Source: Nitrospira sp. (GTDB lineage Bacteria; Nitrospirota; Nitrospiria; Nitrospirales; Nitrospiraceae). From it: a stretch of DNA of 51,580 nt. The DNA is taken from assembly GCA_024998685.1 (NCBI GenBank), contig JACOEH010000036.1, positions 1 to 51,580 of the forward strand. The letters run 5' to 3'. Numbering within the stretch: the stretch's first letter is position 1; every line of letters begins with the position of its first letter. Below the pieces are notes generated by a model. That model was not told the origin of the DNA. It was given only the letters and a program-made list of their open reading frames with translations, and made no database searches. Made by a program: the position numbers and the translations under genes. Shown here one piece after another: positions 1 to 51,580 of the stretch.

Positions 1-48
1 CGCTCCAGATCCGGCTCTCCAGTTCATGGGGCTTGTTTTAACCGGACA

Positions 49-804
49 CTATTGACCCAGCCTATTGATCCGATGCGCGAGGCAGGCCGCGCCGAATCCG
101 TTGTCGATATTCATCACGCCCACACCGGCTGCGCAGGAATTGAGCATCGTCAGCAGTGCAGCGACTCCTCCGAAACTCGCGCCATAGCCTCGGCTGGTCG
201 GCACGGCAATAACCGGGCAGTGGACCAAACCTCCCACCACACTCGGCAGGACGCCGTCCATACCGGCCGCGACGATGACGACCCGCGCGTCGAACAGCCG
301 CTCTTTCTTTCCGAGCAACCGATGGATACCCGCGACCCCGACATCATACAGCCGCTCGACATGGCTTCCCATCACTTCAGCGGTCACACGGGCTTCTTCC
401 GCCACGGGCACGTCCGCAGTTCCTGCAGTGACGACGAGTATATGTCCAAGTTGTTTCTGCCTGGATGGGCGAATCGCCACAACGCGCGCATCGGGATAGT
501 ATTGTGCCCGCCGATCCAGACGGCGAATGGCCCGCGCGACCGATGGGTCGGCACGAGTCGCCAGAAACGGGCCCTGTTTCTTGATGAGCGCCCGAGCGAT
601 GGCGATGACCTGCGTCGTGGTTTTCCCCTCACACAAGACTACCTCGGGAAATCCCTGTCGTAACGATCGATGATGATCGAGCGAAGCAAAGCCCAGATCC
701 TCAAAAGGCAATGATCGTAAGCGCTGAAGCGCCTGTTCCACCGTCACGTGTCCGTGACGGATCTGTTGTAACAGCCGTTCGATTCCTTCCGGATTCATGC
801 CCAT
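49..804 (-). CDS. larB: LarB-like nickel-pincer cofactor biosynthesis protein
   Basis: In the known pathway LarB carboxylates and hydrolyses nicotinic acid adenine dinucleotide, before LarE (sulfur transfer) and LarC (nickel insertion) complete the nickel-pincer nucleotide of lactate racemase-type enzymes. The 251-residue protein has a PurE/AIR-carboxylase-like C-terminal part with the glycine-rich family blocks TAGTADVPVAEEA (about 126-138), AGMDGVLPSVVGGL (180-193) and PTSRGYGASFGG (202-213). The start overlaps the end of gpsA by 10 bp, so the two are probably cotranscribed and coupled. ATG codons at 804 and 798 are both possible behind a GGAGAAAGG sequence. No larC or larE lies in the window. 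The family call is firm. The physiological role is inferred. Confidence 0.9.
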   Translation of the reverse strand: MGMNPEGIERLLQQIRHGHVTVEQALQRLRSLPFEDLGFASLDHHRSLRQGFPEVVLCEGKTTTQVIAIARALIKKQGPFLATRADPSVARAIRRLDRRAQYYPDARVVAIRPSRQKQLGHILVVTAGTADVPVAEEARVTAEVMGSHVERLYDVGVAGIHRLLGKKERLFDARVVIVAAGMDGVLPSVVGGLVHCPVIAVPTSRGYGASFGGVAALLTMLNSCAAGVGVMNIDNGFGAACLAHRINRLGQ

Positions 805-1817
805 CCTTTCTCCGGTTTTGCATCCCGTTCCATCAAATCACTGACGGCTTTTCGACAGGATTTATCGTCATACAGGACGGCGTTGATCTCTTGAATGATC
901 GGCATATCGATCTGGTAGCGGCGGGCCAACGTGAGTGCTGCACGACTCGTCCGAACGCCTTCTGCGACAGCCTGCATTCCAGCCAATATCGTCTTTAACT
1001 TTTCTCCCTTGCCGAGCCGAACACCTACCGAATGGTTTCGGCTGAGTGCGCCCGTACAGGTCAGTACCAGATCGCCGACTCCGGAAAGTCCATAGAATGT
1101 GCGAGAGTCGGCTCCCATTGCCACGCCCAATCGGATGCTTTCAGCCAGGCCTCGAGTAATGAGCGCCGCACGGGCATTGAGTCCGAGGTCCAGACCGTCG
1201 ATCACACCGGCGGCCAGCGCCATGACATTCTTGAGGGCACCGCCGAGTTGAACGCCGATGACATCTGTGTCCGCGTATACCCGAAATACGGGCGTCATCA
1301 ACGCATGTTGAAACTGCCTCACCAATTGCTCATCAGATCCGGCCAGACACACGGCCGTGGGGAGGCCTGCGCTGAGTTCCGACGCAAAGCTCGGTCCTGA
1401 AAGCACCATAAAGGAGCGATGCACGAACGGCGGCAACTCGTCCTCCATGACCTGAGTCATCAGCTTGGCCGTGTTTTCCTCGATACCTTTGGTTGCACAC
1501 ACGAACGGCAGGGGGCCGGAAATGCAGGGTGCCAACTGATGCAAGAGGGATCGAGTGAGATGCGAAGGAACGGCAAACAGAACTCCGTCGCGGTTCGTGA
1601 CGGCCTCTACAAGTGAGGAGGTAGCCGTCAAACCTCGAGGAAGAAGGACATCTTTGAGGAAGACCGGGTTTTCGTGGGAGGTGTTGATGGCGTTGACGAC
1701 ATGGGACTCATAGGCCCAGAGACGAACTTCCAGCCCCTTCTCGGCCAGATGTTTTGCCAGGGCTGTGCCCCATGCTCCGGCTCCAATAACGCCGATCTTG
1801 TTGATCGTGGTCGGCAT
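795..1817 (-). CDS. gpsA: Glycerol-3-phosphate dehydrogenase [NAD(P)+]
   Basis: Cytosolic enzyme that reduces dihydroxyacetone phosphate to sn-glycerol 3-phosphate for phospholipid synthesis. The N-terminus carries the dinucleotide-binding motif IGVIGAGAWGTALAKHL. The middle has the conserved GALKNVMALAAGV block that contains the catalytic lysine, followed by the RGLAESIRLG region, all in family order. From the ATG at 1817 the protein is 340 residues, a normal GpsA length, with GAGG about 11 bp upstream. A GTG-ATG pair at 1847/1844 would add ten residues that do not look like family sequence. It is the first gene of a gpsA-larB pair on the minus strand. Confidence 0.95.
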   Translation of the reverse strand: MPTTINKIGVIGAGAWGTALAKHLAEKGLEVRLWAYESHVVNAINTSHENPVFLKDVLLPRGLTATSSLVEAVTNRDGVLFAVPSHLTRSLLHQLAPCISGPLPFVCATKGIEENTAKLMTQVMEDELPPFVHRSFMVLSGPSFASELSAGLPTAVCLAGSDEQLVRQFQHALMTPVFRVYADTDVIGVQLGGALKNVMALAAGVIDGLDLGLNARAALITRGLAESIRLGVAMGADSRTFYGLSGVGDLVLTCTGALSRNHSVGVRLGKGEKLKTILAGMQAVAEGVRTSRAALTLARRYQIDMPIIQEINAVLYDDKSCRKAVSDLMERDAKPEKGWA

Positions 1818-2045
1818 AAGCGATTCAGCCTCATGGCGAAACATCACCCGTCCATTCAGGACGGCGGATTATATAAGAAGCCATCGAGCACCTGTCAACG
1901 AATTGGAGTCCATCCGTCTCAGCTTCTCAATGTCATCTCACCCATGATGGAGAGTACACCATGGGAGCGGCATCTGACGTGATCCTTCCCTCTAGCATCT
2001 TTAGGACATTTCCATGTATGTATGGCATACAGGGAATGCGCAAGG

Positions 2046-2405
2046 ATGCAAGTCTGTCCCGCCTGTAGCCGGTCACAACCGGAGATCAACCGCTTCTGTA
2101 TCCAATGCGGTCGGCGGCTCGACGGTTTACCGGAGAGCCCGTCGACTTCTCAACACCATACTGATGCGGCACCGGACCAACTCAATCTCACGGTGCTCTA
2201 CGGAATGGTCATTGTCCTGATTCTGGCCGTGCTCTTTCCTCCATGGGAAACTCCGCCGACTCAAACACCCGAGTTTCTCGGCATGTATTTCATCCTCTCT
2301 CCTCCCGCCCCGGAAGCCGTCGTGAGCCGCATGCTCCTGACGATTGAACTCGTCACGATTGCGATTGCCGGCCTGTACGGAGCGTTTTTGTTTCGGAAGA
2401 AATGA
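2046..2405 (+). CDS. Zinc-ribbon membrane protein of unknown function
   Basis: Small protein of 119 residues that I do not recognise beyond its parts. It opens with a zinc ribbon, CPAC near residue 4 and CIQCG about 17 residues later. A polar linker follows, then two membrane segments, roughly LTVLYGMVIVLILAVLF and LLTIELVTIAIAGLYGAFLF. The zinc ribbon should face the cytoplasm. The ATG at 2046 places the ribbon at the N-terminus, as is usual for such proteins. An ATG-like start at 2022 would add eight residues. The gene is divergent from gpsA, and the 1818-2045 gap presumably holds promoters for both. Confidence 0.7.
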   Translation: MQVCPACSRSQPEINRFCIQCGRRLDGLPESPSTSQHHTDAAPDQLNLTVLYGMVIVLILAVLFPPWETPPTQTPEFLGMYFILSPPAPEAVVSRMLLTIELVTIAIAGLYGAFLFRKK

Positions 2406-2865
2406 AGCGTCAACCGCTCAAATCTCAGACCCATACGGCATGGTGCGTACATCGATGGTTTGAAGGTCTTGGACCAGTGAGAACAATAAAAGATGCTCGA
2501 CAAACCAGTACGGTGTTGTGGCCAGGCAGGATTGAATAGAGAAGAACAAGCGGAGAAGTCTCACGAAAAATCGGGGATCATAGCCCAGCCTCTAAAGAGA
2601 ACCGTTACCGACTAGCTTCCTTTTCAGGGGCGCCCAACTGAGAAAAGAGCGTTCCGGGACTGGTAATGGTCGGGTGTATGCATTGTCATTTAAAGCCAGC
2701 GACGGGAAGGGAGGATGGTGCACAGGATCTGTCACCGTGGGTGTGCCCCATGATCAAGGGCAACAGTCCACGCCGATCAACGATGGACAGCACTATGATT
2801 CCACGAGGACGCAATAGGCTTTTTGTAGGTTCAGGTTCCGGACCGTCAAACGAGTCACCCGAGGC
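2406..2865. other. Gene-poor gap
   Basis: About 460 bp between two plus-strand genes. The short open frames here (for example 2666-2869 on the plus strand) have biased, unstructured translations and no convincing ribosome-binding site. I see no RNA gene, clear terminator or repeat. Confidence 0.4.
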
Positions 2866-3993
2866 ATGAGCACAATCCAGTCACGCTGGACGGTCCGGAC
2901 GATGACGGCGCTGGTCCTCACCGGCCTCCTGTCCGGTGTCTCCATCCTCAGCACAGCCGGGGGCATCGAGTTTCGGGAGACGGATACCCTTCCCTACGTT
3001 GAGAACATCCTGTTCAACCCCTCCTCGGTGGGCATCGTGTCCCACGATGGCCGGTTGTTTCGCATCGATCGGCAGAGCCACGATGTACAACAACTCGATG
3101 CGCAGATCTTCGCCCAGCAGTTTCCTAAGCCGTGGCCACCGAAGCCAGCCGAACCGCCTCACGATGGCCCGAAGCTCCTCCGTTCATCAGGGGGAGAGGA
3201 ATTTGAACAGACTCCCGGGTCCTGTTCCGAAGGAGTCGATGATGCCCATATACTTCGTTATCAGCAGCGCCGCTTTCCCGATGTCCTCAAGCCTTGCAGC
3301 ACCGTGACAGCCGTGGAAATTATTGGGTCACAGGTCTGGTTCGGGACCGCAGAATTCAGTGAATGGGGTGACAGCAAGGCCGAGGGGATTGTGGTGCAAG
3401 CATTGCACAAGCGGCAGAAAATCCAGTCGATCTCCGCTAAATCGGGGCTGACCGGTGGGGTGATTCGGATGCTGCGAGATGACCCCTTGTCCAAGACCGT
3501 GTGGGTGGCAACGGAAAGAGGTGTCAACCAAATTGACCGCCGATTCCGAGTCACGTGGAGTGGCTACTGGTATGAAGAGTTTGAGGCCTCGTCCCGGAAA
3601 TCGCAGACGCTTCTGAGCCCGCCGCCGATTGCCAGTAATCCATTCGCTGTGTTAGGGCGAGAATTGGGTGTCGAGGACTGGCTGGCGTTCTCACGGGTAG
3701 TCGAACACGTCCCTCCTGCGGAACGGAGTAACGTCCGACTGTATGATTTTCATATGTACGGCTTTCCGACTCAGAGGCTCAGTCATGACCTGAACGATCT
3801 GGTCCCGTTCTTTATCCAGGCTGCGCAATCACCCGTCGAGGCCATTCACCTCTTTGGCCTCAGCAATCTCTGCAAATTTGATGATCCCCGAGTGCAGGAG
3901 TTTCTGGTTACCATGGAACCGAACACGACCAAGGGCTCGGCCGATCAGCGATTCGTCCAGGATTGCCTCAAGACCCGAGCAGCTCAACCGTAG
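2866..3993 (+). CDS. Secreted propeller-like protein of unknown function
   Basis: A 375-residue protein with an N-terminal signal sequence: two arginines in the first 12 residues, then a hydrophobic stretch TALVLTGLLSGVSIL. After it come short beta-propeller-like strands, such as VGIVSHDGRLFRIDR near residue 55 and two stretches around 150-225 (SQVWFGTAEF, VWVATERGVNQIDR) that resemble two-component-regulator propeller repeats. The C-terminal 120 residues look helical and lack recognisable motifs. The ATG at 2866 keeps the positively charged start of the signal peptide, while the ATG at 2902 would remove it. GAGG lies very close to the 2866 start. Export is inferred and the function is unknown. 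Confidence 0.75.
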   Translation: MSTIQSRWTVRTMTALVLTGLLSGVSILSTAGGIEFRETDTLPYVENILFNPSSVGIVSHDGRLFRIDRQSHDVQQLDAQIFAQQFPKPWPPKPAEPPHDGPKLLRSSGGEEFEQTPGSCSEGVDDAHILRYQQRRFPDVLKPCSTVTAVEIIGSQVWFGTAEFSEWGDSKAEGIVVQALHKRQKIQSISAKSGLTGGVIRMLRDDPLSKTVWVATERGVNQIDRRFRVTWSGYWYEEFEASSRKSQTLLSPPPIASNPFAVLGRELGVEDWLAFSRVVEHVPPAERSNVRLYDFHMYGFPTQRLSHDLNDLVPFFIQAAQSPVEAIHLFGLSNLCKFDDPRVQEFLVTMEPNTTKGSADQRFVQDCLKTRAAQP

Positions 3994-4021
3994 CCCGCCA
4001 TATCGACTCTATTGACAGATA

Positions 4022-4822
4022 CTAGTCCAGCGCCAGCGTAAGGCATTTAGCCGAGCCGCCAGATCTCATGAATTCATCGAGCTGAACCATGTGGGTTTCA
4101 TACCCTCTTCTGTGGAGCCAAGCCTGAGTAGTGGGACATCCGGCAGGGAGGATGACGTGTTTCCCGACACAGACGGCATTGCAGGCGAACTTCAAGGCTT
4201 CATCTTCCGGAACAGTGAGACGCAGCTTGTCCGGAACACGTTCTGCAACCGCCGTCTGACCATAGCTATCAAATGCTGCGGGGAAATAGAGGAGCTCCCC
4301 GCCGCTTAAGGGACAGAAACAGGTGTCCAGATGGTAGAAGCGGCTATCGACGAGTTCGAGCGGAATAATTTCTCGGTGAAAATGCGCACTGAGGATCGGG
4401 AAGACGCGGATATCCGATCGCTGTCGATATCCGCCGAACCAGTATTCCGGGAAGCCCAGGAGATCCCCCGCGCCCTCAAAATGAAGGCCTGCTTCTACCG
4501 TCATCATCTCGTAGCCATGCCTACGAAACCAATTCTCAAAGTGAACTTCTTCTCGTTGCCGTTCAGGATACCGGAAGCGACTCACGACGGCGGTTCGTCC
4601 GACCACGATGCCGGCATTGGCCGTAAATACGAGATCGGGCAACCCCGGAACGGGCGTCATTCGTTCGAGAATGACGCCAAGATCCTGTTCAAGCACGCGT
4701 ATCAATTCATGCCACTGTCGCACCGCCCGTCCATGATCCACGTGATTGGTCAGTCGCATCCAGGGATTGATCTCATACTCAATTCCGAAAAAATCCGGCG
4801 GACAGACAAGAATGCGGCTCAT
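4022..4822 (-). CDS. Arginine dihydrolase-like (DDAH/amidinotransferase fold) protein
   Basis: A 266-residue guanidino-group hydrolase of the dimethylarginine dimethylaminohydrolase/amidinotransferase fold. Visible catalytic elements are the FTANAG block with Asn69, the FYHLDTCF block with His164, and the C-terminal GGSAKCLTL block with nucleophile Cys260. As I recall it, the cyanobacterial arginine dihydrolase ArgZ/AgrE uses Asn71, His168 and Cys264, so spacing and identity fit a dihydrolase that takes arginine to ornithine, two ammonia and carbon dioxide. The start overlaps the stop of the upstream COG1915 gene by 4 bp (ATGA). In cyanobacteria these two activities are one fused protein. Here they are separate genes in the opposite order. 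Plain DDAH or another amidinohydrolase is the alternative. Confidence 0.85.
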   Translation of the reverse strand: MSRILVCPPDFFGIEYEINPWMRLTNHVDHGRAVRQWHELIRVLEQDLGVILERMTPVPGLPDLVFTANAGIVVGRTAVVSRFRYPERQREEVHFENWFRRHGYEMMTVEAGLHFEGAGDLLGFPEYWFGGYRQRSDIRVFPILSAHFHREIIPLELVDSRFYHLDTCFCPLSGGELLYFPAAFDSYGQTAVAERVPDKLRLTVPEDEALKFACNAVCVGKHVILPAGCPTTQAWLHRRGYETHMVQLDEFMRSGGSAKCLTLALD

Positions 4823-6075
4823 GTCGCCCTCCCCAATAGCCTGGCGAGTTCCGAAAGAAACGAGGCCGCATCCATGACGAGGCCGACCGCCTGAAAGCTT
4901 CCGCGGTCGGCCAGCTTGGTCGGGACCGATGGATTGACGTCCACACAGACCGTGGGAACGGTTGCCGGCAGAAGATTACCCGTCGCTACGGAATGCAACG
5001 TCGAGGCGACGAGAAGAGCAAGTCCAACGCCGGGGATCAAGGCCCGCATTGCACGTTGCGCCAGAACGGAATCCGTGATCACCCCTGGCAAAGGACCGTC
5101 ATCACGAATCGTGCCGGACATGACCACCGGCACACCTTGCCGGATACAAGCCGCCATGATTCCCTGCCTGATCATTCCCGATGTGACCGCCGCCTCAATA
5201 CTGCCGATGCCCCGAATTCGGTTGATGGTCCGCAAATGGTGCTCATGGCCGTGCGGGACTGCGCGTCCGGCTGTGAGCCCGTAGCCGAGCGACGTGCCGA
5301 ACAGATCGGCTTCCATGTCATGCGCCGCCAAGGCATTCCCGCAAAACAGTATATGGATAAATCCCTGTTCGATCAGCCAAGTCAGTGCCTCTCGTCCTCC
5401 GGCATGGATGATGGCCGGTCCACCGGCCAGCAGGACTTGTGAATCAGCCTGCTCCTGCCTATGCCGCTCTCTCAATTGACGCATCCGAGTGGCGATGTCG
5501 GCGATAATATGGCCATGGGGTCGTTCAGCCGAGACCTGGGATTCCATAAACCCAAATACATCTCGCTCTTGCGGACGCTGCAGTGGTATGACACGCACCC
5601 CTTCTCGACCGACCACAATCCGATCCTCTCGGCGAACTTCGCCCATCGGCACGGCCTGGGCGACGGAGCCTACCTCATTGACCGCGATCGCGAGGTCCAT
5701 CTCAATCCGATCTACGTCCAACCATCGACCGTTGAGCCGGATCTGGGTGGGCAGATGAGTCGTGGCATAGAAATCATCTGGTAACACTCCGTCGGCGAGT
5801 GCTCTATCGGTCCGGCAGTCTGCCTCACGTTCAATCGAGGCGCCGTGAGGTTGAATCGCCTTTAGAATGTCGTCTAAGAGCGTTCTCGAGGCGGTTCGGA
5901 TTCGAATACGGGCATGAGACGGTTCCTCCCTGGTCTTGCCGATGTGGACGTCCTCCAGGTCGAAGGTTCCCCCCATCATCAGGATGAGATCGAGCACCTT
6001 GGCGAGCATGAGAGAGTCGATGATGTGTCCTTGAAGGTACACGCTTTCTTGGTAGTGGTTCATGGAATCGCTCAT
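4819..6075 (-). CDS. LOR/SDH-domain (TIGR00300/COG1915) ornithine cyclodeaminase-like protein
   Basis: A 418-residue member of the family that forms the C-terminal half of cyanobacterial AgrE/ArgZ and includes an archaeal ornithine cyclodeaminase. The LOR/SDH N-terminal part (about 10-110) contains LQGHIIDSLMLAKVLDLI. A glycine-rich nucleotide-binding part follows, with GGPAIIHAGGREAL, LFGTSLGYGL and the SIEAAVTSGMIRQGIM block (about 215-320). The likely reaction is ornithine to proline plus ammonia. It is the first gene of a two-gene operon with the arginine dihydrolase-like gene, so the pair should convert arginine to proline and release three ammonia. Nothing in it looks truncated. Confidence 0.85.
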   Translation of the reverse strand: MSDSMNHYQESVYLQGHIIDSLMLAKVLDLILMMGGTFDLEDVHIGKTREEPSHARIRIRTASRTLLDDILKAIQPHGASIEREADCRTDRALADGVLPDDFYATTHLPTQIRLNGRWLDVDRIEMDLAIAVNEVGSVAQAVPMGEVRREDRIVVGREGVRVIPLQRPQERDVFGFMESQVSAERPHGHIIADIATRMRQLRERHRQEQADSQVLLAGGPAIIHAGGREALTWLIEQGFIHILFCGNALAAHDMEADLFGTSLGYGLTAGRAVPHGHEHHLRTINRIRGIGSIEAAVTSGMIRQGIMAACIRQGVPVVMSGTIRDDGPLPGVITDSVLAQRAMRALIPGVGLALLVASTLHSVATGNLLPATVPTVCVDVNPSVPTKLADRGSFQAVGLVMDAASFLSELARLLGRAT

Positions 6076-6135
6076 TGAACGTCAGCATATTTTACCACCC
6101 GGTTGAGTTGGGGAAAGAAAAAGAGGAGTTGGAAA

Positions 6136-7182
6136 TTAAGAGTTCGTGGGAGATACTTTCATCAGTTCACGGAGCACACTCGTGGCGTAGGCGCCGGGAG
6201 GGAGACTAAAGGACAGGACAAGGATGGAGCCGTGTAGTGACCATTCGAGTTCAGCAAGGGGGATACGAAGCGCTCTGCGCTCGCCACGGAATCCGCAAGC
6301 CTTAGCAGCGGCAACGAGGCCTTCCTTGGTCGCACCTGCTTCAGCGATGACGGCTTCCTCGACTCGACCGGGCTCGTCGTTTGCCCAGGATACCCGCGAA
6401 CCAAAAAGGATGCCTGTTGGGCTGATTTCGAAACGATCCGCTCGCGATTGTTCTTTCTCGGCATTCTCGACTTGAAAACAGGCGCCATTGTCCGACTTCA
6501 TGGCCCAATCACCGACGATGACTTTGTCGAGATGGTCGATTCTGCGTGCGAGTATCCGATTGAACAAGAATGATTGGTAGGAGTTAAGATACCAGATGCG
6601 GGTGGCCCGACTCATCTTCTCACGCCGCCGCGCATCATGCAGCAATAGAGCGCCGATGCGGTGGTTGTCACCGTCCTTCCCTTGGCGCTGAGGGCCGAAA
6701 TAGTTCGGCACGCCGCGCGTGCTGAGCTGTCGAAGGACGGCCGGCACGGTTTCAGCCGCGTGATCGGCGACATCGCGGATGACTAAGCGGAAGCGATTGC
6801 CGGAGTGATGGCCGGTTCGTAACCGATTGCGATGGCGGCCGAGTATCCGCAGGCTCAGAAGTGTGTCATCAATCTTCAAGCCGGAGACTTGATCTGGTGC
6901 GATTCCTTGTAGGGACACCATTTGTGTGGTGACCGCTCGTGCGTCCTTGAGTCCCGCGACACCGATCGCCTGTGCCTTAATCCTCAATGATGACGAGAGT
7001 CGGCGGACGAGATCCGGTGTGGAAAGGTTACGCTTCGTAATCGTGACGTATACATGTTCCCCTTCCCCGCAGGGGAGATAAAGCGGCCGTTCTTCGACTT
7101 GAAAGTCTTCGGGCGTAGCACGAATTTGTCCACCGATACCGGGCAAGTTGCCGGTGAGGTAGGGGTCGATTGGTTGCGTCAC
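6136..7182 (-). CDS. truD: tRNA pseudouridine(13) synthase
   Basis: TruD isomerises uridine 13 of tRNA-Glu to pseudouridine. The catalytic block AGLKDARAVTTQ puts the aspartate at residue 80, the position known from the E. coli enzyme. The family block NYFGPQRQGKDGDN and the late WYLNSYQSFLFN stretch are also present, and 348 residues is a usual length. The start is a GTG at 7182 with an AAAGGA ribosome-binding site six bases upstream, and the sequence after it (TQPIDPYLTGNLPGIGG) matches TruD N-termini. The gene stands alone on the minus strand and is divergent from the phosphoesterase gene. Confidence 0.95.
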   Translation of the reverse strand: MTQPIDPYLTGNLPGIGGQIRATPEDFQVEERPLYLPCGEGEHVYVTITKRNLSTPDLVRRLSSSLRIKAQAIGVAGLKDARAVTTQMVSLQGIAPDQVSGLKIDDTLLSLRILGRHRNRLRTGHHSGNRFRLVIRDVADHAAETVPAVLRQLSTRGVPNYFGPQRQGKDGDNHRIGALLLHDARRREKMSRATRIWYLNSYQSFLFNRILARRIDHLDKVIVGDWAMKSDNGACFQVENAEKEQSRADRFEISPTGILFGSRVSWANDEPGRVEEAVIAEAGATKEGLVAAAKACGFRGERRALRIPLAELEWSLHGSILVLSFSLPPGAYATSVLRELMKVSPTNS

Positions 7183-7307
7183 GTATGGTCCTTTGTCTGA
7201 ATGACGGCTCTTCTCAGAAATGTGTTGTCACATCTGGTTGGAAAACAAGCCCATGGTATATTTTTTCTCATCCATGCGGAAACCATCGAGTAAACAAAGG
7301 TTGCAGA

Positions 7308-8141
7308 ATGAGCAGACGACGGACGGCATCATGGCCTGATCGCGTACGATCATCAATCGGCTACTGTCTGGGCCAGCCACTCTACCGATTCTTCAGCCTT
7401 GTCCCTGATTGGGAATGGGGTTTGTCCGATCACGGAATCTCCATCCTTACCCATACACATCCTGCTCTGGCTGGTCGTCGTGCAGTCCATTTGACCGATC
7501 TGCACGTTGACCGATACTGTGCGCGTCATGATTGCATCGTGAAGGCGGTGCAGGAGCTGCAGCCAGACTGGATTTTCATTACCGGAGACCTGCTCAATGT
7601 CCCCGAAGGCCTGCCTCATCTATTCCACTTTCTCGAACAGTTACGCGACATCGCACCCTTGTACATGACATTGGGAAATCACGACCATTATAGCGGAGTA
7701 CCTGTGTCACAATTTTCTGAACTCGCCGATCAACACAAGATCACGCTGCTGGTAAACCAACATGTCATCGTTTCAACGGGCAGGGGAGAGCTGGCGATTG
7801 CCGGCGTCGATGATCCATCGCTCCATCGCGCGGACCTCGGATGTGTCCCGCCGCGAGCCGACTCTCGTTTTACGTTGCTGCTGGCCCATGCCCCCAACAT
7901 CCTCGACTATGTGGAAACCCATCATGCCATTGACCTGATTCTTTGCGGACACAGTCACGGCGGGCAGTGGAAGGTGCCGGGCATACCCACTTTCTGGCTT
8001 CCTCCTGGATGCAATGGTCGCGTGGCCGGGTGGCACGAATCCGGCCCGCATAGGCTGTACGTCAACCGAGGATTAGGGTGGTCCTTCCTTCCATTCCGTC
8101 TGAACTGTCGGCCGGAGATTGCCGTGATTGAGTGGGTTTAG
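7308..8141 (+). CDS. Calcineurin-like metallophosphoesterase (YaeI-like)
   Basis: A 277-residue metallophosphoesterase. All dinuclear-metal motifs are visible in order: TDLHVD (Asp64, His66), ITGD (93-94), GNHDH (123-127), LLAHAPN and GHSHGG (His215, His217). The layout is closest to the YaeI/YkuE group, some of which act on membrane lipids or UDP-diacylglucosamine. The short N-terminus lacks a clear membrane anchor. The ATG at 7308 has AAAGG eight bases upstream. An open frame extends to 7170 but overlaps the truD start and adds non-family sequence. The substrate cannot be told from the sequence. Confidence 0.88.
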   Translation: MSRRRTASWPDRVRSSIGYCLGQPLYRFFSLVPDWEWGLSDHGISILTHTHPALAGRRAVHLTDLHVDRYCARHDCIVKAVQELQPDWIFITGDLLNVPEGLPHLFHFLEQLRDIAPLYMTLGNHDHYSGVPVSQFSELADQHKITLLVNQHVIVSTGRGELAIAGVDDPSLHRADLGCVPPRADSRFTLLLAHAPNILDYVETHHAIDLILCGHSHGGQWKVPGIPTFWLPPGCNGRVAGWHESGPHRLYVNRGLGWSFLPFRLNCRPEIAVIEWV

Positions 8142-8167
8142 AACCAGACCGAACGGTTAAACCAGAC

Positions 8168-8383
8168 CTACGAAGCTTGGGCATGGGCTGGATCCAGCTC
8201 CATGGTCAGCACCAAGGTGGGTTTCTCTCTCAACCCAAAATCAGCCAGGTGTTCTCCCGCCAGATGCAGGGCGGTAGCTTCTTGAAGATGTTTGACCGTT
8301 TCATCCAGCGTCCGCCCTTGCGTGACGACAGCAATCTCCAGACACTCCGCAATATAGCCGACCTCGTCACCGGCGCGAATCAT
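8168..8383 (-). CDS. hicB: HicB-like antitoxin, possibly frameshifted at its start
   Basis: A 71-residue HicB/UPF0150-type protein: GYIAECLEIAVVTQGRTLDE followed by a helix and the ending GLREKPTLVLTMEL, typical of partly degenerate RNase-H-like HicB antitoxins. The in-frame ATG at 8383 has no ribosome-binding site. Relatives usually have a few more residues before NAMIRAGDE, and the upstream in-frame codons (LQQTINAM) would fit them. An ATG at 8412 preceded by AGGAGG is out of frame, and one extra C in the C5 run at 8404-8408 (minus strand) would join it to hicB. I find no hicA beside it. It converges on the metallophosphoesterase gene. Confidence 0.7.
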   Translation of the reverse strand: MIRAGDEVGYIAECLEIAVVTQGRTLDETVKHLQEATALHLAGEHLADFGLREKPTLVLTMELDPAHAQAS

Positions 8384-8696
8384 AGCGTTAATGGTTTGTT
8401 GCAGGGGGCCATGATACCTCCTGGGGCACCGGTTGAGGATTTCAGGATACTTTCGTTCCAGCCGGGGCGCAAGCGATGCTGAAGCCAATGCCAAGCCCAA
8501 ATAGAAATGCCGCTTTCTCCCAATGTAGGATTGTCCGGTTTTATGTTCCGGCCGTCGCTGGGTATGGTCCGAGTTGTTGCAGCCACCGTTTGTGCCATGG
8601 ATGATCCAGCTACAGCACGAGCGGATAATCGAATTCGTCGCGAGTAGACGGCAGCGGGGGCTGCCGTCACGTTCCTGTTTGGCTTCAAGAATTTTC
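8384..8696. other. Gap upstream of hicB with no recognisable partner gene
   Basis: I looked for a HicA toxin (small double-stranded-RNA-binding fold with a GSH motif) in all minus-strand frames and found none. Open frames here have stop-broken or compositionally odd translations. The only notable signal is the AGGAGG-ATG pair at about 8410-8423 on the minus strand, discussed under hicB. Confidence 0.4.
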
Positions 8697-8942
8697 ATGG
8701 CGACATCACGAGCGAAGGGGAAAGATATTCCGATGTACGCTTGGACGCCTATTCCTGAAAATATTGATCCCCTCGCCCTCCAGCAGTCTCTCCAGAATAA
8801 ACTCGCGAGTTTTCGAAAGCATTTGCCGGAACAGGGAACCACATTGGAAGCCTTGATCGAATTTGACCCGAAGGGCGCGGCGCAAGCGATGGACGATCCG
8901 GGCCTGCTTCAAGAGATTCTTAAGCGAATGCATGCGCACTGA
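8697..8942 (+). CDS. Small hypothetical protein
   Basis: An 81-residue soluble protein, if translation starts at the ATG at 8697. The part from YAWTPIPENIDPLALQQSL to the end (LLQEILKRMHAH) looks like real coding sequence, with alternating hydrophobic positions and two or three predicted helices. The N-terminal 13 residues are less convincing, and an ATG at 8733 is an alternative. Neither start has a strong ribosome-binding site. I do not recognise the family. It lies between the hicB region and the HEAT-end duplicate, inside what looks like accessory DNA. Confidence 0.45.
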   Translation: MATSRAKGKDIPMYAWTPIPENIDPLALQQSLQNKLASFRKHLPEQGTTLEALIEFDPKGAAQAMDDPGLLQEILKRMHAH

Positions 8943-9120
8943 AGATGGCTGCGGTTATTCGCGGGATAAGTCCTTGGTAAGAAAACTTTGAAAACGACCT
9001 CTTGGTTTGAAAAGCGACTTTGCGCATGCCGCAAAACCGCAGGAAGCCTCAAGATCGCTCGATTCGAAGCGCACGAAGACACACCAGCGGCCTAGTGAAG
9101 ATCAGTCGATCCCTCGTCTT

Positions 9121-9297
9121 TTACTCCCGCATCCGCTCCAGTGCTTCTCTTGTCCGGCTTCTCACCGTTTGATCCCAATCCTGTTCCATGACGGTCCCCA
9201 GCTGTTCGCGTGCTTCGGTTGCCCGCAGTCGTCCCAACCCTAAGGCGGTGCACGAACGCACATAGGCATGGTCGTCGGCCAAGCTCTTGATCAGCAC
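9121..9297 (-). pseudogene. Duplicate of the 3' end of the HEAT-repeat gene
   Basis: Encodes the last 58 residues of a HEAT-repeat protein, DDHAYVRSCTALGLGRLR through REALERMRE and a stop. It matches the C-terminus of the gene at 9989-10621 with about nine amino-acid differences in 57. At DNA level I count roughly 136 of 177 matching bases without gaps. Upstream of about 9297 the similarity ends and no HEAT N-terminus follows. Instead the divergent toxin-antitoxin pair begins at 9384. This is a 5'-truncated paralogue, older than the PilZ duplicate near 40 kb. Confidence 0.8.
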
Positions 9298-9383
9298 ATC
9301 CTTCGTCTTGTTCGGAGGCAAGATTCCATCACCGAACTTGGATAACTGGATTTCTCTTGTTCTGTACGATAGACTCCTCCGGA

Positions 9384-9707
9384 ATGAATCTTGATGAAAT
9401 TCGGCGAAAGGTACAGCTACGACAGTACCGTATTTCATGGACACATACAGAGAAACTCAGGCGCCGACAGATCAGTAGCGACATGATCGAATGTGCGATC
9501 GAGACCGGAGTTCTGATTGAATCGTATCCCAATGACTCAAGAGGCCCCTCATGTTTACTCTTGGGATATTCCTCGGAAGACCGGCCGCTTCATGTGGTCT
9601 GTGGCAAGCTCGATGACGACGAGCTCTTGATTATTACAGCCTATGAACCCTCTGTCACCGAGTGGAAGTCCGATTGGCAAACACGGAAAGGAGGCGACGA
9701 GCTATGA
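9384..9707 (+). CDS. DUF4258-type putative toxin
   Basis: A 107-residue protein of the DUF4258 type, small proteins that commonly precede YgiT-type zinc-finger antitoxins and are treated as putative type II toxins. Visible features are the N-terminal helix NLDEIRRKVQ, the SWTHTEKLRRRQIS stretch with the family histidine, the core PLHVVCG and the closing strand LIITAYEP. The start at 9384 has only a weak GGA nearby. The stop overlaps the next start by 4 bp (ATGA), typical of a toxin-antitoxin operon. It sits between an intact HEAT-repeat gene and a truncated copy of that gene's end. The cellular target is not known to me. Confidence 0.8.
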   Translation: MNLDEIRRKVQLRQYRISWTHTEKLRRRQISSDMIECAIETGVLIESYPNDSRGPSCLLLGYSSEDRPLHVVCGKLDDDELLIITAYEPSVTEWKSDWQTRKGGDEL

Positions 9708-9937
9708 CAACGTGTTACTTCTGTAAAGGCAGAGTGAGCACGCAGTTGACGAGCGTGGATTTCCGCTGGGGTGACGACCTCAAGATCATTGAACAGGTGC
9801 CGGCAGAAGTCTGCGAGCAATGCGGTGAGAAATACTTCCAGGCGCAGGTGTATAAAGATCTTGAGCGGTTAGTGCAACATCCATCCAAGGCCATTCAACA
9901 TCGTTCTGTCGATGTGCTCCAATATTCGGCAGCCTGA
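9704..9937 (+). CDS. YgiT-type zinc-finger antitoxin
   Basis: A 77-residue protein with two CxxC pairs, CYFC at residues 4-7 and CEQCGEKYF near 39, separated by beta strands, as in the zinc-binding N-terminal half of MqsA/YgiT. It lacks the helix-turn-helix half of full MqsA, as do many antitoxins paired with DUF4258. The AAAGGAGG ribosome-binding site ten bases before the ATG is stronger than that of the toxin gene. This fits the antitoxin being made in excess. Translational coupling through the ATGA overlap is clear. Confidence 0.82.
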   Translation: MTTCYFCKGRVSTQLTSVDFRWGDDLKIIEQVPAEVCEQCGEKYFQAQVYKDLERLVQHPSKAIQHRSVDVLQYSAA

Positions 9938-9988
9938 CATTGTGACGGTCCCACCTCATCTTCATCCATGCGATGAAGACTTTGGCTT

Positions 9989-10621
9989 CTACTCTCGCAT
10001 CCGCTCCAATGCTTCCCGGGCTCTGCTTCTGACGGTTTGATCCCAATCATGTTCCATCACCGTCTTCAAACGCTCGCGTGCTTCGGCTGCCCGTAGCCGT
10101 CCGAGTCCCAAAGCGGCGCAGGACCGTACGTAGGCATGGTCGTCCTCCAGCGCCTTGACCAGCAGCGGCACCACTGACCTATCCTGCAATGCACCCAGAT
10201 GACTGGCCGCCATCCCCCTCATACGATGCTGCTTATCCCCCAACGCTCGTTGTAAGGTCACGACGAATACCTCTTTCAAAGCGGGGACGGCCGATTCGAG
10301 CCCATCGATTCGATATCCATTGATCTCAAGCAAGGAGAAGGCGAGGTCACGCCTCTTATCATGGGCGGTTTCCCGCTCAAAACGTGTCAAGAGTTTCGCT
10401 CGCTCCCGATACTTCGCGCGTCGGCGGCGGAGCGTTCTGATCGGAATGAACAGCAGGGCAGCGAGCGCCAGTCCGATCGCAGCCATCGGTACAGCCTGAT
10501 CGACGATATAGTCTTGTGTGTCGAGCGAGAGCCGTTTCCAGATCCATATCCCGGTTACGATAAGGATGACCAGAATGGCAAGAAGGGCGAGATTGACCTG
10601 TCCCTGTTCGTGACGCGCCAT
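9989..10621 (-). CDS. HEAT-repeat membrane protein
   Basis: A protein of about 210 residues with two membrane segments near the N-terminus (LALLAILVILIVTGIWIW and AAIGLALAALLFIPI). A basic stretch RRRRAKYRERAK follows, then about 130 residues of helical HEAT-type repeats in the cytoplasm (for example HAYVRSCAALGLGRLRAAEA). HEAT repeats usually serve protein-protein contacts, and no catalytic motif is seen. The start is uncertain: the ATG at 10621 lies just before the first membrane segment but lacks a ribosome-binding site, and a TTG at 10660 would add 13 residues. Its last 58 codons have a diverged copy at 9121-9297. Confidence 0.75.
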   Translation of the reverse strand: MARHEQGQVNLALLAILVILIVTGIWIWKRLSLDTQDYIVDQAVPMAAIGLALAALLFIPIRTLRRRRAKYRERAKLLTRFERETAHDKRRDLAFSLLEINGYRIDGLESAVPALKEVFVVTLQRALGDKQHRMRGMAASHLGALQDRSVVPLLVKALEDDHAYVRSCAALGLGRLRAAEARERLKTVMEHDWDQTVRSRAREALERMRE

Positions 10622-10823
10622 GGGTGGAGGATCATACGGGCGCAGTCGATTAGCCGTCAACGAACCAGCGCCGCTTCGCTTTTTATTCTGTCTTTATGAA
10701 TGTTTCAACTATGGAGGCTAATACTCAGGCTGAATGTCCGGTGCGTCCGTGCATAATTGACTTGCGATTGCAGCAGTAGTCATACTCAAATTTCAATTGT
10801 TGTTGGTCAGTCACTTAAAAATT

Positions 10824-12908
10824 ATGGACGATCACCCTCAGAACAGCACCATACGACGTGTCATGGTCGGCACCGACCGTTCTAAAACAGCCGATCACGC
10901 TGTTCGCTGGGCCGCCGGGTTCGCTGACCGCTATGACGCCGAGCTGTTCGTGGTGCAGGTGGTGGTGCCGCAATTTCCGTCTGCCACAGAATTCGGCGAA
11001 GCCGAACAAACTCGCGCTGCTGCCGCCAACAATGACCTATCACACCTCGCGCGGCAGGTGGCGGGGGAGCGTGGGCATGCCCTGGTCGTTATTGACTCCG
11101 ATCCGGCGTTGGCGATCGTCCGCACTGCTGAGCAGGAGGCCATCGATGTTCTTGTGGTCGGCAATTTCGGCATGGCGGGACGAAAAGAGTTCTTGCTCGG
11201 TAACGTACCGAACCGCATCAGCCACAGTGCCCACTGCACCGTCATTATTGTGAATACCCTTCAGGCCGCCGGTGGGCAAGGTCCTGAAGTCGCGCCGGCG
11301 CTTCGGCGTTCCGCTGAACATCTTTCCCCTGAGCCTCACTTGGGGGGACGAGCCGTGTATATCGCGACGGTGATGGCGAAGCATGGTCTCAAGGAGCTCT
11401 TCAGCCAGCCCGATCAATCGGACGCTTCCGCGCGACGTCAGCAGGCCAAGCGTCTACGAGAAGCCCTGGAAGAATTGGGTCCGACCTTTTCGAAACTCGG
11501 GCAAGTGTTGTCGACCCGGCCGGATCTCCTTCCAGTCGAATACATTGAAGAACTGGCCCTGTTGCAGAGCCACGTGCCGCCGATGCCCGAGAGCGAGGTT
11601 GTCCGGGTCTCGGAGCAGGAATTGGGAGTCCCGTGGGAGGATGTGTTCGAGTCGATCGATCCGAAGCCCCTCGCCGCCGGCACTATCGCTCAGGTCCATC
11701 GAGCTACCCTCGAAAATGGCGATCGAGTCGTCATCAAGGTTCAGCGCCCTACGGCTCGCGCCGAGATCGAACAGGATCTCGCCCTTCTCGAAGTGTTTGC
11801 CGAAAAAGTGGGAAAGCGTCCCGCGCTCAATCAGGTGATCGACATGGAGGCCGTGTTCAAGCATCTCTCCACGTCGCTGCAACGTGAACTGGACTTCCGT
11901 CAGGAGGCCGACAACATCGAGCGGATGCAGGCGGTGCTCGCAGATTATCATCGTCTTGCCGTGCCGGCGGTGCATCAGGATCTGTCCACGTCACGATTAT
12001 TGGTAATGCAAGAGATCCAGGGCATCCCGATCAAGCAGGCGCCGGCAGGTTCCGCGCGCGTCGAAGCCGCCCATCAACTGCTGGAGAGTTACTACAAACA
12101 AATCATCGTCGATGGCTTCTTCCATGCCGATCCCCACCCTGGGAATTTGATGTGGTGGAAAGACCGCATCTACTTTCTCGATTTCGGGATGGTTGGCGCG
12201 ATCGGCTCCGATCTCCGCGAGCATCTGCTGCTCTTGTTGATGGCGCTGTGGCAAGAAGATGCCGCGTTTCTTACCGATGTCACGCTGATGATGACTGGCG
12301 CCGTGAATCGCAGGGACCTCAATGTGCCAAAGTTTCAGAGTGAAGTCGGGGACGTGATGACAAAATTTCGCTCTGTAGACCTTTCGGAGATGCAGATTGG
12401 GCCGATTCTGCAAGAAATGAGCGTGGTCTCACTGCGGCATGGAGTCCCGTTACCGGCCTCGCTCACGCTTGCCATCAAGGCCCTTGCACAGGTGCAACTG
12501 GCGACCGCCGAACTTGATCCGACACTCGATCCTTTCGACGTAGCCGGCAAGTTCTTGATGCGCTCGGTGGTCAAGCGCATGGGCACCGTTCTCAATCCAA
12601 AGACCCTGGTGTATCAATCGCTCAAGCTCAAAGTACGGGCTCTGCGCGTCATCGAAGCGGTTGAAACCCTTGTCGGGGCCCGCTCCGGTGAAAAGCTTGT
12701 CGTGAACTTCCGGGCGAATACGCTCGAGGATATCGTGCACCACACGGGACGGCGTCTGGCGCTCGGTTTGACTGCGGCGGCTAGTGTCCTGGCCAGCGGA
12801 CTCACGGTCATGTCGACGGGTGTTGCCGAGTGGGTACCGATCACATTCGGGATTGTCGCAGGTCTACTGACCGTTGGCCTAATTATCGATCTGCTGCGAG
12901 GGCGTTGA
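10824..12908 (+). CDS. UspA-UbiB (ABC1 kinase-like) fusion protein
   Basis: A 694-residue fusion. Residues 10-145 are a universal-stress-protein domain ending in VVGNFGMAGRKEFLLGN, the G-x2-G-x9-G nucleotide-binding pattern. The rest is an ABC1/UbiB atypical kinase: KLGQ motif at about 224-227, an alanine-rich loop variant AAGTIAQVH, VVIKVQRP with the ATP lysine, HADPHPGN and LDFGMVG. The C-terminus has two hydrophobic segments, as in UbiB/COQ8 proteins. UbiB proteins support ubiquinone or other isoprenoid-lipid metabolism at the membrane, and the fused UspA domain suggests regulation by ATP or stress. No ribosome-binding site is obvious at the ATG at 10824. A TTG at 10797 is possible. Confidence 0.88.
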   Translation: MDDHPQNSTIRRVMVGTDRSKTADHAVRWAAGFADRYDAELFVVQVVVPQFPSATEFGEAEQTRAAAANNDLSHLARQVAGERGHALVVIDSDPALAIVRTAEQEAIDVLVVGNFGMAGRKEFLLGNVPNRISHSAHCTVIIVNTLQAAGGQGPEVAPALRRSAEHLSPEPHLGGRAVYIATVMAKHGLKELFSQPDQSDASARRQQAKRLREALEELGPTFSKLGQVLSTRPDLLPVEYIEELALLQSHVPPMPESEVVRVSEQELGVPWEDVFESIDPKPLAAGTIAQVHRATLENGDRVVIKVQRPTARAEIEQDLALLEVFAEKVGKRPALNQVIDMEAVFKHLSTSLQRELDFRQEADNIERMQAVLADYHRLAVPAVHQDLSTSRLLVMQEIQGIPIKQAPAGSARVEAAHQLLESYYKQIIVDGFFHADPHPGNLMWWKDRIYFLDFGMVGAIGSDLREHLLLLLMALWQEDAAFLTDVTLMMTGAVNRRDLNVPKFQSEVGDVMTKFRSVDLSEMQIGPILQEMSVVSLRHGVPLPASLTLAIKALAQVQLATAELDPTLDPFDVAGKFLMRSVVKRMGTVLNPKTLVYQSLKLKVRALRVIEAVETLVGARSGEKLVVNFRANTLEDIVHHTGRRLALGLTAAASVLASGLTVMSTGVAEWVPITFGIVAGLLTVGLIIDLLRGR

Positions 12909-12933
12909 AGATGAAAGTGGTTTACGGTGCAGT

Positions 12934-13098
12934 TCAGTCCGGCAACGAAGATTTCGTACCACTGCGCTTGACCGAACGCAACACGGCTTTCTCGAGCAGG
13001 TACGCCATGACCATCATCGCCATGCCTACCAGCCAGCGCTCCACTTGTCGAATGAACGGCCTTGTAGGGATCGTATTCGTGGCAGCGCTGTTCATCAT
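12934..13098 (-). CDS. Possible small membrane protein
   Basis: A 54-residue frame on the minus strand reading TRPFIRQVERWLVG, then a hydrophobic helix GMAMMVMAYLLEKAVL, then a basic tail RSVKRSGTKSS. It looks like a single-pass protein with a positively charged cytoplasmic end. It fits neatly in the gap: convergent with the UspA-UbiB gene and divergent from the first cyclase gene. Two adjacent ATG codons at 13098 and 13095 could start it, without a clear ribosome-binding site. A longer plus-strand frame across the same DNA looks like non-coding translation. Confidence 0.45.
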   Translation of the reverse strand: MMNSAATNTIPTRPFIRQVERWLVGMAMMVMAYLLEKAVLRSVKRSGTKSSLPD

Positions 13099-13209
13099 GC
13101 GTGTTTCATCGATTGCAGGATTATTATCCGCAACGAGTAACCTGTTACGCTTAACGCAGTTAATCCTACCCTTCACAGGCCGGAATATCCACCATCGATT
13201 TTATCCATG

Positions 13210-16200
13210 ATGAATGATCGTGTATCAGCGTGGCTGGAGAGCCTTGGTCTCGGGATATATCGTGAGGCATTTCAGCACAATGCTATCTCTTGGGATGTAC
13301 TACCGGAGCTGAACGAGGGCGACTTGGAGGCGCTGGGTGTCTTACTGGGACATCGAAAAACACTCTTGCGCGCGATCGCTCAGTTGTCACAGCGCGCTGA
13401 AGGTAGGGCCCCAGGGTCTCTCCCTCGTGCCGTCAGTCCGGATAAGCCGCCAATCCCGCCCGAACGCGAGCAAGCGGAACGTCGCCAGTTGACGGTGATG
13501 TTTTGTGATCTGGTGGATTCGACCGCCTTGTCTCGCCGGTTAGATCCTGAAGACCTCCAGGATGTAATCCGACGTTTTTTAGACGCCTGTAGCCAAGTGA
13601 TTGGTCGGTTCAATGGCTATATCGCCAAATACATGGGTGATGGGATGTTGGTCTATTTTGGGTACCCCCATGCCCATGAACATGATGCAGAGCGCGCGGT
13701 ACATGCCGGCCTGGCTCTTCTGGATACAGTGAAGGCGCCGAATCAAAACAATCCCCATCCAGAGTTGAGTATTGCGGCGCGAATCGGGATCGCGACGGGT
13801 CATGTCCTCGTCGGCGAACTCATGGGGAAGGACACTGCCAAGGAACGGTCCGTGTTCGGCGAAACCCCCAATCTGGCTGCCCGCCTCCAAGCATTGGCAC
13901 AGCCCAATCAACTGGTCATCGACGCGGTGACGAAACGGCTTGTCGGACATGAGTTCGAGTTCGTGGATCTTGGCGTCGTTACTCTGAAAGGGTTCGACAC
14001 ACCCATCCAAGCCTGGCAAGTGCCGAGCACCAGATTGTCGGCCAGCCGGTTTGAGTCCTATCGATCCAGCCATTTAACCAAGTTCGTCGGCAGAGTACAG
14101 GAGCTCTCGCTCCTGTTGGGTCGCTGGCGTGAAGCCGTCGACGGCGAAGGACAGGTCGTGCTTCTGTGCGGTGAGGCTGGCATCGGGAAATCGAGAATTG
14201 CCCGTAGTCTGTGTGACCGCCTCGCCGAGGAGTGGTATCAGACGATGCAATTTCAATGTTCCCCGTACCACACCAACACGGCGCTCTATCCGGCGATCAC
14301 TTGTCTGCGGCAGGCAGCGGGACTGGCCAGTCAGGACAGTGCCCAGGCGCAACTGCATAAGCTCGACGTTCTGGCTCGCGAAAGCGGACTCAAGAACCAG
14401 GACACGGTGTCCTTGCTGGCGGATCTGCTCTCGATCCAAGGAGAGCACCGGGACCCGCCGGTCAATGCGTCGGCCGAAACACGCAAGCACATGACGCTGG
14501 AAGTCCTCGTGCAGTATCTCCAAGGGCTGGCCGATCGCAGCCCCGTATTGTTCATTGTGGAAGATGCCCATTGGCTCGATCCCACTACGCTGGATCTCAT
14601 GACGCGAATCATTGACCGCATCCGGCAGATGCGTGTGTTGTTGCTGATTACCTTTCGCCCCACCTTCAAGCCGGTCTGGTCGGAATATAGTCACGTGACG
14701 TCCCTCACGCTCAGTCGGTTCCCACGTCGGCAGAGCGCTGAACTGGTTGCGGCGATTACAGGAGGAAAAGGGCTTCCGCCCGAGGTGCAGCAGGCGATTC
14801 TGGCGAAGACTGATGGCGTGCCCCTCTATATCGAAGCGATGACGGAAAATGTACTGGAATCAGGGCTGCTGACTGAGGGCAACGAGTCATTTACCTTGAA
14901 GGGCCCATTAAAGGCATTGTCCATTCCGGACAGTCTGCACGCGTTGCTCATGGAACGGGTGGACCGATTGGGACCGGCCAAGGACATTGTCCAAACCGGG
15001 GCAGCGATAGGGCGTGAATTCAGCTATGAGCTCTTACGGGCAACTGTCGAGTTGACAGACAGCCAGTTAAAGAATGCACTCGACCTGTTCGTCGCGTCCG
15101 GGCTCGTGTTCCAAGAGGGCGAGATACCCCTTGCGAAATATCACTTTAAGCATGCGCTCGTCCAAGAAGCTGCCTACAGCACTCTACCCAAGAAACCCCG
15201 GCGAGTACTCCATGCTCAAATCGCCAAAGCGCTGGAAAATGGGTTCGCCAAGCGTGTAACAATGGAGCCGGAACTCCTGGCCTATCACTATGAACAGGCA
15301 GGATTGGCTGTTCCGGCTGTTGAGTATTGGCATCGCGCAGCTCGTCGAGATGCCGAACGATCAGCCAATATCGAAGCGCTCAATCATTTTAATAGGGCGC
15401 TGGATTTGCTCAAGGATCTGCCGCAAGGCCCGGAGCGTAGTGTTTTGGAGTTGGAAATCCTACTCGCACGCGGAGTCCCCTTGCTGTCCGTAAAGGGACA
15501 GGCATCCGACGAAGTGGAACACAATTATCGAAGGGCGAAGGATTTGTTACGGGAGGACAGCGGCTCCGTACATCAGTTTCGCACCTTTTGGGGATTATGG
15601 GTATTCCATCAGGTCAGAGGACAGCTCGCCAATGCTCGCGGGCTAGCTGAAAATCTTCTCTCGCTGGCGCACCGTGAGCAAAGGGCGGATCTATTGATTG
15701 AAGCTCACCGGATTTTGGGTTCGACCTATTTCTTCCTTGGCCGATTTGACGAAGCAAGAATACATCTGCTCGCCGCAAAATCCCTGCATGATCCGAATCA
15801 ACATCGCCCACAGGCCTTACGCTACGCCCAAGAACCTGGGATAACCGCGGAGAGTTATCTGGCCCGGACATTATGGATCTTAGGTGACCTTGAACAAGCT
15901 GAGACGATGGCGCGCGAAGCCATTGGCATGGCGAGGGAGTTGGAACACCCGCTCACCCGGGTATTTACCTTAGTGTACCTTTGCTGGATCTATTCCACTC
16001 TCCGCAATCCGAATAGAACGCTGAAACTCGCTGACGAAGCCATCGCGGTTTCAAAACAATACTCATTTACATTGGGTTTGCCGTTGGCGACAGCCTCTCA
16101 AGGCTGGGCTCTGGTCGAAAATGGGCAAGAGGAAGGTCTCGGCAAGTTAATAAATGGCATTTCCGCTGCTCGGGTCACAGGTGCAGGTCTCAACATCACG

Positions 16201-16602
16201 TTTACATTGGCGTTGCTTGCAGAAATATATTTGCGAAAGAAACGCATTGACGAAGGCTTGGGCGTCATTGAGGAAGCGCAGAAACTTGCCGTAACTCAGG
16301 GAGAGCTGTTTTGGCAGGCGGAACTGTTTCGCCTGAAAGGCGAACTGCTGCTCGGACAATCCGACCCATCAGTCCAGGCAGCAGAAGAGTGTTTTCGTGA
16401 AGCTCTGAGAATTGCGCAAGATCAGCATGCAACAATGCTTGAACTTCGGGCCGCGACGAGCCTGGCGAAGCTGTTACGAACATTACATAAAGTGGACGAC
16501 GCCGAACGAGTCCTGAATGCCGCCTGCTCCTGGTTTAGCGATCGATCGGCCAACCCCGACTTGGTCGAAGCGCAAACAATCCTTGGTCAACTTCGGCTAT
16601 GA
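13210..16602 (+). CDS. SAM domain-class III cyclase-AAA ATPase-TPR protein, first tandem copy
   Basis: A 1130-residue cytoplasmic signalling protein. A SAM domain occupies residues 1-65 (WLESLGLGIYREAF to GHRKTLLRAIAQL). A class III adenylate/guanylate cyclase domain spans about 90-270, with metal aspartates in FCDLVDST (Asp100) and YMGDG (Asp144) and the GETPNLAARLQ substrate block. An AAA/STAND-type ATPase follows, with Walker A GEAGIGKS at 321-328 and a Walker B-like VEDAHWLDP. The last 450 residues are TPR-like helices. By analogy the TPR and ATPase parts sense a ligand and gate the cyclase. It is paralogous along its whole length to the gene at 16720. The second of two adjacent ATGs is chosen by alignment with that copy. 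Confidence 0.9.
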   Translation: MNDRVSAWLESLGLGIYREAFQHNAISWDVLPELNEGDLEALGVLLGHRKTLLRAIAQLSQRAEGRAPGSLPRAVSPDKPPIPPEREQAERRQLTVMFCDLVDSTALSRRLDPEDLQDVIRRFLDACSQVIGRFNGYIAKYMGDGMLVYFGYPHAHEHDAERAVHAGLALLDTVKAPNQNNPHPELSIAARIGIATGHVLVGELMGKDTAKERSVFGETPNLAARLQALAQPNQLVIDAVTKRLVGHEFEFVDLGVVTLKGFDTPIQAWQVPSTRLSASRFESYRSSHLTKFVGRVQELSLLLGRWREAVDGEGQVVLLCGEAGIGKSRIARSLCDRLAEEWYQTMQFQCSPYHTNTALYPAITCLRQAAGLASQDSAQAQLHKLDVLARESGLKNQDTVSLLADLLSIQGEHRDPPVNASAETRKHMTLEVLVQYLQGLADRSPVLFIVEDAHWLDPTTLDLMTRIIDRIRQMRVLLLITFRPTFKPVWSEYSHVTSLTLSRFPRRQSAELVAAITGGKGLPPEVQQAILAKTDGVPLYIEAMTENVLESGLLTEGNESFTLKGPLKALSIPDSLHALLMERVDRLGPAKDIVQTGAAIGREFSYELLRATVELTDSQLKNALDLFVASGLVFQEGEIPLAKYHFKHALVQEAAYSTLPKKPRRVLHAQIAKALENGFAKRVTMEPELLAYHYEQAGLAVPAVEYWHRAARRDAERSANIEALNHFNRALDLLKDLPQGPERSVLELEILLARGVPLLSVKGQASDEVEHNYRRAKDLLREDSGSVHQFRTFWGLWVFHQVRGQLANARGLAENLLSLAHREQRADLLIEAHRILGSTYFFLGRFDEARIHLLAAKSLHDPNQHRPQALRYAQEPGITAESYLARTLWILGDLEQAETMAREAIGMARELEHPLTRVFTLVYLCWIYSTLRNPNRTLKLADEAIAVSKQYSFTLGLPLATASQGWALVENGQEEGLGKLINGISAARVTGAGLNITFTLALLAEIYLRKKRIDEGLGVIEEAQKLAVTQGELFWQAELFRLKGELLLGQSDPSVQAAEECFREALRIAQDQHATMLELRAATSLAKLLRTLHKVDDAERVLNAACSWFSDRSANPDLVEAQTILGQLRL

Positions 16603-16632
16603 GACTGATCTCTACCCAGGGGCGGCGCGCTG

Positions 16633-16710
16633 GTGGCTCAAGGGGCCGGTGCAGGCCAACTCATCCTCTCACATTTCTATCCGATTGCGCCCCGACAGAT
16701 TCAGGTTTGA
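16633..16710 (+). pseudogene. Remnant of an MBL-fold gene's 3' end
   Basis: In one frame this gap reads VAQGAGAGQLILSHFYPIA, then PRQIQV and a stop. The C-terminus of the intact MBL-fold gene at 20143-20898 reads VAKEAGVGQLILSHFYPIA, then about 25 further residues ending in TIRV. The DNA also matches closely (for example caggccaactcatcctctc against taggccaactcattctttc). So the end of an MBL-fold gene, with its front and an internal piece deleted, lies between the two cyclase genes exactly where the intact gene lies after the second. The ribosome-binding site of the second cyclase (GAAGG) overlaps its last codons. Confidence 0.82.
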
Positions 16711-16719
16711 AGGTTCATC

Positions 16720-19700
16720 ATGAATGATCCTGTCGCTGCATGGCTGGAGAGTCTGGGCCTTGATCGCTATCGAGAGTTGTTTGAGCAGAACGCCATTACA
16801 TGGGATGTCTTGCCTGAGCTGAATGACGGCGATTTGGCGTCGATGGGCATTGTGCTTGGCCATCGAAAGCAACTTCTGCGTGCAATGGCGCAACTGTCGG
16901 CAACCGGCGAAGGCGATACTGCGGCCACTCTAGCTATTCCCACCGCGAAAGACATCACGCCGTTCCCTTCCAGTCGAGATCAAGCAGAACGTCGTCAATT
17001 GACGATTATGTTCTGTGACCTTGTGGGCTCGACAGCACTCGCGAGTCAGTTGGACCCTGAAGACCTCCAAACGGCCATCCGACGTTTTTTGGACACTTGT
17101 AGCCAAGCGATCAGCCGATTCAACGGCTATATCGCAAAATACATGGGTGACGGACTTTTGGTGTACTTTGGATATCCTCATGCCCATGAGCACGATGCAG
17201 AAAGGGCAGTCCATGCAGGACTGGCCGTGCTGGAAGTCGTGAAGTCCCTGCCCGGAGGAGGTTCCCTTCCTCATCAGGAATTTGGAATCGCGGCGCGAAT
17301 CGGGATCGCAACCGGACATGTCATCGTGGGCGAACTCATCGGACAGGAAACCGCTAGGGAACGGTCGGTTTTTGGAGAAACGCCGAATCTGGCCGCCCGA
17401 CTGCAGACACTGGCAGCACCCAATCAATTGGTCGTCGACTCGGCGACGAAGCGCCTGATCGGAAGTGAGTTCGAGTGCACGGATCACGGCACGTTTTCTC
17501 TCAAGGGATTCGAAACGCCGGTCCAGGTCTGGCAGGTTCTGGGCAGCAAGCTCTCGGCCAGCCGGTTCGAGTCGTATCGATCCGGGCGATTGGGAAATTT
17601 TATAGGCAGAGAACACGAAACAGCGCTTCTCCTAGGTCGATGGCACGAAGCTGTCTGCGGTGAAGGGCAGGTCGTCATCCTTTGCGGTGAAGCCGGTATC
17701 GGCAAATCGCGCATGGTCCGCAGTCTGCGGGACCGACTTGCGGAGGAGGGGTACCAGACGATTCAATTTCAATGTTCGCCGTATCACACCAATACGGCGC
17801 TGTATCCGGTCATCAGGAATCTCCGACAGGCAGCTGGATTGTGCGGTGAAGACACACCCTCCATACAACTGCGGAAGCTCGATACACTGGCCCTCAACAG
17901 AGGTATCGATGACCGGACCACGGTGTCATTGTTGGCCGATCTGTGTTCGATCCGGACAGATGACCTGCGCCCGCCACCGAATGTGTCGTCTGAAAAACGG
18001 AAGGAAATGACCCTTGAAGCACTCGTGCAGCAACTCCAAAGACTGGCAGGTCTTCGCCCGATACTCATCATCGTGGAAGACGCACATTGGCTCGATCCGA
18101 CAACAATGGACCTCCTGACAAGGATTATCGACCGTATCCAGCCCATGCGGGTGTTATTGATCATCACCTTTCGACCTGACTTTAAGCCGGTGTGGGTCGA
18201 TTATAGTCATGTGACGTTTCTGACGTTGAGCCGGCTTCCCCGGCGGCATAGCGTAGAGCTTCTTGGATCGCTGACCGGAGGGAAAGCGCTTCCGCTCGAA
18301 GTGGAACAAGCGATTCTCGCAAAGACTGATGGTGTTCCGCTTTACATCGAAGAGTTGACGAAAAACTTACTTGAGTCCGGATTGCTGACCGAAGAGAAAG
18401 ATTCATTCACTCTGAAGGCGCCATTAAGGGACCTCTCCATCCCTGACTCTCTGCAGGCCTTGCTCATGGAACGGATAGATCGATTGGGTCCCGCCAAGGA
18501 GATTGTCCAAATGGGGGCCTCGATCGGGCGGGAGTTCAGCTACGAGCTGTTACGGGAGACCGTTGATGTCGCCGAGGGGGAGTTGAAAACCGCGCTCCAT
18601 GCACTGAAAGCATCGGGGCTCATTTTCCAAGAAGGCGATATCCCAGCTGCTAAGTATCTTTTTAAACACGGTCTCATCCAAGACGCTGCCTATAGCACGC
18701 TGCCCAAAAAATCACGCCGTTTTCTCCATGCCCGTATCGCAAAAGCGCTGGAGAGTCGATTCGCAGAGCGTGTCAAAGCGGAACCGGAGTTGTTGGCCTA
18801 TCATTATGAACAGGCCGGAGTGATCAATTCGGCTGTTCATTATTGGCACCTTGCGGCGCACAGAGATGCGGCGCGATCTGCAGATGCGGAAGCGCTCAGT
18901 CATTTTAATCGGACGTTGCATTTGCTTGAGACACTGCCGCAAAGCCCGGAGCGTAATGCTCTGGAATTGGACCTTCTCATCGCGCGTGGTGCTCCCTTGC
19001 TGACGTTGCGGGGGTATGCTTCCGATGAGATCGAGCATAATTATCTCAGAGCAAGAACTCTCTCGCAGGAGAATCCTGGTTCCGAGCGATATGTTCTCTC
19101 GATTTGGGGATTATGGGTATTTCATCTGGTCAGGGGGCCTCTCGCAACAGCGTGCGATCTGGCAGAACAACTCTTGTCTCTGGCGAAGCGAGCACAAAAT
19201 CCGGATCTGCTGATTCGCGCTCACGAGAGTGTGGGGTCCACCTATTCCTTTCTTGGCCGATTTGACGAAGCCAAGACCCATCTGCTTGCTGCCAAGGTGC
19301 TGTACGATCCAGACAAACATCGCTCACAGGTCCTTCCCTATGCTCAAGATCCCGGTATAACTGCCAGAATCATGCTGGCCAGAACGCTCTGGATATTGGG
19401 TGAGGTCGATCAGGTCGAAGCGCTGTGTCAGGAAGCCATCGCCATGGCCAGGACGTTGGGACACCCCTTCACGTTGGCGTTCACCTTGGCGACTGTAGCT
19501 TGGACCTATTCCACGCTTCGAGACACAGGGAACACACTAAAGTTCACTGAAGAAGCCATAGCTCTGTCGACAAAATACTCATTTGAAGTGCCGTTAGCAT
19601 GGGCGATATCCTTTCAAGGGTGGGCTATGGCCGAAAAGGGACAAGAGGAAGGGATCGGGAGGTTGGTGAACGGCCTCTCCGCTACGCGCGTCGCCAGAGC

Positions 19701-20124
19701 GAGCCTCAATAATACCTATACCTTGGCGTTACTGGCAGACATTTATTTAAGGAAGAAGCAGATTGAGGAGGGTTTGAATGCCATTAAGGAAGCTCAAGAC
19801 CTCGCCCTAACTCAGGGAGAACGGTGCTGGCAAGCAGAACTGTTTCGGCTGAACGGCGAACTGCTGCTCGCGCAATCCGATCAATCGATCCAAGCGGCGG
19901 AGCAGTGTTTTGCTGAAGCCGTGAAGATCGCGCAAGAGCAGCATGCAAGAATGCTTGAGCTTCGAGCCGCGACGAGTCTGGCAAGGCTCTTGCGGAAACA
20001 AAACAGATCGGATACAGCTAAGGGGATTTTGAACGCAACCCTTTCCCAGTTTGGTGCACAAGATGCCAATCCTGACTGTATTGAAGCTCAAACAATTCTT
20101 GATCAACTGAACGCAACTTCCTAA
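16720..20124 (+). CDS. SAM domain-class III cyclase-AAA ATPase-TPR protein, second tandem copy
   Basis: A 1134-residue paralogue of the preceding protein with the same domain order: SAM (1-65), class III cyclase (about 90-270, Asp100 in FCDLVGST and Asp144 in YMGDG), AAA-type ATPase with GEAGIGKS, and C-terminal TPR-like helices. The two copies align almost end to end, and many stretches are identical (ISRFNGYIAKYMGDG against IGRFNGYIAKYMGDG). They differ most in the linker at 65-90 and in the TPR part, which may mean different input signals. GAAGG lies six bases before the ATG. The MBL-fold gene follows 18 bp downstream and is probably cotranscribed. Confidence 0.9.
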   Translation: MNDPVAAWLESLGLDRYRELFEQNAITWDVLPELNDGDLASMGIVLGHRKQLLRAMAQLSATGEGDTAATLAIPTAKDITPFPSSRDQAERRQLTIMFCDLVGSTALASQLDPEDLQTAIRRFLDTCSQAISRFNGYIAKYMGDGLLVYFGYPHAHEHDAERAVHAGLAVLEVVKSLPGGGSLPHQEFGIAARIGIATGHVIVGELIGQETARERSVFGETPNLAARLQTLAAPNQLVVDSATKRLIGSEFECTDHGTFSLKGFETPVQVWQVLGSKLSASRFESYRSGRLGNFIGREHETALLLGRWHEAVCGEGQVVILCGEAGIGKSRMVRSLRDRLAEEGYQTIQFQCSPYHTNTALYPVIRNLRQAAGLCGEDTPSIQLRKLDTLALNRGIDDRTTVSLLADLCSIRTDDLRPPPNVSSEKRKEMTLEALVQQLQRLAGLRPILIIVEDAHWLDPTTMDLLTRIIDRIQPMRVLLIITFRPDFKPVWVDYSHVTFLTLSRLPRRHSVELLGSLTGGKALPLEVEQAILAKTDGVPLYIEELTKNLLESGLLTEEKDSFTLKAPLRDLSIPDSLQALLMERIDRLGPAKEIVQMGASIGREFSYELLRETVDVAEGELKTALHALKASGLIFQEGDIPAAKYLFKHGLIQDAAYSTLPKKSRRFLHARIAKALESRFAERVKAEPELLAYHYEQAGVINSAVHYWHLAAHRDAARSADAEALSHFNRTLHLLETLPQSPERNALELDLLIARGAPLLTLRGYASDEIEHNYLRARTLSQENPGSERYVLSIWGLWVFHLVRGPLATACDLAEQLLSLAKRAQNPDLLIRAHESVGSTYSFLGRFDEAKTHLLAAKVLYDPDKHRSQVLPYAQDPGITARIMLARTLWILGEVDQVEALCQEAIAMARTLGHPFTLAFTLATVAWTYSTLRDTGNTLKFTEEAIALSTKYSFEVPLAWAISFQGWAMAEKGQEEGIGRLVNGLSATRVARASLNNTYTLALLADIYLRKKQIEEGLNAIKEAQDLALTQGERCWQAELFRLNGELLLAQSDQSIQAAEQCFAEAVKIAQEQHARMLELRAATSLARLLRKQNRSDTAKGILNATLSQFGAQDANPDCIEAQTILDQLNATS

Positions 20125-20142
20125 CCATATCTGATTCAATTC

Positions 20143-20898
20143 ATGCGCCTTACTATTCTCGGCTCCGGCACCAATGTGCATCCCACCAGAGCAGCGGCTG
20201 GATATCTGGTGCGCACTGATCAACACATTCTTCTGGATTTCGGCCCACGTACGCTGATGAACCTCATCAAAACCGGTGTAAACAGACACCGGATCACGCA
20301 TATCTTATTTTCCCATTTTCATGCGGATCACTTTTCTGATTTCATCACCTACTTCTTCGACGCGATAATCTTTACCAAGTATAACGGCGGAACTCGGCCA
20401 TCTCTGACCGTCATCGGTCCGCCCGGCACCTCACAGCTGTTTAGAACCTTGTTTGCTGCCATGCCCGGCTTCAGCCGCGTGCCGTTTCGTGTCCGTTTCA
20501 AAGAAGTGTCCGACCGTCCATTCTGGATCGGCAAGACGAAAGTCCTTCCTCACAAGGTCGTCCATAGTCCACGCTTGCACTGCCTGGGCTACAGACTAGA
20601 GTATGGCGGGAAGGCATTGGCCTACTCGGGAGACTCGCAGTATTGCACGAACCTCGTTAAACTCTGTGGAGACGCTGATCTGGCCGTGTTGGACTGTTCG
20701 TTTCCAGCCGATCGACCGGGTCCGGTTCATCTGCACGCCGGACAATGCGGTCAGGTGGCCAAAGAGGCTGGTGTAGGCCAACTCATTCTTTCACATTTTT
20801 ATCCGATTGCGGACAGCTCCGACGTCAAAGCCCAAGCGGCGGAGCAGTACGGGGGAAAGATTTGGAAGGGGAAAGATCTCTTGACGATTCGAGTCTAG
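20143..20898 (+). CDS. MBL-fold hydrolase (RNase Z-like)
   Basis: A 251-residue metallo-beta-lactamase-fold hydrolase. The metal-binding HxHxDH is seen as SHFHADH (His58, His60, Asp62, His63), followed by AYSGDS and the late LSHFYP histidine. The overall pattern is close to the RNase Z/phosphodiesterase branch of the superfamily, but the fold also includes arylsulfatases and cyclic-nucleotide phosphodiesterases. Its place directly behind a cyclase gene, and the fossil of a second copy behind the other cyclase, make a phosphodiesterase role an attractive inference. No substrate-specific motif proves it. The gene abuts the convergent SirB1-like gene with no spacer. Confidence 0.85.
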   Translation: MRLTILGSGTNVHPTRAAAGYLVRTDQHILLDFGPRTLMNLIKTGVNRHRITHILFSHFHADHFSDFITYFFDAIIFTKYNGGTRPSLTVIGPPGTSQLFRTLFAAMPGFSRVPFRVRFKEVSDRPFWIGKTKVLPHKVVHSPRLHCLGYRLEYGGKALAYSGDSQYCTNLVKLCGDADLAVLDCSFPADRPGPVHLHAGQCGQVAKEAGVGQLILSHFYPIADSSDVKAQAAEQYGGKIWKGKDLLTIRV

Positions 20899-21756
20899 CT
20901 AAAGCCCCTCTTCGCGAGGAGCGCCGCCGAGAATCTCGATGAACTTGGTCAGGCGGGCGGTTTTTCCCATGTCACCCGATTTGGAATAGATGGCCAAGAG
21001 ATTCTTGATCATGCGAGACAAAATCGCTCGAACGGAACTTTTTTGCAGGTATTTATCGTCGAACCCGTATCCGGCTTCGGTCAGAAAACGGGCGCAGTTT
21101 TTTTCGGTCAGCAAGGCTCCGCCGTTGAAACAGTCGATGAAGATCTTGTATCGGTCGGACTCGTACTTCACGAGGAAATGCCCCGGCATGCCGATGCCGA
21201 ACAGCGGAAGCTCCAAACGCTGTCCGATCAAGAGGTAGATCGCCGATAGGCTGATAGGAATGCCGACTCGCCGGTCCATGACGCAATTGAGGTAGCTGTT
21301 CTCGATCTCATAGTAGTTTTTGGTATTCCCCTTAAATCCTTGTTCAGTAAATAAGTAACGGTTGAGTGCGTTGACGGCTTCTTCTCCGGACGCTCGATAG
21401 CCGATACGTGCTCGAACTTCGCCTGCCATGGTATCGAGCTGTTCACGATAGCGAGTGATGTCGAGCGTGGGATAGGCATAACGAGCGATCATAAATGCGC
21501 TGACTTCCAGGCTCATGGCATCGTCCGAGAGGACCGCCAGGCTGGCCAATTCATCCTCCAGCTTACATCCTCGGATTTCCTCGAGCACGGAAGCGATCCG
21601 ATCAGCCATCTCCGGCTGTTCGATTTCCGCTTCTTGGAGAAGCGGAACGGCCGATGGGCCGATATCGATGAGTCTCCCGCTGATGGTACGGACAATTCGG
21701 TCGTCCTCATCGGAAAGGAGGCGAATCAACGCACGAATTTGATTTTCAGGCATCAT
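20899..21756 (-). CDS. SirB1-like transglutaminase-fold protein
   Basis: A 285-residue protein of the SirB1/transglutaminase-like family with a TPR-type C-terminus. The core contains NALNRYLFTEQGFKGN, NSYLNCVMDRRVGIPISLS and MPGHFLVKY, where the cysteine and histidine occupy the usual catalytic-looking positions. The first 90 residues are helical. A GTAGGAG sequence sits directly before two consecutive ATG codons (21756 and 21753), and the second gives better spacing. The biological function of the family is poorly known. It lies 102 bp downstream of the ABC permease gene on the same strand and may share its transcript. Confidence 0.85.
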   Translation of the reverse strand: MMPENQIRALIRLLSDEDDRIVRTISGRLIDIGPSAVPLLQEAEIEQPEMADRIASVLEEIRGCKLEDELASLAVLSDDAMSLEVSAFMIARYAYPTLDITRYREQLDTMAGEVRARIGYRASGEEAVNALNRYLFTEQGFKGNTKNYYEIENSYLNCVMDRRVGIPISLSAIYLLIGQRLELPLFGIGMPGHFLVKYESDRYKIFIDCFNGGALLTEKNCARFLTEAGYGFDDKYLQKSSVRAILSRMIKNLLAIYSKSGDMGKTARLTKFIEILGGAPREEGL

Positions 21757-21858
21757 CTCCTACGACTCTCTGTCGTTCACAGACTAAGGTATGGCGGCAT
21801 TAAGCTCATGATCCGATGGATTACGCCGTCAGTCAAGCGATCCACGGTTCATGTGAGG

Positions 21859-22638
21859 TTACCCCATGGCACGGCGGAATGCCTTGGCCCCGCCATACAG
21901 ACAGAGGGCATCGAATACGAGCATGACCAAGACCACCATTCCTACGTGCGGCAAGGCTTCAGTCCAGCCTGACAAAATGAGAGGCCGCACCGCATCGATA
22001 GCCCAGGTCATCGGATTGAATTGCGCAAGAAAACTCATCCAACCCGGCATTGCCGTCAACGGAACCAACGCGGAGCTGAGGAAGATCATCGGCAGCGAAA
22101 GAAATCCCAATACGGAGAAGAAGTCCCCGTGACTTTTCACGGAGAAGGCCATCGCCATGGAGATGGCCGTCAGGCCGACCCCGAACATCATCCCGATCAG
22201 CAAGATGGTCGCCACGCCGAGGATACCGGTCGCGGGATGAACACCGAAGAGGTACGATACGCCGAGAATCACCAGGACCTGCATCGACGTAATCGCCATG
22301 ACGAAGATAAAGCGGCTCAGAATGACCGAGGTCCGATGAATCGGCGTGGACATCAAACGTTCGAGGAACCCGTTTTCCTTATCGAAGAGCAGATCGACAC
22401 CTCCGGCGAGGCCGTTGTTCAGGACCGTCATGACGACGACACCGGCCGCAAGGAAGCTGATGTAGTTGGGCGCCTGCATGACCTGAGTGTCCGCGGCACG
22501 TTGAAACAGGTTGCCGAAGAAGATGAGCCAGAACAGCATCGGCTGCACCAAGGTGAACAGCATGCTGAATTTTTCTCGGCTCAACCGCAGAACCCACCGC
22601 ATCGTCAATGCGTTGATTTCTTGCCAATAGTGCGCCAC
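21859..22638 (-). CDS. ABC-2 type exporter permease (DrrB-like)
   Basis: A 259-residue inner-membrane permease of the ABC-2 family with about six hydrophobic segments (for example LVQPMLFWLIFFGNLF, FLAAGVVVMTVLNNGLAGG, ATILLIGMMFGVGLTAIS). The ABC-2 signature region FLSLPMIFLSSALVPL precedes the last segments. The stretch ENGFLERLMSTPIHR is typical of DrrB/NodJ-like permeases. It follows the ATPase gene by nine bases. Together they form a minimal exporter for a lipid, polysaccharide precursor or drug-like substrate that the sequence does not identify. Confidence 0.92.
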   Translation of the reverse strand: MAHYWQEINALTMRWVLRLSREKFSMLFTLVQPMLFWLIFFGNLFQRAADTQVMQAPNYISFLAAGVVVMTVLNNGLAGGVDLLFDKENGFLERLMSTPIHRTSVILSRFIFVMAITSMQVLVILGVSYLFGVHPATGILGVATILLIGMMFGVGLTAISMAMAFSVKSHGDFFSVLGFLSLPMIFLSSALVPLTAMPGWMSFLAQFNPMTWAIDAVRPLILSGWTEALPHVGMVVLVMLVFDALCLYGGAKAFRRAMG

Positions 22639-22647
22639 GTGACTCCT

Positions 22648-23619
22648 TTACGCCGACTCGACTTCGGGAGGCGATTCGGTGATGGCTCTCCCCGTATGCG
22701 CGATAAACACATCGTCTAATCGCGGACGGTTGTATTGAATAAACTCGATGTCGCAACCTAAGCGATTGGCCGATTCGAGAATGGTGGGCAAGGCCTTTTC
22801 AGGTGTTTCTACTCTGATATCCAAGCCTTTGGCGGTCGCTCTCACGGTTTTGATCGCCGGACGACCGGTAAGGTCCGACTCCAGCGACGGGATCCGGCTC
22901 GCCTCTTTTAGAGTGAGGGACACGATATCTCCACCCAGAGCGATCTTGAGCTCAGCCGGGGCGCCCAGCGTTTTGATCGTGCCGCCGTCGATAATGGCAA
23001 GTCGATCGCAGAGTTGATCGGCCTCATCCAGATAGTTCGTCGTCATCACGACCGTCATCCCACGGGTTTTGAGCATCCGGACGTATTCCCAAATCCGGAG
23101 ACGGCTGTGCACGTCGAGGCCGAGCGTGGGCTCGTCGAGGAACAAGATTTTAGGGTCAGGTAGTAACCCACAAGCAATGTCGAGCTTGCGTTTCATGCCA
23201 CCGGAATAGGTCTTGGCCGGCCGGTCCGCATGGGCTTCCAGATCGACCAGTTTGAGCAGCTCACCGATGCGTTTCGCCGCTTCTTCTTTCGTCAGGTGAT
23301 AGAGCGCACCGAGGAGTTGGAGATGTTCACGCCCTGTCAGAAACCGGTCGATCGCCCGTTCTTGAGGCACGTATCCGATCACAGTCCTGACCCGATCCGC
23401 ATCGCGCACCGTGTCGTAGCCCATGACGGTCGCCGTGCCGGATGTCGGGTGTAGCAATGTAATGAGTGTGCGCAGTGTGGTGCTCTTGCCTGCGCCGTTG
23501 GGTCCCAGTAGACCAAAAATCTCTCCTGCGTAGACCTGAAACGAGAGGTCATCGACGGCTTTATGACTGTCATACGTTTTGCCCAGACGGCTGACGTTGA
23601 TTGCAATGGTCCGATCCAT
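22648..23619 (-). CDS. ABC exporter ATP-binding protein (DrrA-like)
   Basis: A 323-residue ATPase with Walker A GPNGAGKS (39-46), signature YSGGMK (138-143) and Walker B ILFLDEP (158-164). The C-terminal extension of about 100 residues ends in FIQYNRPRLDDVFIAHTG, characteristic of DrrA/NatA-type exporters. At the switch (H-loop) position the sequence is TTNYLDEAD, with Asn195 in place of the usual histidine. DrrA relatives often have glutamine there, so this may be tolerated. It is sandwiched between the LON-domain gene (3 bp upstream) and the permease gene (9 bp downstream), so the three should be one operon. Confidence 0.93.
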   Translation of the reverse strand: MDRTIAINVSRLGKTYDSHKAVDDLSFQVYAGEIFGLLGPNGAGKSTTLRTLITLLHPTSGTATVMGYDTVRDADRVRTVIGYVPQERAIDRFLTGREHLQLLGALYHLTKEEAAKRIGELLKLVDLEAHADRPAKTYSGGMKRKLDIACGLLPDPKILFLDEPTLGLDVHSRLRIWEYVRMLKTRGMTVVMTTNYLDEADQLCDRLAIIDGGTIKTLGAPAELKIALGGDIVSLTLKEASRIPSLESDLTGRPAIKTVRATAKGLDIRVETPEKALPTILESANRLGCDIEFIQYNRPRLDDVFIAHTGRAITESPPEVESA

Positions 23620-23622
23620 TAT

Positions 23623-24312
23623 TTACTCCCAGCCCTTCGTGCCGTGATGTTCGTGCAGCATGAATTGAACCAGATCGTTCAATCGACGAGCCCGTTGGTA
23701 GAGTCCGTTCGCTTCCAGCAAGAATTGTTTTTCCAGGGGTGTGCAGTCCAGGTAGGTAGAGAGGGTGTTGACCAAGACTTCGTCACTGACTTCTTCGCGG
23801 AAGAACCCTTGCCACGCAGCGCTATCCTCCCTCGCTTGGAGGTATCGCCCGAGCACGTCGATCAGCGTGCGCCGAACGTCTTTCGTCAACCCCTCGTCGG
23901 AGCGCATGGGTGTGACGTGAATCGTCGCTTCGCGATACGGTTTGTCGAAGTGTTCTTCGGAAATCTCGCATCGTTCAAGCCCCTGCAGCAAGATGTTGGA
24001 GCGGCCGTCCGGCAAGGGCTGCACACTCACGATCCGCCCGATACAGAGCGCAGGATAGATCGCCGGATTCTCATAGTAGTCCTGCTCCCACCCCTCTTTA
24101 AGGAGCGCCATGGCAATACATTGACCGCCCATCGTCACATCGGCGACCATTCGGCGGTAGCGTGGTTCAAAAATATGGAGCGGCAGGTACGTCTTGGGAA
24201 AAAAGACGACGTTGGGCAATGGGAACACCGGAAGGCGACTGGGAATTGGGAAAGGTTCGGCATACTTGGACGGACTCCGGTCAGACGGCCCCCGCTCACG
24301 ATCTGTCTGCAT
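23623..24312 (-). CDS. LON N-terminal (substrate-binding) domain protein
   Basis: A 229-residue stand-alone LON substrate-binding domain protein. The first 28 residues are polar. Then comes RLPVFPLPNVVFFPKTYLPL with HIFEPRYRRMV, the defining block of the family, and later IGRIVSVQPLPDGRSNILLQGL. There is no ATPase or protease domain, so it is not the Lon protease. Such proteins are thought to bind protein substrates or ligands, but their role is not settled. It is first in an operon with the DrrAB-type exporter. The start has only a weak ribosome-binding site. Confidence 0.88.
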   Translation of the reverse strand: MQTDRERGPSDRSPSKYAEPFPIPSRLPVFPLPNVVFFPKTYLPLHIFEPRYRRMVADVTMGGQCIAMALLKEGWEQDYYENPAIYPALCIGRIVSVQPLPDGRSNILLQGLERCEISEEHFDKPYREATIHVTPMRSDEGLTKDVRRTLIDVLGRYLQAREDSAAWQGFFREEVSDEVLVNTLSTYLDCTPLEKQFLLEANGLYQRARRLNDLVQFMLHEHHGTKGWE

Positions 24313-24501
24313 GGCTCACGATAGCTGAGACTTGTGAAAATTGTCAACGTCGTTTGCCGAGTGACGAGTTGCGGGGAAATGCGAAACATCGCTCTCAGAC
24401 TGTTGATTGGTTCATGGACAAGGCGCGTGTTATAAACAATGGCCTATGGGTGTCCAACTCAGGTGATCCTCTCAAGATTGACTGCTGATACGAGGTACAG
24501 T

Positions 24502-25623
24502 GTGAAAGACAGGGCACGAATCTGGATCTTGGTCACGCTTGTACTGAGTGCAGATCTCTCGACGGCGGTCGGCGCGAACCCCTCTCCGACACCGTTTCAA
24601 TCGGCGATCGCCGGTTATCGGTACAATTTTCCGAAAGACCATGGGGCGCACTCGACCTATCGAACCGAGTGGTGGTACTACACCGGCCATCTGCAGTCGA
24701 AAAACGGCCGGTCGTTCGGTTTTGAGCTGACCTTCTTTCGTCGTGGGGTTCCGCCTGACGAAATTAAGACGCTCCCGTCAAAATGGTCGGTGAGGGATCT
24801 GTATCTGGCCCATTTCGCCGTGACCGACATCACCGGCAAGCGATTTCATTTCTCGGAAAAGCTCAGCCGAGAGGGGTTGGGGAAGGCCGGTGCCGACGAG
24901 TCGCGACTCCGCGTCTGGATCGATGATTGGCGAGCCGAAGCATCGACGGAACCGCCCGCTGCACACACATTGACGGCCCACGATGAGACGCATGCCCTCG
25001 CCCTCACACTCCAACCCGCCAAGCCTCTCGTCACTCACGGCGCGGCCGGCATCAGTCGAAAAGGGAAAGATGTGAGTCAAGCCTCTCACTACTATTCGTT
25101 TACGAGACTTGCGACGAGCGGGAAGCTCACGATCGATGGTGAGTCGTTCGATGTGACGGGAACCAGTTGGATGGACCATGAATTCGGATCGGCTGAGCTC
25201 GGGACGGATCAGGTCGGATGGGACTGGTTCAGCCTCCAGTTGGAGGACGATACCGAACTCATGTTGTACCGGATGCGTCGGAATGGATCGTCCGATCTCG
25301 CGTCGAGCGGGACTGCCGTGTCGCCGGATGGCGGCGCTCGACACCTGGAGGTGACCGATTTTCAGATCGAATCGAGCGGAACCTGGACCAGTTCCGAAAG
25401 CAAGGCCACGTATCCCAGCAAATGGCGGCTGACGGTCCCATCCCTCGACTTGGTGCTGGATGTCATGCCATTACTTGCCGATCAGGAATTGCGCACCTCA
25501 CGCACCACCAGGGTTTCCTATTGGGAAGGGGCGGTGTCAGTGACAGGAACCAAACAGGGACGACCTGTGAAGGGCCAGGGCTATGTTGAACTGACGGGCT
25601 ACGCCGAGCGTCTCAAGATGTAG
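24502..25623 (+). CDS. AttH/CrtC-like secreted lipocalin-domain protein
   Basis: A 373-residue protein of the AttH/carotenoid 1,2-hydratase superfamily, two tandem lipocalin-like barrels. Family marks are TEWWYYTGHL with FGFELTFFRRG, LYLAHFAVTDI, GTSWMDHEFG and VGWDWFSLQL. A GTG start at 24502 is chosen: ACGAGG lies six bases upstream and it opens a signal peptide, KDRARIWILVTLVLSADLSTAVGA. Such proteins are often encoded beside lipid- or cofactor-export systems, and here the DrrAB-type operon is divergent from it. A true carotenoid hydratase role is less likely, because no carotenoid genes are near. Confidence 0.88.
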   Translation: MKDRARIWILVTLVLSADLSTAVGANPSPTPFQSAIAGYRYNFPKDHGAHSTYRTEWWYYTGHLQSKNGRSFGFELTFFRRGVPPDEIKTLPSKWSVRDLYLAHFAVTDITGKRFHFSEKLSREGLGKAGADESRLRVWIDDWRAEASTEPPAAHTLTAHDETHALALTLQPAKPLVTHGAAGISRKGKDVSQASHYYSFTRLATSGKLTIDGESFDVTGTSWMDHEFGSAELGTDQVGWDWFSLQLEDDTELMLYRMRRNGSSDLASSGTAVSPDGGARHLEVTDFQIESSGTWTSSESKATYPSKWRLTVPSLDLVLDVMPLLADQELRTSRTTRVSYWEGAVSVTGTKQGRPVKGQGYVELTGYAERLKM

Positions 25624-25718
25624 GGGAAGGAAGGGATAGTCCTTCGTGGTTCGATCAGCTATTCGATCCCGTCTACGTGTACCGGAACAGAATGAACGAC
25701 GAGAAAGGTCGAACACCG

Positions 25719-26174
25719 TCAGTCGGTGATTTCGACTTTTTTCCCCATCGCCTTTGCGCGCTTCAGGCATTCGGCATCGGCCCTCGAGCAACGCAGCGTG
25801 TCGAGTTCAGCTTCTTCAACGATCTCAACCTTCTTCCCTTGGGCCTTCGCCTGTTTGAGGCAAGCAGTATCCGTCACGACGCACTTCACTGAATCAGATA
25901 GGGTAGGTTGGTTGACGATTGATACCTGCTTGCCTGCGTCCTTGGCCCGTTTCAGACACTCTTGATCAGTGGCGACGCACTGCACGGTCTCTTCCGTTTT
26001 GTTGATCACCTTATCAATGGATTGGTCGATGCGCTGGTTCATCCGGTCGCGGGCTTTGCGTTCAGCACTGTCTACTGTACGGTCGAGCATCTTGTCGAAG
26101 AGACCTTCTGCCTGAGCCGTTCCTGCTATGAATGTTAGGGCAACCAGAAGACCGACCGCGCAATGATTTTTCAT
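25719..26174 (-). CDS. Periplasmic triple-repeat cysteine-pair protein
   Basis: A 151-residue secreted protein with signal peptide KNHCAVGLLVALTFIAGTAQA. A charged helical section (25-60, SAERKARDRMNQRIDQSID) follows. Then come three copies of a repeat of 25-30 residues with the pattern C-x5/6-CLK-x-AK-x2-GK-x-V-x-I: CVATDQECLKRAKDAGKQV, CVVTDTACLKQAKAQGKKV and CSRADAECLKRAKAMGKKV. Each repeat has one cysteine pair, probably a disulfide in the periplasm. AAGGAGG lies seven bases before the ATG. I do not know a named family with this repeat. Confidence 0.8.
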   Translation of the reverse strand: MKNHCAVGLLVALTFIAGTAQAEGLFDKMLDRTVDSAERKARDRMNQRIDQSIDKVINKTEETVQCVATDQECLKRAKDAGKQVSIVNQPTLSDSVKCVVTDTACLKQAKAQGKKVEIVEEAELDTLRCSRADAECLKRAKAMGKKVEITD

Positions 26175-26210
26175 TGCAATGCCTCCTTAGGGATACGACA
26201 GTAGCAGACT

Positions 26211-26447
26211 CTAGCACAGCACAAAGAGCAGACCAAGAGAAGGCTGGATTGGCGTGCCGCCGGCGATCCATTGCTGGATTACATCGAAGACAGGGCGACC
26301 ACCGGTATGCAGCGTTCTGATCCCGAATCCAGAAAAGAGTGCTGATTGCTCTAAGCGAGCTATGTGCCGTCGCTCATCTTCAGTGAGGATAAAGGTTGAC
26401 GCAATTTTAAGCATTTGATCTATCTCATGCCATTCGTCATAACTCAC
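26211..26447 (-). CDS. Small hypothetical protein downstream of the HigBA-type pair
   Basis: A 78-residue frame starting at a GTG five bases after the antitoxin stop codon, probably translationally coupled. The first 40 residues look like a normal soluble helix-rich protein (YDEWHEIDQMLKIAS, EDERRHIARLEQ), and the end (QPSLGLLFVLC) is hydrophobic. There is little sign of a ribosome-binding site beyond AGCAGG next to the start. I do not recognise it. It could be a third member of the toxin-antitoxin operon or the truncated front of a longer gene. Confidence 0.42.
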   Translation of the reverse strand: MSYDEWHEIDQMLKIASTFILTEDERRHIARLEQSALFSGFGIRTLHTGGRPVFDVIQQWIAGGTPIQPSLGLLFVLC

Positions 26448-26452
26448 CCTGC

Positions 26453-26767
26453 TTACGCTGCCACCTCAATAAAGACCTCCGGATGATGTTCGGCGATCTT
26501 CAAGAGCTGCTTCGCAGCGCCGGACGGTTTGCGGCGGCCTTGCTCCCATTGCTCCAATGTACGTTTCGAGACACCAAGTGCTGCAGCAAATTTAGCCTGC
26601 GACAGCCCGCTCTTTAATCGCACGCGGACAACGTACGACCTGGCGTCAACTTTTGTCCTCTTGCCCCCACCGGCTTTGATCTCCCGTACGCCGTCCAGGA
26701 TTTCTTGCCACACATCGCGTTTGGCCTCGAATTTGGCGAGTGCCTTGCCGGTTAGCTTCTTACTCAT
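26453..26767 (-). CDS. higA: HTH antitoxin (HigA/XRE type)
   Basis: A 104-residue antitoxin. The N-terminal half (SKKLTGKALAKFEAKRDVW) binds the toxin in related systems. The C-terminal half is an XRE-type helix-turn-helix, GLSQAKFAAALGVSKRTLEQ followed by WEQGRRKPSGAA. The ATG at 26767 has GGAGG nine bases upstream and overlaps the toxin's end by 8 bp. As in other HigBA operons the toxin comes first, and the antitoxin probably represses the promoter palindrome at 27083-27101. Confidence 0.88.
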   Translation of the reverse strand: MSKKLTGKALAKFEAKRDVWQEILDGVREIKAGGGKRTKVDARSYVVRVRLKSGLSQAKFAAALGVSKRTLEQWEQGRRKPSGAAKQLLKIAEHHPEVFIEVAA

Positions 26768-27074
26768 TTCGAAATGCCTCCACCAGTTGCTTGAGAATGT
26801 GCGTCGGCACATCCTCGTGCTTTGATTTTGCATAGAGCGTCAACCTCCAGAACTCGTTAGGTTGGTACCGCACGAAATAGATGATCCGAAGCCCGCCACG
26901 CTTTCCCGTTCCCGGCCGAGACCAGCGCATCTTCCGAACCCCGCCCGAGCCGGAAACCACATCTCCGGCCGCTGGATGGTGCATTAGGAACTGCTGCAAC
27001 TCGGAATACTCATCGTCGTCCAGATAAGAAGGTAGTACTCTCTGGAATATAGACGATTCGATGAATGTGAACAC
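26760..27074 (-). CDS. higB: RelE/HigB-type mRNA interferase toxin
   Basis: A 104-residue toxin of the HigB/RelE superfamily. The opening MFTFIESSIFQR, the block GDVVSGSGGVRKMRWSRPG, then GKRGGLRIIYFVRY and LTLYAKSKHEDVP are the family pattern in order, and such toxins cut mRNA at the ribosome. The start is a GTG at 27074. A strong promoter immediately upstream puts the expected transcription start within a base or two of this GTG, so the message may be leaderless. The gene is first in an operon with the HTH antitoxin. Confidence 0.88.
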   Translation of the reverse strand: MFTFIESSIFQRVLPSYLDDDEYSELQQFLMHHPAAGDVVSGSGGVRKMRWSRPGTGKRGGLRIIYFVRYQPNEFWRLTLYAKSKHEDVPTHILKQLVEAFRNE

Positions 27075-27080
27075 GCCTGA

Positions 27081-27109
27081 ACTATACGCCTTAGGCGTAT
27101 AAAAAGCAA
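27081..27109 (-). promoter_or_regulatory. Promoter-operator of the HigBA-type operon
   Basis: On the minus strand TTGCTT (27109-27104) and TATAGT (27086-27081) are separated by 17 bp, a near-ideal sigma-70 spacing. The spacer and -10 box are covered by a perfect inverted repeat, TATACGCC-taa-GGCGTATA (27083-27101). An operator here would block RNA polymerase directly, as expected for autorepression by the antitoxin. Confidence 0.7.
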
Positions 27110-27237
27110 GGGGGCATCCTTGGTGTCAGGCTGCTCTATAACGTGATGAATATAGCAACTGGTGAGCGAGTCCTCAGATTCGGCAGGTCCTCGTCTTGAC
27201 TGCCGTCCAACCGTTATAATTAGGTCCGGCCACCACA

Positions 27238-28272
27238 ATGAAGCTGCTTCCTATCTTCCTTAAATTAAGTTTGCTCGGGCTACTGATCTTCTCTCTCGGC
27301 TGTCAGAAGGAGAGCGAGTCGATCGTGTCGATCGCGCTGCATCCGACGAACGCACATATTCTCTACGTGGCCACAAATGACGCCGTCTACAAGTCGCGCG
27401 ACGGTGGCTCGACCTGGGAGCGGTTCACGAGTTTCAGCGCACGCCGGGTGACGACGCTGGCGATTGATCCTCTCCTGCCGGCCACAATCTATGCCGGCAC
27501 GATGGGAGATGCGGTCTACAAGAGTCCGGACGGCGGCCAACATTGGCTGCCTCATAACGTCGGATTGAAGGAGCATGTCTCGTTTGTGAATCAGTTTGTG
27601 TTTCATCCCGCATTGAGCGAGGAGATCTATATCGCGACGACCGTGGGTGCGTTCCATTCGAGGAATGCGGGCCGTGAATGGGAAGCGCGGATGAACGGAA
27701 TGAAGGAAGTCCACATCGTGACGTCCATTGCCATCAATCCCAAAGACCCTACTATCTTGTATGGAGGAACGACGGGCGGGATATATCGTTCGGATGATGG
27801 GGCAACGTCGTGGAAACGGATCAACAACGGCTTGATTCCGGACAGCGAACTCATGGCCTCGATGGCGTTGGGCGTCAATGCGATCGAAATCGTTCGGACG
27901 AACCCCGACATTCTCTATGCGGGGACGACGAAGGGACTGTTTCGCACGACGAACAAAGGTGAACAGTGGGAACGGATCGGGCAGTCCCTCTCCGACCCCT
28001 TTATCAGCAGTATTCTCCTTCACCCCACTGAGCCGTCGCAGCTCTATGTCGGTGGCCCGAAAGGAGTCTGGAAAAGTTCCGACGGCGGTAAGACGTGGCA
28101 GGCGGTGAACCAGGGCATAGCGACGCTCAACATTCGCGCCCTGGCCATGAATCCTAAGAATCCGCAGCTGCTCTACGCCGGCACGAACGGCAGCGGGCTC
28201 TATCGTTCCACCGATGCCGGCGCGACTTGGACCGGTGTTCCACTAAAAGCCACGCCCCAGGCTCAAAACTAG
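27238..28272 (+). CDS. Seven-Asp-box (BNR/Ycf48-like) propeller lipoprotein
   Basis: A 344-residue exported lipoprotein. The signal peptide ends in the lipobox FSLGC with Cys22. The rest is a beta propeller with seven Asp-box-like turns of the pattern S-x-D-x-G-x-x-W: KSRDGGSTW, KSPDGGQHW, HSRNAGREW, RSDDGATSW, RTTNKGEQW, KSSDGGKTW and RSTDAGATW. Each is preceded by a strand such as ILYAGTTKGLF. The fold is shared by sialidases, Vps10 and Ycf48. No sialidase catalytic residues are evident, so a binding or assembly role is likelier. It is divergent from the HigBA-type operon. Confidence 0.88.
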   Translation: MKLLPIFLKLSLLGLLIFSLGCQKESESIVSIALHPTNAHILYVATNDAVYKSRDGGSTWERFTSFSARRVTTLAIDPLLPATIYAGTMGDAVYKSPDGGQHWLPHNVGLKEHVSFVNQFVFHPALSEEIYIATTVGAFHSRNAGREWEARMNGMKEVHIVTSIAINPKDPTILYGGTTGGIYRSDDGATSWKRINNGLIPDSELMASMALGVNAIEIVRTNPDILYAGTTKGLFRTTNKGEQWERIGQSLSDPFISSILLHPTEPSQLYVGGPKGVWKSSDGGKTWQAVNQGIATLNIRALAMNPKNPQLLYAGTNGSGLYRSTDAGATWTGVPLKATPQAQN

Positions 28273-28344
28273 CTGCACTGGTCATCAGTCTCATTCATCA
28301 ATCATTTTTCCGTCCAATAACCGATGATCGTTGACGAATGACTC

Positions 28345-28830
28345 CTAATAGCCCATCTTCGTCCCGGCGCTCCCATGTTGATAACGGCCGCTGTAGGAGA
28401 TCATGCGATCCGAGAGCGCCTTCCACTCATCGGCCGTCATCAGATCTTTCATTTTGAACCGGAGGCTCAGGACCTTGGCCGAACTCTGCATTCGCTGAAT
28501 GTCGGCCTCATTGAGAATTTTTGAAAACTCCTCAGGCGCCGCCGTATAGCTGGCGTTCAAGGTATAGATGTCCCGGTGATAGGCCCGTTCCTGCTCGCGG
28601 CTCGCCTTAAGCTCCTTGATGATCTCGCCGACGAGCGCATTGACCTGTTTCGCTTTATCGGAATCTTTCACGGTTCGATTGATCAGCCCTTCCATGTCTT
28701 GTTGGCCCTTCTGCCAATACGCCTCGCTTTTGCCGCCGTTCATCATGTCATGATGGTGATGATATGAAGAGCACCCGACTAAAACGGTCACCGCGAATGC
28801 GCCAAGCAACCCACTAACGATTCGTTTCAT
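28345..28830 (-). CDS. Small helical lipoprotein with a histidine cluster
   Basis: A 161-residue lipoprotein: signal peptide KRIVSGLLGAFAVTVLVGC with lipobox cysteine, then SSYHHHHDMM, a histidine-methionine cluster that could bind metal. About 110 residues of amphipathic helices follow (for example ALVGEIIKELKASREQERAY). The general look is that of Spy/CpxP-like periplasmic helical proteins, but I cannot assign the family firmly. The ATG at 28830 has GGGAGG five bases upstream. It converges on the propeller lipoprotein gene. Confidence 0.78.
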   Translation of the reverse strand: MKRIVSGLLGAFAVTVLVGCSSYHHHHDMMNGGKSEAYWQKGQQDMEGLINRTVKDSDKAKQVNALVGEIIKELKASREQERAYHRDIYTLNASYTAAPEEFSKILNEADIQRMQSSAKVLSLRFKMKDLMTADEWKALSDRMISYSGRYQHGSAGTKMGY

Positions 28831-28892
28831 GCGTTCCTCCCTGAAAGAGTTGTTCCATTCCGTGTTCATACCGTATCATCGTGAGAAATACC

Positions 28893-29237
28893 ATGCCTGA
28901 CGCTGCATCGACTCAACCGGATTCACTTCAAGCGATCAAAGACGAATTCCGCCGACACCTCGAAACGTTCTATACCCAACTCAAACTGGCCCCTCCGTAT
29001 GAGAGTGTGGAGAAGGCCATTCGAACACTGACGACCATCATGCATGCCCTCCCGAAAGAAGAACAAGTTCGAATCGTCTCCGATCCTGCCTTGCGATGGC
29101 AGCAATTTCGACTGGCCTTTGACGCATCAGGCCTCGCCAAAAAGCATCGCGGCATCATCGCCGGTCTAGCTCGTCACCGATCGACCGTGAACTTGCCGAC
29201 TGAATATGATCATTTCTTGAACTTGTTCCTTATGTAA
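28893..29237 (+). CDS. Conserved-looking hypothetical protein
   Basis: A 114-residue soluble, helical protein starting at the ATG at 28893. A GTG four codons earlier is possible, and neither has a strong ribosome-binding site. Stretches such as DEFRRHLETFYTQLKLAPPY and WQQFRLAFDASGLAKKHRG look like genuine coding sequence. I know no function for it. It is divergent from the histidine-cluster lipoprotein gene, with 62 bp between starts, and converges on the following membrane-protein gene. Confidence 0.65.
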   Translation: MPDAASTQPDSLQAIKDEFRRHLETFYTQLKLAPPYESVEKAIRTLTTIMHALPKEEQVRIVSDPALRWQQFRLAFDASGLAKKHRGIIAGLARHRSTVNLPTEYDHFLNLFLM

Positions 29238-29256
29238 GAGAGAACACCGGGTTAGG

Positions 29257-29904
29257 TTAGGAAGAGAGGGGAAGCGCAACAGCGTCTCTCAACTCGCCGT
29301 ACACTTTCATGAGGCGGCTGTCTTCGAGCCGATACGCGAGGGCCACTGTGACGAGTCCAAAGGCCAGCACAAGGGCGGCGAGGGCGATGACCGCCACGCC
29401 CGTAAGGGTTCCTCCCAGTGAAGCGAATCCTCCATCCATGGCATACTGAAACACGAACATCACGGACCCGATCAAGACGAGCGCAAACCACAGGAGCGTC
29501 ATGAGGGCCGATGACCACGGCATACGCTTTTCACACTGCGTGTTCAGCGATTGGTCATCCGGTGAAAGATGAATCAGTCCTTTCACCGGCCAGGCGGTCC
29601 TGAACCGCCTGGAGAACAATCGATACTGTGGACGAATCGCAATCTGGGAGAGCTGTGGATAATACCAAGCCACCCCATGTGGAAGCATCAGCACACCTTC
29701 CGGAGTGAACCGATCGCCTAGTGTTGTGAGCACGGTTCCAGGCCACTGATCCGGGTTGTTCGCGACATGACAACCGTAACGGATAGCGTCTGGGGTCAGC
29801 CGAATGAAATACAGCCAGTCACCGACGATCAGCCCGATAAACAAGATCCCTGCAAAGAAGCCGGCCAGCAGCATAAACGTAGCTATCACATAGGAACAAG
29901 GCAT
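29257..29904 (-). CDS. Membrane protein of unknown function
   Basis: A 215-residue protein with a long N-terminal hydrophobic region (IATFMLLAGFFAGILFIGLI) and two further membrane segments near 130-185 (MTLLWFALVLIGSVMFVF and TGVAVIALAALVLAFGLVTV). Between them lies a hydrophilic domain of about 95 residues with PHGVAWYYPQLSQIAIRPQY, probably folding outside or at the membrane surface. No catalytic motif is evident. The first ATG is used because it begins directly before the first segment. Confidence 0.7.
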   Translation of the reverse strand: MPCSYVIATFMLLAGFFAGILFIGLIVGDWLYFIRLTPDAIRYGCHVANNPDQWPGTVLTTLGDRFTPEGVLMLPHGVAWYYPQLSQIAIRPQYRLFSRRFRTAWPVKGLIHLSPDDQSLNTQCEKRMPWSSALMTLLWFALVLIGSVMFVFQYAMDGGFASLGGTLTGVAVIALAALVLAFGLVTVALAYRLEDSRLMKVYGELRDAVALPLSS

Positions 29905-30161
29905 GAATCAAGGTGACAAGGCGCGACATCACTGTTCTACCCGTGTGGCTTTAAGCAGTATTTCCATCTCATACTCTCCAAGAACCTGTTGACTCATGAA
30001 GATGAGATTGGCTAGAGTACATCGGTCTGCGTTCTGGGCGGGCATCTGCACCACTTAAGTTTCCCGCCTTAATTTTTCCCCCGCGTCCCGAGATGATAGT
30101 CTGCCGCCCTTGCACCTTCGGGGTATGCAGGATGCAAGTCGTTTGAGGTTTGGAGGAGAGC

Positions 30162-30899
30162 ATGGATCCCAACAAGATTGAGCGTGTGTACACCTCTTAC
30201 GCGGGGTTCTACGATAAGGTTTTTGGAAAAGTCTTCCATGAAGGGCGCGAATCGGCCATCCGGAATCTGAATGTGCAGCCGAATGAACAGATTCTCGAAG
30301 TCGGCGTGGGAACCGGCCTTGCCCTTCCGATGTACCCGAGGCATTGCCGGATCGTCGGGATCGATCTGTCCGAAGGGATGCTGGCGAAAGCTAAGGAAAA
30401 GGCCGAAGCCCACTGCCTTGATCACGTCCAGCTTCATCGCATGGACGCAGGCGCTATGGAATTCAAGGATGACAGCTTCGACACGGTGGTTGCGGCCTAT
30501 GTCGTGACGGCGGTTCCAGACTATCGCAAAGTCGTCAATGAAATGATTCGAGTTTGCCGCCCAGGTGGCCGCATCATCATGCTGAACCACTTCAGCAACG
30601 GCAACAAGGTCATTGCCGCCGTGGAAAAAGTGATTTCTCCGTTGACGAAACACCTCGGCTGGCGAACGGACCTGTCGTTGAATACCGTTTTGGAGGGAAC
30701 GTCTCTGGAGATTGCCCGCAAACAGCGGGTCAACCCATTACGGCTTTGGGCCTTGGTGGAATGTGTCAATGGAAAGGGCAAGCAGACCAATGGAAATGCC
30801 GCGATTCACCCTGTCTTGGGGTACGTAAACGGCAACGGGGCAGCCGGATTTGCAAACGGAAACGGCAACGGACACTATTCCGCCGAGCACGCGCACTGA
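30162..30899 (+). CDS. PmtA-like SAM-dependent methyltransferase
   Basis: A 245-residue class I methyltransferase. Motif I is ILEVGVGTGLALPMYP (about 44-59), followed by GIDLSEGMLAKAKEKA and DSFDTVVAAYVVTAVPD. PGGRIIMLNHF corresponds to motif III. The pattern resembles phosphatidylethanolamine N-methyltransferase PmtA and UbiE-like enzymes, so the likely substrate is a membrane lipid or quinone. GGAGGAGAGC precedes the ATG at 30162. The last 45 residues form an asparagine-glycine-rich, repeat-like tail (GYVNGNGAAGFANGNGNG) that normal PmtA proteins do not have. Confidence 0.85.
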   Translation: MDPNKIERVYTSYAGFYDKVFGKVFHEGRESAIRNLNVQPNEQILEVGVGTGLALPMYPRHCRIVGIDLSEGMLAKAKEKAEAHCLDHVQLHRMDAGAMEFKDDSFDTVVAAYVVTAVPDYRKVVNEMIRVCRPGGRIIMLNHFSNGNKVIAAVEKVISPLTKHLGWRTDLSLNTVLEGTSLEIARKQRVNPLRLWALVECVNGKGKQTNGNAAIHPVLGYVNGNGAAGFANGNGNGHYSAEHAH

Positions 30900-30912
30900 T
30901 CAGTTTCACCCT

Positions 30913-31740
30913 TCATCTCTCCAATCGGTTGTATCGCGTATAGCGCTCTCGAATCAGCCAGCCCTCCCATTCACGACCGGGGATGATCGTCGTGCCGACG
31001 AGGCAGTCCCCTGCAAAATGTTGGGTGATCTGATCGGTCAAGACTTCGAAGATTTGGCTCATCCGCCGATACTGCATCCCGAACACCCGCAGTATCAAGC
31101 CGAAACCCTCTCCTCCTGGTGGATCGTAGGCCATGACATGGACCATGTTCTCCCCGTTGACGCCAGAGTCGCCTGCCGGAATCAGATGACCCGCCCACTG
31201 CACCGCTGGATGAATCGCGGCAGCCAGCTTCGCGTCGCGCCAAGCACAGGGCAGCCCGGCTTGATCCAATTCGTGTAGCAGCCATTCCACCGTGGGGCCT
31301 TCGGCCGTTCGACCTTGGAACGTCCATCGAGCAAATTCGGCGGCCTGGTCGGCCGTCACAAACGGCGTGGCGATTTCATCTAAATGGGCCTCATCGCATA
31401 CCACATAGAGCTCTCCCTGGGGATCAAACCAGAAACGAAGCTTCCCTGCGCTGAATTCCGTTTGAATGACGCCAAGAGCGGAACAATCGGCGCCATCCTG
31501 CTCGAAGATGGAAAAATCAGTTACGCCGGTCATGGTAAGTTTGGCGACTCGCACCATCCCGCGAATCTCATACCGGATGGCCACCGAAACGGTTGTACCG
31601 GCCGGCACCTCTCGTCCGGAACCTTCGTCGAAGAGGCGGCGTTTGGACATCTGTACGTCGGTCACATATCCTGAACGGAAGCCTCCCGTATGCCCGATCA
31701 GCCATCGAAGATCTTCAGCGTTCTTGAGAAAGTGTTTCAC
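30913..31740 (-). CDS. Hypothetical protein
   Basis: A 275-residue protein without a signal peptide or membrane segment. The first half is rich in beta strands (GTTVSVAIRYEIRGMVRVAK, GKLRFWFDPQGELYVV). The second contains WTFQGRTAEGPTVEWLLHEL and helical sequence near LTDQITQHFAG. I recognise no family or catalytic motif. It converges on the methyltransferase gene, with 13 bp between the stops. Confidence 0.7.
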   Translation of the reverse strand: MKHFLKNAEDLRWLIGHTGGFRSGYVTDVQMSKRRLFDEGSGREVPAGTTVSVAIRYEIRGMVRVAKLTMTGVTDFSIFEQDGADCSALGVIQTEFSAGKLRFWFDPQGELYVVCDEAHLDEIATPFVTADQAAEFARWTFQGRTAEGPTVEWLLHELDQAGLPCAWRDAKLAAAIHPAVQWAGHLIPAGDSGVNGENMVHVMAYDPPGGEGFGLILRVFGMQYRRMSQIFEVLTDQITQHFAGDCLVGTTIIPGREWEGWLIRERYTRYNRLER

Positions 31741-31844
31741 AATGCCAATTCTAGCGCATGGAGGGACTCACGGCTAGGCTTGCGAGTGCATCCAACGTGC
31801 AAGCCGGCGACGGTTTTCTGTTTCGTTGAACGCTTTTCTGACCG

Positions 31845-32771
31845 TCAAGTGGGAGACTGGCTGAATCCGATCGTCAAACCGTCCATTCGTTCAGGAGCAA
31901 GAGTGATTCTTCGGTCATCCTTGGGAATCATCCATCGTTTTTCAACGAGCTTCTGAGCGGTCGATTCGAGGTCGGCGCATGAAAACTCGATGCCGAGCAA
32001 TCGGTTTCTTCCACCGGGATGAAATCGAAGCGATGGCCCCATGCTGAAAGAATGGATTGCACTGGTGTTCAAATCCGGCCGATCCAGGAGTCTTCCCCAA
32101 CCGGCGGTATTGGCGGCAATCTCAATATCGACTGCTGCAATTCCGGTGATTCCATACGGTCCGCTCTGTCGTATCCTCCGCCAGTTGGCCTTCAATTCCG
32201 CGAGTCGTTCTTGATGACGATCGATGCGGTTATCGCAAATGAAGACCGCTGAGCTGCCCAATAGTTTCGAAAATGTTATCGAGCCGATTTCCGTGCCGAC
32301 CATCCAGGTACTGATGGCTGCCAGAGTTCGACAGACTCGGGTATCTCCGCCCCAAGGCCGACCGAGCCAAAGCGGTGTATTCGGCTGGCCATCGAGAAGA
32401 TTGCGCAAGAAGGTCAGTGTGGACCTTGTTGCAACCGGCTCTTCGAAGTGCAGTGTCACAGGGGGCGTGTGCAATACTTTTCGAGACACTAACCCGTTCA
32501 CGGTCTCCCATGTCGTGTGCAATGGGGCAAGGCCAAGCCCATAGAACCAGGTTCCAGGCAACCCACATCCAGCGAACCGACCTATTTCGATAGTCATGTT
32601 GCCCGCGTGCAGACCGCCCGACACCAGCAGGCCACAGTCGGTGATGGGCCACGCAACCGGCAGGCCGAATTCATAACGAAATCGGGCGAAGACCCGCTCC
32701 ACGTCCTGCGTGTAGATCAGGACGCGATCGATCCCAAGAATCAGCGACTGTGTCGTATCAGGTATGAACAT
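31845..32771 (-). CDS. VOC/glyoxalase-fold-like protein
   Basis: A 308-residue protein whose N-terminal part (GIDRVLIYTQDVERVFARFR, then EFGLPVAWPI and SGGLHAGNMTIEIGRF) follows the beta-alpha-beta pattern of vicinal-oxygen-chelate domains. A second similar unit (ITGIAAVDIEIAANT to LLGIEFSCADLESTAQKL) lies near residues 200-290. This would be a two-module VOC protein. The usual metal ligands are not clear enough to name an activity. Confidence 0.65.
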   Translation of the reverse strand: MFIPDTTQSLILGIDRVLIYTQDVERVFARFRYEFGLPVAWPITDCGLLVSGGLHAGNMTIEIGRFAGCGLPGTWFYGLGLAPLHTTWETVNGLVSRKVLHTPPVTLHFEEPVATRSTLTFLRNLLDGQPNTPLWLGRPWGGDTRVCRTLAAISTWMVGTEIGSITFSKLLGSSAVFICDNRIDRHQERLAELKANWRRIRQSGPYGITGIAAVDIEIAANTAGWGRLLDRPDLNTSAIHSFSMGPSLRFHPGGRNRLLGIEFSCADLESTAQKLVEKRWMIPKDDRRITLAPERMDGLTIGFSQSPT

Positions 32772-33123
32772 ACGGGCCGCATACTTTAAGGGAGAGAGAA
32801 CGGAAAAGGGAAGCCACCACTCGTTGCATCGTCGTTCTGAAGAGCTAAGGATGACGGATCCCTAAGGAAAGCCTGCGATGAATAAACCTTAGCGGCAAAG
32901 ATGTCTAACGAGCTAAATTTTGACCAATTGGAGAGGCATCTTATCCATCTCGATCGTTTCAGTGGTCGGTGCGACCGTGAGGAGCTACCCGCTTATCCCA
33001 TTTCAGCAACGAGTTTGCATGAATCCACGGCAGAAGCGGGCTAGTTCTGTATAATGGACCCGCTCTTTATCCGTCGCGCCATTCGGTATATAAGACGAAG
33101 TCGCTCGAAGAAGATCAGGGTCA
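32772..33123. other. Intergenic gap between divergent genes
   Basis: About 350 bp between a minus-strand and a plus-strand gene. No credible open frame, RNA gene or repeat is seen. A TATAATGG sequence near 33050 looks like a -10 box for the downstream gene, but I find no well-spaced -35 partner. Confidence 0.35.
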
Positions 33124-33807
33124 ATGCGCGCCGTTTGTCTCCAACATGTTTCATTCGAAGGCCCGGGTGCTTTTGCCAAGGCTCTCGCCAAACATGGCGT
33201 GAGCCTTGAGTATTCTCTTGTGCCGAAAGACGGCTTACCTCGAAACGCAGGCGACCTATTGATAGTAATGGGCGGACCAATGTCAGTGAACGACTCCGAC
33301 AAGTGGATTGCCGAAGAAACCGCCTTCATCAGGTCTGCATTGCGCTCCGGTACGGCGATGATCGGGGTCTGTTTAGGGAGTCAGTTCATGGCAAAGGCGC
33401 TCGGCGCCGTTGTGCGATCAGGCAAGGAATTGGAAATCGGTATCACGCCTGTTCGTCTCACTGACGCGGGGAAACAAGATCCTGTATTTGGGGCCGGTCC
33501 TGAATCCTTCGGTGTTTTTGAGTGGCATGGCGAAGTCTTTGACTTGCCGAAGGATTGTGTGCCGTTGGCTGGTTCCGACATCGCGCCGTTGCAGGCATTT
33601 CGGTATGGCGATCGTGCCTATGGCCTTCTCTTTCATTTGGAAATGGAGGAAGTCGGGATCGACTCGCTCTGTCAAGAATGTGCGTCGGACTTGATGAAAG
33701 CGGGGCTGACTGGACATCAAGTAAGATCAGCCGCTTTGCCACAGCTCCCGAAGCTGCATCTCACGGCGGACCGGCTGATCGGCCATCTGCTTCAATCCAG
33801 TCGTTGA
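33124..33807 (+). CDS. Type 1 glutamine amidotransferase
   Basis: A 227-residue stand-alone class I glutamine amidotransferase, related to the GMP-synthase glutaminase domain. The catalytic triad is visible: nucleophile Cys83 in GVCLGSQ, His171 and Glu173 in LLFHLEMEE. The oxyanion region MGGPMSVND (about 49-57) is also present. Such proteins supply ammonia to a partner enzyme or hydrolyse gamma-glutamyl compounds, and no obvious synthetase partner is adjacent. An AGGG sits three to six bases before the ATG. Confidence 0.88.
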   Translation: MRAVCLQHVSFEGPGAFAKALAKHGVSLEYSLVPKDGLPRNAGDLLIVMGGPMSVNDSDKWIAEETAFIRSALRSGTAMIGVCLGSQFMAKALGAVVRSGKELEIGITPVRLTDAGKQDPVFGAGPESFGVFEWHGEVFDLPKDCVPLAGSDIAPLQAFRYGDRAYGLLFHLEMEEVGIDSLCQECASDLMKAGLTGHQVRSAALPQLPKLHLTADRLIGHLLQSSR

Positions 33808-33954
33808 TTACCGGCTCATTCCTGAAGTAGTCTTGTTTCCTTCATCGATAAATCCCAGCGTCATCACGTCGAAAGTTCCAAAAGGTTCCCGACTGGAGAT
33901 ATGACGACCTAACGGAATAAGGACGAACTCATCTGTGAAAGGAGTAAGATCATA

Positions 33955-35130
33955 ATGGCCGGTTTTCCAATCGAAGTAGCCACACGTATTAAGACTCTGC
34001 CGCCCTATTTATTTGCCGCGATCGACAAGATGAAGCAAGAGGCTATCGCGCGTGGAGTGGACATTATCAATCTTGGCATCGGCGACCCCGATTTACCGAC
34101 GCCGATACCGATTATCGAGAGTTTGGCGAACGCGGCCAAGAACCCGAAGCATCACCAATATCCATCCTATGAAGGCATGTTGTCCTTCAGGAAAGCCGTC
34201 GCCGGTTGGTACCAACGACGATTCAATGTGGCGCTTGACCCGGCGAACGAGGTCCTCACGCTGATCGGTTCGAAGGAGGGCATCGGGCATATTCATCTTG
34301 CCTTTGTCGATCCTGGGGATGTCGTCTTGGTTCCGAGCCCTGGCTATCCCGTGTATCCCGTCGGTACCAGTTTTTCCGGTGGGACATCTCACGTCATGCC
34401 GCTCACGAAAGCCAACGGTTTCTTGCCAGATCTCGGTGCGATCCCGAAAGAGGTGGCCAAGAAGGCCAAGCTGATGTGGCTCAATTCGCCGAACAATCCC
34501 ACCTCGGTGGTCATGACGAAGGATTACTTCAAGTGGGTCGTGGATTTTGCTCAGGAACACCAGATCATCGTGTGCCATGATGCCGCTTATTCAGAGATCT
34601 ATTATGATGGGCGTCGCCCGGCGAGCTTTATGGAAGTCGAGGGCGCAAAGGACGTCGGAGTTGAGTTCCATTCACTTTCCAAGACCTACAATATGACCGG
34701 CTGGCGCATCGGCTTTGCTGTGGGCAACAAGGAAGTCTTGGCCGGCCTCGGCAAAGTGAAGAGCAACTTGGACTCCGGCTGTTTTGAGGCGGTGCAAGAA
34801 GCCGGCATTACCGCCCTAGGTCTGGATGATTCAATGACAGACGGCTTGAGAAAGAACTACCAGGCTCGGCGAGACACTCTTATTCCCGGTCTCAAGAGTC
34901 TCGGATTAGAAGTGGAGCCTCCTCCAGCTGCGTTCTACGTGTGGGTGACGGTGCCGAAGGGTTATACATCGACATCGTTTACCGCGCATCTTTTGGAGAA
35001 AACCGGTATCGTGACGACTCCCGGCAATGGATTCGGCGCACCAGGAGAGGGGTACATCCGCATGACGCTCTGTACCTCCAAAGAACGGTTGGCGGAAGCG
35101 GTGGGACGAATCAAAAAAGCCGGTTTTTAG
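33955..35130 (+). CDS. dapL: LL-diaminopimelate aminotransferase
   Basis: A 391-residue fold-type I PLP aminotransferase. It carries LGIGDPDLPTP (40-50), LNSPNNPTSVV (176-186), CHDAAYSEIYYDG and the PLP-lysine block SLSKTYNMTGW with Lys243. The combination matches DapL, which converts tetrahydrodipicolinate to LL-diaminopimelate in one step of lysine and peptidoglycan synthesis. AAAGGAG lies ten bases before the ATG. folK and panC follow on the same strand. A hairpin directly after the stop may partly separate them transcriptionally. Confidence 0.9.
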   Translation: MAGFPIEVATRIKTLPPYLFAAIDKMKQEAIARGVDIINLGIGDPDLPTPIPIIESLANAAKNPKHHQYPSYEGMLSFRKAVAGWYQRRFNVALDPANEVLTLIGSKEGIGHIHLAFVDPGDVVLVPSPGYPVYPVGTSFSGGTSHVMPLTKANGFLPDLGAIPKEVAKKAKLMWLNSPNNPTSVVMTKDYFKWVVDFAQEHQIIVCHDAAYSEIYYDGRRPASFMEVEGAKDVGVEFHSLSKTYNMTGWRIGFAVGNKEVLAGLGKVKSNLDSGCFEAVQEAGITALGLDDSMTDGLRKNYQARRDTLIPGLKSLGLEVEPPPAAFYVWVTVPKGYTSTSFTAHLLEKTGIVTTPGNGFGAPGEGYIRMTLCTSKERLAEAVGRIKKAGF

Positions 35131-35140
35131 TTTTGAGTGG

Positions 35141-35170
35141 TGAGTGTTTAGTTCCGCAACTAAAAACTCA
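35141..35170. repeat. Hairpin between dapL and folK
   Basis: TGAGTGTTTAGTT-ccgc-AACTAAAAACTCA forms a 13-bp stem with one mismatch and a four-base loop, 10 bp after the dapL stop codon. There is no T-run after it on either strand, so it is not a standard intrinsic terminator. An RNA-stabilising stem or a small intergenic repeat are alternatives. Confidence 0.6.
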
Positions 35171-35195
35171 TACCGTACAACTCATAACTGTTTAT

Positions 35196-35750
35196 ATGAG
35201 TGAGACCGTCTTCATCGGATTCGGGTCGAACGTCGGCGATCGAGTCGATTTTTGCGATCGGGCGGTGACATTGCTCAGTCTCCTCCCGCATTCTCAACTC
35301 AAAGGTATCTCGCTGTTGTATGAGACGGAACCGATTCGGAATCGAACAGATCCAGGAGAAGGGTGGTTCCTCAATGGAGTTGCACAGCTAGAAACGAATA
35401 TTACGCCACGCAGTCTCTTAACAACCCTCCAGGAAATCGAACGCTCTCTCGGACGGGATGATGACAACCGGTCCGGTCCTCGTACGATCGACTTAGACAT
35501 CCTCTTCTATGGCGAGCATGTGATCGAGGAACCAGGATTGACCATTCCGCATCCTCGCCTCCATCAGCGACGCTTTGTCCTCATGCCGATGAATGAACTG
35601 GATCCGCTCTGGGTCCATCCGACGCTCAAACAATCGCTGGCTCAGTTATTGACCGAATCTCAGGACCAGTCACAAGTGCGACTCCTTTTTCCCCAGCCAT
35701 CAACGAGATACGGTTCGCGTCCCGCTTGCAGTTCACAACCCGGCTCATGA
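35196..35750 (+). CDS. folK: 2-amino-4-hydroxy-6-hydroxymethyldihydropteridine pyrophosphokinase
   Basis: A 184-residue HPPK of folate synthesis, which transfers pyrophosphate from ATP to the pterin. Family blocks: VFIGFGSNVGDR at the start, YETEPIRN, WFLNGVAQLET, the signature RSGPRTIDLDILFYG (about 93-107), and IPHPRLHQRRFVLMPMNEL. The only in-frame ATG near the family N-terminus is at 35196, with no good ribosome-binding site. The last 30 residues after LLTESQ extend beyond the usual HPPK end. The stop overlaps the panC start by 4 bp. Confidence 0.93.
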   Translation: MSETVFIGFGSNVGDRVDFCDRAVTLLSLLPHSQLKGISLLYETEPIRNRTDPGEGWFLNGVAQLETNITPRSLLTTLQEIERSLGRDDDNRSGPRTIDLDILFYGEHVIEEPGLTIPHPRLHQRRFVLMPMNELDPLWVHPTLKQSLAQLLTESQDQSQVRLLFPQPSTRYGSRPACSSQPGS

Positions 35751-36613
35751 AAATCATTCGCTCGCCCACGACCATGGCAGTTTGGAGCGAGAGACTTGTT
35801 CGCGAAGGAGTGAAGATTGGGTTCGTCCCGACAATGGGAGCCCTCCATGAGGGCCATCGGGCGCTGATCCGAGAAGCACGGTTGCGATGCGATGCGCTCG
35901 TCAGCAGTATCTTCGTGAATCCCGCGCAGTTCGGTCCTCAGGAAGATCTCGCCAAGTACCCACGCCCGATCTTGCAGGATCGAGCACTATGCCGAAAAGA
36001 AGGCGTTGATGTCTGTTTTGAGCCGACCGTAGAGGCGATGTATCCGAGCGGCTTTCAAACCATGGTGACATTGCCTGCAATTACACGCCGGTGGGAAGGA
36101 GAGGTGCGTCCTCATCATTTTTCCGGCGTGGCGACCGTCGTGACCAAGCTTTTTGGAATCGTCCGTCCTAAAATGGCGATCTTTGGGCAGAAAGATTTTC
36201 AACAATCGGCACTCGTCCGACAGCTGGTGAAGGATCTGAACCTCGGTGTGGAGATTGTCGTGCATCCTACGGTGCGCGAAGAAGATGGACTGGCTATGAG
36301 TTCGCGCAATGTTTATTTGACGCAGGACGAACGAAAGCGAGCCGTCATGCTCTACAAGAGCCTTCGAGCCGGTGCCGAGGCGATCGGAAGAGGCGTCACC
36401 GATGGGAAAGCAATAGGGTCAGCAATGGCCCAGGTCGTCAAGAAAGAACCGGCCATCACAATTGACTATCTGGCGGTCTGTGATCCAACAACTCTCGAAC
36501 CACTCTCAACAGTTAGGGGGAAGGCGGTGTTGCTCGGAGCGGTTCGTCTCGGGCCTGTTCGGCTCATCGACAATATTCTGGTCGTCGCCAAACAGGCACG
36601 GCGTAAGTTTTGA
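35747..36613 (+). CDS. panC: Pantothenate synthetase
   Basis: A 288-residue enzyme that joins pantoate and beta-alanine with ATP in the coenzyme A pathway. Motifs in order: PTMGALHEGH (HIGH-like ATP site), SIFVNPAQFGPQEDL, HHFSGVATVVTKLF, FGQKDFQQ and the KMSKS-like MSSRNVYL. The ATG at 35747 overlaps the folK stop (ATGA), so translation is coupled. An ATG-like start 21 bp upstream lies inside folK and is not needed. All active-site blocks look intact. Confidence 0.94.
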   Translation: MKIIRSPTTMAVWSERLVREGVKIGFVPTMGALHEGHRALIREARLRCDALVSSIFVNPAQFGPQEDLAKYPRPILQDRALCRKEGVDVCFEPTVEAMYPSGFQTMVTLPAITRRWEGEVRPHHFSGVATVVTKLFGIVRPKMAIFGQKDFQQSALVRQLVKDLNLGVEIVVHPTVREEDGLAMSSRNVYLTQDERKRAVMLYKSLRAGAEAIGRGVTDGKAIGSAMAQVVKKEPAITIDYLAVCDPTTLEPLSTVRGKAVLLGAVRLGPVRLIDNILVVAKQARRKF

Positions 36614-36774
36614 GCAAGGTTGTCTGTAGGTCTCGTGTGCACAGGTCCCGTTTCTCCAGCAGACCGTATTGAGCAATTCAACATATTGAAGGCCGAGATC
36701 GTCGCCTTCGGGCGTGCCAGAAGCGATAGTCGATCATCGAACTTTCCAATCGTACCAGCCTGCACACCTGCGCC

Positions 36775-36858
36775 TCACAGGATCCTGAATTTGCCATATC
36801 CATTCTGAATGGTGGTTTCGACCGTTCCGGCTCCAGATTTGGTGATGACGTTCACACT
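36775..36858 (-). pseudogene. Possible fragment of a TonB-dependent receptor plug
   Basis: Between two stop codons the minus strand reads SVNVITKSGAG, then TVETTIQNGYGKFRIL. The first part resembles the plug-domain end of TonB-dependent receptors (V-I-N-V-I-T-K-x-G), and in those proteins a beta-strand sequence comes next. The match is short. It could be a degenerate remnant or chance. Confidence 0.3.
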
Positions 36859-36929
36859 CTGTCAATCGCGTACATCCTGGATAGCAGAAGCCGGTCTTTT
36901 CAGAACTTCAAATGCTGGACCAAAAGAGG

Positions 36930-36966
36930 AGAATCTCTTTCGATTCAGGGTGAATCGAAAGAGATT
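36930..36966. promoter_or_regulatory. Perfect 16-bp inverted repeat, candidate activator site
   Basis: GAATCTCTTTCGATTC-agggt-GAATCGAAAGAGATTC: two 16-bp arms with no mismatch and a five-base spacer. Its centre lies about 160 bp upstream of the expected start of transcription from the sigma-54 promoter, the usual place for an enhancer-binding-protein site. No T-run follows, which argues against a terminator. Confidence 0.6.
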
Positions 36967-37081
36967 CAGCACAATGCCTGAAATTGAACCCTTACTCCTC
37001 ACGTGGTTACGTAATTTCCACCAAAGAAGCCAAATATGCCTTCGTAGTCTTGCTCTCTAAGTGCCTAGCCCATTCACTCCG

Positions 37082-37098
37082 TTGGCACAGGGGTTGCG
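37082..37098 (+). promoter_or_regulatory. Sigma-54 (-24/-12) promoter
   Basis: TTGGCACAGGGGTTGCG matches the sigma-54 consensus (TGGCAC-N5-TTGC), with GG and GC ten bases apart. It lies 46 bp upstream of the lipoprotein ATG on the same strand. Such promoters need an AAA+ enhancer-binding protein. Confidence 0.75.
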
Positions 37099-37143
37099 TG
37101 ATGACGTTCACAGCATTTGATGCACTGAGCTAACGAGGTGGTT

Positions 37144-38166
37144 ATGAGGAGCAATTTTTTTCTCATCCTAGTTTGCGCCGGCCTTGTCGGATGCACGATC
37201 GGCGATGTCCCTGCAGCGTTGCGTATCGACAGCGGTATGGACCCTGACAAGCAAGACCAGTACACCAGATTTAGAACGACGTACTATTTCCGAGTCCTGG
37301 ACTCCTGCAAAATTGATGGAAATCATTCACTGGACGATTATGCCCCCGGAATTCTCAAGGAGAGAAAGTCAGGGAAGACGAAAGTCGTCAATGACACTGT
37401 GTACCGGTTTCGCATGACGGGAAAAGCGAGTGCTCTCTTCAATAAGATAACTTTTGGCTCGGGAGTACTGCGCGCCGACCAAATAGACCCGTTCGGAAGT
37501 AGCGTGGAATATAAGAATGGTCGTTTCGAGGTTAAGACAGGATCTATAGCGCGTCAAAAAGAGTTACGTGGTGGATTGATAGAAGAGATCAGGGAATTAC
37601 GTGAGCTCCAAGACAGTCTGACGAAAGATCCAGCACAACCTCTCGCCTTGGAGGAGATTCAGAGAATAATTACAGATAGAGTGAAGTTGCTTAATGGCGG
37701 TGGCGCAGCCCCCTCCACAGCGCCCTCGGATGAAACATCTTCCAATGCTCTTTGCCCAGAAGGACGTCCGATTAAGAAAAGCTACTTTCTCTACGGCCCG
37801 GAAGGAGTACGTGAGCTCGATCCTGACGAACGCCTTCTCATGGCCATGTCGTCGGATAGCAAACCGCTCATCGGCATGCTGGAGGAATTGTCAGGAAGAC
37901 AGAGAAAGGCTTTAAGCGCGGCCAGTGGTGGAGCCAATATCCTGGTTCAAGAAGAAAACTGGATTGCCGACAGCAAAGACAAACTGAACCAGTTTGAGAA
38001 AAGTCTGGAGAATAATTTGGAGAAAAGTCTGAAGAATGAAAAGAATACGAGTGGAAATCCAATGGATGTGGTCGACAGGTTAATCGGTCAACGAAGGACT
38101 CGGGAAGGTCTGAATAATTCTGGTTCCGAGACTAGGGAAGTTCAGGATGATTCTCGTTACGATTAG
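37144..38166 (+). CDS. Lipoprotein of unknown function under a sigma-54 promoter
   Basis: A 340-residue lipoprotein. Signal peptide RSNFFLILVCAGLVGC with lipobox cysteine 17. An N-terminal domain with YTRFRTTYYFRVLDSCKIDG and VYRFRMTGKASALFNKITFG is followed by a charged helical stretch (ELRGGLIEEIRELRELQDSL), then LCPEGRPIKKSYFLYGPEG, and a C-terminal coiled-coil-like region (KDKLNQFEKSLENNLEKSL). No family is recognised. The ATG at 37144 is preceded by GAGG five to eight bases upstream. With the next gene, 97 bp away, it probably forms an operon controlled by sigma-54. Confidence 0.78.
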   Translation: MRSNFFLILVCAGLVGCTIGDVPAALRIDSGMDPDKQDQYTRFRTTYYFRVLDSCKIDGNHSLDDYAPGILKERKSGKTKVVNDTVYRFRMTGKASALFNKITFGSGVLRADQIDPFGSSVEYKNGRFEVKTGSIARQKELRGGLIEEIRELRELQDSLTKDPAQPLALEEIQRIITDRVKLLNGGGAAPSTAPSDETSSNALCPEGRPIKKSYFLYGPEGVRELDPDERLLMAMSSDSKPLIGMLEELSGRQRKALSAASGGANILVQEENWIADSKDKLNQFEKSLENNLEKSLKNEKNTSGNPMDVVDRLIGQRRTREGLNNSGSETREVQDDSRYD

Positions 38167-38263
38167 CCGACGCACAAAATGCAGGGAATCTGGCTGGGTA
38201 TTATCTGAGACTCTGAATTAATCAGACCTTCGCTAAGACTGCATCGCCGACAAAGGAGACACC

Positions 38264-39784
38264 ATGAAAACCTTCCGAAGGCTTGAGCTGCCGATTATTT
38301 TGCTGATTGTTGGTGTCCTGGGCCTTGCCGGCTGCAGCGCTCTCTCTGGGGCAGCCAATATGCGAATTGATGTCGAGGTCTACAAGGGTCCTCTCTCTGA
38401 GCGACCAATCGTCCAGTGGGGAATGATGAAAGGGCATTTGGAGTCCGCACGAAAAGCATTGATCGAGTCGAATAATTTCACGAGAGCGGTGATGGCAAAT
38501 AAGGGATTTCAACCTTGGCAGGGGTTTGGGGGAGCTAATAAAAAGAATTGGGATATACCAAGAATTGTGACGAATCTTGAAGGACACCTCGTACCATTAC
38601 CAGATCGGCTTGACTCAACGAAGTTGCAAGACGCCTGTAATGTTGTTAATCCTGACAATCCCTGGTATGACCTTAAATTTTGGCGCTTGTTTGGTCTCTT
38701 AGATGACATGGATCACTTCGATTGCTTGATCCTGATGACTTTGATATCAGATACAAACATGCTCCTTGAGAAAGTCCACGAGCTTGCCTCTAAAACTACA
38801 CCACCTTGGGGACCGGAATTGGATCCAAGTAATCCAGTTTTTATTGAGGACGCAGCGGAACTTTCCGGGATGCTGCGCGATCAAGCCTTTCGGTGGGCTG
38901 TGGCCTCGACTCCTGGTCAGTCATGGAACCGTTTGGTCCGCATTGCAGTGGTAACCGGAATAGTCACGTTCTCTGAAATCGGCAATCAGTTGAAATGTCG
39001 GGTCAATGCACTGGCTAAACAACTCAATGATGACATCGGTCTCGATCGGCGAGAATTACCACCCAGCGTCGCGTTATGTGATGCCGATCCTACGAATTTC
39101 GTGAACTTATATGACTATTTTAATGGGACGATGCCTGATTGGTTGGGGAAGTATGCCCTGGGAATGGGGACTGTAGAGGACCGGGCCAAAATTGTCAAAG
39201 ATCTCTTCGGTGACCATTACTGGTCGCGAATCAACACGGTCTATGCCAGCGGTCGAGGCAAGACGAGCATGGCTTTTATCAAGGACGATGTCGGCAATTG
39301 GAATCTCAAGAGTTTCGACAACGATCCCGAGGAGCTTTTAAAAGCCTATACGGATTTTTCAATCGAGGCTGCCAAGCGCGCAGCAATGGCCATTCAGAGC
39401 GCCAGCCCGGGAGGAGCGGTGACCCCCGCTCTTACACTTGCGACGAGCCTGATGGAACAAGCCACGACCAACGCATTTGGTCGAGAACCAGTCAGCGTGG
39501 AGGCGATGAATATTTCCCGTCTTCATAGAGAGGTCGAAGCCAGGTTGCAGGCTGTCGCCAAGAGATATGAGAAAGAAGACGCCACGCTCCTCAAAACCTA
39601 CACGGAAAAACGCCAAACCGTTAACGAGTCTGAAAATCCACAAAAAAAGAGGGACGAAGAGGCGGCGATGAAAAAAGCTAAGAATGACTTGCTCACAAAA
39701 CGTGGCAGCATGCTGAAGGAATTCCGCGCCATTATCCATGACTATGAAAAATCCGTATCGAATTATTCTGCAGCTGCGCGATGA
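38264..39784 (+). CDS. Large lipoprotein of unknown function
   Basis: A 506-residue lipoprotein with signal peptide ending in GVLGLAGC (cysteine 24). The mature part starts with NMRIDVEVYKGPLSERP and continues with mixed helical and strand sequence without catalytic motifs that I recognise. Residues about 425-500 are strongly charged and helical (VEARLQAVAKRYEKEDATLL, AAMKKAKNDLLTKR), probably a coiled coil. AAAGGAG lies six bases before the ATG. It is the second gene of the presumed sigma-54 operon. The two products may work together in the envelope. Confidence 0.78.
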   Translation: MKTFRRLELPIILLIVGVLGLAGCSALSGAANMRIDVEVYKGPLSERPIVQWGMMKGHLESARKALIESNNFTRAVMANKGFQPWQGFGGANKKNWDIPRIVTNLEGHLVPLPDRLDSTKLQDACNVVNPDNPWYDLKFWRLFGLLDDMDHFDCLILMTLISDTNMLLEKVHELASKTTPPWGPELDPSNPVFIEDAAELSGMLRDQAFRWAVASTPGQSWNRLVRIAVVTGIVTFSEIGNQLKCRVNALAKQLNDDIGLDRRELPPSVALCDADPTNFVNLYDYFNGTMPDWLGKYALGMGTVEDRAKIVKDLFGDHYWSRINTVYASGRGKTSMAFIKDDVGNWNLKSFDNDPEELLKAYTDFSIEAAKRAAMAIQSASPGGAVTPALTLATSLMEQATTNAFGREPVSVEAMNISRLHREVEARLQAVAKRYEKEDATLLKTYTEKRQTVNESENPQKKRDEEAAMKKAKNDLLTKRGSMLKEFRAIIHDYEKSVSNYSAAAR

Positions 39785-40090
39785 CTGTCTCGTGACTGTT
39801 ACGAGACTAGAAATGAGCGCTCTCAGTCTCATGAGAAGCGGGGATCAATAAAGCGGTCAGGAAAAGAAATTGGAATGCAGGCTTTGTCCTACTAGCAAGC
39901 TGAGGATCACCTGGCTGAGGCGGTTCTTACCGTCCGCCACCATTTCGAGGAACCGAATCCCCATCGATTCAGAACGCGAAGAACACATTATTTTACACCA
40001 CTAGTGGGGCTTACTAATCCCTCCATTTGTGGAAAAGCTTAGCAGCATTCGCTATCATGACGACGGTTAGCTTTCTGGAGATCTCGACGG
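39785..40090. other. Gap holding the PilZ-end duplicate and the mntA upstream region
   Basis: Starts with a small perfect stem, GTCTCGT-gactgtt-ACGAGAC (39787-39807), 3 bp after the lipoprotein stop, not followed by T residues. The 132-bp duplicate (39856-39987) comes next. Then a 10-bp palindrome CCACTAGTGG (39998-40007) lies about 85 bp before the mntA start and may be a regulatory site. No other gene is seen. Confidence 0.45.
39856..39987 (-). repeat. 132-bp duplicate of the PilZ gene 3' end
   Basis: Aligns without gaps to 40949-41080 with seven mismatches by hand count (about 95 percent identity). On the minus strand it still encodes the last 41 residues of the PilZ protein in frame, from CSSRSESMGIRFLEMV to HSNFFS and a stop, with four amino-acid changes. 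Similarity stops abruptly at both ends. The stop-codon-side end of the repeat is one base beyond the stop codon. Confidence 0.92.
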
Positions 40091-40429
40091 ATGACGAGCA
40101 GTCTCATATTTCCACCCGTGACGGACCAACTGCTGGTCGAAGTCGTCCGCCGCATTCTTACCATTGGTTCTCCCATCAAGATCGTGCTGTTCGGTTCCCA
40201 TGCCAAGGGGACTGCCCGTTCGGACAGTGATTTGGACCTGCTGATCATCGAAGAGTCCGATCTGCCGCGCTATCGGCGTTCGGGACGCTACCGACGGGTG
40301 CTCTGCGGTGTGTTTCCCGCCAAGGATATTGTCGTCTGGACTCCCCAAGAGGTCGAGGAATGGAAGGCCGTGCCCAATGCCTTCATCTCCACCGTACTGG
40401 CGGAAGGCAAGCTGCTCTATGAAAGATAG
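40091..40429 (+). CDS. mntA: MntA-type minimal nucleotidyltransferase antitoxin
   Basis: A 112-residue minimal nucleotidyltransferase. It has the GS-x10-DxD signature in FGSHAKGTARSDSDLDL (Gly35-Ser36, Asp47, Asp49). In characterised MntA-HepT pairs the nucleotidyltransferase adenylylates a residue of the HEPN toxin and so inactivates it. The stop lies 11 bp inside the start of the HEPN gene. The pair reads toward the 3' end of the PilZ gene. Which partner is the toxin is taken from the family, not from the sequence. Confidence 0.88.
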   Translation: MTSSLIFPPVTDQLLVEVVRRILTIGSPIKIVLFGSHAKGTARSDSDLDLLIIEESDLPRYRRSGRYRRVLCGVFPAKDIVVWTPQEVEEWKAVPNAFISTVLAEGKLLYER

Positions 40430-40817
40430 GTCGGCTCTGGCTCAAGGGTGGTTTCGGAAAGCCGACAGCGACCTTGCAGATGCCCGGCGCACGACCGCCA
40501 GTGAAGGGCCCTACGACACCGCGTGCTTCCATGCCCAGCAAGCTGTCGAGAAGTACTTGAAAGGAGTGCTTGCCTGGAGGGGCCTAGAAATTCCCCGCAC
40601 GCATGACTTGGAGGAACTTCAGCGTTTGTGCATCCAGCGTGAACCGTGGCCTGAGCTTGGGACCTGTGATCTCACCGACCTAACGGCCTATGCGGTCGAA
40701 CTTCGGTATGATGCGGAATTCTGGCCGCCGCAACCGACGGCCGCCGAGGCCGTCAAGTTAGCTGATCAAGTGCGCGTCTGCGTGTTTGCTCATATGCCGG
40801 CGGACACCCGACCATAA
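40419..40817 (+). CDS. HEPN-domain toxin
   Basis: A 132-residue HEPN protein: WFRKADSDLADARRTT, the helix CFHAQQAVEKYLKGVLAWRG, PRTHDLEELQRLC and YAVELRYDAEFW are the family blocks of HEPN proteins paired with minimal nucleotidyltransferases. Such proteins are RNases in several characterised pairs. The start at 40419 overlaps mntA by 11 bp. GGAAGG lies about 13 bases upstream, a little far, which suits translational coupling. Downstream a 131-bp gap separates its stop from the convergent PilZ gene. Confidence 0.87.
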   Translation: MKDRSALAQGWFRKADSDLADARRTTASEGPYDTACFHAQQAVEKYLKGVLAWRGLEIPRTHDLEELQRLCIQREPWPELGTCDLTDLTAYAVELRYDAEFWPPQPTAAEAVKLADQVRVCVFAHMPADTRP

Positions 40818-40948
40818 CCTTCGCAATCCGCATTCGTGGTTCGTTTCCAGCCTGTCGCAATCAACAAATGTACCAGAGTTTTGTTCGCTAATGCGCAACC
40901 ACTGTGCTGCTTGAACATATAAGCATGTCAGGTGTGATGCATGATAAC

Positions 40949-41080
40949 GTCAGGAAAGGAGATTAGAATGCAGGCTTTGTCCGACCAGCAAGCTGAGGAT
41001 CACCTGGCTGAGGCGGTTCTTATCGTCCGTCACCATTTCGAGGAACCGAATCCCCATCGATTCAGAACGCGAAGAACACA
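40949..41080 (-). repeat. Source copy of the 132-bp repeat, inside the PilZ gene
   Basis: The 3'-terminal 131 bp of the PilZ coding sequence plus one base. It is repeated directly at 39856-39987, so the MntA-HEPN pair and its flanks (961 bp) lie between two direct repeats. Confidence 0.9.
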
Positions 41081-41462
41081 CCATGGCCGTCTCAATCTTA
41101 ATCGGTTCTTCGTCGGAAGCCGGTTTGATGACGAGTTCGATAAATGTACCCTGAGGCAAGATTGTCGTCGTCTCGAGCGTGCAACCTCCCATGGAGATAT
41201 CCGTTACCCGATTGTCTATTCGCACGGCGTTCTCTGCGAGAAGGTTGGCGCGAAATGATACCGGCAATCGTTTGTATTGCCGGCGATCCGCAACTGCTGT
41301 CTGGTCTGGGGTCTGATTCCGATAGGCGCGGAATCGAGTGGTGCAGAGTTGGCACCGGAATGAGAGTATCCTGAAGCGATTCAAGAGTCGCCCCATGGGT
41401 CCTTCGTCATAAACGACTCGGACGAAGGGTGTTCCGCAACTTGGACAGTGGGGATCTCTCAT
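40950..41462 (-). CDS. Zinc-ribbon PilZ-domain protein
   Basis: A 170-residue protein. The N-terminus is a zinc ribbon with CPSC (Cys6, Cys9) and CQLC (Cys37, Cys40). Then a PilZ domain with the c-di-GMP-binding RxxxR (Arg61, Arg65 in RRQYKRL) and DxSxxG (DISMGG, 88-93). It should bind cyclic di-GMP and pass the signal to a partner, perhaps in motility or envelope functions. The start overlaps the mazG-like stop by 4 bp (ATGA), so it is the last gene of rmuC-mazG-PilZ on the minus strand. Its 3' end is duplicated beyond the MntA-HEPN pair. Confidence 0.88.
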   Translation of the reverse strand: MRDPHCPSCGTPFVRVVYDEGPMGRLLNRFRILSFRCQLCTTRFRAYRNQTPDQTAVADRRQYKRLPVSFRANLLAENAVRIDNRVTDISMGGCTLETTTILPQGTFIELVIKPASDEEPIKIETAMVCSSRSESMGIRFLEMVTDDKNRLSQVILSLLVGQSLHSNLLS

Positions 41463-41893
41463 GAATTCAGGGGCATACCGGCCGTGGCCGCGTGCATAGA
41501 CAGCCGCTCCGCCGACGGTTGCTCCCGCTGTATCTCCACAATCGATTCAATGTCGGCCGGCGAGTACGTGGACGGCTTCACCCATTTCCCGTCCGCCCGC
41601 TTGTAGCCCCCGACTTTGCTGAGATTCGACCGGTGCACTTCCTGAAACACGGGTTCCATATCGATCCCGTAGGAAACCGCAGTTCCATAGGTTACATACA
41701 GGAGGTCCGCCATTTCTTTGGCCACTGCGGCTAGATTTCCAGTGGCTATGGCTTCTTGTAATTCATCGAACTCTTCCTGCATGAGTCGCACGCGAAGTTG
41801 TTTCGTCTCCTCGTTCACATCCATTGGGGCTGTCTGTATCAAAATCCCGAACTTGCTATGAAATGCTTCGACCATGGCTTGTTCGTCGGTCAT
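41459..41893 (-). CDS. MazG-like nucleotide pyrophosphohydrolase
   Basis: A 144-residue all-alpha NTP pyrophosphohydrolase. The metal-binding EExxE is at Glu40, Glu41 and Glu44 (EEFDELQEA) and ExxD at Glu60-Asp63 (EMADLLYV). Such enzymes cleave (d)NTPs to monophosphates and pyrophosphate, often in nucleotide-pool housekeeping. The ATG at 41893 has AAGGAG five bases upstream. It lies between rmuC (14 bp upstream) and the PilZ gene, which it overlaps. Confidence 0.85.
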   Translation of the reverse strand: MTDEQAMVEAFHSKFGILIQTAPMDVNEETKQLRVRLMQEEFDELQEAIATGNLAAVAKEMADLLYVTYGTAVSYGIDMEPVFQEVHRSNLSKVGGYKRADGKWVKPSTYSPADIESIVEIQREQPSAERLSMHAATAGMPLNS

Positions 41894-41907
41894 GCCTGCT
41901 CCTTCAT

Positions 41908-43266
41908 TCATTCGATATCAAACGGCAAGGTCTTGCGTGGAACAACTTCCGTCGGTCCCAACACTGGAATGTCGCGATCCGACGACACCCCCAACTCTTT
42001 GAAGCGTCGTGCTGCCGGAAGAATACGTGTCTCAAGAGAACCGACGGCCCGGTTGTACGCAGACACGCTTTTGCCGAGAGCCTGGCCGACATCGTTCATA
42101 TGTTCAGCCAGTATCGCCATGCGCTCATATAGTTCTTTGCCTAACCGACCGGCTTCTTCCGCGTGGGCGGTCATCCGTTCTTGGCGCCAGCCGTACGCGA
42201 CAGCCCGAAGCAACGCAATGAGCGTTGCCGGGCTCGCCAACACAATGCCGTTTGCAAACCCCTCTTCAATAAGACGGGGATTCTGGTCCAATGCCGCCCC
42301 GAGGAATTGCTCCCCTGGGAGAAACAACACGACAAACTCCGGTGCACGGTCGAACTGAGTCCAGTACGCTTTCAGAGACAGTTCGTCCATGCGGCATTTC
42401 ACTTGAGCAGCGTGGCGACGCAAGGCCTCAGCCTGTTGGGCCTCGTTCTGAGCTTCATGGGCATCGAGGTAGGCCGAGAGTACGGTCTTCGCATCCACGA
42501 TAATTTGACGTCCTCCAGGCAATTGGACGACCATATCCGGTCGGAAACGCCCATCATCGCCGGTCACAGACAGCTGCTCGACGAAATCGCAATGGTCTAC
42601 CATGCCCGCAAGCTCAGCCACCCGCTTCAACGTTAACTCGCCCCATTGGCCTCGTACGGTCGGAGCCCGCAGAGCTTTCACCAGATTCCCTGTCTCCTGC
42701 TGCAGCCGTTGCTGAGATTCCGCTAATGATCGGAGATGCTGATCCAATCCGCCATAGGCCGACTGGCGAGATTGTTCCAGCAAACGTACTTGCTCTGCAT
42801 AGCGGTGCAGTGATTCCTGAAGCGGGCGTACCAAGGCATCGATTGCCTGCTGTCTCTGCACCAGGTCACCATCCGCTTTGACATGCAGGGTTTCAAACGA
42901 TACGGCAGCGAGTTTCAAGAACGCTTCATTGTTTTGTTTCAATGCTTCACCGGAAAGGGCCTGGAACGATCCGATGAGTTCCTGATGCGTGTGGTCGATC
43001 AGGGCTTTCTGCTCCAGAAGTTGTCGAGCCATATCTTCCATCCGGGTTTCCGCCGTCACCCGGGCCTGTTGCGCCTCGTTCCATGCTTGGCGGACGGACA
43101 CAAGGGCGTCTCGTTCTCTTTCTAGTTGCTTGCGCAGTTCATCCACGGTCGCTTCGGCTCGCTGAGCCTGAGACCGCAAGCGACCTGTAATCCACAGACC
43201 CGTCAACAGGCCGCCCAAGAACAGTCCCGCACCAAAGCCTAAGAGAATAGGGAGTATGTCTGTCAT
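41908..43266 (-). CDS. rmuC: DNA recombination protein RmuC
   Basis: A 452-residue RmuC: an N-terminal membrane anchor (ILLGFGAGLFLGGLLTGLWI), a long coiled coil (about 35-180), then the nuclease-like core with RGQWGELTLKRVAELAGM, RPDMVVQLPGG, IVDAKTVLSAYLDA and FVVLFLPGEQFLGAAL. RmuC limits rearrangement at short inverted repeats in E. coli. It heads a minus-strand operon rmuC-mazG-PilZ. No abnormality is seen. Confidence 0.94.
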   Translation of the reverse strand: MTDILPILLGFGAGLFLGGLLTGLWITGRLRSQAQRAEATVDELRKQLERERDALVSVRQAWNEAQQARVTAETRMEDMARQLLEQKALIDHTHQELIGSFQALSGEALKQNNEAFLKLAAVSFETLHVKADGDLVQRQQAIDALVRPLQESLHRYAEQVRLLEQSRQSAYGGLDQHLRSLAESQQRLQQETGNLVKALRAPTVRGQWGELTLKRVAELAGMVDHCDFVEQLSVTGDDGRFRPDMVVQLPGGRQIIVDAKTVLSAYLDAHEAQNEAQQAEALRRHAAQVKCRMDELSLKAYWTQFDRAPEFVVLFLPGEQFLGAALDQNPRLIEEGFANGIVLASPATLIALLRAVAYGWRQERMTAHAEEAGRLGKELYERMAILAEHMNDVGQALGKSVSAYNRAVGSLETRILPAARRFKELGVSSDRDIPVLGPTEVVPRKTLPFDIE

Positions 43267-43400
43267 CGCTTCATCCGCTTAAAGTACAGGTACAGCGAAC
43301 ACCTGCATATAGCGTAAAAATAGAAAATTTGAGGCAGAGTACGCAAGGAATTGAAAAAGGTCAAGAAGCAGAAGGCCCCAATCGATCAGCTCTATTTGTC

Positions 43401-46028
43401 CTAGGGTTGTGGAGAGGGCTGGATACAAATGGTCCCTGATTCGGCGTCAACCGTGATGCGCTGCCCATCAGCAAGCCGTGCCATGGCGCCTTCAACGTTG
43501 GCAATAGTGGGCAGTCCATATTCGCGAGCGATGATGGCTCCATGAGACAGTGTGCCGCCCATTTCGGCGATCAAGCCTCCGACAAGACCGAAAAGAGGAG
43601 CCAATCCAGGATCAATAACCGGGACCACCAGAATCTCACCTGGCATCACCTTGCCCCAATCCGCCACCGAGCGAACCACTCGAACCGGCCCTGCCACGGT
43701 CCCAGCGCTGATCGGCGTACCCGACAGGATGCCGTTCCCTTCAGATCGGTCGGAGGTGAGGGACTGCTCGCTCGCGGTTTCCCAGTCGCGAATCGTGTCG
43801 GGTACTGCAACCGCTGCGTTGTACTCTCTCTCGGTTTTCCGAGCTTTGATCACGACTTTCCAGTCTCGTGTGTTTCCAGTCAACAGGTCGGCTCGATCGT
43901 CGATCGTCAGAAAAAAGATATCGTCAACCTGCTGGAGCAAACCCCGTTCGACCAGAAGCTCTCCAAGGCGCATCAAGAGGGTGCGGATGGCCGTCGAGTA
44001 ATACATCAAGTGGTGCCGATTGGCTTCACGCAGCGCGAAGAACCGACAGAGTCTTCGGTAACACCACATGAAGATGATCCATCTATGGTACCGCCGGCCG
44101 ATGCGTCGCTTGATGTGAGCCAGCGCAGCGATTCTTGTCTCGCTTTGGCGCAAAAGAATGCTCTTCTGTGAAGGAGAGCCGGCGATGAATTGGATCCGCA
44201 CGATCGTCAGAATCGCTTCAGGGTTATCGGCGAGACGCGGTGACATGACGTCGGATTCACCGACGGCGCGATGCCCATAGTCGTTCACATATCTGTCGAA
44301 GGCCCGTAAGAGTTTCGTGCCGGCGAGAGTCTCGCGAAACAGTGAAGGGTTCCATGGTTCCGATGTGAGAAATGTGCCGGCCGCCGGTTCGTCTCGGGCG
44401 ATATCCGTCAGCTCGGCGAGACGGAGAATTTGTTGTGCGCTGATGACGCTCCCTTGTCCTTGGAGAGCGGCATTCAACAAACCCCTCCAGTCCGGTCCGA
44501 GCCACCGAGGTAGGAATCGGCTGAAGATCTGCAGGCATTGTCCGACGCTTCCCGCAATGCCGAACGTGACGTCGCGGCCCTCTAACCAGGGGCCGAGCCT
44601 GTCGAGCTTGGGCACGAGTTCTTCCACCGACAGGCGCAGGATGTGCTCACGACGATAAGTTGTGGCCAGATCCTTCATTTCTTGAAACAGTCGTGGACCG
44701 CACCGCTCAACCCGTCTCATCTCCGCCCACATCATCCACCCGGCCCGAGCAAGCATCGCTCCGTTGAGCGGCTGTACCTGCGGGATGGCTTGCAGTGGTT
44801 CGCCGCCCATCTGTTCGGCGTTTAGTGACGGGTCTCCACCTAGTTGGGCCACCAACATATGGAACAGGGTTACGTTGAGATAAGGTCGCCCTCTCAGGAC
44901 ACGGACCGATGTGAGCCCCTCGGGAATCCGACATCCTAGTCGTCGATAATGAGAGAGGATGTGGCGGTCCATGAACTGTTCAAGAAATGAGAGGCTCAAC
45001 AGGCTCGGCAGTTCGGGCAGCGTCTCTTTGAAATTCGTTCGCGACCACTCGCAGTCGTCATTGGTGAGGTTGGAAGAAGGGCGGACCGTCGTAATCGGCC
45101 GTGTCTGTACGAGCCATAGTTGTCCGGCATCGAATGCCCATTCGAGATCGACTGGGTGCCCGAAAACTTGTTCAACGCATTTTGTCGTCTGTGCGAGGGA
45201 AAACAGCTGCGCATCGGTGAGCGATGATTGGATTGGAGTCGTCGCGCCAAACCGTTCGACTTGCAGTCCATCCTTGGAAACCACCAGTCGTTGGGAGTGA
45301 TGCGCGAGAATGCGTTTACGAACCCAAATCGGTTGCTTTTCATGAGTGACCTCCACGACATACTGGTCCGGCTTGCCTGTGCCATCGACCAGCGGCGCTG
45401 CGAGACCAGGTACGGCATTGATCGTCACCTGATTCGTTCGCCCGGTCACTGGATGGATCGAATAAGCCACTCCGGCCGATTGAGCATCGATCATCGGTTG
45501 GATCACGACAGCCATTCTCGGAGGTGTCTTGTAGCTCTGACGGGCTGTGTAGCTCACCACGCGGCCTTCCCATAGTGAGGCCCACAGATCCTTCACCGCG
45601 GCATCAATTTCAGACAGAACTACGCCCAGATGAGTGCGATAGAGCCCGGCGAAACTGGTTTGAGCCGTATCCTCATTCGTGGCTGATGATCGGACGGCCC
45701 AGCGTTCGCTCGGTGGCCGACCGAGAGTTTGGAGCGTTATTAACCATTGAACGGCGAGATGGGAAGTTTCTACCTGCCTGATGCGAATCCGGCAGTCGGC
45801 CAACGCCGATGCTCGCGCATTTCCTGATAATGCGTAGACCTTTTGCCACTCCTCGTTTTCAATAAATCCTGACGCATGCAGAGATTGTGCATATACCTCC
45901 GTTGTGATGCAGAATCCTGTAGGGACAGGGAAGCCGGACGCGATGAGCCGAGCGAGTCCCACAGCCTTTCCTCCCGTGAGATCGACATCGCTACACTGAG
46001 ACAGCGGAAGGATAAAGGGACGGGGCAT
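43401..46028 (-). CDS. PEP-synthase-like phosphotransferase of rifampin-phosphotransferase architecture
   Basis: An 875-residue protein: N-terminal PPDK/PEP-synthase ATP-binding domain (GGKAVGLARL, RSSATNEDTAQTSFAGLYRT, ending VDLEWAFDAGQLWLVQTRPI near 320), a large helical middle domain, and a C-terminal swivelling phosphohistidine domain (GGTLSHGAIIAREYGLPT, His829). The PEP/pyruvate-binding TIM barrel of true PpsA is absent. This order and length match rifampin phosphotransferases (about 867 residues, catalytic His near 825, from memory), so it probably transfers ATP's beta phosphate to an unknown acceptor. The glycerate 2-kinase gene lies 15 bp upstream. Confidence 0.82.
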   Translation of the reverse strand: MPRPFILPLSQCSDVDLTGGKAVGLARLIASGFPVPTGFCITTEVYAQSLHASGFIENEEWQKVYALSGNARASALADCRIRIRQVETSHLAVQWLITLQTLGRPPSERWAVRSSATNEDTAQTSFAGLYRTHLGVVLSEIDAAVKDLWASLWEGRVVSYTARQSYKTPPRMAVVIQPMIDAQSAGVAYSIHPVTGRTNQVTINAVPGLAAPLVDGTGKPDQYVVEVTHEKQPIWVRKRILAHHSQRLVVSKDGLQVERFGATTPIQSSLTDAQLFSLAQTTKCVEQVFGHPVDLEWAFDAGQLWLVQTRPITTVRPSSNLTNDDCEWSRTNFKETLPELPSLLSLSFLEQFMDRHILSHYRRLGCRIPEGLTSVRVLRGRPYLNVTLFHMLVAQLGGDPSLNAEQMGGEPLQAIPQVQPLNGAMLARAGWMMWAEMRRVERCGPRLFQEMKDLATTYRREHILRLSVEELVPKLDRLGPWLEGRDVTFGIAGSVGQCLQIFSRFLPRWLGPDWRGLLNAALQGQGSVISAQQILRLAELTDIARDEPAAGTFLTSEPWNPSLFRETLAGTKLLRAFDRYVNDYGHRAVGESDVMSPRLADNPEAILTIVRIQFIAGSPSQKSILLRQSETRIAALAHIKRRIGRRYHRWIIFMWCYRRLCRFFALREANRHHLMYYSTAIRTLLMRLGELLVERGLLQQVDDIFFLTIDDRADLLTGNTRDWKVVIKARKTEREYNAAVAVPDTIRDWETASEQSLTSDRSEGNGILSGTPISAGTVAGPVRVVRSVADWGKVMPGEILVVPVIDPGLAPLFGLVGGLIAEMGGTLSHGAIIAREYGLPTIANVEGAMARLADGQRITVDAESGTICIQPSPQP

Positions 46029-46043
46029 AAGTCGGCATAATAG

Positions 46044-47381
46044 CTAGAGCAGGAGGATGAGGTAAAGGTCGTTAACGTTCGTGCCGGTAGGACCGGTATA
46101 GATATGACATCCAAGCGTTTTCAAAGCCGGATAGGTATTATGTCGATTTAAGGATGAGCGGAGATCAATGCCGAGGTTCTTCGCTCGCGAGGCGGTGCTT
46201 CCACTGACAATCGCCCCGGCTGCATCGGTGGGGCCGTCGGTGCCGTCAGTGCCTAATGCCATGACCCATGTGTTGGGGAGGCCGGCTATCTCGAATGCGG
46301 CGGAAGCAGCGAATTCCTGGGCACGGCCACCCCTTCCACGGCCCGTGACCGTCACCGTGGTTTCGCCTCCCGCCACCACGCAACAGGGGCGTTTTAAGAT
46401 GCCATGCCCCTTCGTAATTGCCATGGCAAGGTCCGTCAACTGTTTTGCTGCCACACGCGCTTCTCCCATGATAGGGTGAGATACGAACATGGTGTGGAGG
46501 CCCGCCTGTTGCGCGACACGCGCGACGGCCTCCAGCATGATCCGGTTGTTGCCGATGATGTAATGCTGTACGGAGCGCAACCGTCGTGAACCGGGCTTCA
46601 GGGTCTCTGGGGCCTCTCCTTTTTGACCACGGTACAAATAGCGTCGTACGGCTGCAGGCACGGCACGCCAGCTTCTATGCCGTCGCAGCACTCCCACTGC
46701 ATCCGCAAACGTCGAGAGATCGCCTGCTGTCGGGCCCGAGCCGATGGAACCGAGGTCATCGTCGATAACGTCCGAAAGTAAGAGCGTGATAATCCTCGCC
46801 CGGGTCGAAGCAGCGAGCCCGCCTCCTTTGACCAATGATAAATGTTTCCTCACGATGTTGATTTCGTTGATTGTTGCCCCGCTGCGGAGCAGTAAGCGTG
46901 TCGTGCGTTGCTTATCGGCCAGCGTCACACCGGCGACTGGAGCCGGTAGAAGGCTCGACGCGCCACCGGACAAGAGAACGATCAGGAGATCTCGAGACGT
47001 CAGATGTTGTGTCAGACGCAAAAGCTGTTGGGTTGCACGAAGACCTGCACGATCAGGAATCGGGTGACTCGCTTCGACCACGGCGATTCGTTTGGTAACG
47101 AGTGTGTGACCTGTTTTAACAATAACGAGTCCATCGTCCAACCTTGTCCCAAGTACTGCCTCTAATGCCTGTGCCATCCTTGCCGACGCCTTGCCGGCTC
47201 CAACCGCTACTACACGGTCGACACGCGAAAGGTCGTGGTCCCTTCGTCCCACTCGCAGAGAATGTCTATGGAGTGAGATGCTGGTGAGTACGGCCTGGTA
47301 GGGATCGGCAGCATCCAGCCCTGAGGCAATCAACTTCCGAAGAAGTGATTGCGCAGGGGAACGAGGCAAATGAAGCGTCAT
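46044..47381 (-). CDS. Glycerate 2-kinase (MOFRL family)
   Basis: A 445-residue glycerate kinase of the DUF4147/MOFRL type that makes 2-phosphoglycerate. Marks: VVAVGAGKASARMAQAL, VIVKTGHTL, VEASHPIPD, VLLSGGASSLLPAP, ATINEINIVRKHLS, LLLSDVIDDDLGSIGSGPT, and the MOFRL domain with VVAGGETTVTVTGRGRGGRAQEF and ALGTDGTDGPTDAAGA. It is followed 15 bp later by the RPH-like phosphotransferase gene. The start lies close to the transglycosylase stop, which suggests a longer operon. It serves glycerate entry into lower glycolysis. Confidence 0.92.
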   Translation of the reverse strand: MTLHLPRSPAQSLLRKLIASGLDAADPYQAVLTSISLHRHSLRVGRRDHDLSRVDRVVAVGAGKASARMAQALEAVLGTRLDDGLVIVKTGHTLVTKRIAVVEASHPIPDRAGLRATQQLLRLTQHLTSRDLLIVLLSGGASSLLPAPVAGVTLADKQRTTRLLLRSGATINEINIVRKHLSLVKGGGLAASTRARIITLLLSDVIDDDLGSIGSGPTAGDLSTFADAVGVLRRHRSWRAVPAAVRRYLYRGQKGEAPETLKPGSRRLRSVQHYIIGNNRIMLEAVARVAQQAGLHTMFVSHPIMGEARVAAKQLTDLAMAITKGHGILKRPCCVVAGGETTVTVTGRGRGGRAQEFAASAAFEIAGLPNTWVMALGTDGTDGPTDAAGAIVSGSTASRAKNLGIDLRSSLNRHNTYPALKTLGCHIYTGPTGTNVNDLYLILLL

Positions 47382-47392
47382 TGGCGCGAATG

Positions 47393-48442
47393 CTACGGCA
47401 TCTTTTCTTGTTTGAAACAGCGGCTAGGACAGGTCTGCCGAGGCACGCGGATCTGATAGCTGCCATGAGGAATCACATCCTTCTTAAACTCAGGATTCAG
47501 CATTTTGAGTTCGAGCAAATAGGTGCCGAATTCTTCGGCGATCGAAGTCAGCGCTCGCTGGGATTCCTTGACATTCACGGTGATGGTTTCGGTCTCAAGC
47601 GGTATATAGAGATCCTTCTTGGTCAGCCCAAGATACTTTTCCGGCTGGGAGTAGATTTCCTTAGCGGCGATGATACGAGGGACATACCGCATGGTCTCGC
47701 GTGGGCCATGCATTTTCCAATAGTCGGCGATTTTTTGCTCCTTGAGCAGCTTGCGGATTCGTTCCTCACCGGCGTTGTAGGATGCCATGGCCAAGAACCA
47801 GTCATTGTCCTGAAAATCTTTGAGGTACTTGAGGTACTTCACTGCCGCTTCAGTCGATATTTCGAGATTTCGACGTTCATCTCGGACGGCATCGCTCTTC
47901 AGTCGGTACCGACGACCGGTGGAGGGGATGAACTGCCATGGACCGGACGCCTTCGCTCTTGAGTAGGCGGCTGAAATGCACTTGCTCTCGACCAGTAACA
48001 TGTACTTGAGATCATCCGGCAAACCGGCTTCAGCCAATTGCTTTTCGGCAGGAGGAAAACAACGTCCGGTACGTTTGGCCAGGATGATGCTTTCACCTTG
48101 ATCTTCCAAAAATTGATAGAACTCGTATTCGATCCGTTCTCTCACTTGCCAGTTATCCAGAGGAACCGACACTCCGGCAAACGTGATCTTGTCGGGAAGC
48201 TTGAATGAGCTCAGAAAAAACCGTTCTCCCTCGCGTTTGATTTCCGGCAAAATGACCAGATGGTCTTCCGGCTCGGGCTGCGAATCCAATAGGTCCGGTA
48301 TGAGCAAATCTTTCTCCGTCTCTGATTTTTGAACGCCATTATCCGCTGTTTCGGACGTGGCCAAGGCGGAAGGACACGTTGACAAAATAAAGAAACCGAT
48401 TCCGATCAGAGCAACCCAGGGCTGCATACCACGGATGATCAT
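47393..48442 (-). CDS. Membrane-bound lytic transglycosylase (MltD-like)
   Basis: A 349-residue murein lytic transglycosylase of the SLT/MltD type. A signal peptide (WVALIGIGFFILSTCPSALA) is followed by a linker and the catalytic domain: LMLVES-type glutamate in YMLLVESKC, the SRAKASGPWQFIPSTGRRY block, AMASYNAGEERIRKLL and MRYVPRIIAAKEI. A short C-terminal part resembles the beginning of a LysM-like domain. The ATG at 48442 has GGAGGAG seven bases upstream, while earlier in-frame ATGs lack one. It acts on peptidoglycan in the periplasm. Confidence 0.9.
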   Translation of the reverse strand: MIIRGMQPWVALIGIGFFILSTCPSALATSETADNGVQKSETEKDLLIPDLLDSQPEPEDHLVILPEIKREGERFFLSSFKLPDKITFAGVSVPLDNWQVRERIEYEFYQFLEDQGESIILAKRTGRCFPPAEKQLAEAGLPDDLKYMLLVESKCISAAYSRAKASGPWQFIPSTGRRYRLKSDAVRDERRNLEISTEAAVKYLKYLKDFQDNDWFLAMASYNAGEERIRKLLKEQKIADYWKMHGPRETMRYVPRIIAAKEIYSQPEKYLGLTKKDLYIPLETETITVNVKESQRALTSIAEEFGTYLLELKMLNPEFKKDVIPHGSYQIRVPRQTCPSRCFKQEKMP

Positions 48443-48563
48443 TCTCAAACTCCTCCATTCCATCCAGATACAAGCCGTCCACAAAATGCGAAGTTATGCT
48501 AACAGCTCGCTCATTTACCAGCAAGCAGAATAGGGGTTCCCGTTCGTGTTACACTGCGCCCAC

Positions 48564-49250
48564 ATGCAAGCACTGACACTTCTGAATCAGACTATCTCCG
48601 ACTGCACGTCTTGTCCCCGATTGGTCGTCTATCGACAGGCGATTGCACGGGAGAAACGGAAACAATATCGTGATTGGATTTACTGGGGTCGGCCGGTTCC
48701 CGGCTTCGGAGATCGCCACGCTCGGCTCTATGTTCTTGGACTGGCTCCTGCGGCTCATGGTGGAAATCGGACTGGGCGTATTTTCACCGGTGATCGAAGT
48801 GGGGATTGGCTGTATGACGCGTTGTATCGGTATGGGTTCGCCAACCAGGCTACTTCGCAACACAGAAATGATGGCTTATCGTTGACGGGCTGTTACATCG
48901 GAGCAACCGTGCGGTGTGCACCGCCGGGGAACAAACCTGCGCCGGATGAGTTTGAACGCTGCGCCCGATTCTTGTTGGAAGAAGTTCGTCTTCTAAAAAA
49001 CCACCGCGTGGTAATTGCTCTGGGAAAGATCGCCTTCGATCATTACCTCAAGACCTGTCGGACCCAGGGGCATGTTATGCCGGCGCCGATCCCCAAATTT
49101 GGACATGGTGTCGTCTATCGCTTATCCTGGGGGGTGACACTCCTGGGTTCCTATCACCCCAGCCAACAGAACACATTTACCGGGAAATTGACTCGTGCGA
49201 TGTTTCACGCGGTGTTTCGGAGAGCTAGAAAAGAAATTGATCGTGGGTAG
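48564..49250 (+). CDS. Uracil-DNA glycosylase, family 4/5 type (UDGb-like)
   Basis: A 228-residue DNA-repair glycosylase. Motif A is LGLAPAAHGGNRTGRIFTG (about 58-76). The late block SYHPSQQNTFTGKLT is the second active-site motif. Cysteines 14 and 17 (SDCTSCPRL) and two later ones (VRCAPPGNKP, FERCARF) are placed to bind a 4Fe-4S cluster, as in families 4 and 5. The motif form AAHGGNRTGRIF points to family 5 (UDGb). The ATG at 48564 is chosen because the sequence after it matches the family start. No ribosome-binding site is evident. Confidence 0.92.
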   Translation: MQALTLLNQTISDCTSCPRLVVYRQAIAREKRKQYRDWIYWGRPVPGFGDRHARLYVLGLAPAAHGGNRTGRIFTGDRSGDWLYDALYRYGFANQATSQHRNDGLSLTGCYIGATVRCAPPGNKPAPDEFERCARFLLEEVRLLKNHRVVIALGKIAFDHYLKTCRTQGHVMPAPIPKFGHGVVYRLSWGVTLLGSYHPSQQNTFTGKLTRAMFHAVFRRARKEIDRG

Positions 49251-49332
49251 CTTATAGAGAATATCAACAGGTACTCGTCTTGTTGACTGGTTTCTTTCTA
49301 CCATTTCTTTGAGAGCGGAGTGGTGTTGGGAG

Positions 49333-49372
49333 CGGGGAGTGAATATCCACCGAACACGGAGATCACTCCCCG
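49333..49372. terminator. Candidate bidirectional hairpin between convergent genes
   Basis: CGGGGAGTGA and TCACTCCCCG form a perfect 10-bp stem with a 20-base loop, between the ends of the UDG and aldolase genes. Only a weak T-rich tail (TTGTTG) follows on the plus strand, so termination is plausible but not certain. Confidence 0.5.
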
Positions 49373-49382
49373 TTGTTGCCCG

Positions 49383-50030
49383 CTATTGCTGCCCCTTCGC
49401 TTTCCAGTCGTCCAAGAACTTCTTCAGTCCGGCCTCTGTCAGCGGGTGTTTGAAGAGCGCTTGAAACACACTGTAGGGCATCGTGCAGATGTGACCGCCT
49501 GCCAATGCCGCCTCGACAACGTGCTGCGGATGGCGGACGCTCGCTACTAACACAAGGGTCTTGTAGTCATAGTTCTTATAGATCGTCAAAATTTGCCGAA
49601 TGAGTTCCATGCCATTTGAGCTGATGTCGTCGAGCCGTCCTATAAATGGAGACACACACCAGGCACCGGCTTTAGCCGCCAGCAACGCCTGGGTGGGTGA
49701 GAAACAGAGAGTCACGTTCACTCTGATGCCCTCAGCCGCCATCCGCTTCGTGGCTTTCAGTCCTTCAGGAATCAGTGGACATTTGACCACAATGTTCTTG
49801 TGAATTTTGGCTAACTCTTTGCCTTCTTTTACCATGGCGTCTGCTTCCGTGCTCACGACTTCGGCGCTGACCGGGCCATCCACGATCTTGCACACCTCCT
49901 GCAACATTTCCCTAAAACTTCGGCCTTCCTTGACGACCAGAGAGGGATTTGTGGTCACGCCGTCGAGTAAGCCAAGGCTTGCCGCTTCATGGATTTCTTT
50001 GACGTTGGCAGTATCGAGATAAATTTTCAT
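49383..50030 (-). CDS. Fructose-6-phosphate aldolase/transaldolase (FSA/TalC type)
   Basis: A 215-residue class I aldolase of the short transaldolase group. Visible are [10 protein letters not shown] (Asp6), GVTTNPSLV, the Schiff-base lysine 83 in [28 protein letters not shown] and SPFIGRLDD. The length and motifs fit FSA/TalC. Distinguishing aldolase from transaldolase activity needs assay. It converges on the UDG gene with a hairpin between. The gene starts at the ATG at 50030, consistent with all relatives. Confidence 0.93.
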
Positions 50031-50201
50031 AATTGCCCCTTTCCTAGCGATGAGATCGTGTGGCGATACCGTTACTATCGGTCATTTTATGGAGAACTCA
50101 ACTTCAGTGCAAGAAGCCGGCACGAAGGTTTGACAGATTTTCGAGCGGGGAATAGAATTTTGCGGTTGACAGTGACCATTGATCGTAGAGGAGATATCAC
50201 G

Positions 50202-50513
50202 ATGCAACGGTTTGTCTGGTTGCTGCTCTTTTCCCTTATAATCTCATCCTGCTCGGGGAAGAACCCATACCTAGAAGCTTCACTGAAACCGGCCGAGCTT
50301 CAGGGAAAGGATAAGGGGTGGTTCGAAAGAAACTGGGGTGCTCCGGACGGCAAAACCTCCCGTTTTTTTGGTGGAGAGACCTGGATCTACTATCGTATTG
50401 CCGGAGGAACGTCAGGAAAGCCTCTCTTCAATTTCTCTCCCAATCAATGTCAAATCACTCTCAACTTTGACAAAGACGAGAAACTTTCCGACTATACCTA
50501 CTCAGGCTGCTAA
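50202..50513 (+). CDS. Small lipoprotein
   Basis: A 103-residue lipoprotein with signal peptide QRFVWLLLFSLIISSC (lipobox cysteine). The mature part, FERNWGAPDGKTSRFFGGET to PNQCQITLNFDKDEKLSDY, resembles the SmpA/BamE-like fold of small outer-membrane lipoproteins (W-G-x-P followed by a strand with a tyrosine pair and a late C-x-I-x-F-D). GAGGAG lies eight bases before the ATG. The assignment to a family is tentative. Confidence 0.75.
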   Translation: MQRFVWLLLFSLIISSCSGKNPYLEASLKPAELQGKDKGWFERNWGAPDGKTSRFFGGETWIYYRIAGGTSGKPLFNFSPNQCQITLNFDKDEKLSDYTYSGC

Positions 50514-50582
50514 ATGACTCGTTGTAAGAACCTGCTGAGTTCCTTCTACGGCAATGATTTCATGTAATTCTTGAATGTCCTG

Positions 50583-50855
50583 CTAGATGGGGTGCTCACT
50601 TCGGAACTTCACCGAACACTCCTGGCTGCAGAAACAGTACTCCCGTCCCTCAATTGTTTCGACCACTGCGATTCGCTTGGGGACGAATATGTGACACACT
50701 GGATCCTCAATCATCTGATCTTGTTCTTCATCTTGAGCCTGCGCAGCCGATTTCTTCCGACCAGCTTGGATCGGGGTTTTGAATCCGCGAAACATTTGAC
50801 GGAGCAAGAAGTAGAGAACTGTGAGAAGTAAAACGACTAAAATTAATCTATACAT
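50583..50855 (-). CDS. Single-pass membrane protein with a YHS-like metal-binding end
   Basis: A 90-residue protein: membrane segment YRLILVVLLLTVLYFLL, a basic stretch, then MIEDPVCHIFVPKRIAVVE and EYCFCSQECSVKF. The D-P-V-C-x-I and F-C-S-x-x-C motifs are those of YHS/TRASH-type domains that bind metal through cysteines. It may act as a small membrane-anchored metal sensor or carrier. The start at 50855 begins directly before the membrane segment, and the longer frame to 50909 adds unlikely sequence. Confidence 0.78.
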   Translation of the reverse strand: MYRLILVVLLLTVLYFLLRQMFRGFKTPIQAGRKKSAAQAQDEEQDQMIEDPVCHIFVPKRIAVVETIEGREYCFCSQECSVKFRSEHPI

Positions 50856-51061
50856 AGTGGTATCTCGAGAGGGGCCCACAATCCTATGAGAGCGGTAGAA
50901 GTCTGTCAAGATAACGACTACCGGTTACTCTTACAGATATTACTGACGGAGATATGCACAAACGGCCTATGTTTATAGAGCCAATTGGGACTCTTGTTAG
51001 TGCCATCCAGTACTTCAGGAGGATTGGCTTACCCTGTCCTATGGTGCTAAAGTACCCTCCC

Positions 51062-51214
51062 ATGAAAACCTGTGATAAATGCCATGGGGCGATGCTACCG
51101 GAACGAGCGGTGGATTTGGACGCTGGACTGGCGATCACCGTGTTTGCCTGTTTGAATTGTGGTCGTCGGAAAGCCGCGGATCAGGAACCTCGGCCGATCA
51201 CAGCTCGGCATTAA
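51062..51214 (+). CDS. Small zinc-ribbon protein
   Basis: A 50-residue frame with two CxxC knuckles, CDKCHG at the start and CLNCGRR near residue 30, separated by strand-like sequence (DAGLAITVFA), the pattern of a compact zinc ribbon. No ribosome-binding site is clear. An upstream in-frame extension to 50954 looks unlike coding sequence. The function is unknown. Confidence 0.5.
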   Translation: MKTCDKCHGAMLPERAVDLDAGLAITVFACLNCGRRKAADQEPRPITARH

Positions 51215-51580
51215 TCCTCAATCCTACCGTCGGACCCCAAGTCGCCACTTCTGATGAACAGAGGGCTGTAAGGTTTGTTTATAAAGGCACCTTCCAGGCC
51301 AATGTGGGTGCTGACTCTTGTCTTATCAGACACCCTAATACTCCGTAGACGAGCATTGGCCATTATACGATTACGACGTAGCTGACAGAAATCACCCGAG
51401 AGTCCTGGAATGCTTGACGGATAATCCTGCCTTTTCACATAACCGTTCCCCTGAGTTCATAGAATTGCCGCGTCGTCCTTTCAGCTGCACTGTTGCAAGA
51501 ACAGTGACGAAATGCACTGTAGGTACCTTAGAGCGCGTAACAAAATGACCGTCGAGGGGCTGGCGGTATTTCGGCACGTA
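51215..51580. other. Terminal gap, no gene seen
   Basis: No convincing open frame on either strand. A small perfect stem, CACTGTT-gcaag-AACAGTG (51488-51506), is the only structure noted. Confidence 0.4.

Follow-up and report, generated by a model that had tools for sequence, protein, structure and literature searches.

What controls the pair of lipoprotein genes at this locus, and is that control particular to them? The pair, lp1 and lp2, lies in a contig of Nitrospira sp. that was analysed as a single window of 51,580 bases. Nitrospira are major nitrite oxidisers, and little literature was found on control of their transcription. A first-pass annotation had placed a sigma-54 promoter and a long palindrome in front of lp1 and had suggested a regulated envelope function for the pair. 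We find it probable (about 0.85 for the explanation as a whole) that the lp1-lp2 operon belongs, as one unit among others, to a sigma-54 regulon driven by an NtrC-type enhancer-binding protein (EBP) that acts on tandem dyads, the likeliest such protein being the one that we term EBP-A.

Promoter and upstream element of lp1-lp2

The sequence TGGCACAGGGGTTGC, on the plus strand at 37083-37097, is the sole TGGCAC-N5-TTGC element without mismatch in the window, in which matches with up to two mismatches numbered 45 compared to a mean of 49.5 in shuffles. Its GG at -24 and GC at -12 in this context are those of a sigma-54 promoter, and the first description of the element is confirmed. From the end of the 17-mer at 37082-37098 to the ATG of lp1 (37144) the distance is 45 bases, close to the 46 bp first given. 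A perfect inverted repeat had also been described; it is present and is 37 bp long in total (36931-36967), but its fully (100%) complementary arms are of 17 bp (36931-36947 and 36951-36967) with a 3-bp spacer, not of 16 bp with a spacer of 5 bp. A gap of 115 bases separates this element from TGGCAC.

The palindrome is two tandem GWATC-N6-GATWC dyads with a 21-bp pitch, and the perfect long symmetry is incidental. Dyad 1 (36931-36946, GAATC-N6-GATTC) is an exact match to GWATCN6GATWC; dyad 2 (36952-36967) lies 21 bp from dyad 1, and the two, which have no strand, form a predicted tandem operator. Like an EBP-type upstream activator site, this element is dimeric and repeated.

Recurrence of the tandem dyads and coupling to -24/-12 elements

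A genome search for the 37-bp palindrome, proposed with the first-pass annotation, gave a divided answer: the full 37-mer was single copy within three mismatches, but the half-sites and their spacing recurred. A dispersed repeat or mobile element was discarded on this basis. The tandem motif was present at 14 sites of this genome (eight exact, six with one mismatch), with none at two mismatches and seven at three; the reversed-pattern control gave none within one mismatch and one within three. Over 59 genomes (this one plus relatives), tandem dyads with 0-1 mismatch numbered 183 (overlapping sites of a triple being counted twice) and occurred in 32 genomes, compared to none in any of the 59 for the reversed control. 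Of these, the 135 distinct sites contained in the fetched stretches were read. By use of our own hexamer script for gene calling, which missed or split some genes, 129 of the 135 were found outside all called ORFs and the other six only within weakly scoring ORFs (score 38 or less). Three arrays had three dyads each, exactly 21 bp apart, and conservation extended to bases beyond the search pattern. The sigma-54/EBP machinery is known; no description of the GWATC-N6-GATWC tandem motif or its regulon was found in the literature searched.

The flanks of the dyads were scored for -24/-12 elements with hand-set weights on the consensus TGGCAYR-N4-TTGCW. By this measure, 97 of the 135 sites (12 of the 14 in this genome) had, 50-160 bp away, an element that scored 10 or more, where about 6% was expected; orthologous sites are not independent, and the 100 promoters represent 62 target groups. 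The other 38 sites lacked a score of 10. The coupling was one-sided, as only three of the 134 sites with both flanks available had a score of at least 10 on both, and in a first set of sites elements were detected in 61 of 91 gene-ward flanks, compared to 2 of the 75 flanks on the other side and to 2.9% of the 1820 shuffles. The dyads were 54-153 bp upstream of the -24/-12 elements, at distances that clustered near 73, 97 and 120 bp; a 10.5-bp helical phasing of these distances was not found, the best period being 11.8 bp. Control by sigma-54 by way of an upstream activator site, as the position of the palindrome had suggested in the first place, is strongly supported by this joint occurrence and by retention of both elements at related cassettes (see below).

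From the motif, its recurrence, its intergenic position, its coupling to promoters and its linkage to an activator operon we infer the following course of events. An NtrC-type EBP would bind the dyads at 36931-36967 in the form of two dimers, separated by about two turns of the helix. Once switched on, it would oligomerise, loop the intervening 115 bp and contact sigma-54 RNA polymerase at TGGCACAGGGGTTGC, where ATP hydrolysis would open the promoter. If the activator is EBP-A, it would be phosphorylated by the histidine kinase encoded beside it, a PF04392 substrate-binding protein might act as sensor, and the output would be a programme of envelope proteins and exoproteins.

Candidate activators and less probable readings

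Among 36 PF00158 stretches in this genome, the GAFTGA motif of EBPs that act with sigma-54 was read in EBP-A and in a second protein, EBP-B. EBP-A (481 aa) has a receiver, a sigma-54 AAA+ domain with GAFTGA and a Fis-type HTH, and is encoded with the PF04392 substrate-binding protein and the histidine kinase (HAMP-GAF-HisKA). A search for linked AAA+ activator genes had been recommended with the annotation, and it was productive: the dyad is upstream of the EBP-A operon in this genome and at 13 of 20 further EBP-A loci, two of the remainder being cut off and five having no dyad in front (G023, G034, G025, G029 and G032). With the same dyad in front of its own operon, the EBP-A system probably amplifies itself. 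Another gene intervenes between the dyad and the substrate-binding gene in G018, G007 and G026. In two other genera, where EBP-A, kinase and substrate-binding protein are only 36-48% identical, a dyad and its -24/-12 element, which scores 11.8, again face the substrate-binding gene, and the HTH core LQRTYL of EBP-A is kept. EBP-A at about 70% was also detected in three genomes devoid of sites (G025, G029 and G032), in which this core reads LQRTYF, a difference that could prove relevant or neutral; in G023, which has nine sites, EBP-A aligns as two pieces, as if frameshifted. On these sequence comparisons EBP-A is the best candidate activator, with roughly an even chance of being the right one, and we do not rate it higher because G058 and G055 do not have the three genes as a single operon: in both, the EBP gene is on the opposite strand to the other two, with intervening genes as well in G055.

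The same regulon could be driven instead by EBP-B or the paralogous EBP-B2. These EBPs are short, at about 330-390 aa, lack a receiver domain and would be active by default or held by a partner. We consider this possible, though unlikely. EBP-B/B2 fits the distribution within the genus better than EBP-A: at 69% or more it was detected in 20 of the 25 genomes of the genus that have sites (the G013 copy being interrupted by stops) and in none of the 10 without sites, and Fisher's test of presence against sites gave p values of 1.6e-5 for EBP-B/B2 and 0.015 for EBP-A. A dyad also precedes EBP-B by 129-132 bp in three genomes, and G027 is a fourth genome with a dyad upstream of this gene. By contrast, three genomes of other genera with 5-9 sites (G048, G055 and G058) had no EBP-B/B2 match at E 1e-100, and G025, without sites, had a 63% match. 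Neither EBP-B2, the widespread paralogue, in the loci read, nor EBP-B of G023 (L196) has a tandem dyad at its own gene. The EBP-B/B2 distribution may merely track phylogeny, and at least one absence of EBP-A, that in G013, reflects a contig end. Some way downstream of EBP-B is a C39 peptidase that resembles FapD of Fap amyloid maturation (NF058616, C39_FapD; E 7e-40); however, at 136.7 bits compared to a cut-off of 330 it is not a member of that family, and it is only the neighbour of one regulon gene. To narrow the candidates, the 30 EBP loci of this genome were compared with G021, a genome free of sites; 16 had a reciprocal best match there, 13 had none and one had no readable protein, a split that did not decide between activators.

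The less favoured readings concern the dyads themselves. They might bind a repressor or a nucleoid-type protein, the -24/-12 elements being coincidental, since repressors, too, commonly use tandem dyads and some sites, including eight that adjoin a hemL-like gene, lie between converging genes and have no -24/-12 element. We regard this as improbable, in view of the one-sided coupling and of the position of the dyads well upstream of the promoter elements, which fits an upstream activator and not a promoter-covering repressor.

An intrinsic terminator or other RNA hairpin is more improbable still. A scan did mark the element, read on the minus strand, as resembling a terminator (17 pairs followed by TCCTCTTTTG). 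Over the 135 sites, however, the N6 blocks of the two arms had 2.40 complementary positions of 6 compared to 2.33 when shuffled, with three perfect cases. Long-arm complementarity is thus at chance level, and Rfam gave no match at gathering scores in 36500-40200; a functional hairpin, terminator or other RNA element was rejected on these two results. In addition, only 29 of the 135 sites are bordered by a T-rich stretch, and on the minus strand no convincing gene leads into the 37-bp element.

The least probable reading, a PEP-CTERM box (a PrsR site for exosortase-linked surface proteins), shares the layout of repeated motif, spacer, sigma-54 motif and surface proteins, as given in Haft 2006 (PMC1569441), but was set aside on its different motif: the 17-nt motif 1 ending in TTTACA, reported there for Proteobacteria only, has no counterpart in the consensus of 100 oriented sites, and TTTACA occurs on either strand within 160 bp of only 15 of the 135 dyads.

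The activator reading can be placed among known systems. The PEP-CTERM/PrsK-PrsR system of Haft 2006 is similar in that a sigma-54 cis element precedes numerous genes for surface proteins and that a kinase and a response regulator are linked to it. It differs in motif, in its kinase (here HAMP-GAF-HisKA) and in its regulator, as the three EBPs scanned against TIGR02915 (PrsR; cut-off 502.6 bits) all scored below it (EBP-A 399.6, EBP-B 382.9 and the EBP at C102:74287 306.8); lp1 and lp2 likewise had no PEP-CTERM match. NtrC-family regulons share upstream dyads, a -24/-12 promoter and EBPs with GAFTGA and a Fis-type HTH (with a receiver in EBP-A) but not the operator, which is here a tandem GWATC-N6-GATWC with a 21-bp pitch. 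EBP-A scored 417.2 bits against TIGR01818 (ntrC), below the 558.6 bits of the NtrC (NR(I)) equivalog cut-off, and stayed short of the cut-off for each NCBIfam EBP family in the 25 of 110 matches listed. An output of exterior proteins, predicted here for the dyad regulon, has been argued for sigma-54 in general (PMC3162934).

Predicted target genes and the lp1-lp2 cassette

Among the predicted targets are lipoproteins and two-partner exoproteins, as well as metallopeptidases, copper/haem enzymes and a group of TonB receptors; the names pantothenate synthase, hemL and transposase are our own reading of the sequence and not family calls. By a crude signal-peptide rule, lipoproteins made up 17 of 90 targets compared to 28 of 495 other genes, and proteins with any signal peptide 39 of 90 compared to 130 of 495. 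The switch appears to activate genes for surface and secreted proteins via a sigma-54 activator. Of the regulated envelope function first suggested, sigma-54 regulation is supported; its specificity to lp1-lp2 is not, as the palindrome is evidently not special to this pair, which would be one regulon unit among many. The motif would predict which uncharacterised exported proteins are co-switched in those Nitrospira genomes that carry it, with EBP-A and EBP-B/B2 as named candidate activators, and the switch recurs in many genomes of nitrite-oxidising Nitrospira and relatives.

The lipoprotein genes were as annotated. On the plus strand, lp1 (37144-38166) encodes 340 aa of an RFRTTYYFRV family and lp2 (38264-39784), the second gene of the cassette, 506 aa of a MRIDVEVYKGPL family. 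Each has a readable signal peptide and a lipobox-like motif with Cys (by eye, LVGC in lp1 and LAGC in lp2), as in bacterial lipoproteins. Cys17 of lp1 is invariant in all 11 aligned sequences; Cys24 of lp2 is invariant in three of three and variable in a wider set of 12. The earlier failure to recognise a family held in database searches: Pfam gave nothing for lp1 up to E 1 and, for lp2, no family with an E value below 0.061; neither had an NCBIfam family at 0.01 or a significant PDB match by sequence (best E 0.096). A defence system was rejected, with no PADLOC match for either protein at 0.001. Predicted structures were of low confidence (mean pLDDT 57.5 for lp1 and 55.4 for lp2).

Sequence comparison identifies lp1-lp2 as a conserved two-gene cassette that also appears in some Alphaproteobacteria. 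Non-conservation of the -24/-12 element at orthologues, offered with the first-pass annotation as a refutation, applies in part. The two closest orthologous cassettes with available upstream DNA (G027 and G007) keep both the tandem dyad and the -24/-12 promoter, the latter as an identical TGGCACAGGGGTTGC in G027 and as TGGCGC-N5-TTGC in G007. Among nine Nitrospira-type cassettes in named genomes, the tandem dyad was found in two (L293 and L294), and one (L295) has no upstream sequence. In the six more distant ones (L296-L301) no tandem dyad within three mismatches was found upstream, and -24/-12 scores did not exceed 8.1 over the scanned stretches; L301 (G006) has one exact single dyad about 600 bp upstream and a one-mismatch dyad 17 bp on. 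Since these six copies are without the tandem switch, the cassette was probably recruited into an existing regulon, which suggests a route by which such a regulon captures an orphan envelope cassette. The motif gives lp1 and lp2 a putative cellular context as regulated exterior proteins.

A broader proposal, which we advance tentatively and regard as doubtful in its joint form, is that, in Nitrospira and related genera alike, one two-component system with its own substrate-binding protein runs a single 'exterior' programme by means of one tandem operator not described before. The programme would cover lipoprotein cassettes, two-partner exoproteins, secreted metallopeptidases, amidases, oxidases and caspase-like proteins. 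In this proposal lp1 and lp2 would make up a mobile envelope device of two components, members of a new family that Alphaproteobacteria also have, and one Nitrospira lineage would have drawn it into the regulon to serve in contact or competition with neighbouring cells.

A SIR2-type gene is located near the cassette in G007 and was taken as a neighbour only.

The tandem dyad and its coupling to sigma-54 elements

The intergenic stretch ahead of lp1 (36614-37143), preceded by a gene at 35726-36613 that presumably encodes pantothenate synthase, was found to contain a 37-bp element (36931-36967) and, 115 bp past it, the -24/-12 promoter TGGCACAGGGGTTGC (37083-37097). Two predicted lipoprotein genes with lipobox-like starts follow, lp1 (37144-38166, 340 aa) and lp2 (38264-39784, 506 aa). 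The sigma-54 promoter proposed by the first-pass annotation was confirmed as the sole exact TGGCAC-N5-TTGC in the window. The palindrome reported with it is indeed a perfect inverted repeat, with arms (17 bp) and spacer (3 bp) slightly unlike those described. Each arm is a dyad in its own right, and the element reads GAATC-N6-GATTC, N5, GAATC-N6-GATTC.

This GAATC-type tandem layout was detected at 13 places in the genome of the window at up to three mismatches, compared to 0 for the reversed pattern. Allowing W as second base yielded 8 exact matches in this genome, 6 with one mismatch, none with two and 7 with three; the reversed control gave 1 match. Extended to relatives, the search at up to one mismatch returned 183 sites (overlapping sites of a triple entering twice) in 32 of 59 genomes, 25 of 35 in one genus and 7 of 24 outside it, while the reversed pattern had no match across the 59; the genome of the window carries 14 sites and G012 carries 16. 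Half-site sequence, 6-base core and 21-bp pitch were invariant across sites, and a third dyad followed at exactly 21 bp in three places. Among 100 oriented sites, conservation extended beyond the search pattern to a T before and an A after each dyad (65-74%) and to A/T in the mid-core, giving an extended consensus of approximately TGWATC-NAWTNN-GATWCA. The element is a pair of tandem dyads rather than a hairpin: among 135 distinct sites, the N6 blocks of both arms were complementary at 2.40 of 6 positions vs 2.33 of 6 on random re-pairing, and a perfect long palindrome such as that in the window occurred in 3 cases in all.

Activation of sigma-54 promoters by enhancer-binding proteins (EBPs) is a textbook mechanism. 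Candidate promoters were scored with hand-set weights on the consensus TGGCAYR-N4-TTGCW, using a threshold of 10. By this approach, 97 of the 135 sites had a -24/-12 score of at least 10 at 50-160 bp; when both flanks were readable (n=134), 96 had such a score, on both sides in just 3. In a first set, flanks facing a gene start reached this score in 61 of 91 cases vs 2 of 75 for the remaining flanks and 2.9% of 1820 flank shuffles. Dyad-to-promoter distances ranged from 54 to 153 bp, with clusters near 73, 97 and 120. Only 6 of 135 sites fell inside any ORF called by our hexamer script (top ORF score 38), and none of the 135 lay in a strongly coding ORF.

In the genome of the window, 12 of 14 sites scored at least 10, the exceptions being C73:5412 (score 7.5) and C102:1139 (score 8.9). 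The latter (L103, 1139-1175) is a second tandem dyad immediately beyond the end of the gene for EBP-A, the candidate activator discussed below, and faces an ORF of 56 aa whose C-terminal half is hydrophobic. At eight further loci (L116, L126, L135, L139, L159, L164, L166 and L248) the tandem dyad sits in the gap between convergent genes, of which one resembles that for glutamate-1-semialdehyde aminotransferase and the other encodes a small protein. No -24/-12 element was found within 300 bp of these sites (top score 8.1), which may be decoys, serve an unseen small RNA or have another role.

Candidate activators

EBP-A, an NtrC-type EBP with receiver, sigma-54 and Fis HTH domains, is co-encoded with a HAMP-GAF-histidine kinase and a PF04392 substrate-binding protein, and we put the probability that it is the activator at about 0.5. 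A dyad was found upstream of its operon in the genome of the window and at 13 of 20 further loci; in G018, G007 and G026 another gene intervenes. The remaining loci were cut off (2) or had no dyad (G023, G034, G025, G029 and G032). Two genomes of other genera, G058 and G055, encode homologues of all three operon proteins (36-48% identity) near one another, with the EBP gene on the opposite strand in both and other genes intervening in G055. In each, a dyad is oriented towards the substrate-binding gene and comes with a -24/-12 element (score 11.8), and the EBP-A homologues retain the HTH core LQRTYL. G013 seemingly lacks EBP-A despite its 8 sites; there, the contig with the substrate-binding gene and kinase stops before the expected EBP-A position. 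Two observations count against EBP-A. G025, G029 and G032 carry it at ~70% yet have no sites, and their HTH reads LQRTYF. G023 is a one-contig genome and still has 9 sites, but its EBP-A alignment (L179) is split into residues 1-437 and 439-480.

Inside the genus, EBP-A was detected in 20 of 25 genomes with sites and 3 of 10 without. On this measure the short EBP family EBP-B/B2 provides a better fit (20 of 25 and 0 of 10), and a dyad lies 129-132 bp upstream of EBP-B in three genomes and likewise upstream in a fourth. At E 1e-100, however, G048, G055 and G058 (5-9 sites each) gave no EBP-B/B2 match, and we regard this family as the less likely activator.

Predicted targets of the tandem-dyad regulon

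In addition to lp1-lp2, the EBP-A operon and EBP-B, sites in the genome of the window precede, among others, genes for a multicopper-oxidase lipoprotein, two small lipoprotein-like proteins and a beta/gamma-crystallin protein (1091 aa). One site lies between a two-partner-secretion exoprotein operon and an animal-haem-peroxidase gene on the opposite side, and another between genes for a peptidoglycan-binding/CHAP protein and an astacin-like metallopeptidase. Targets in other genomes, identified from one scanned member per group, include TonB-dependent receptor, galactose-oxidase-like and caspase-domain groups, matrixin and astacin peptidases, a phosphoesterase and a nuclease. The most frequent groups were the substrate-binding gene of the EBP-A operon (10/90) and the copper lipoprotein (8/90). 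By a crude rule, lipoprotein signals were detected in 17 of 90 targets vs 28 of 495 other genes at the same loci (p 1e-4, orthologues included). At L105 (1480-6045, C62 of the same genome), the genes after EBP-B encode small exported-looking proteins and a C39 peptidase similar to FapD, the Fap amyloid maturation protein; they may form a cluster for amyloid or peptide processing that is controlled by the same switch.

The sigma-54/EBP mechanism is already established (PMC3162934). A surface-protein regulon with a sigma-54 element, that of the PEP-CTERM proteins of Proteobacteria, is described in PMC1569441 and PMC9850573, and its motif as given there is unlike the tandem dyad. No description of the motif or its regulon in Nitrospira was found among the matches listed from open-licence literature. 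The motif is sharp enough for immediate use.

The lp1-lp2 cassette

lp1 and lp2 co-occur in 4 of the 59 genomes, that of the window included. Scanning 84,980 species genomes by sequence pattern revealed 17 lp2 loci. Their hosts are Nitrospira, a bacterium of the Nitrospiraceae, Aestuariibacter and several Alphaproteobacteria, Ferrovibrio among the latter. At 13 of these loci an lp1-like gene immediately precedes lp2 (at L306, L307 and L308 only by weak matches); the contig of L295 begins at lp2, and no lp1 match was found in L302, L304 or L309. The lp2 relatives at L306-L308 span 1414-1524 aa. Another relative of well over 1000 aa (L028, G006:C9:87000-96000) occupies one 1477-codon open frame, with VDVYKG close to its start and KDDVGNW nearer its end. 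lp1 has the conserved blocks RFRTTYYFRV and GPEGVR.LDPDERL, and lp2 has MRIDVEVYKGPL and SKINTVYASGRGK..MAFIKDDVGNWNLK. Neither protein matched a named family in any library searched, and structure models of both were poor.

The tandem-dyad switch is separate from the cassette and not part of it. Among nine Nitrospira-type cassettes in named genomes, two had a tandem dyad, six did not and one could not be judged; among the six, L301 has an exact single dyad and an imperfect one ~600 bp upstream. The N. defluvii-type copies (L296-L299) stand closely behind other genes, with no -24/-12 score above 8.1 in the stretch scanned. Thus, the cassette probably joined the regulon in the lineage that comprises the genome of the window, G027 and G007. 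In G027 (L021, 4363-6684, on the contig of L293), two genes that read as transposase-like intervene between an intact dyad and -24/-12 promoter and lp1, and the cassette is therefore severed from its promoter there. In G007, a SIR2-type defence-like gene (L022, 1446-2546; PADLOC E 1e-112) was detected ~2 kb beyond the cassette end.

Downstream of lp2 in the window, a 132-bp direct repeat (39856-39987 and 40949-41080, 95% identical), each copy containing a single GAATC-N6-GATTC dyad, flanks a nucleotidyltransferase/HEPN gene pair (40091-40429 and 40422-40817; PF01909 and PF05168); the arrangement suggests duplication or insertion of a toxin-antitoxin-type module.
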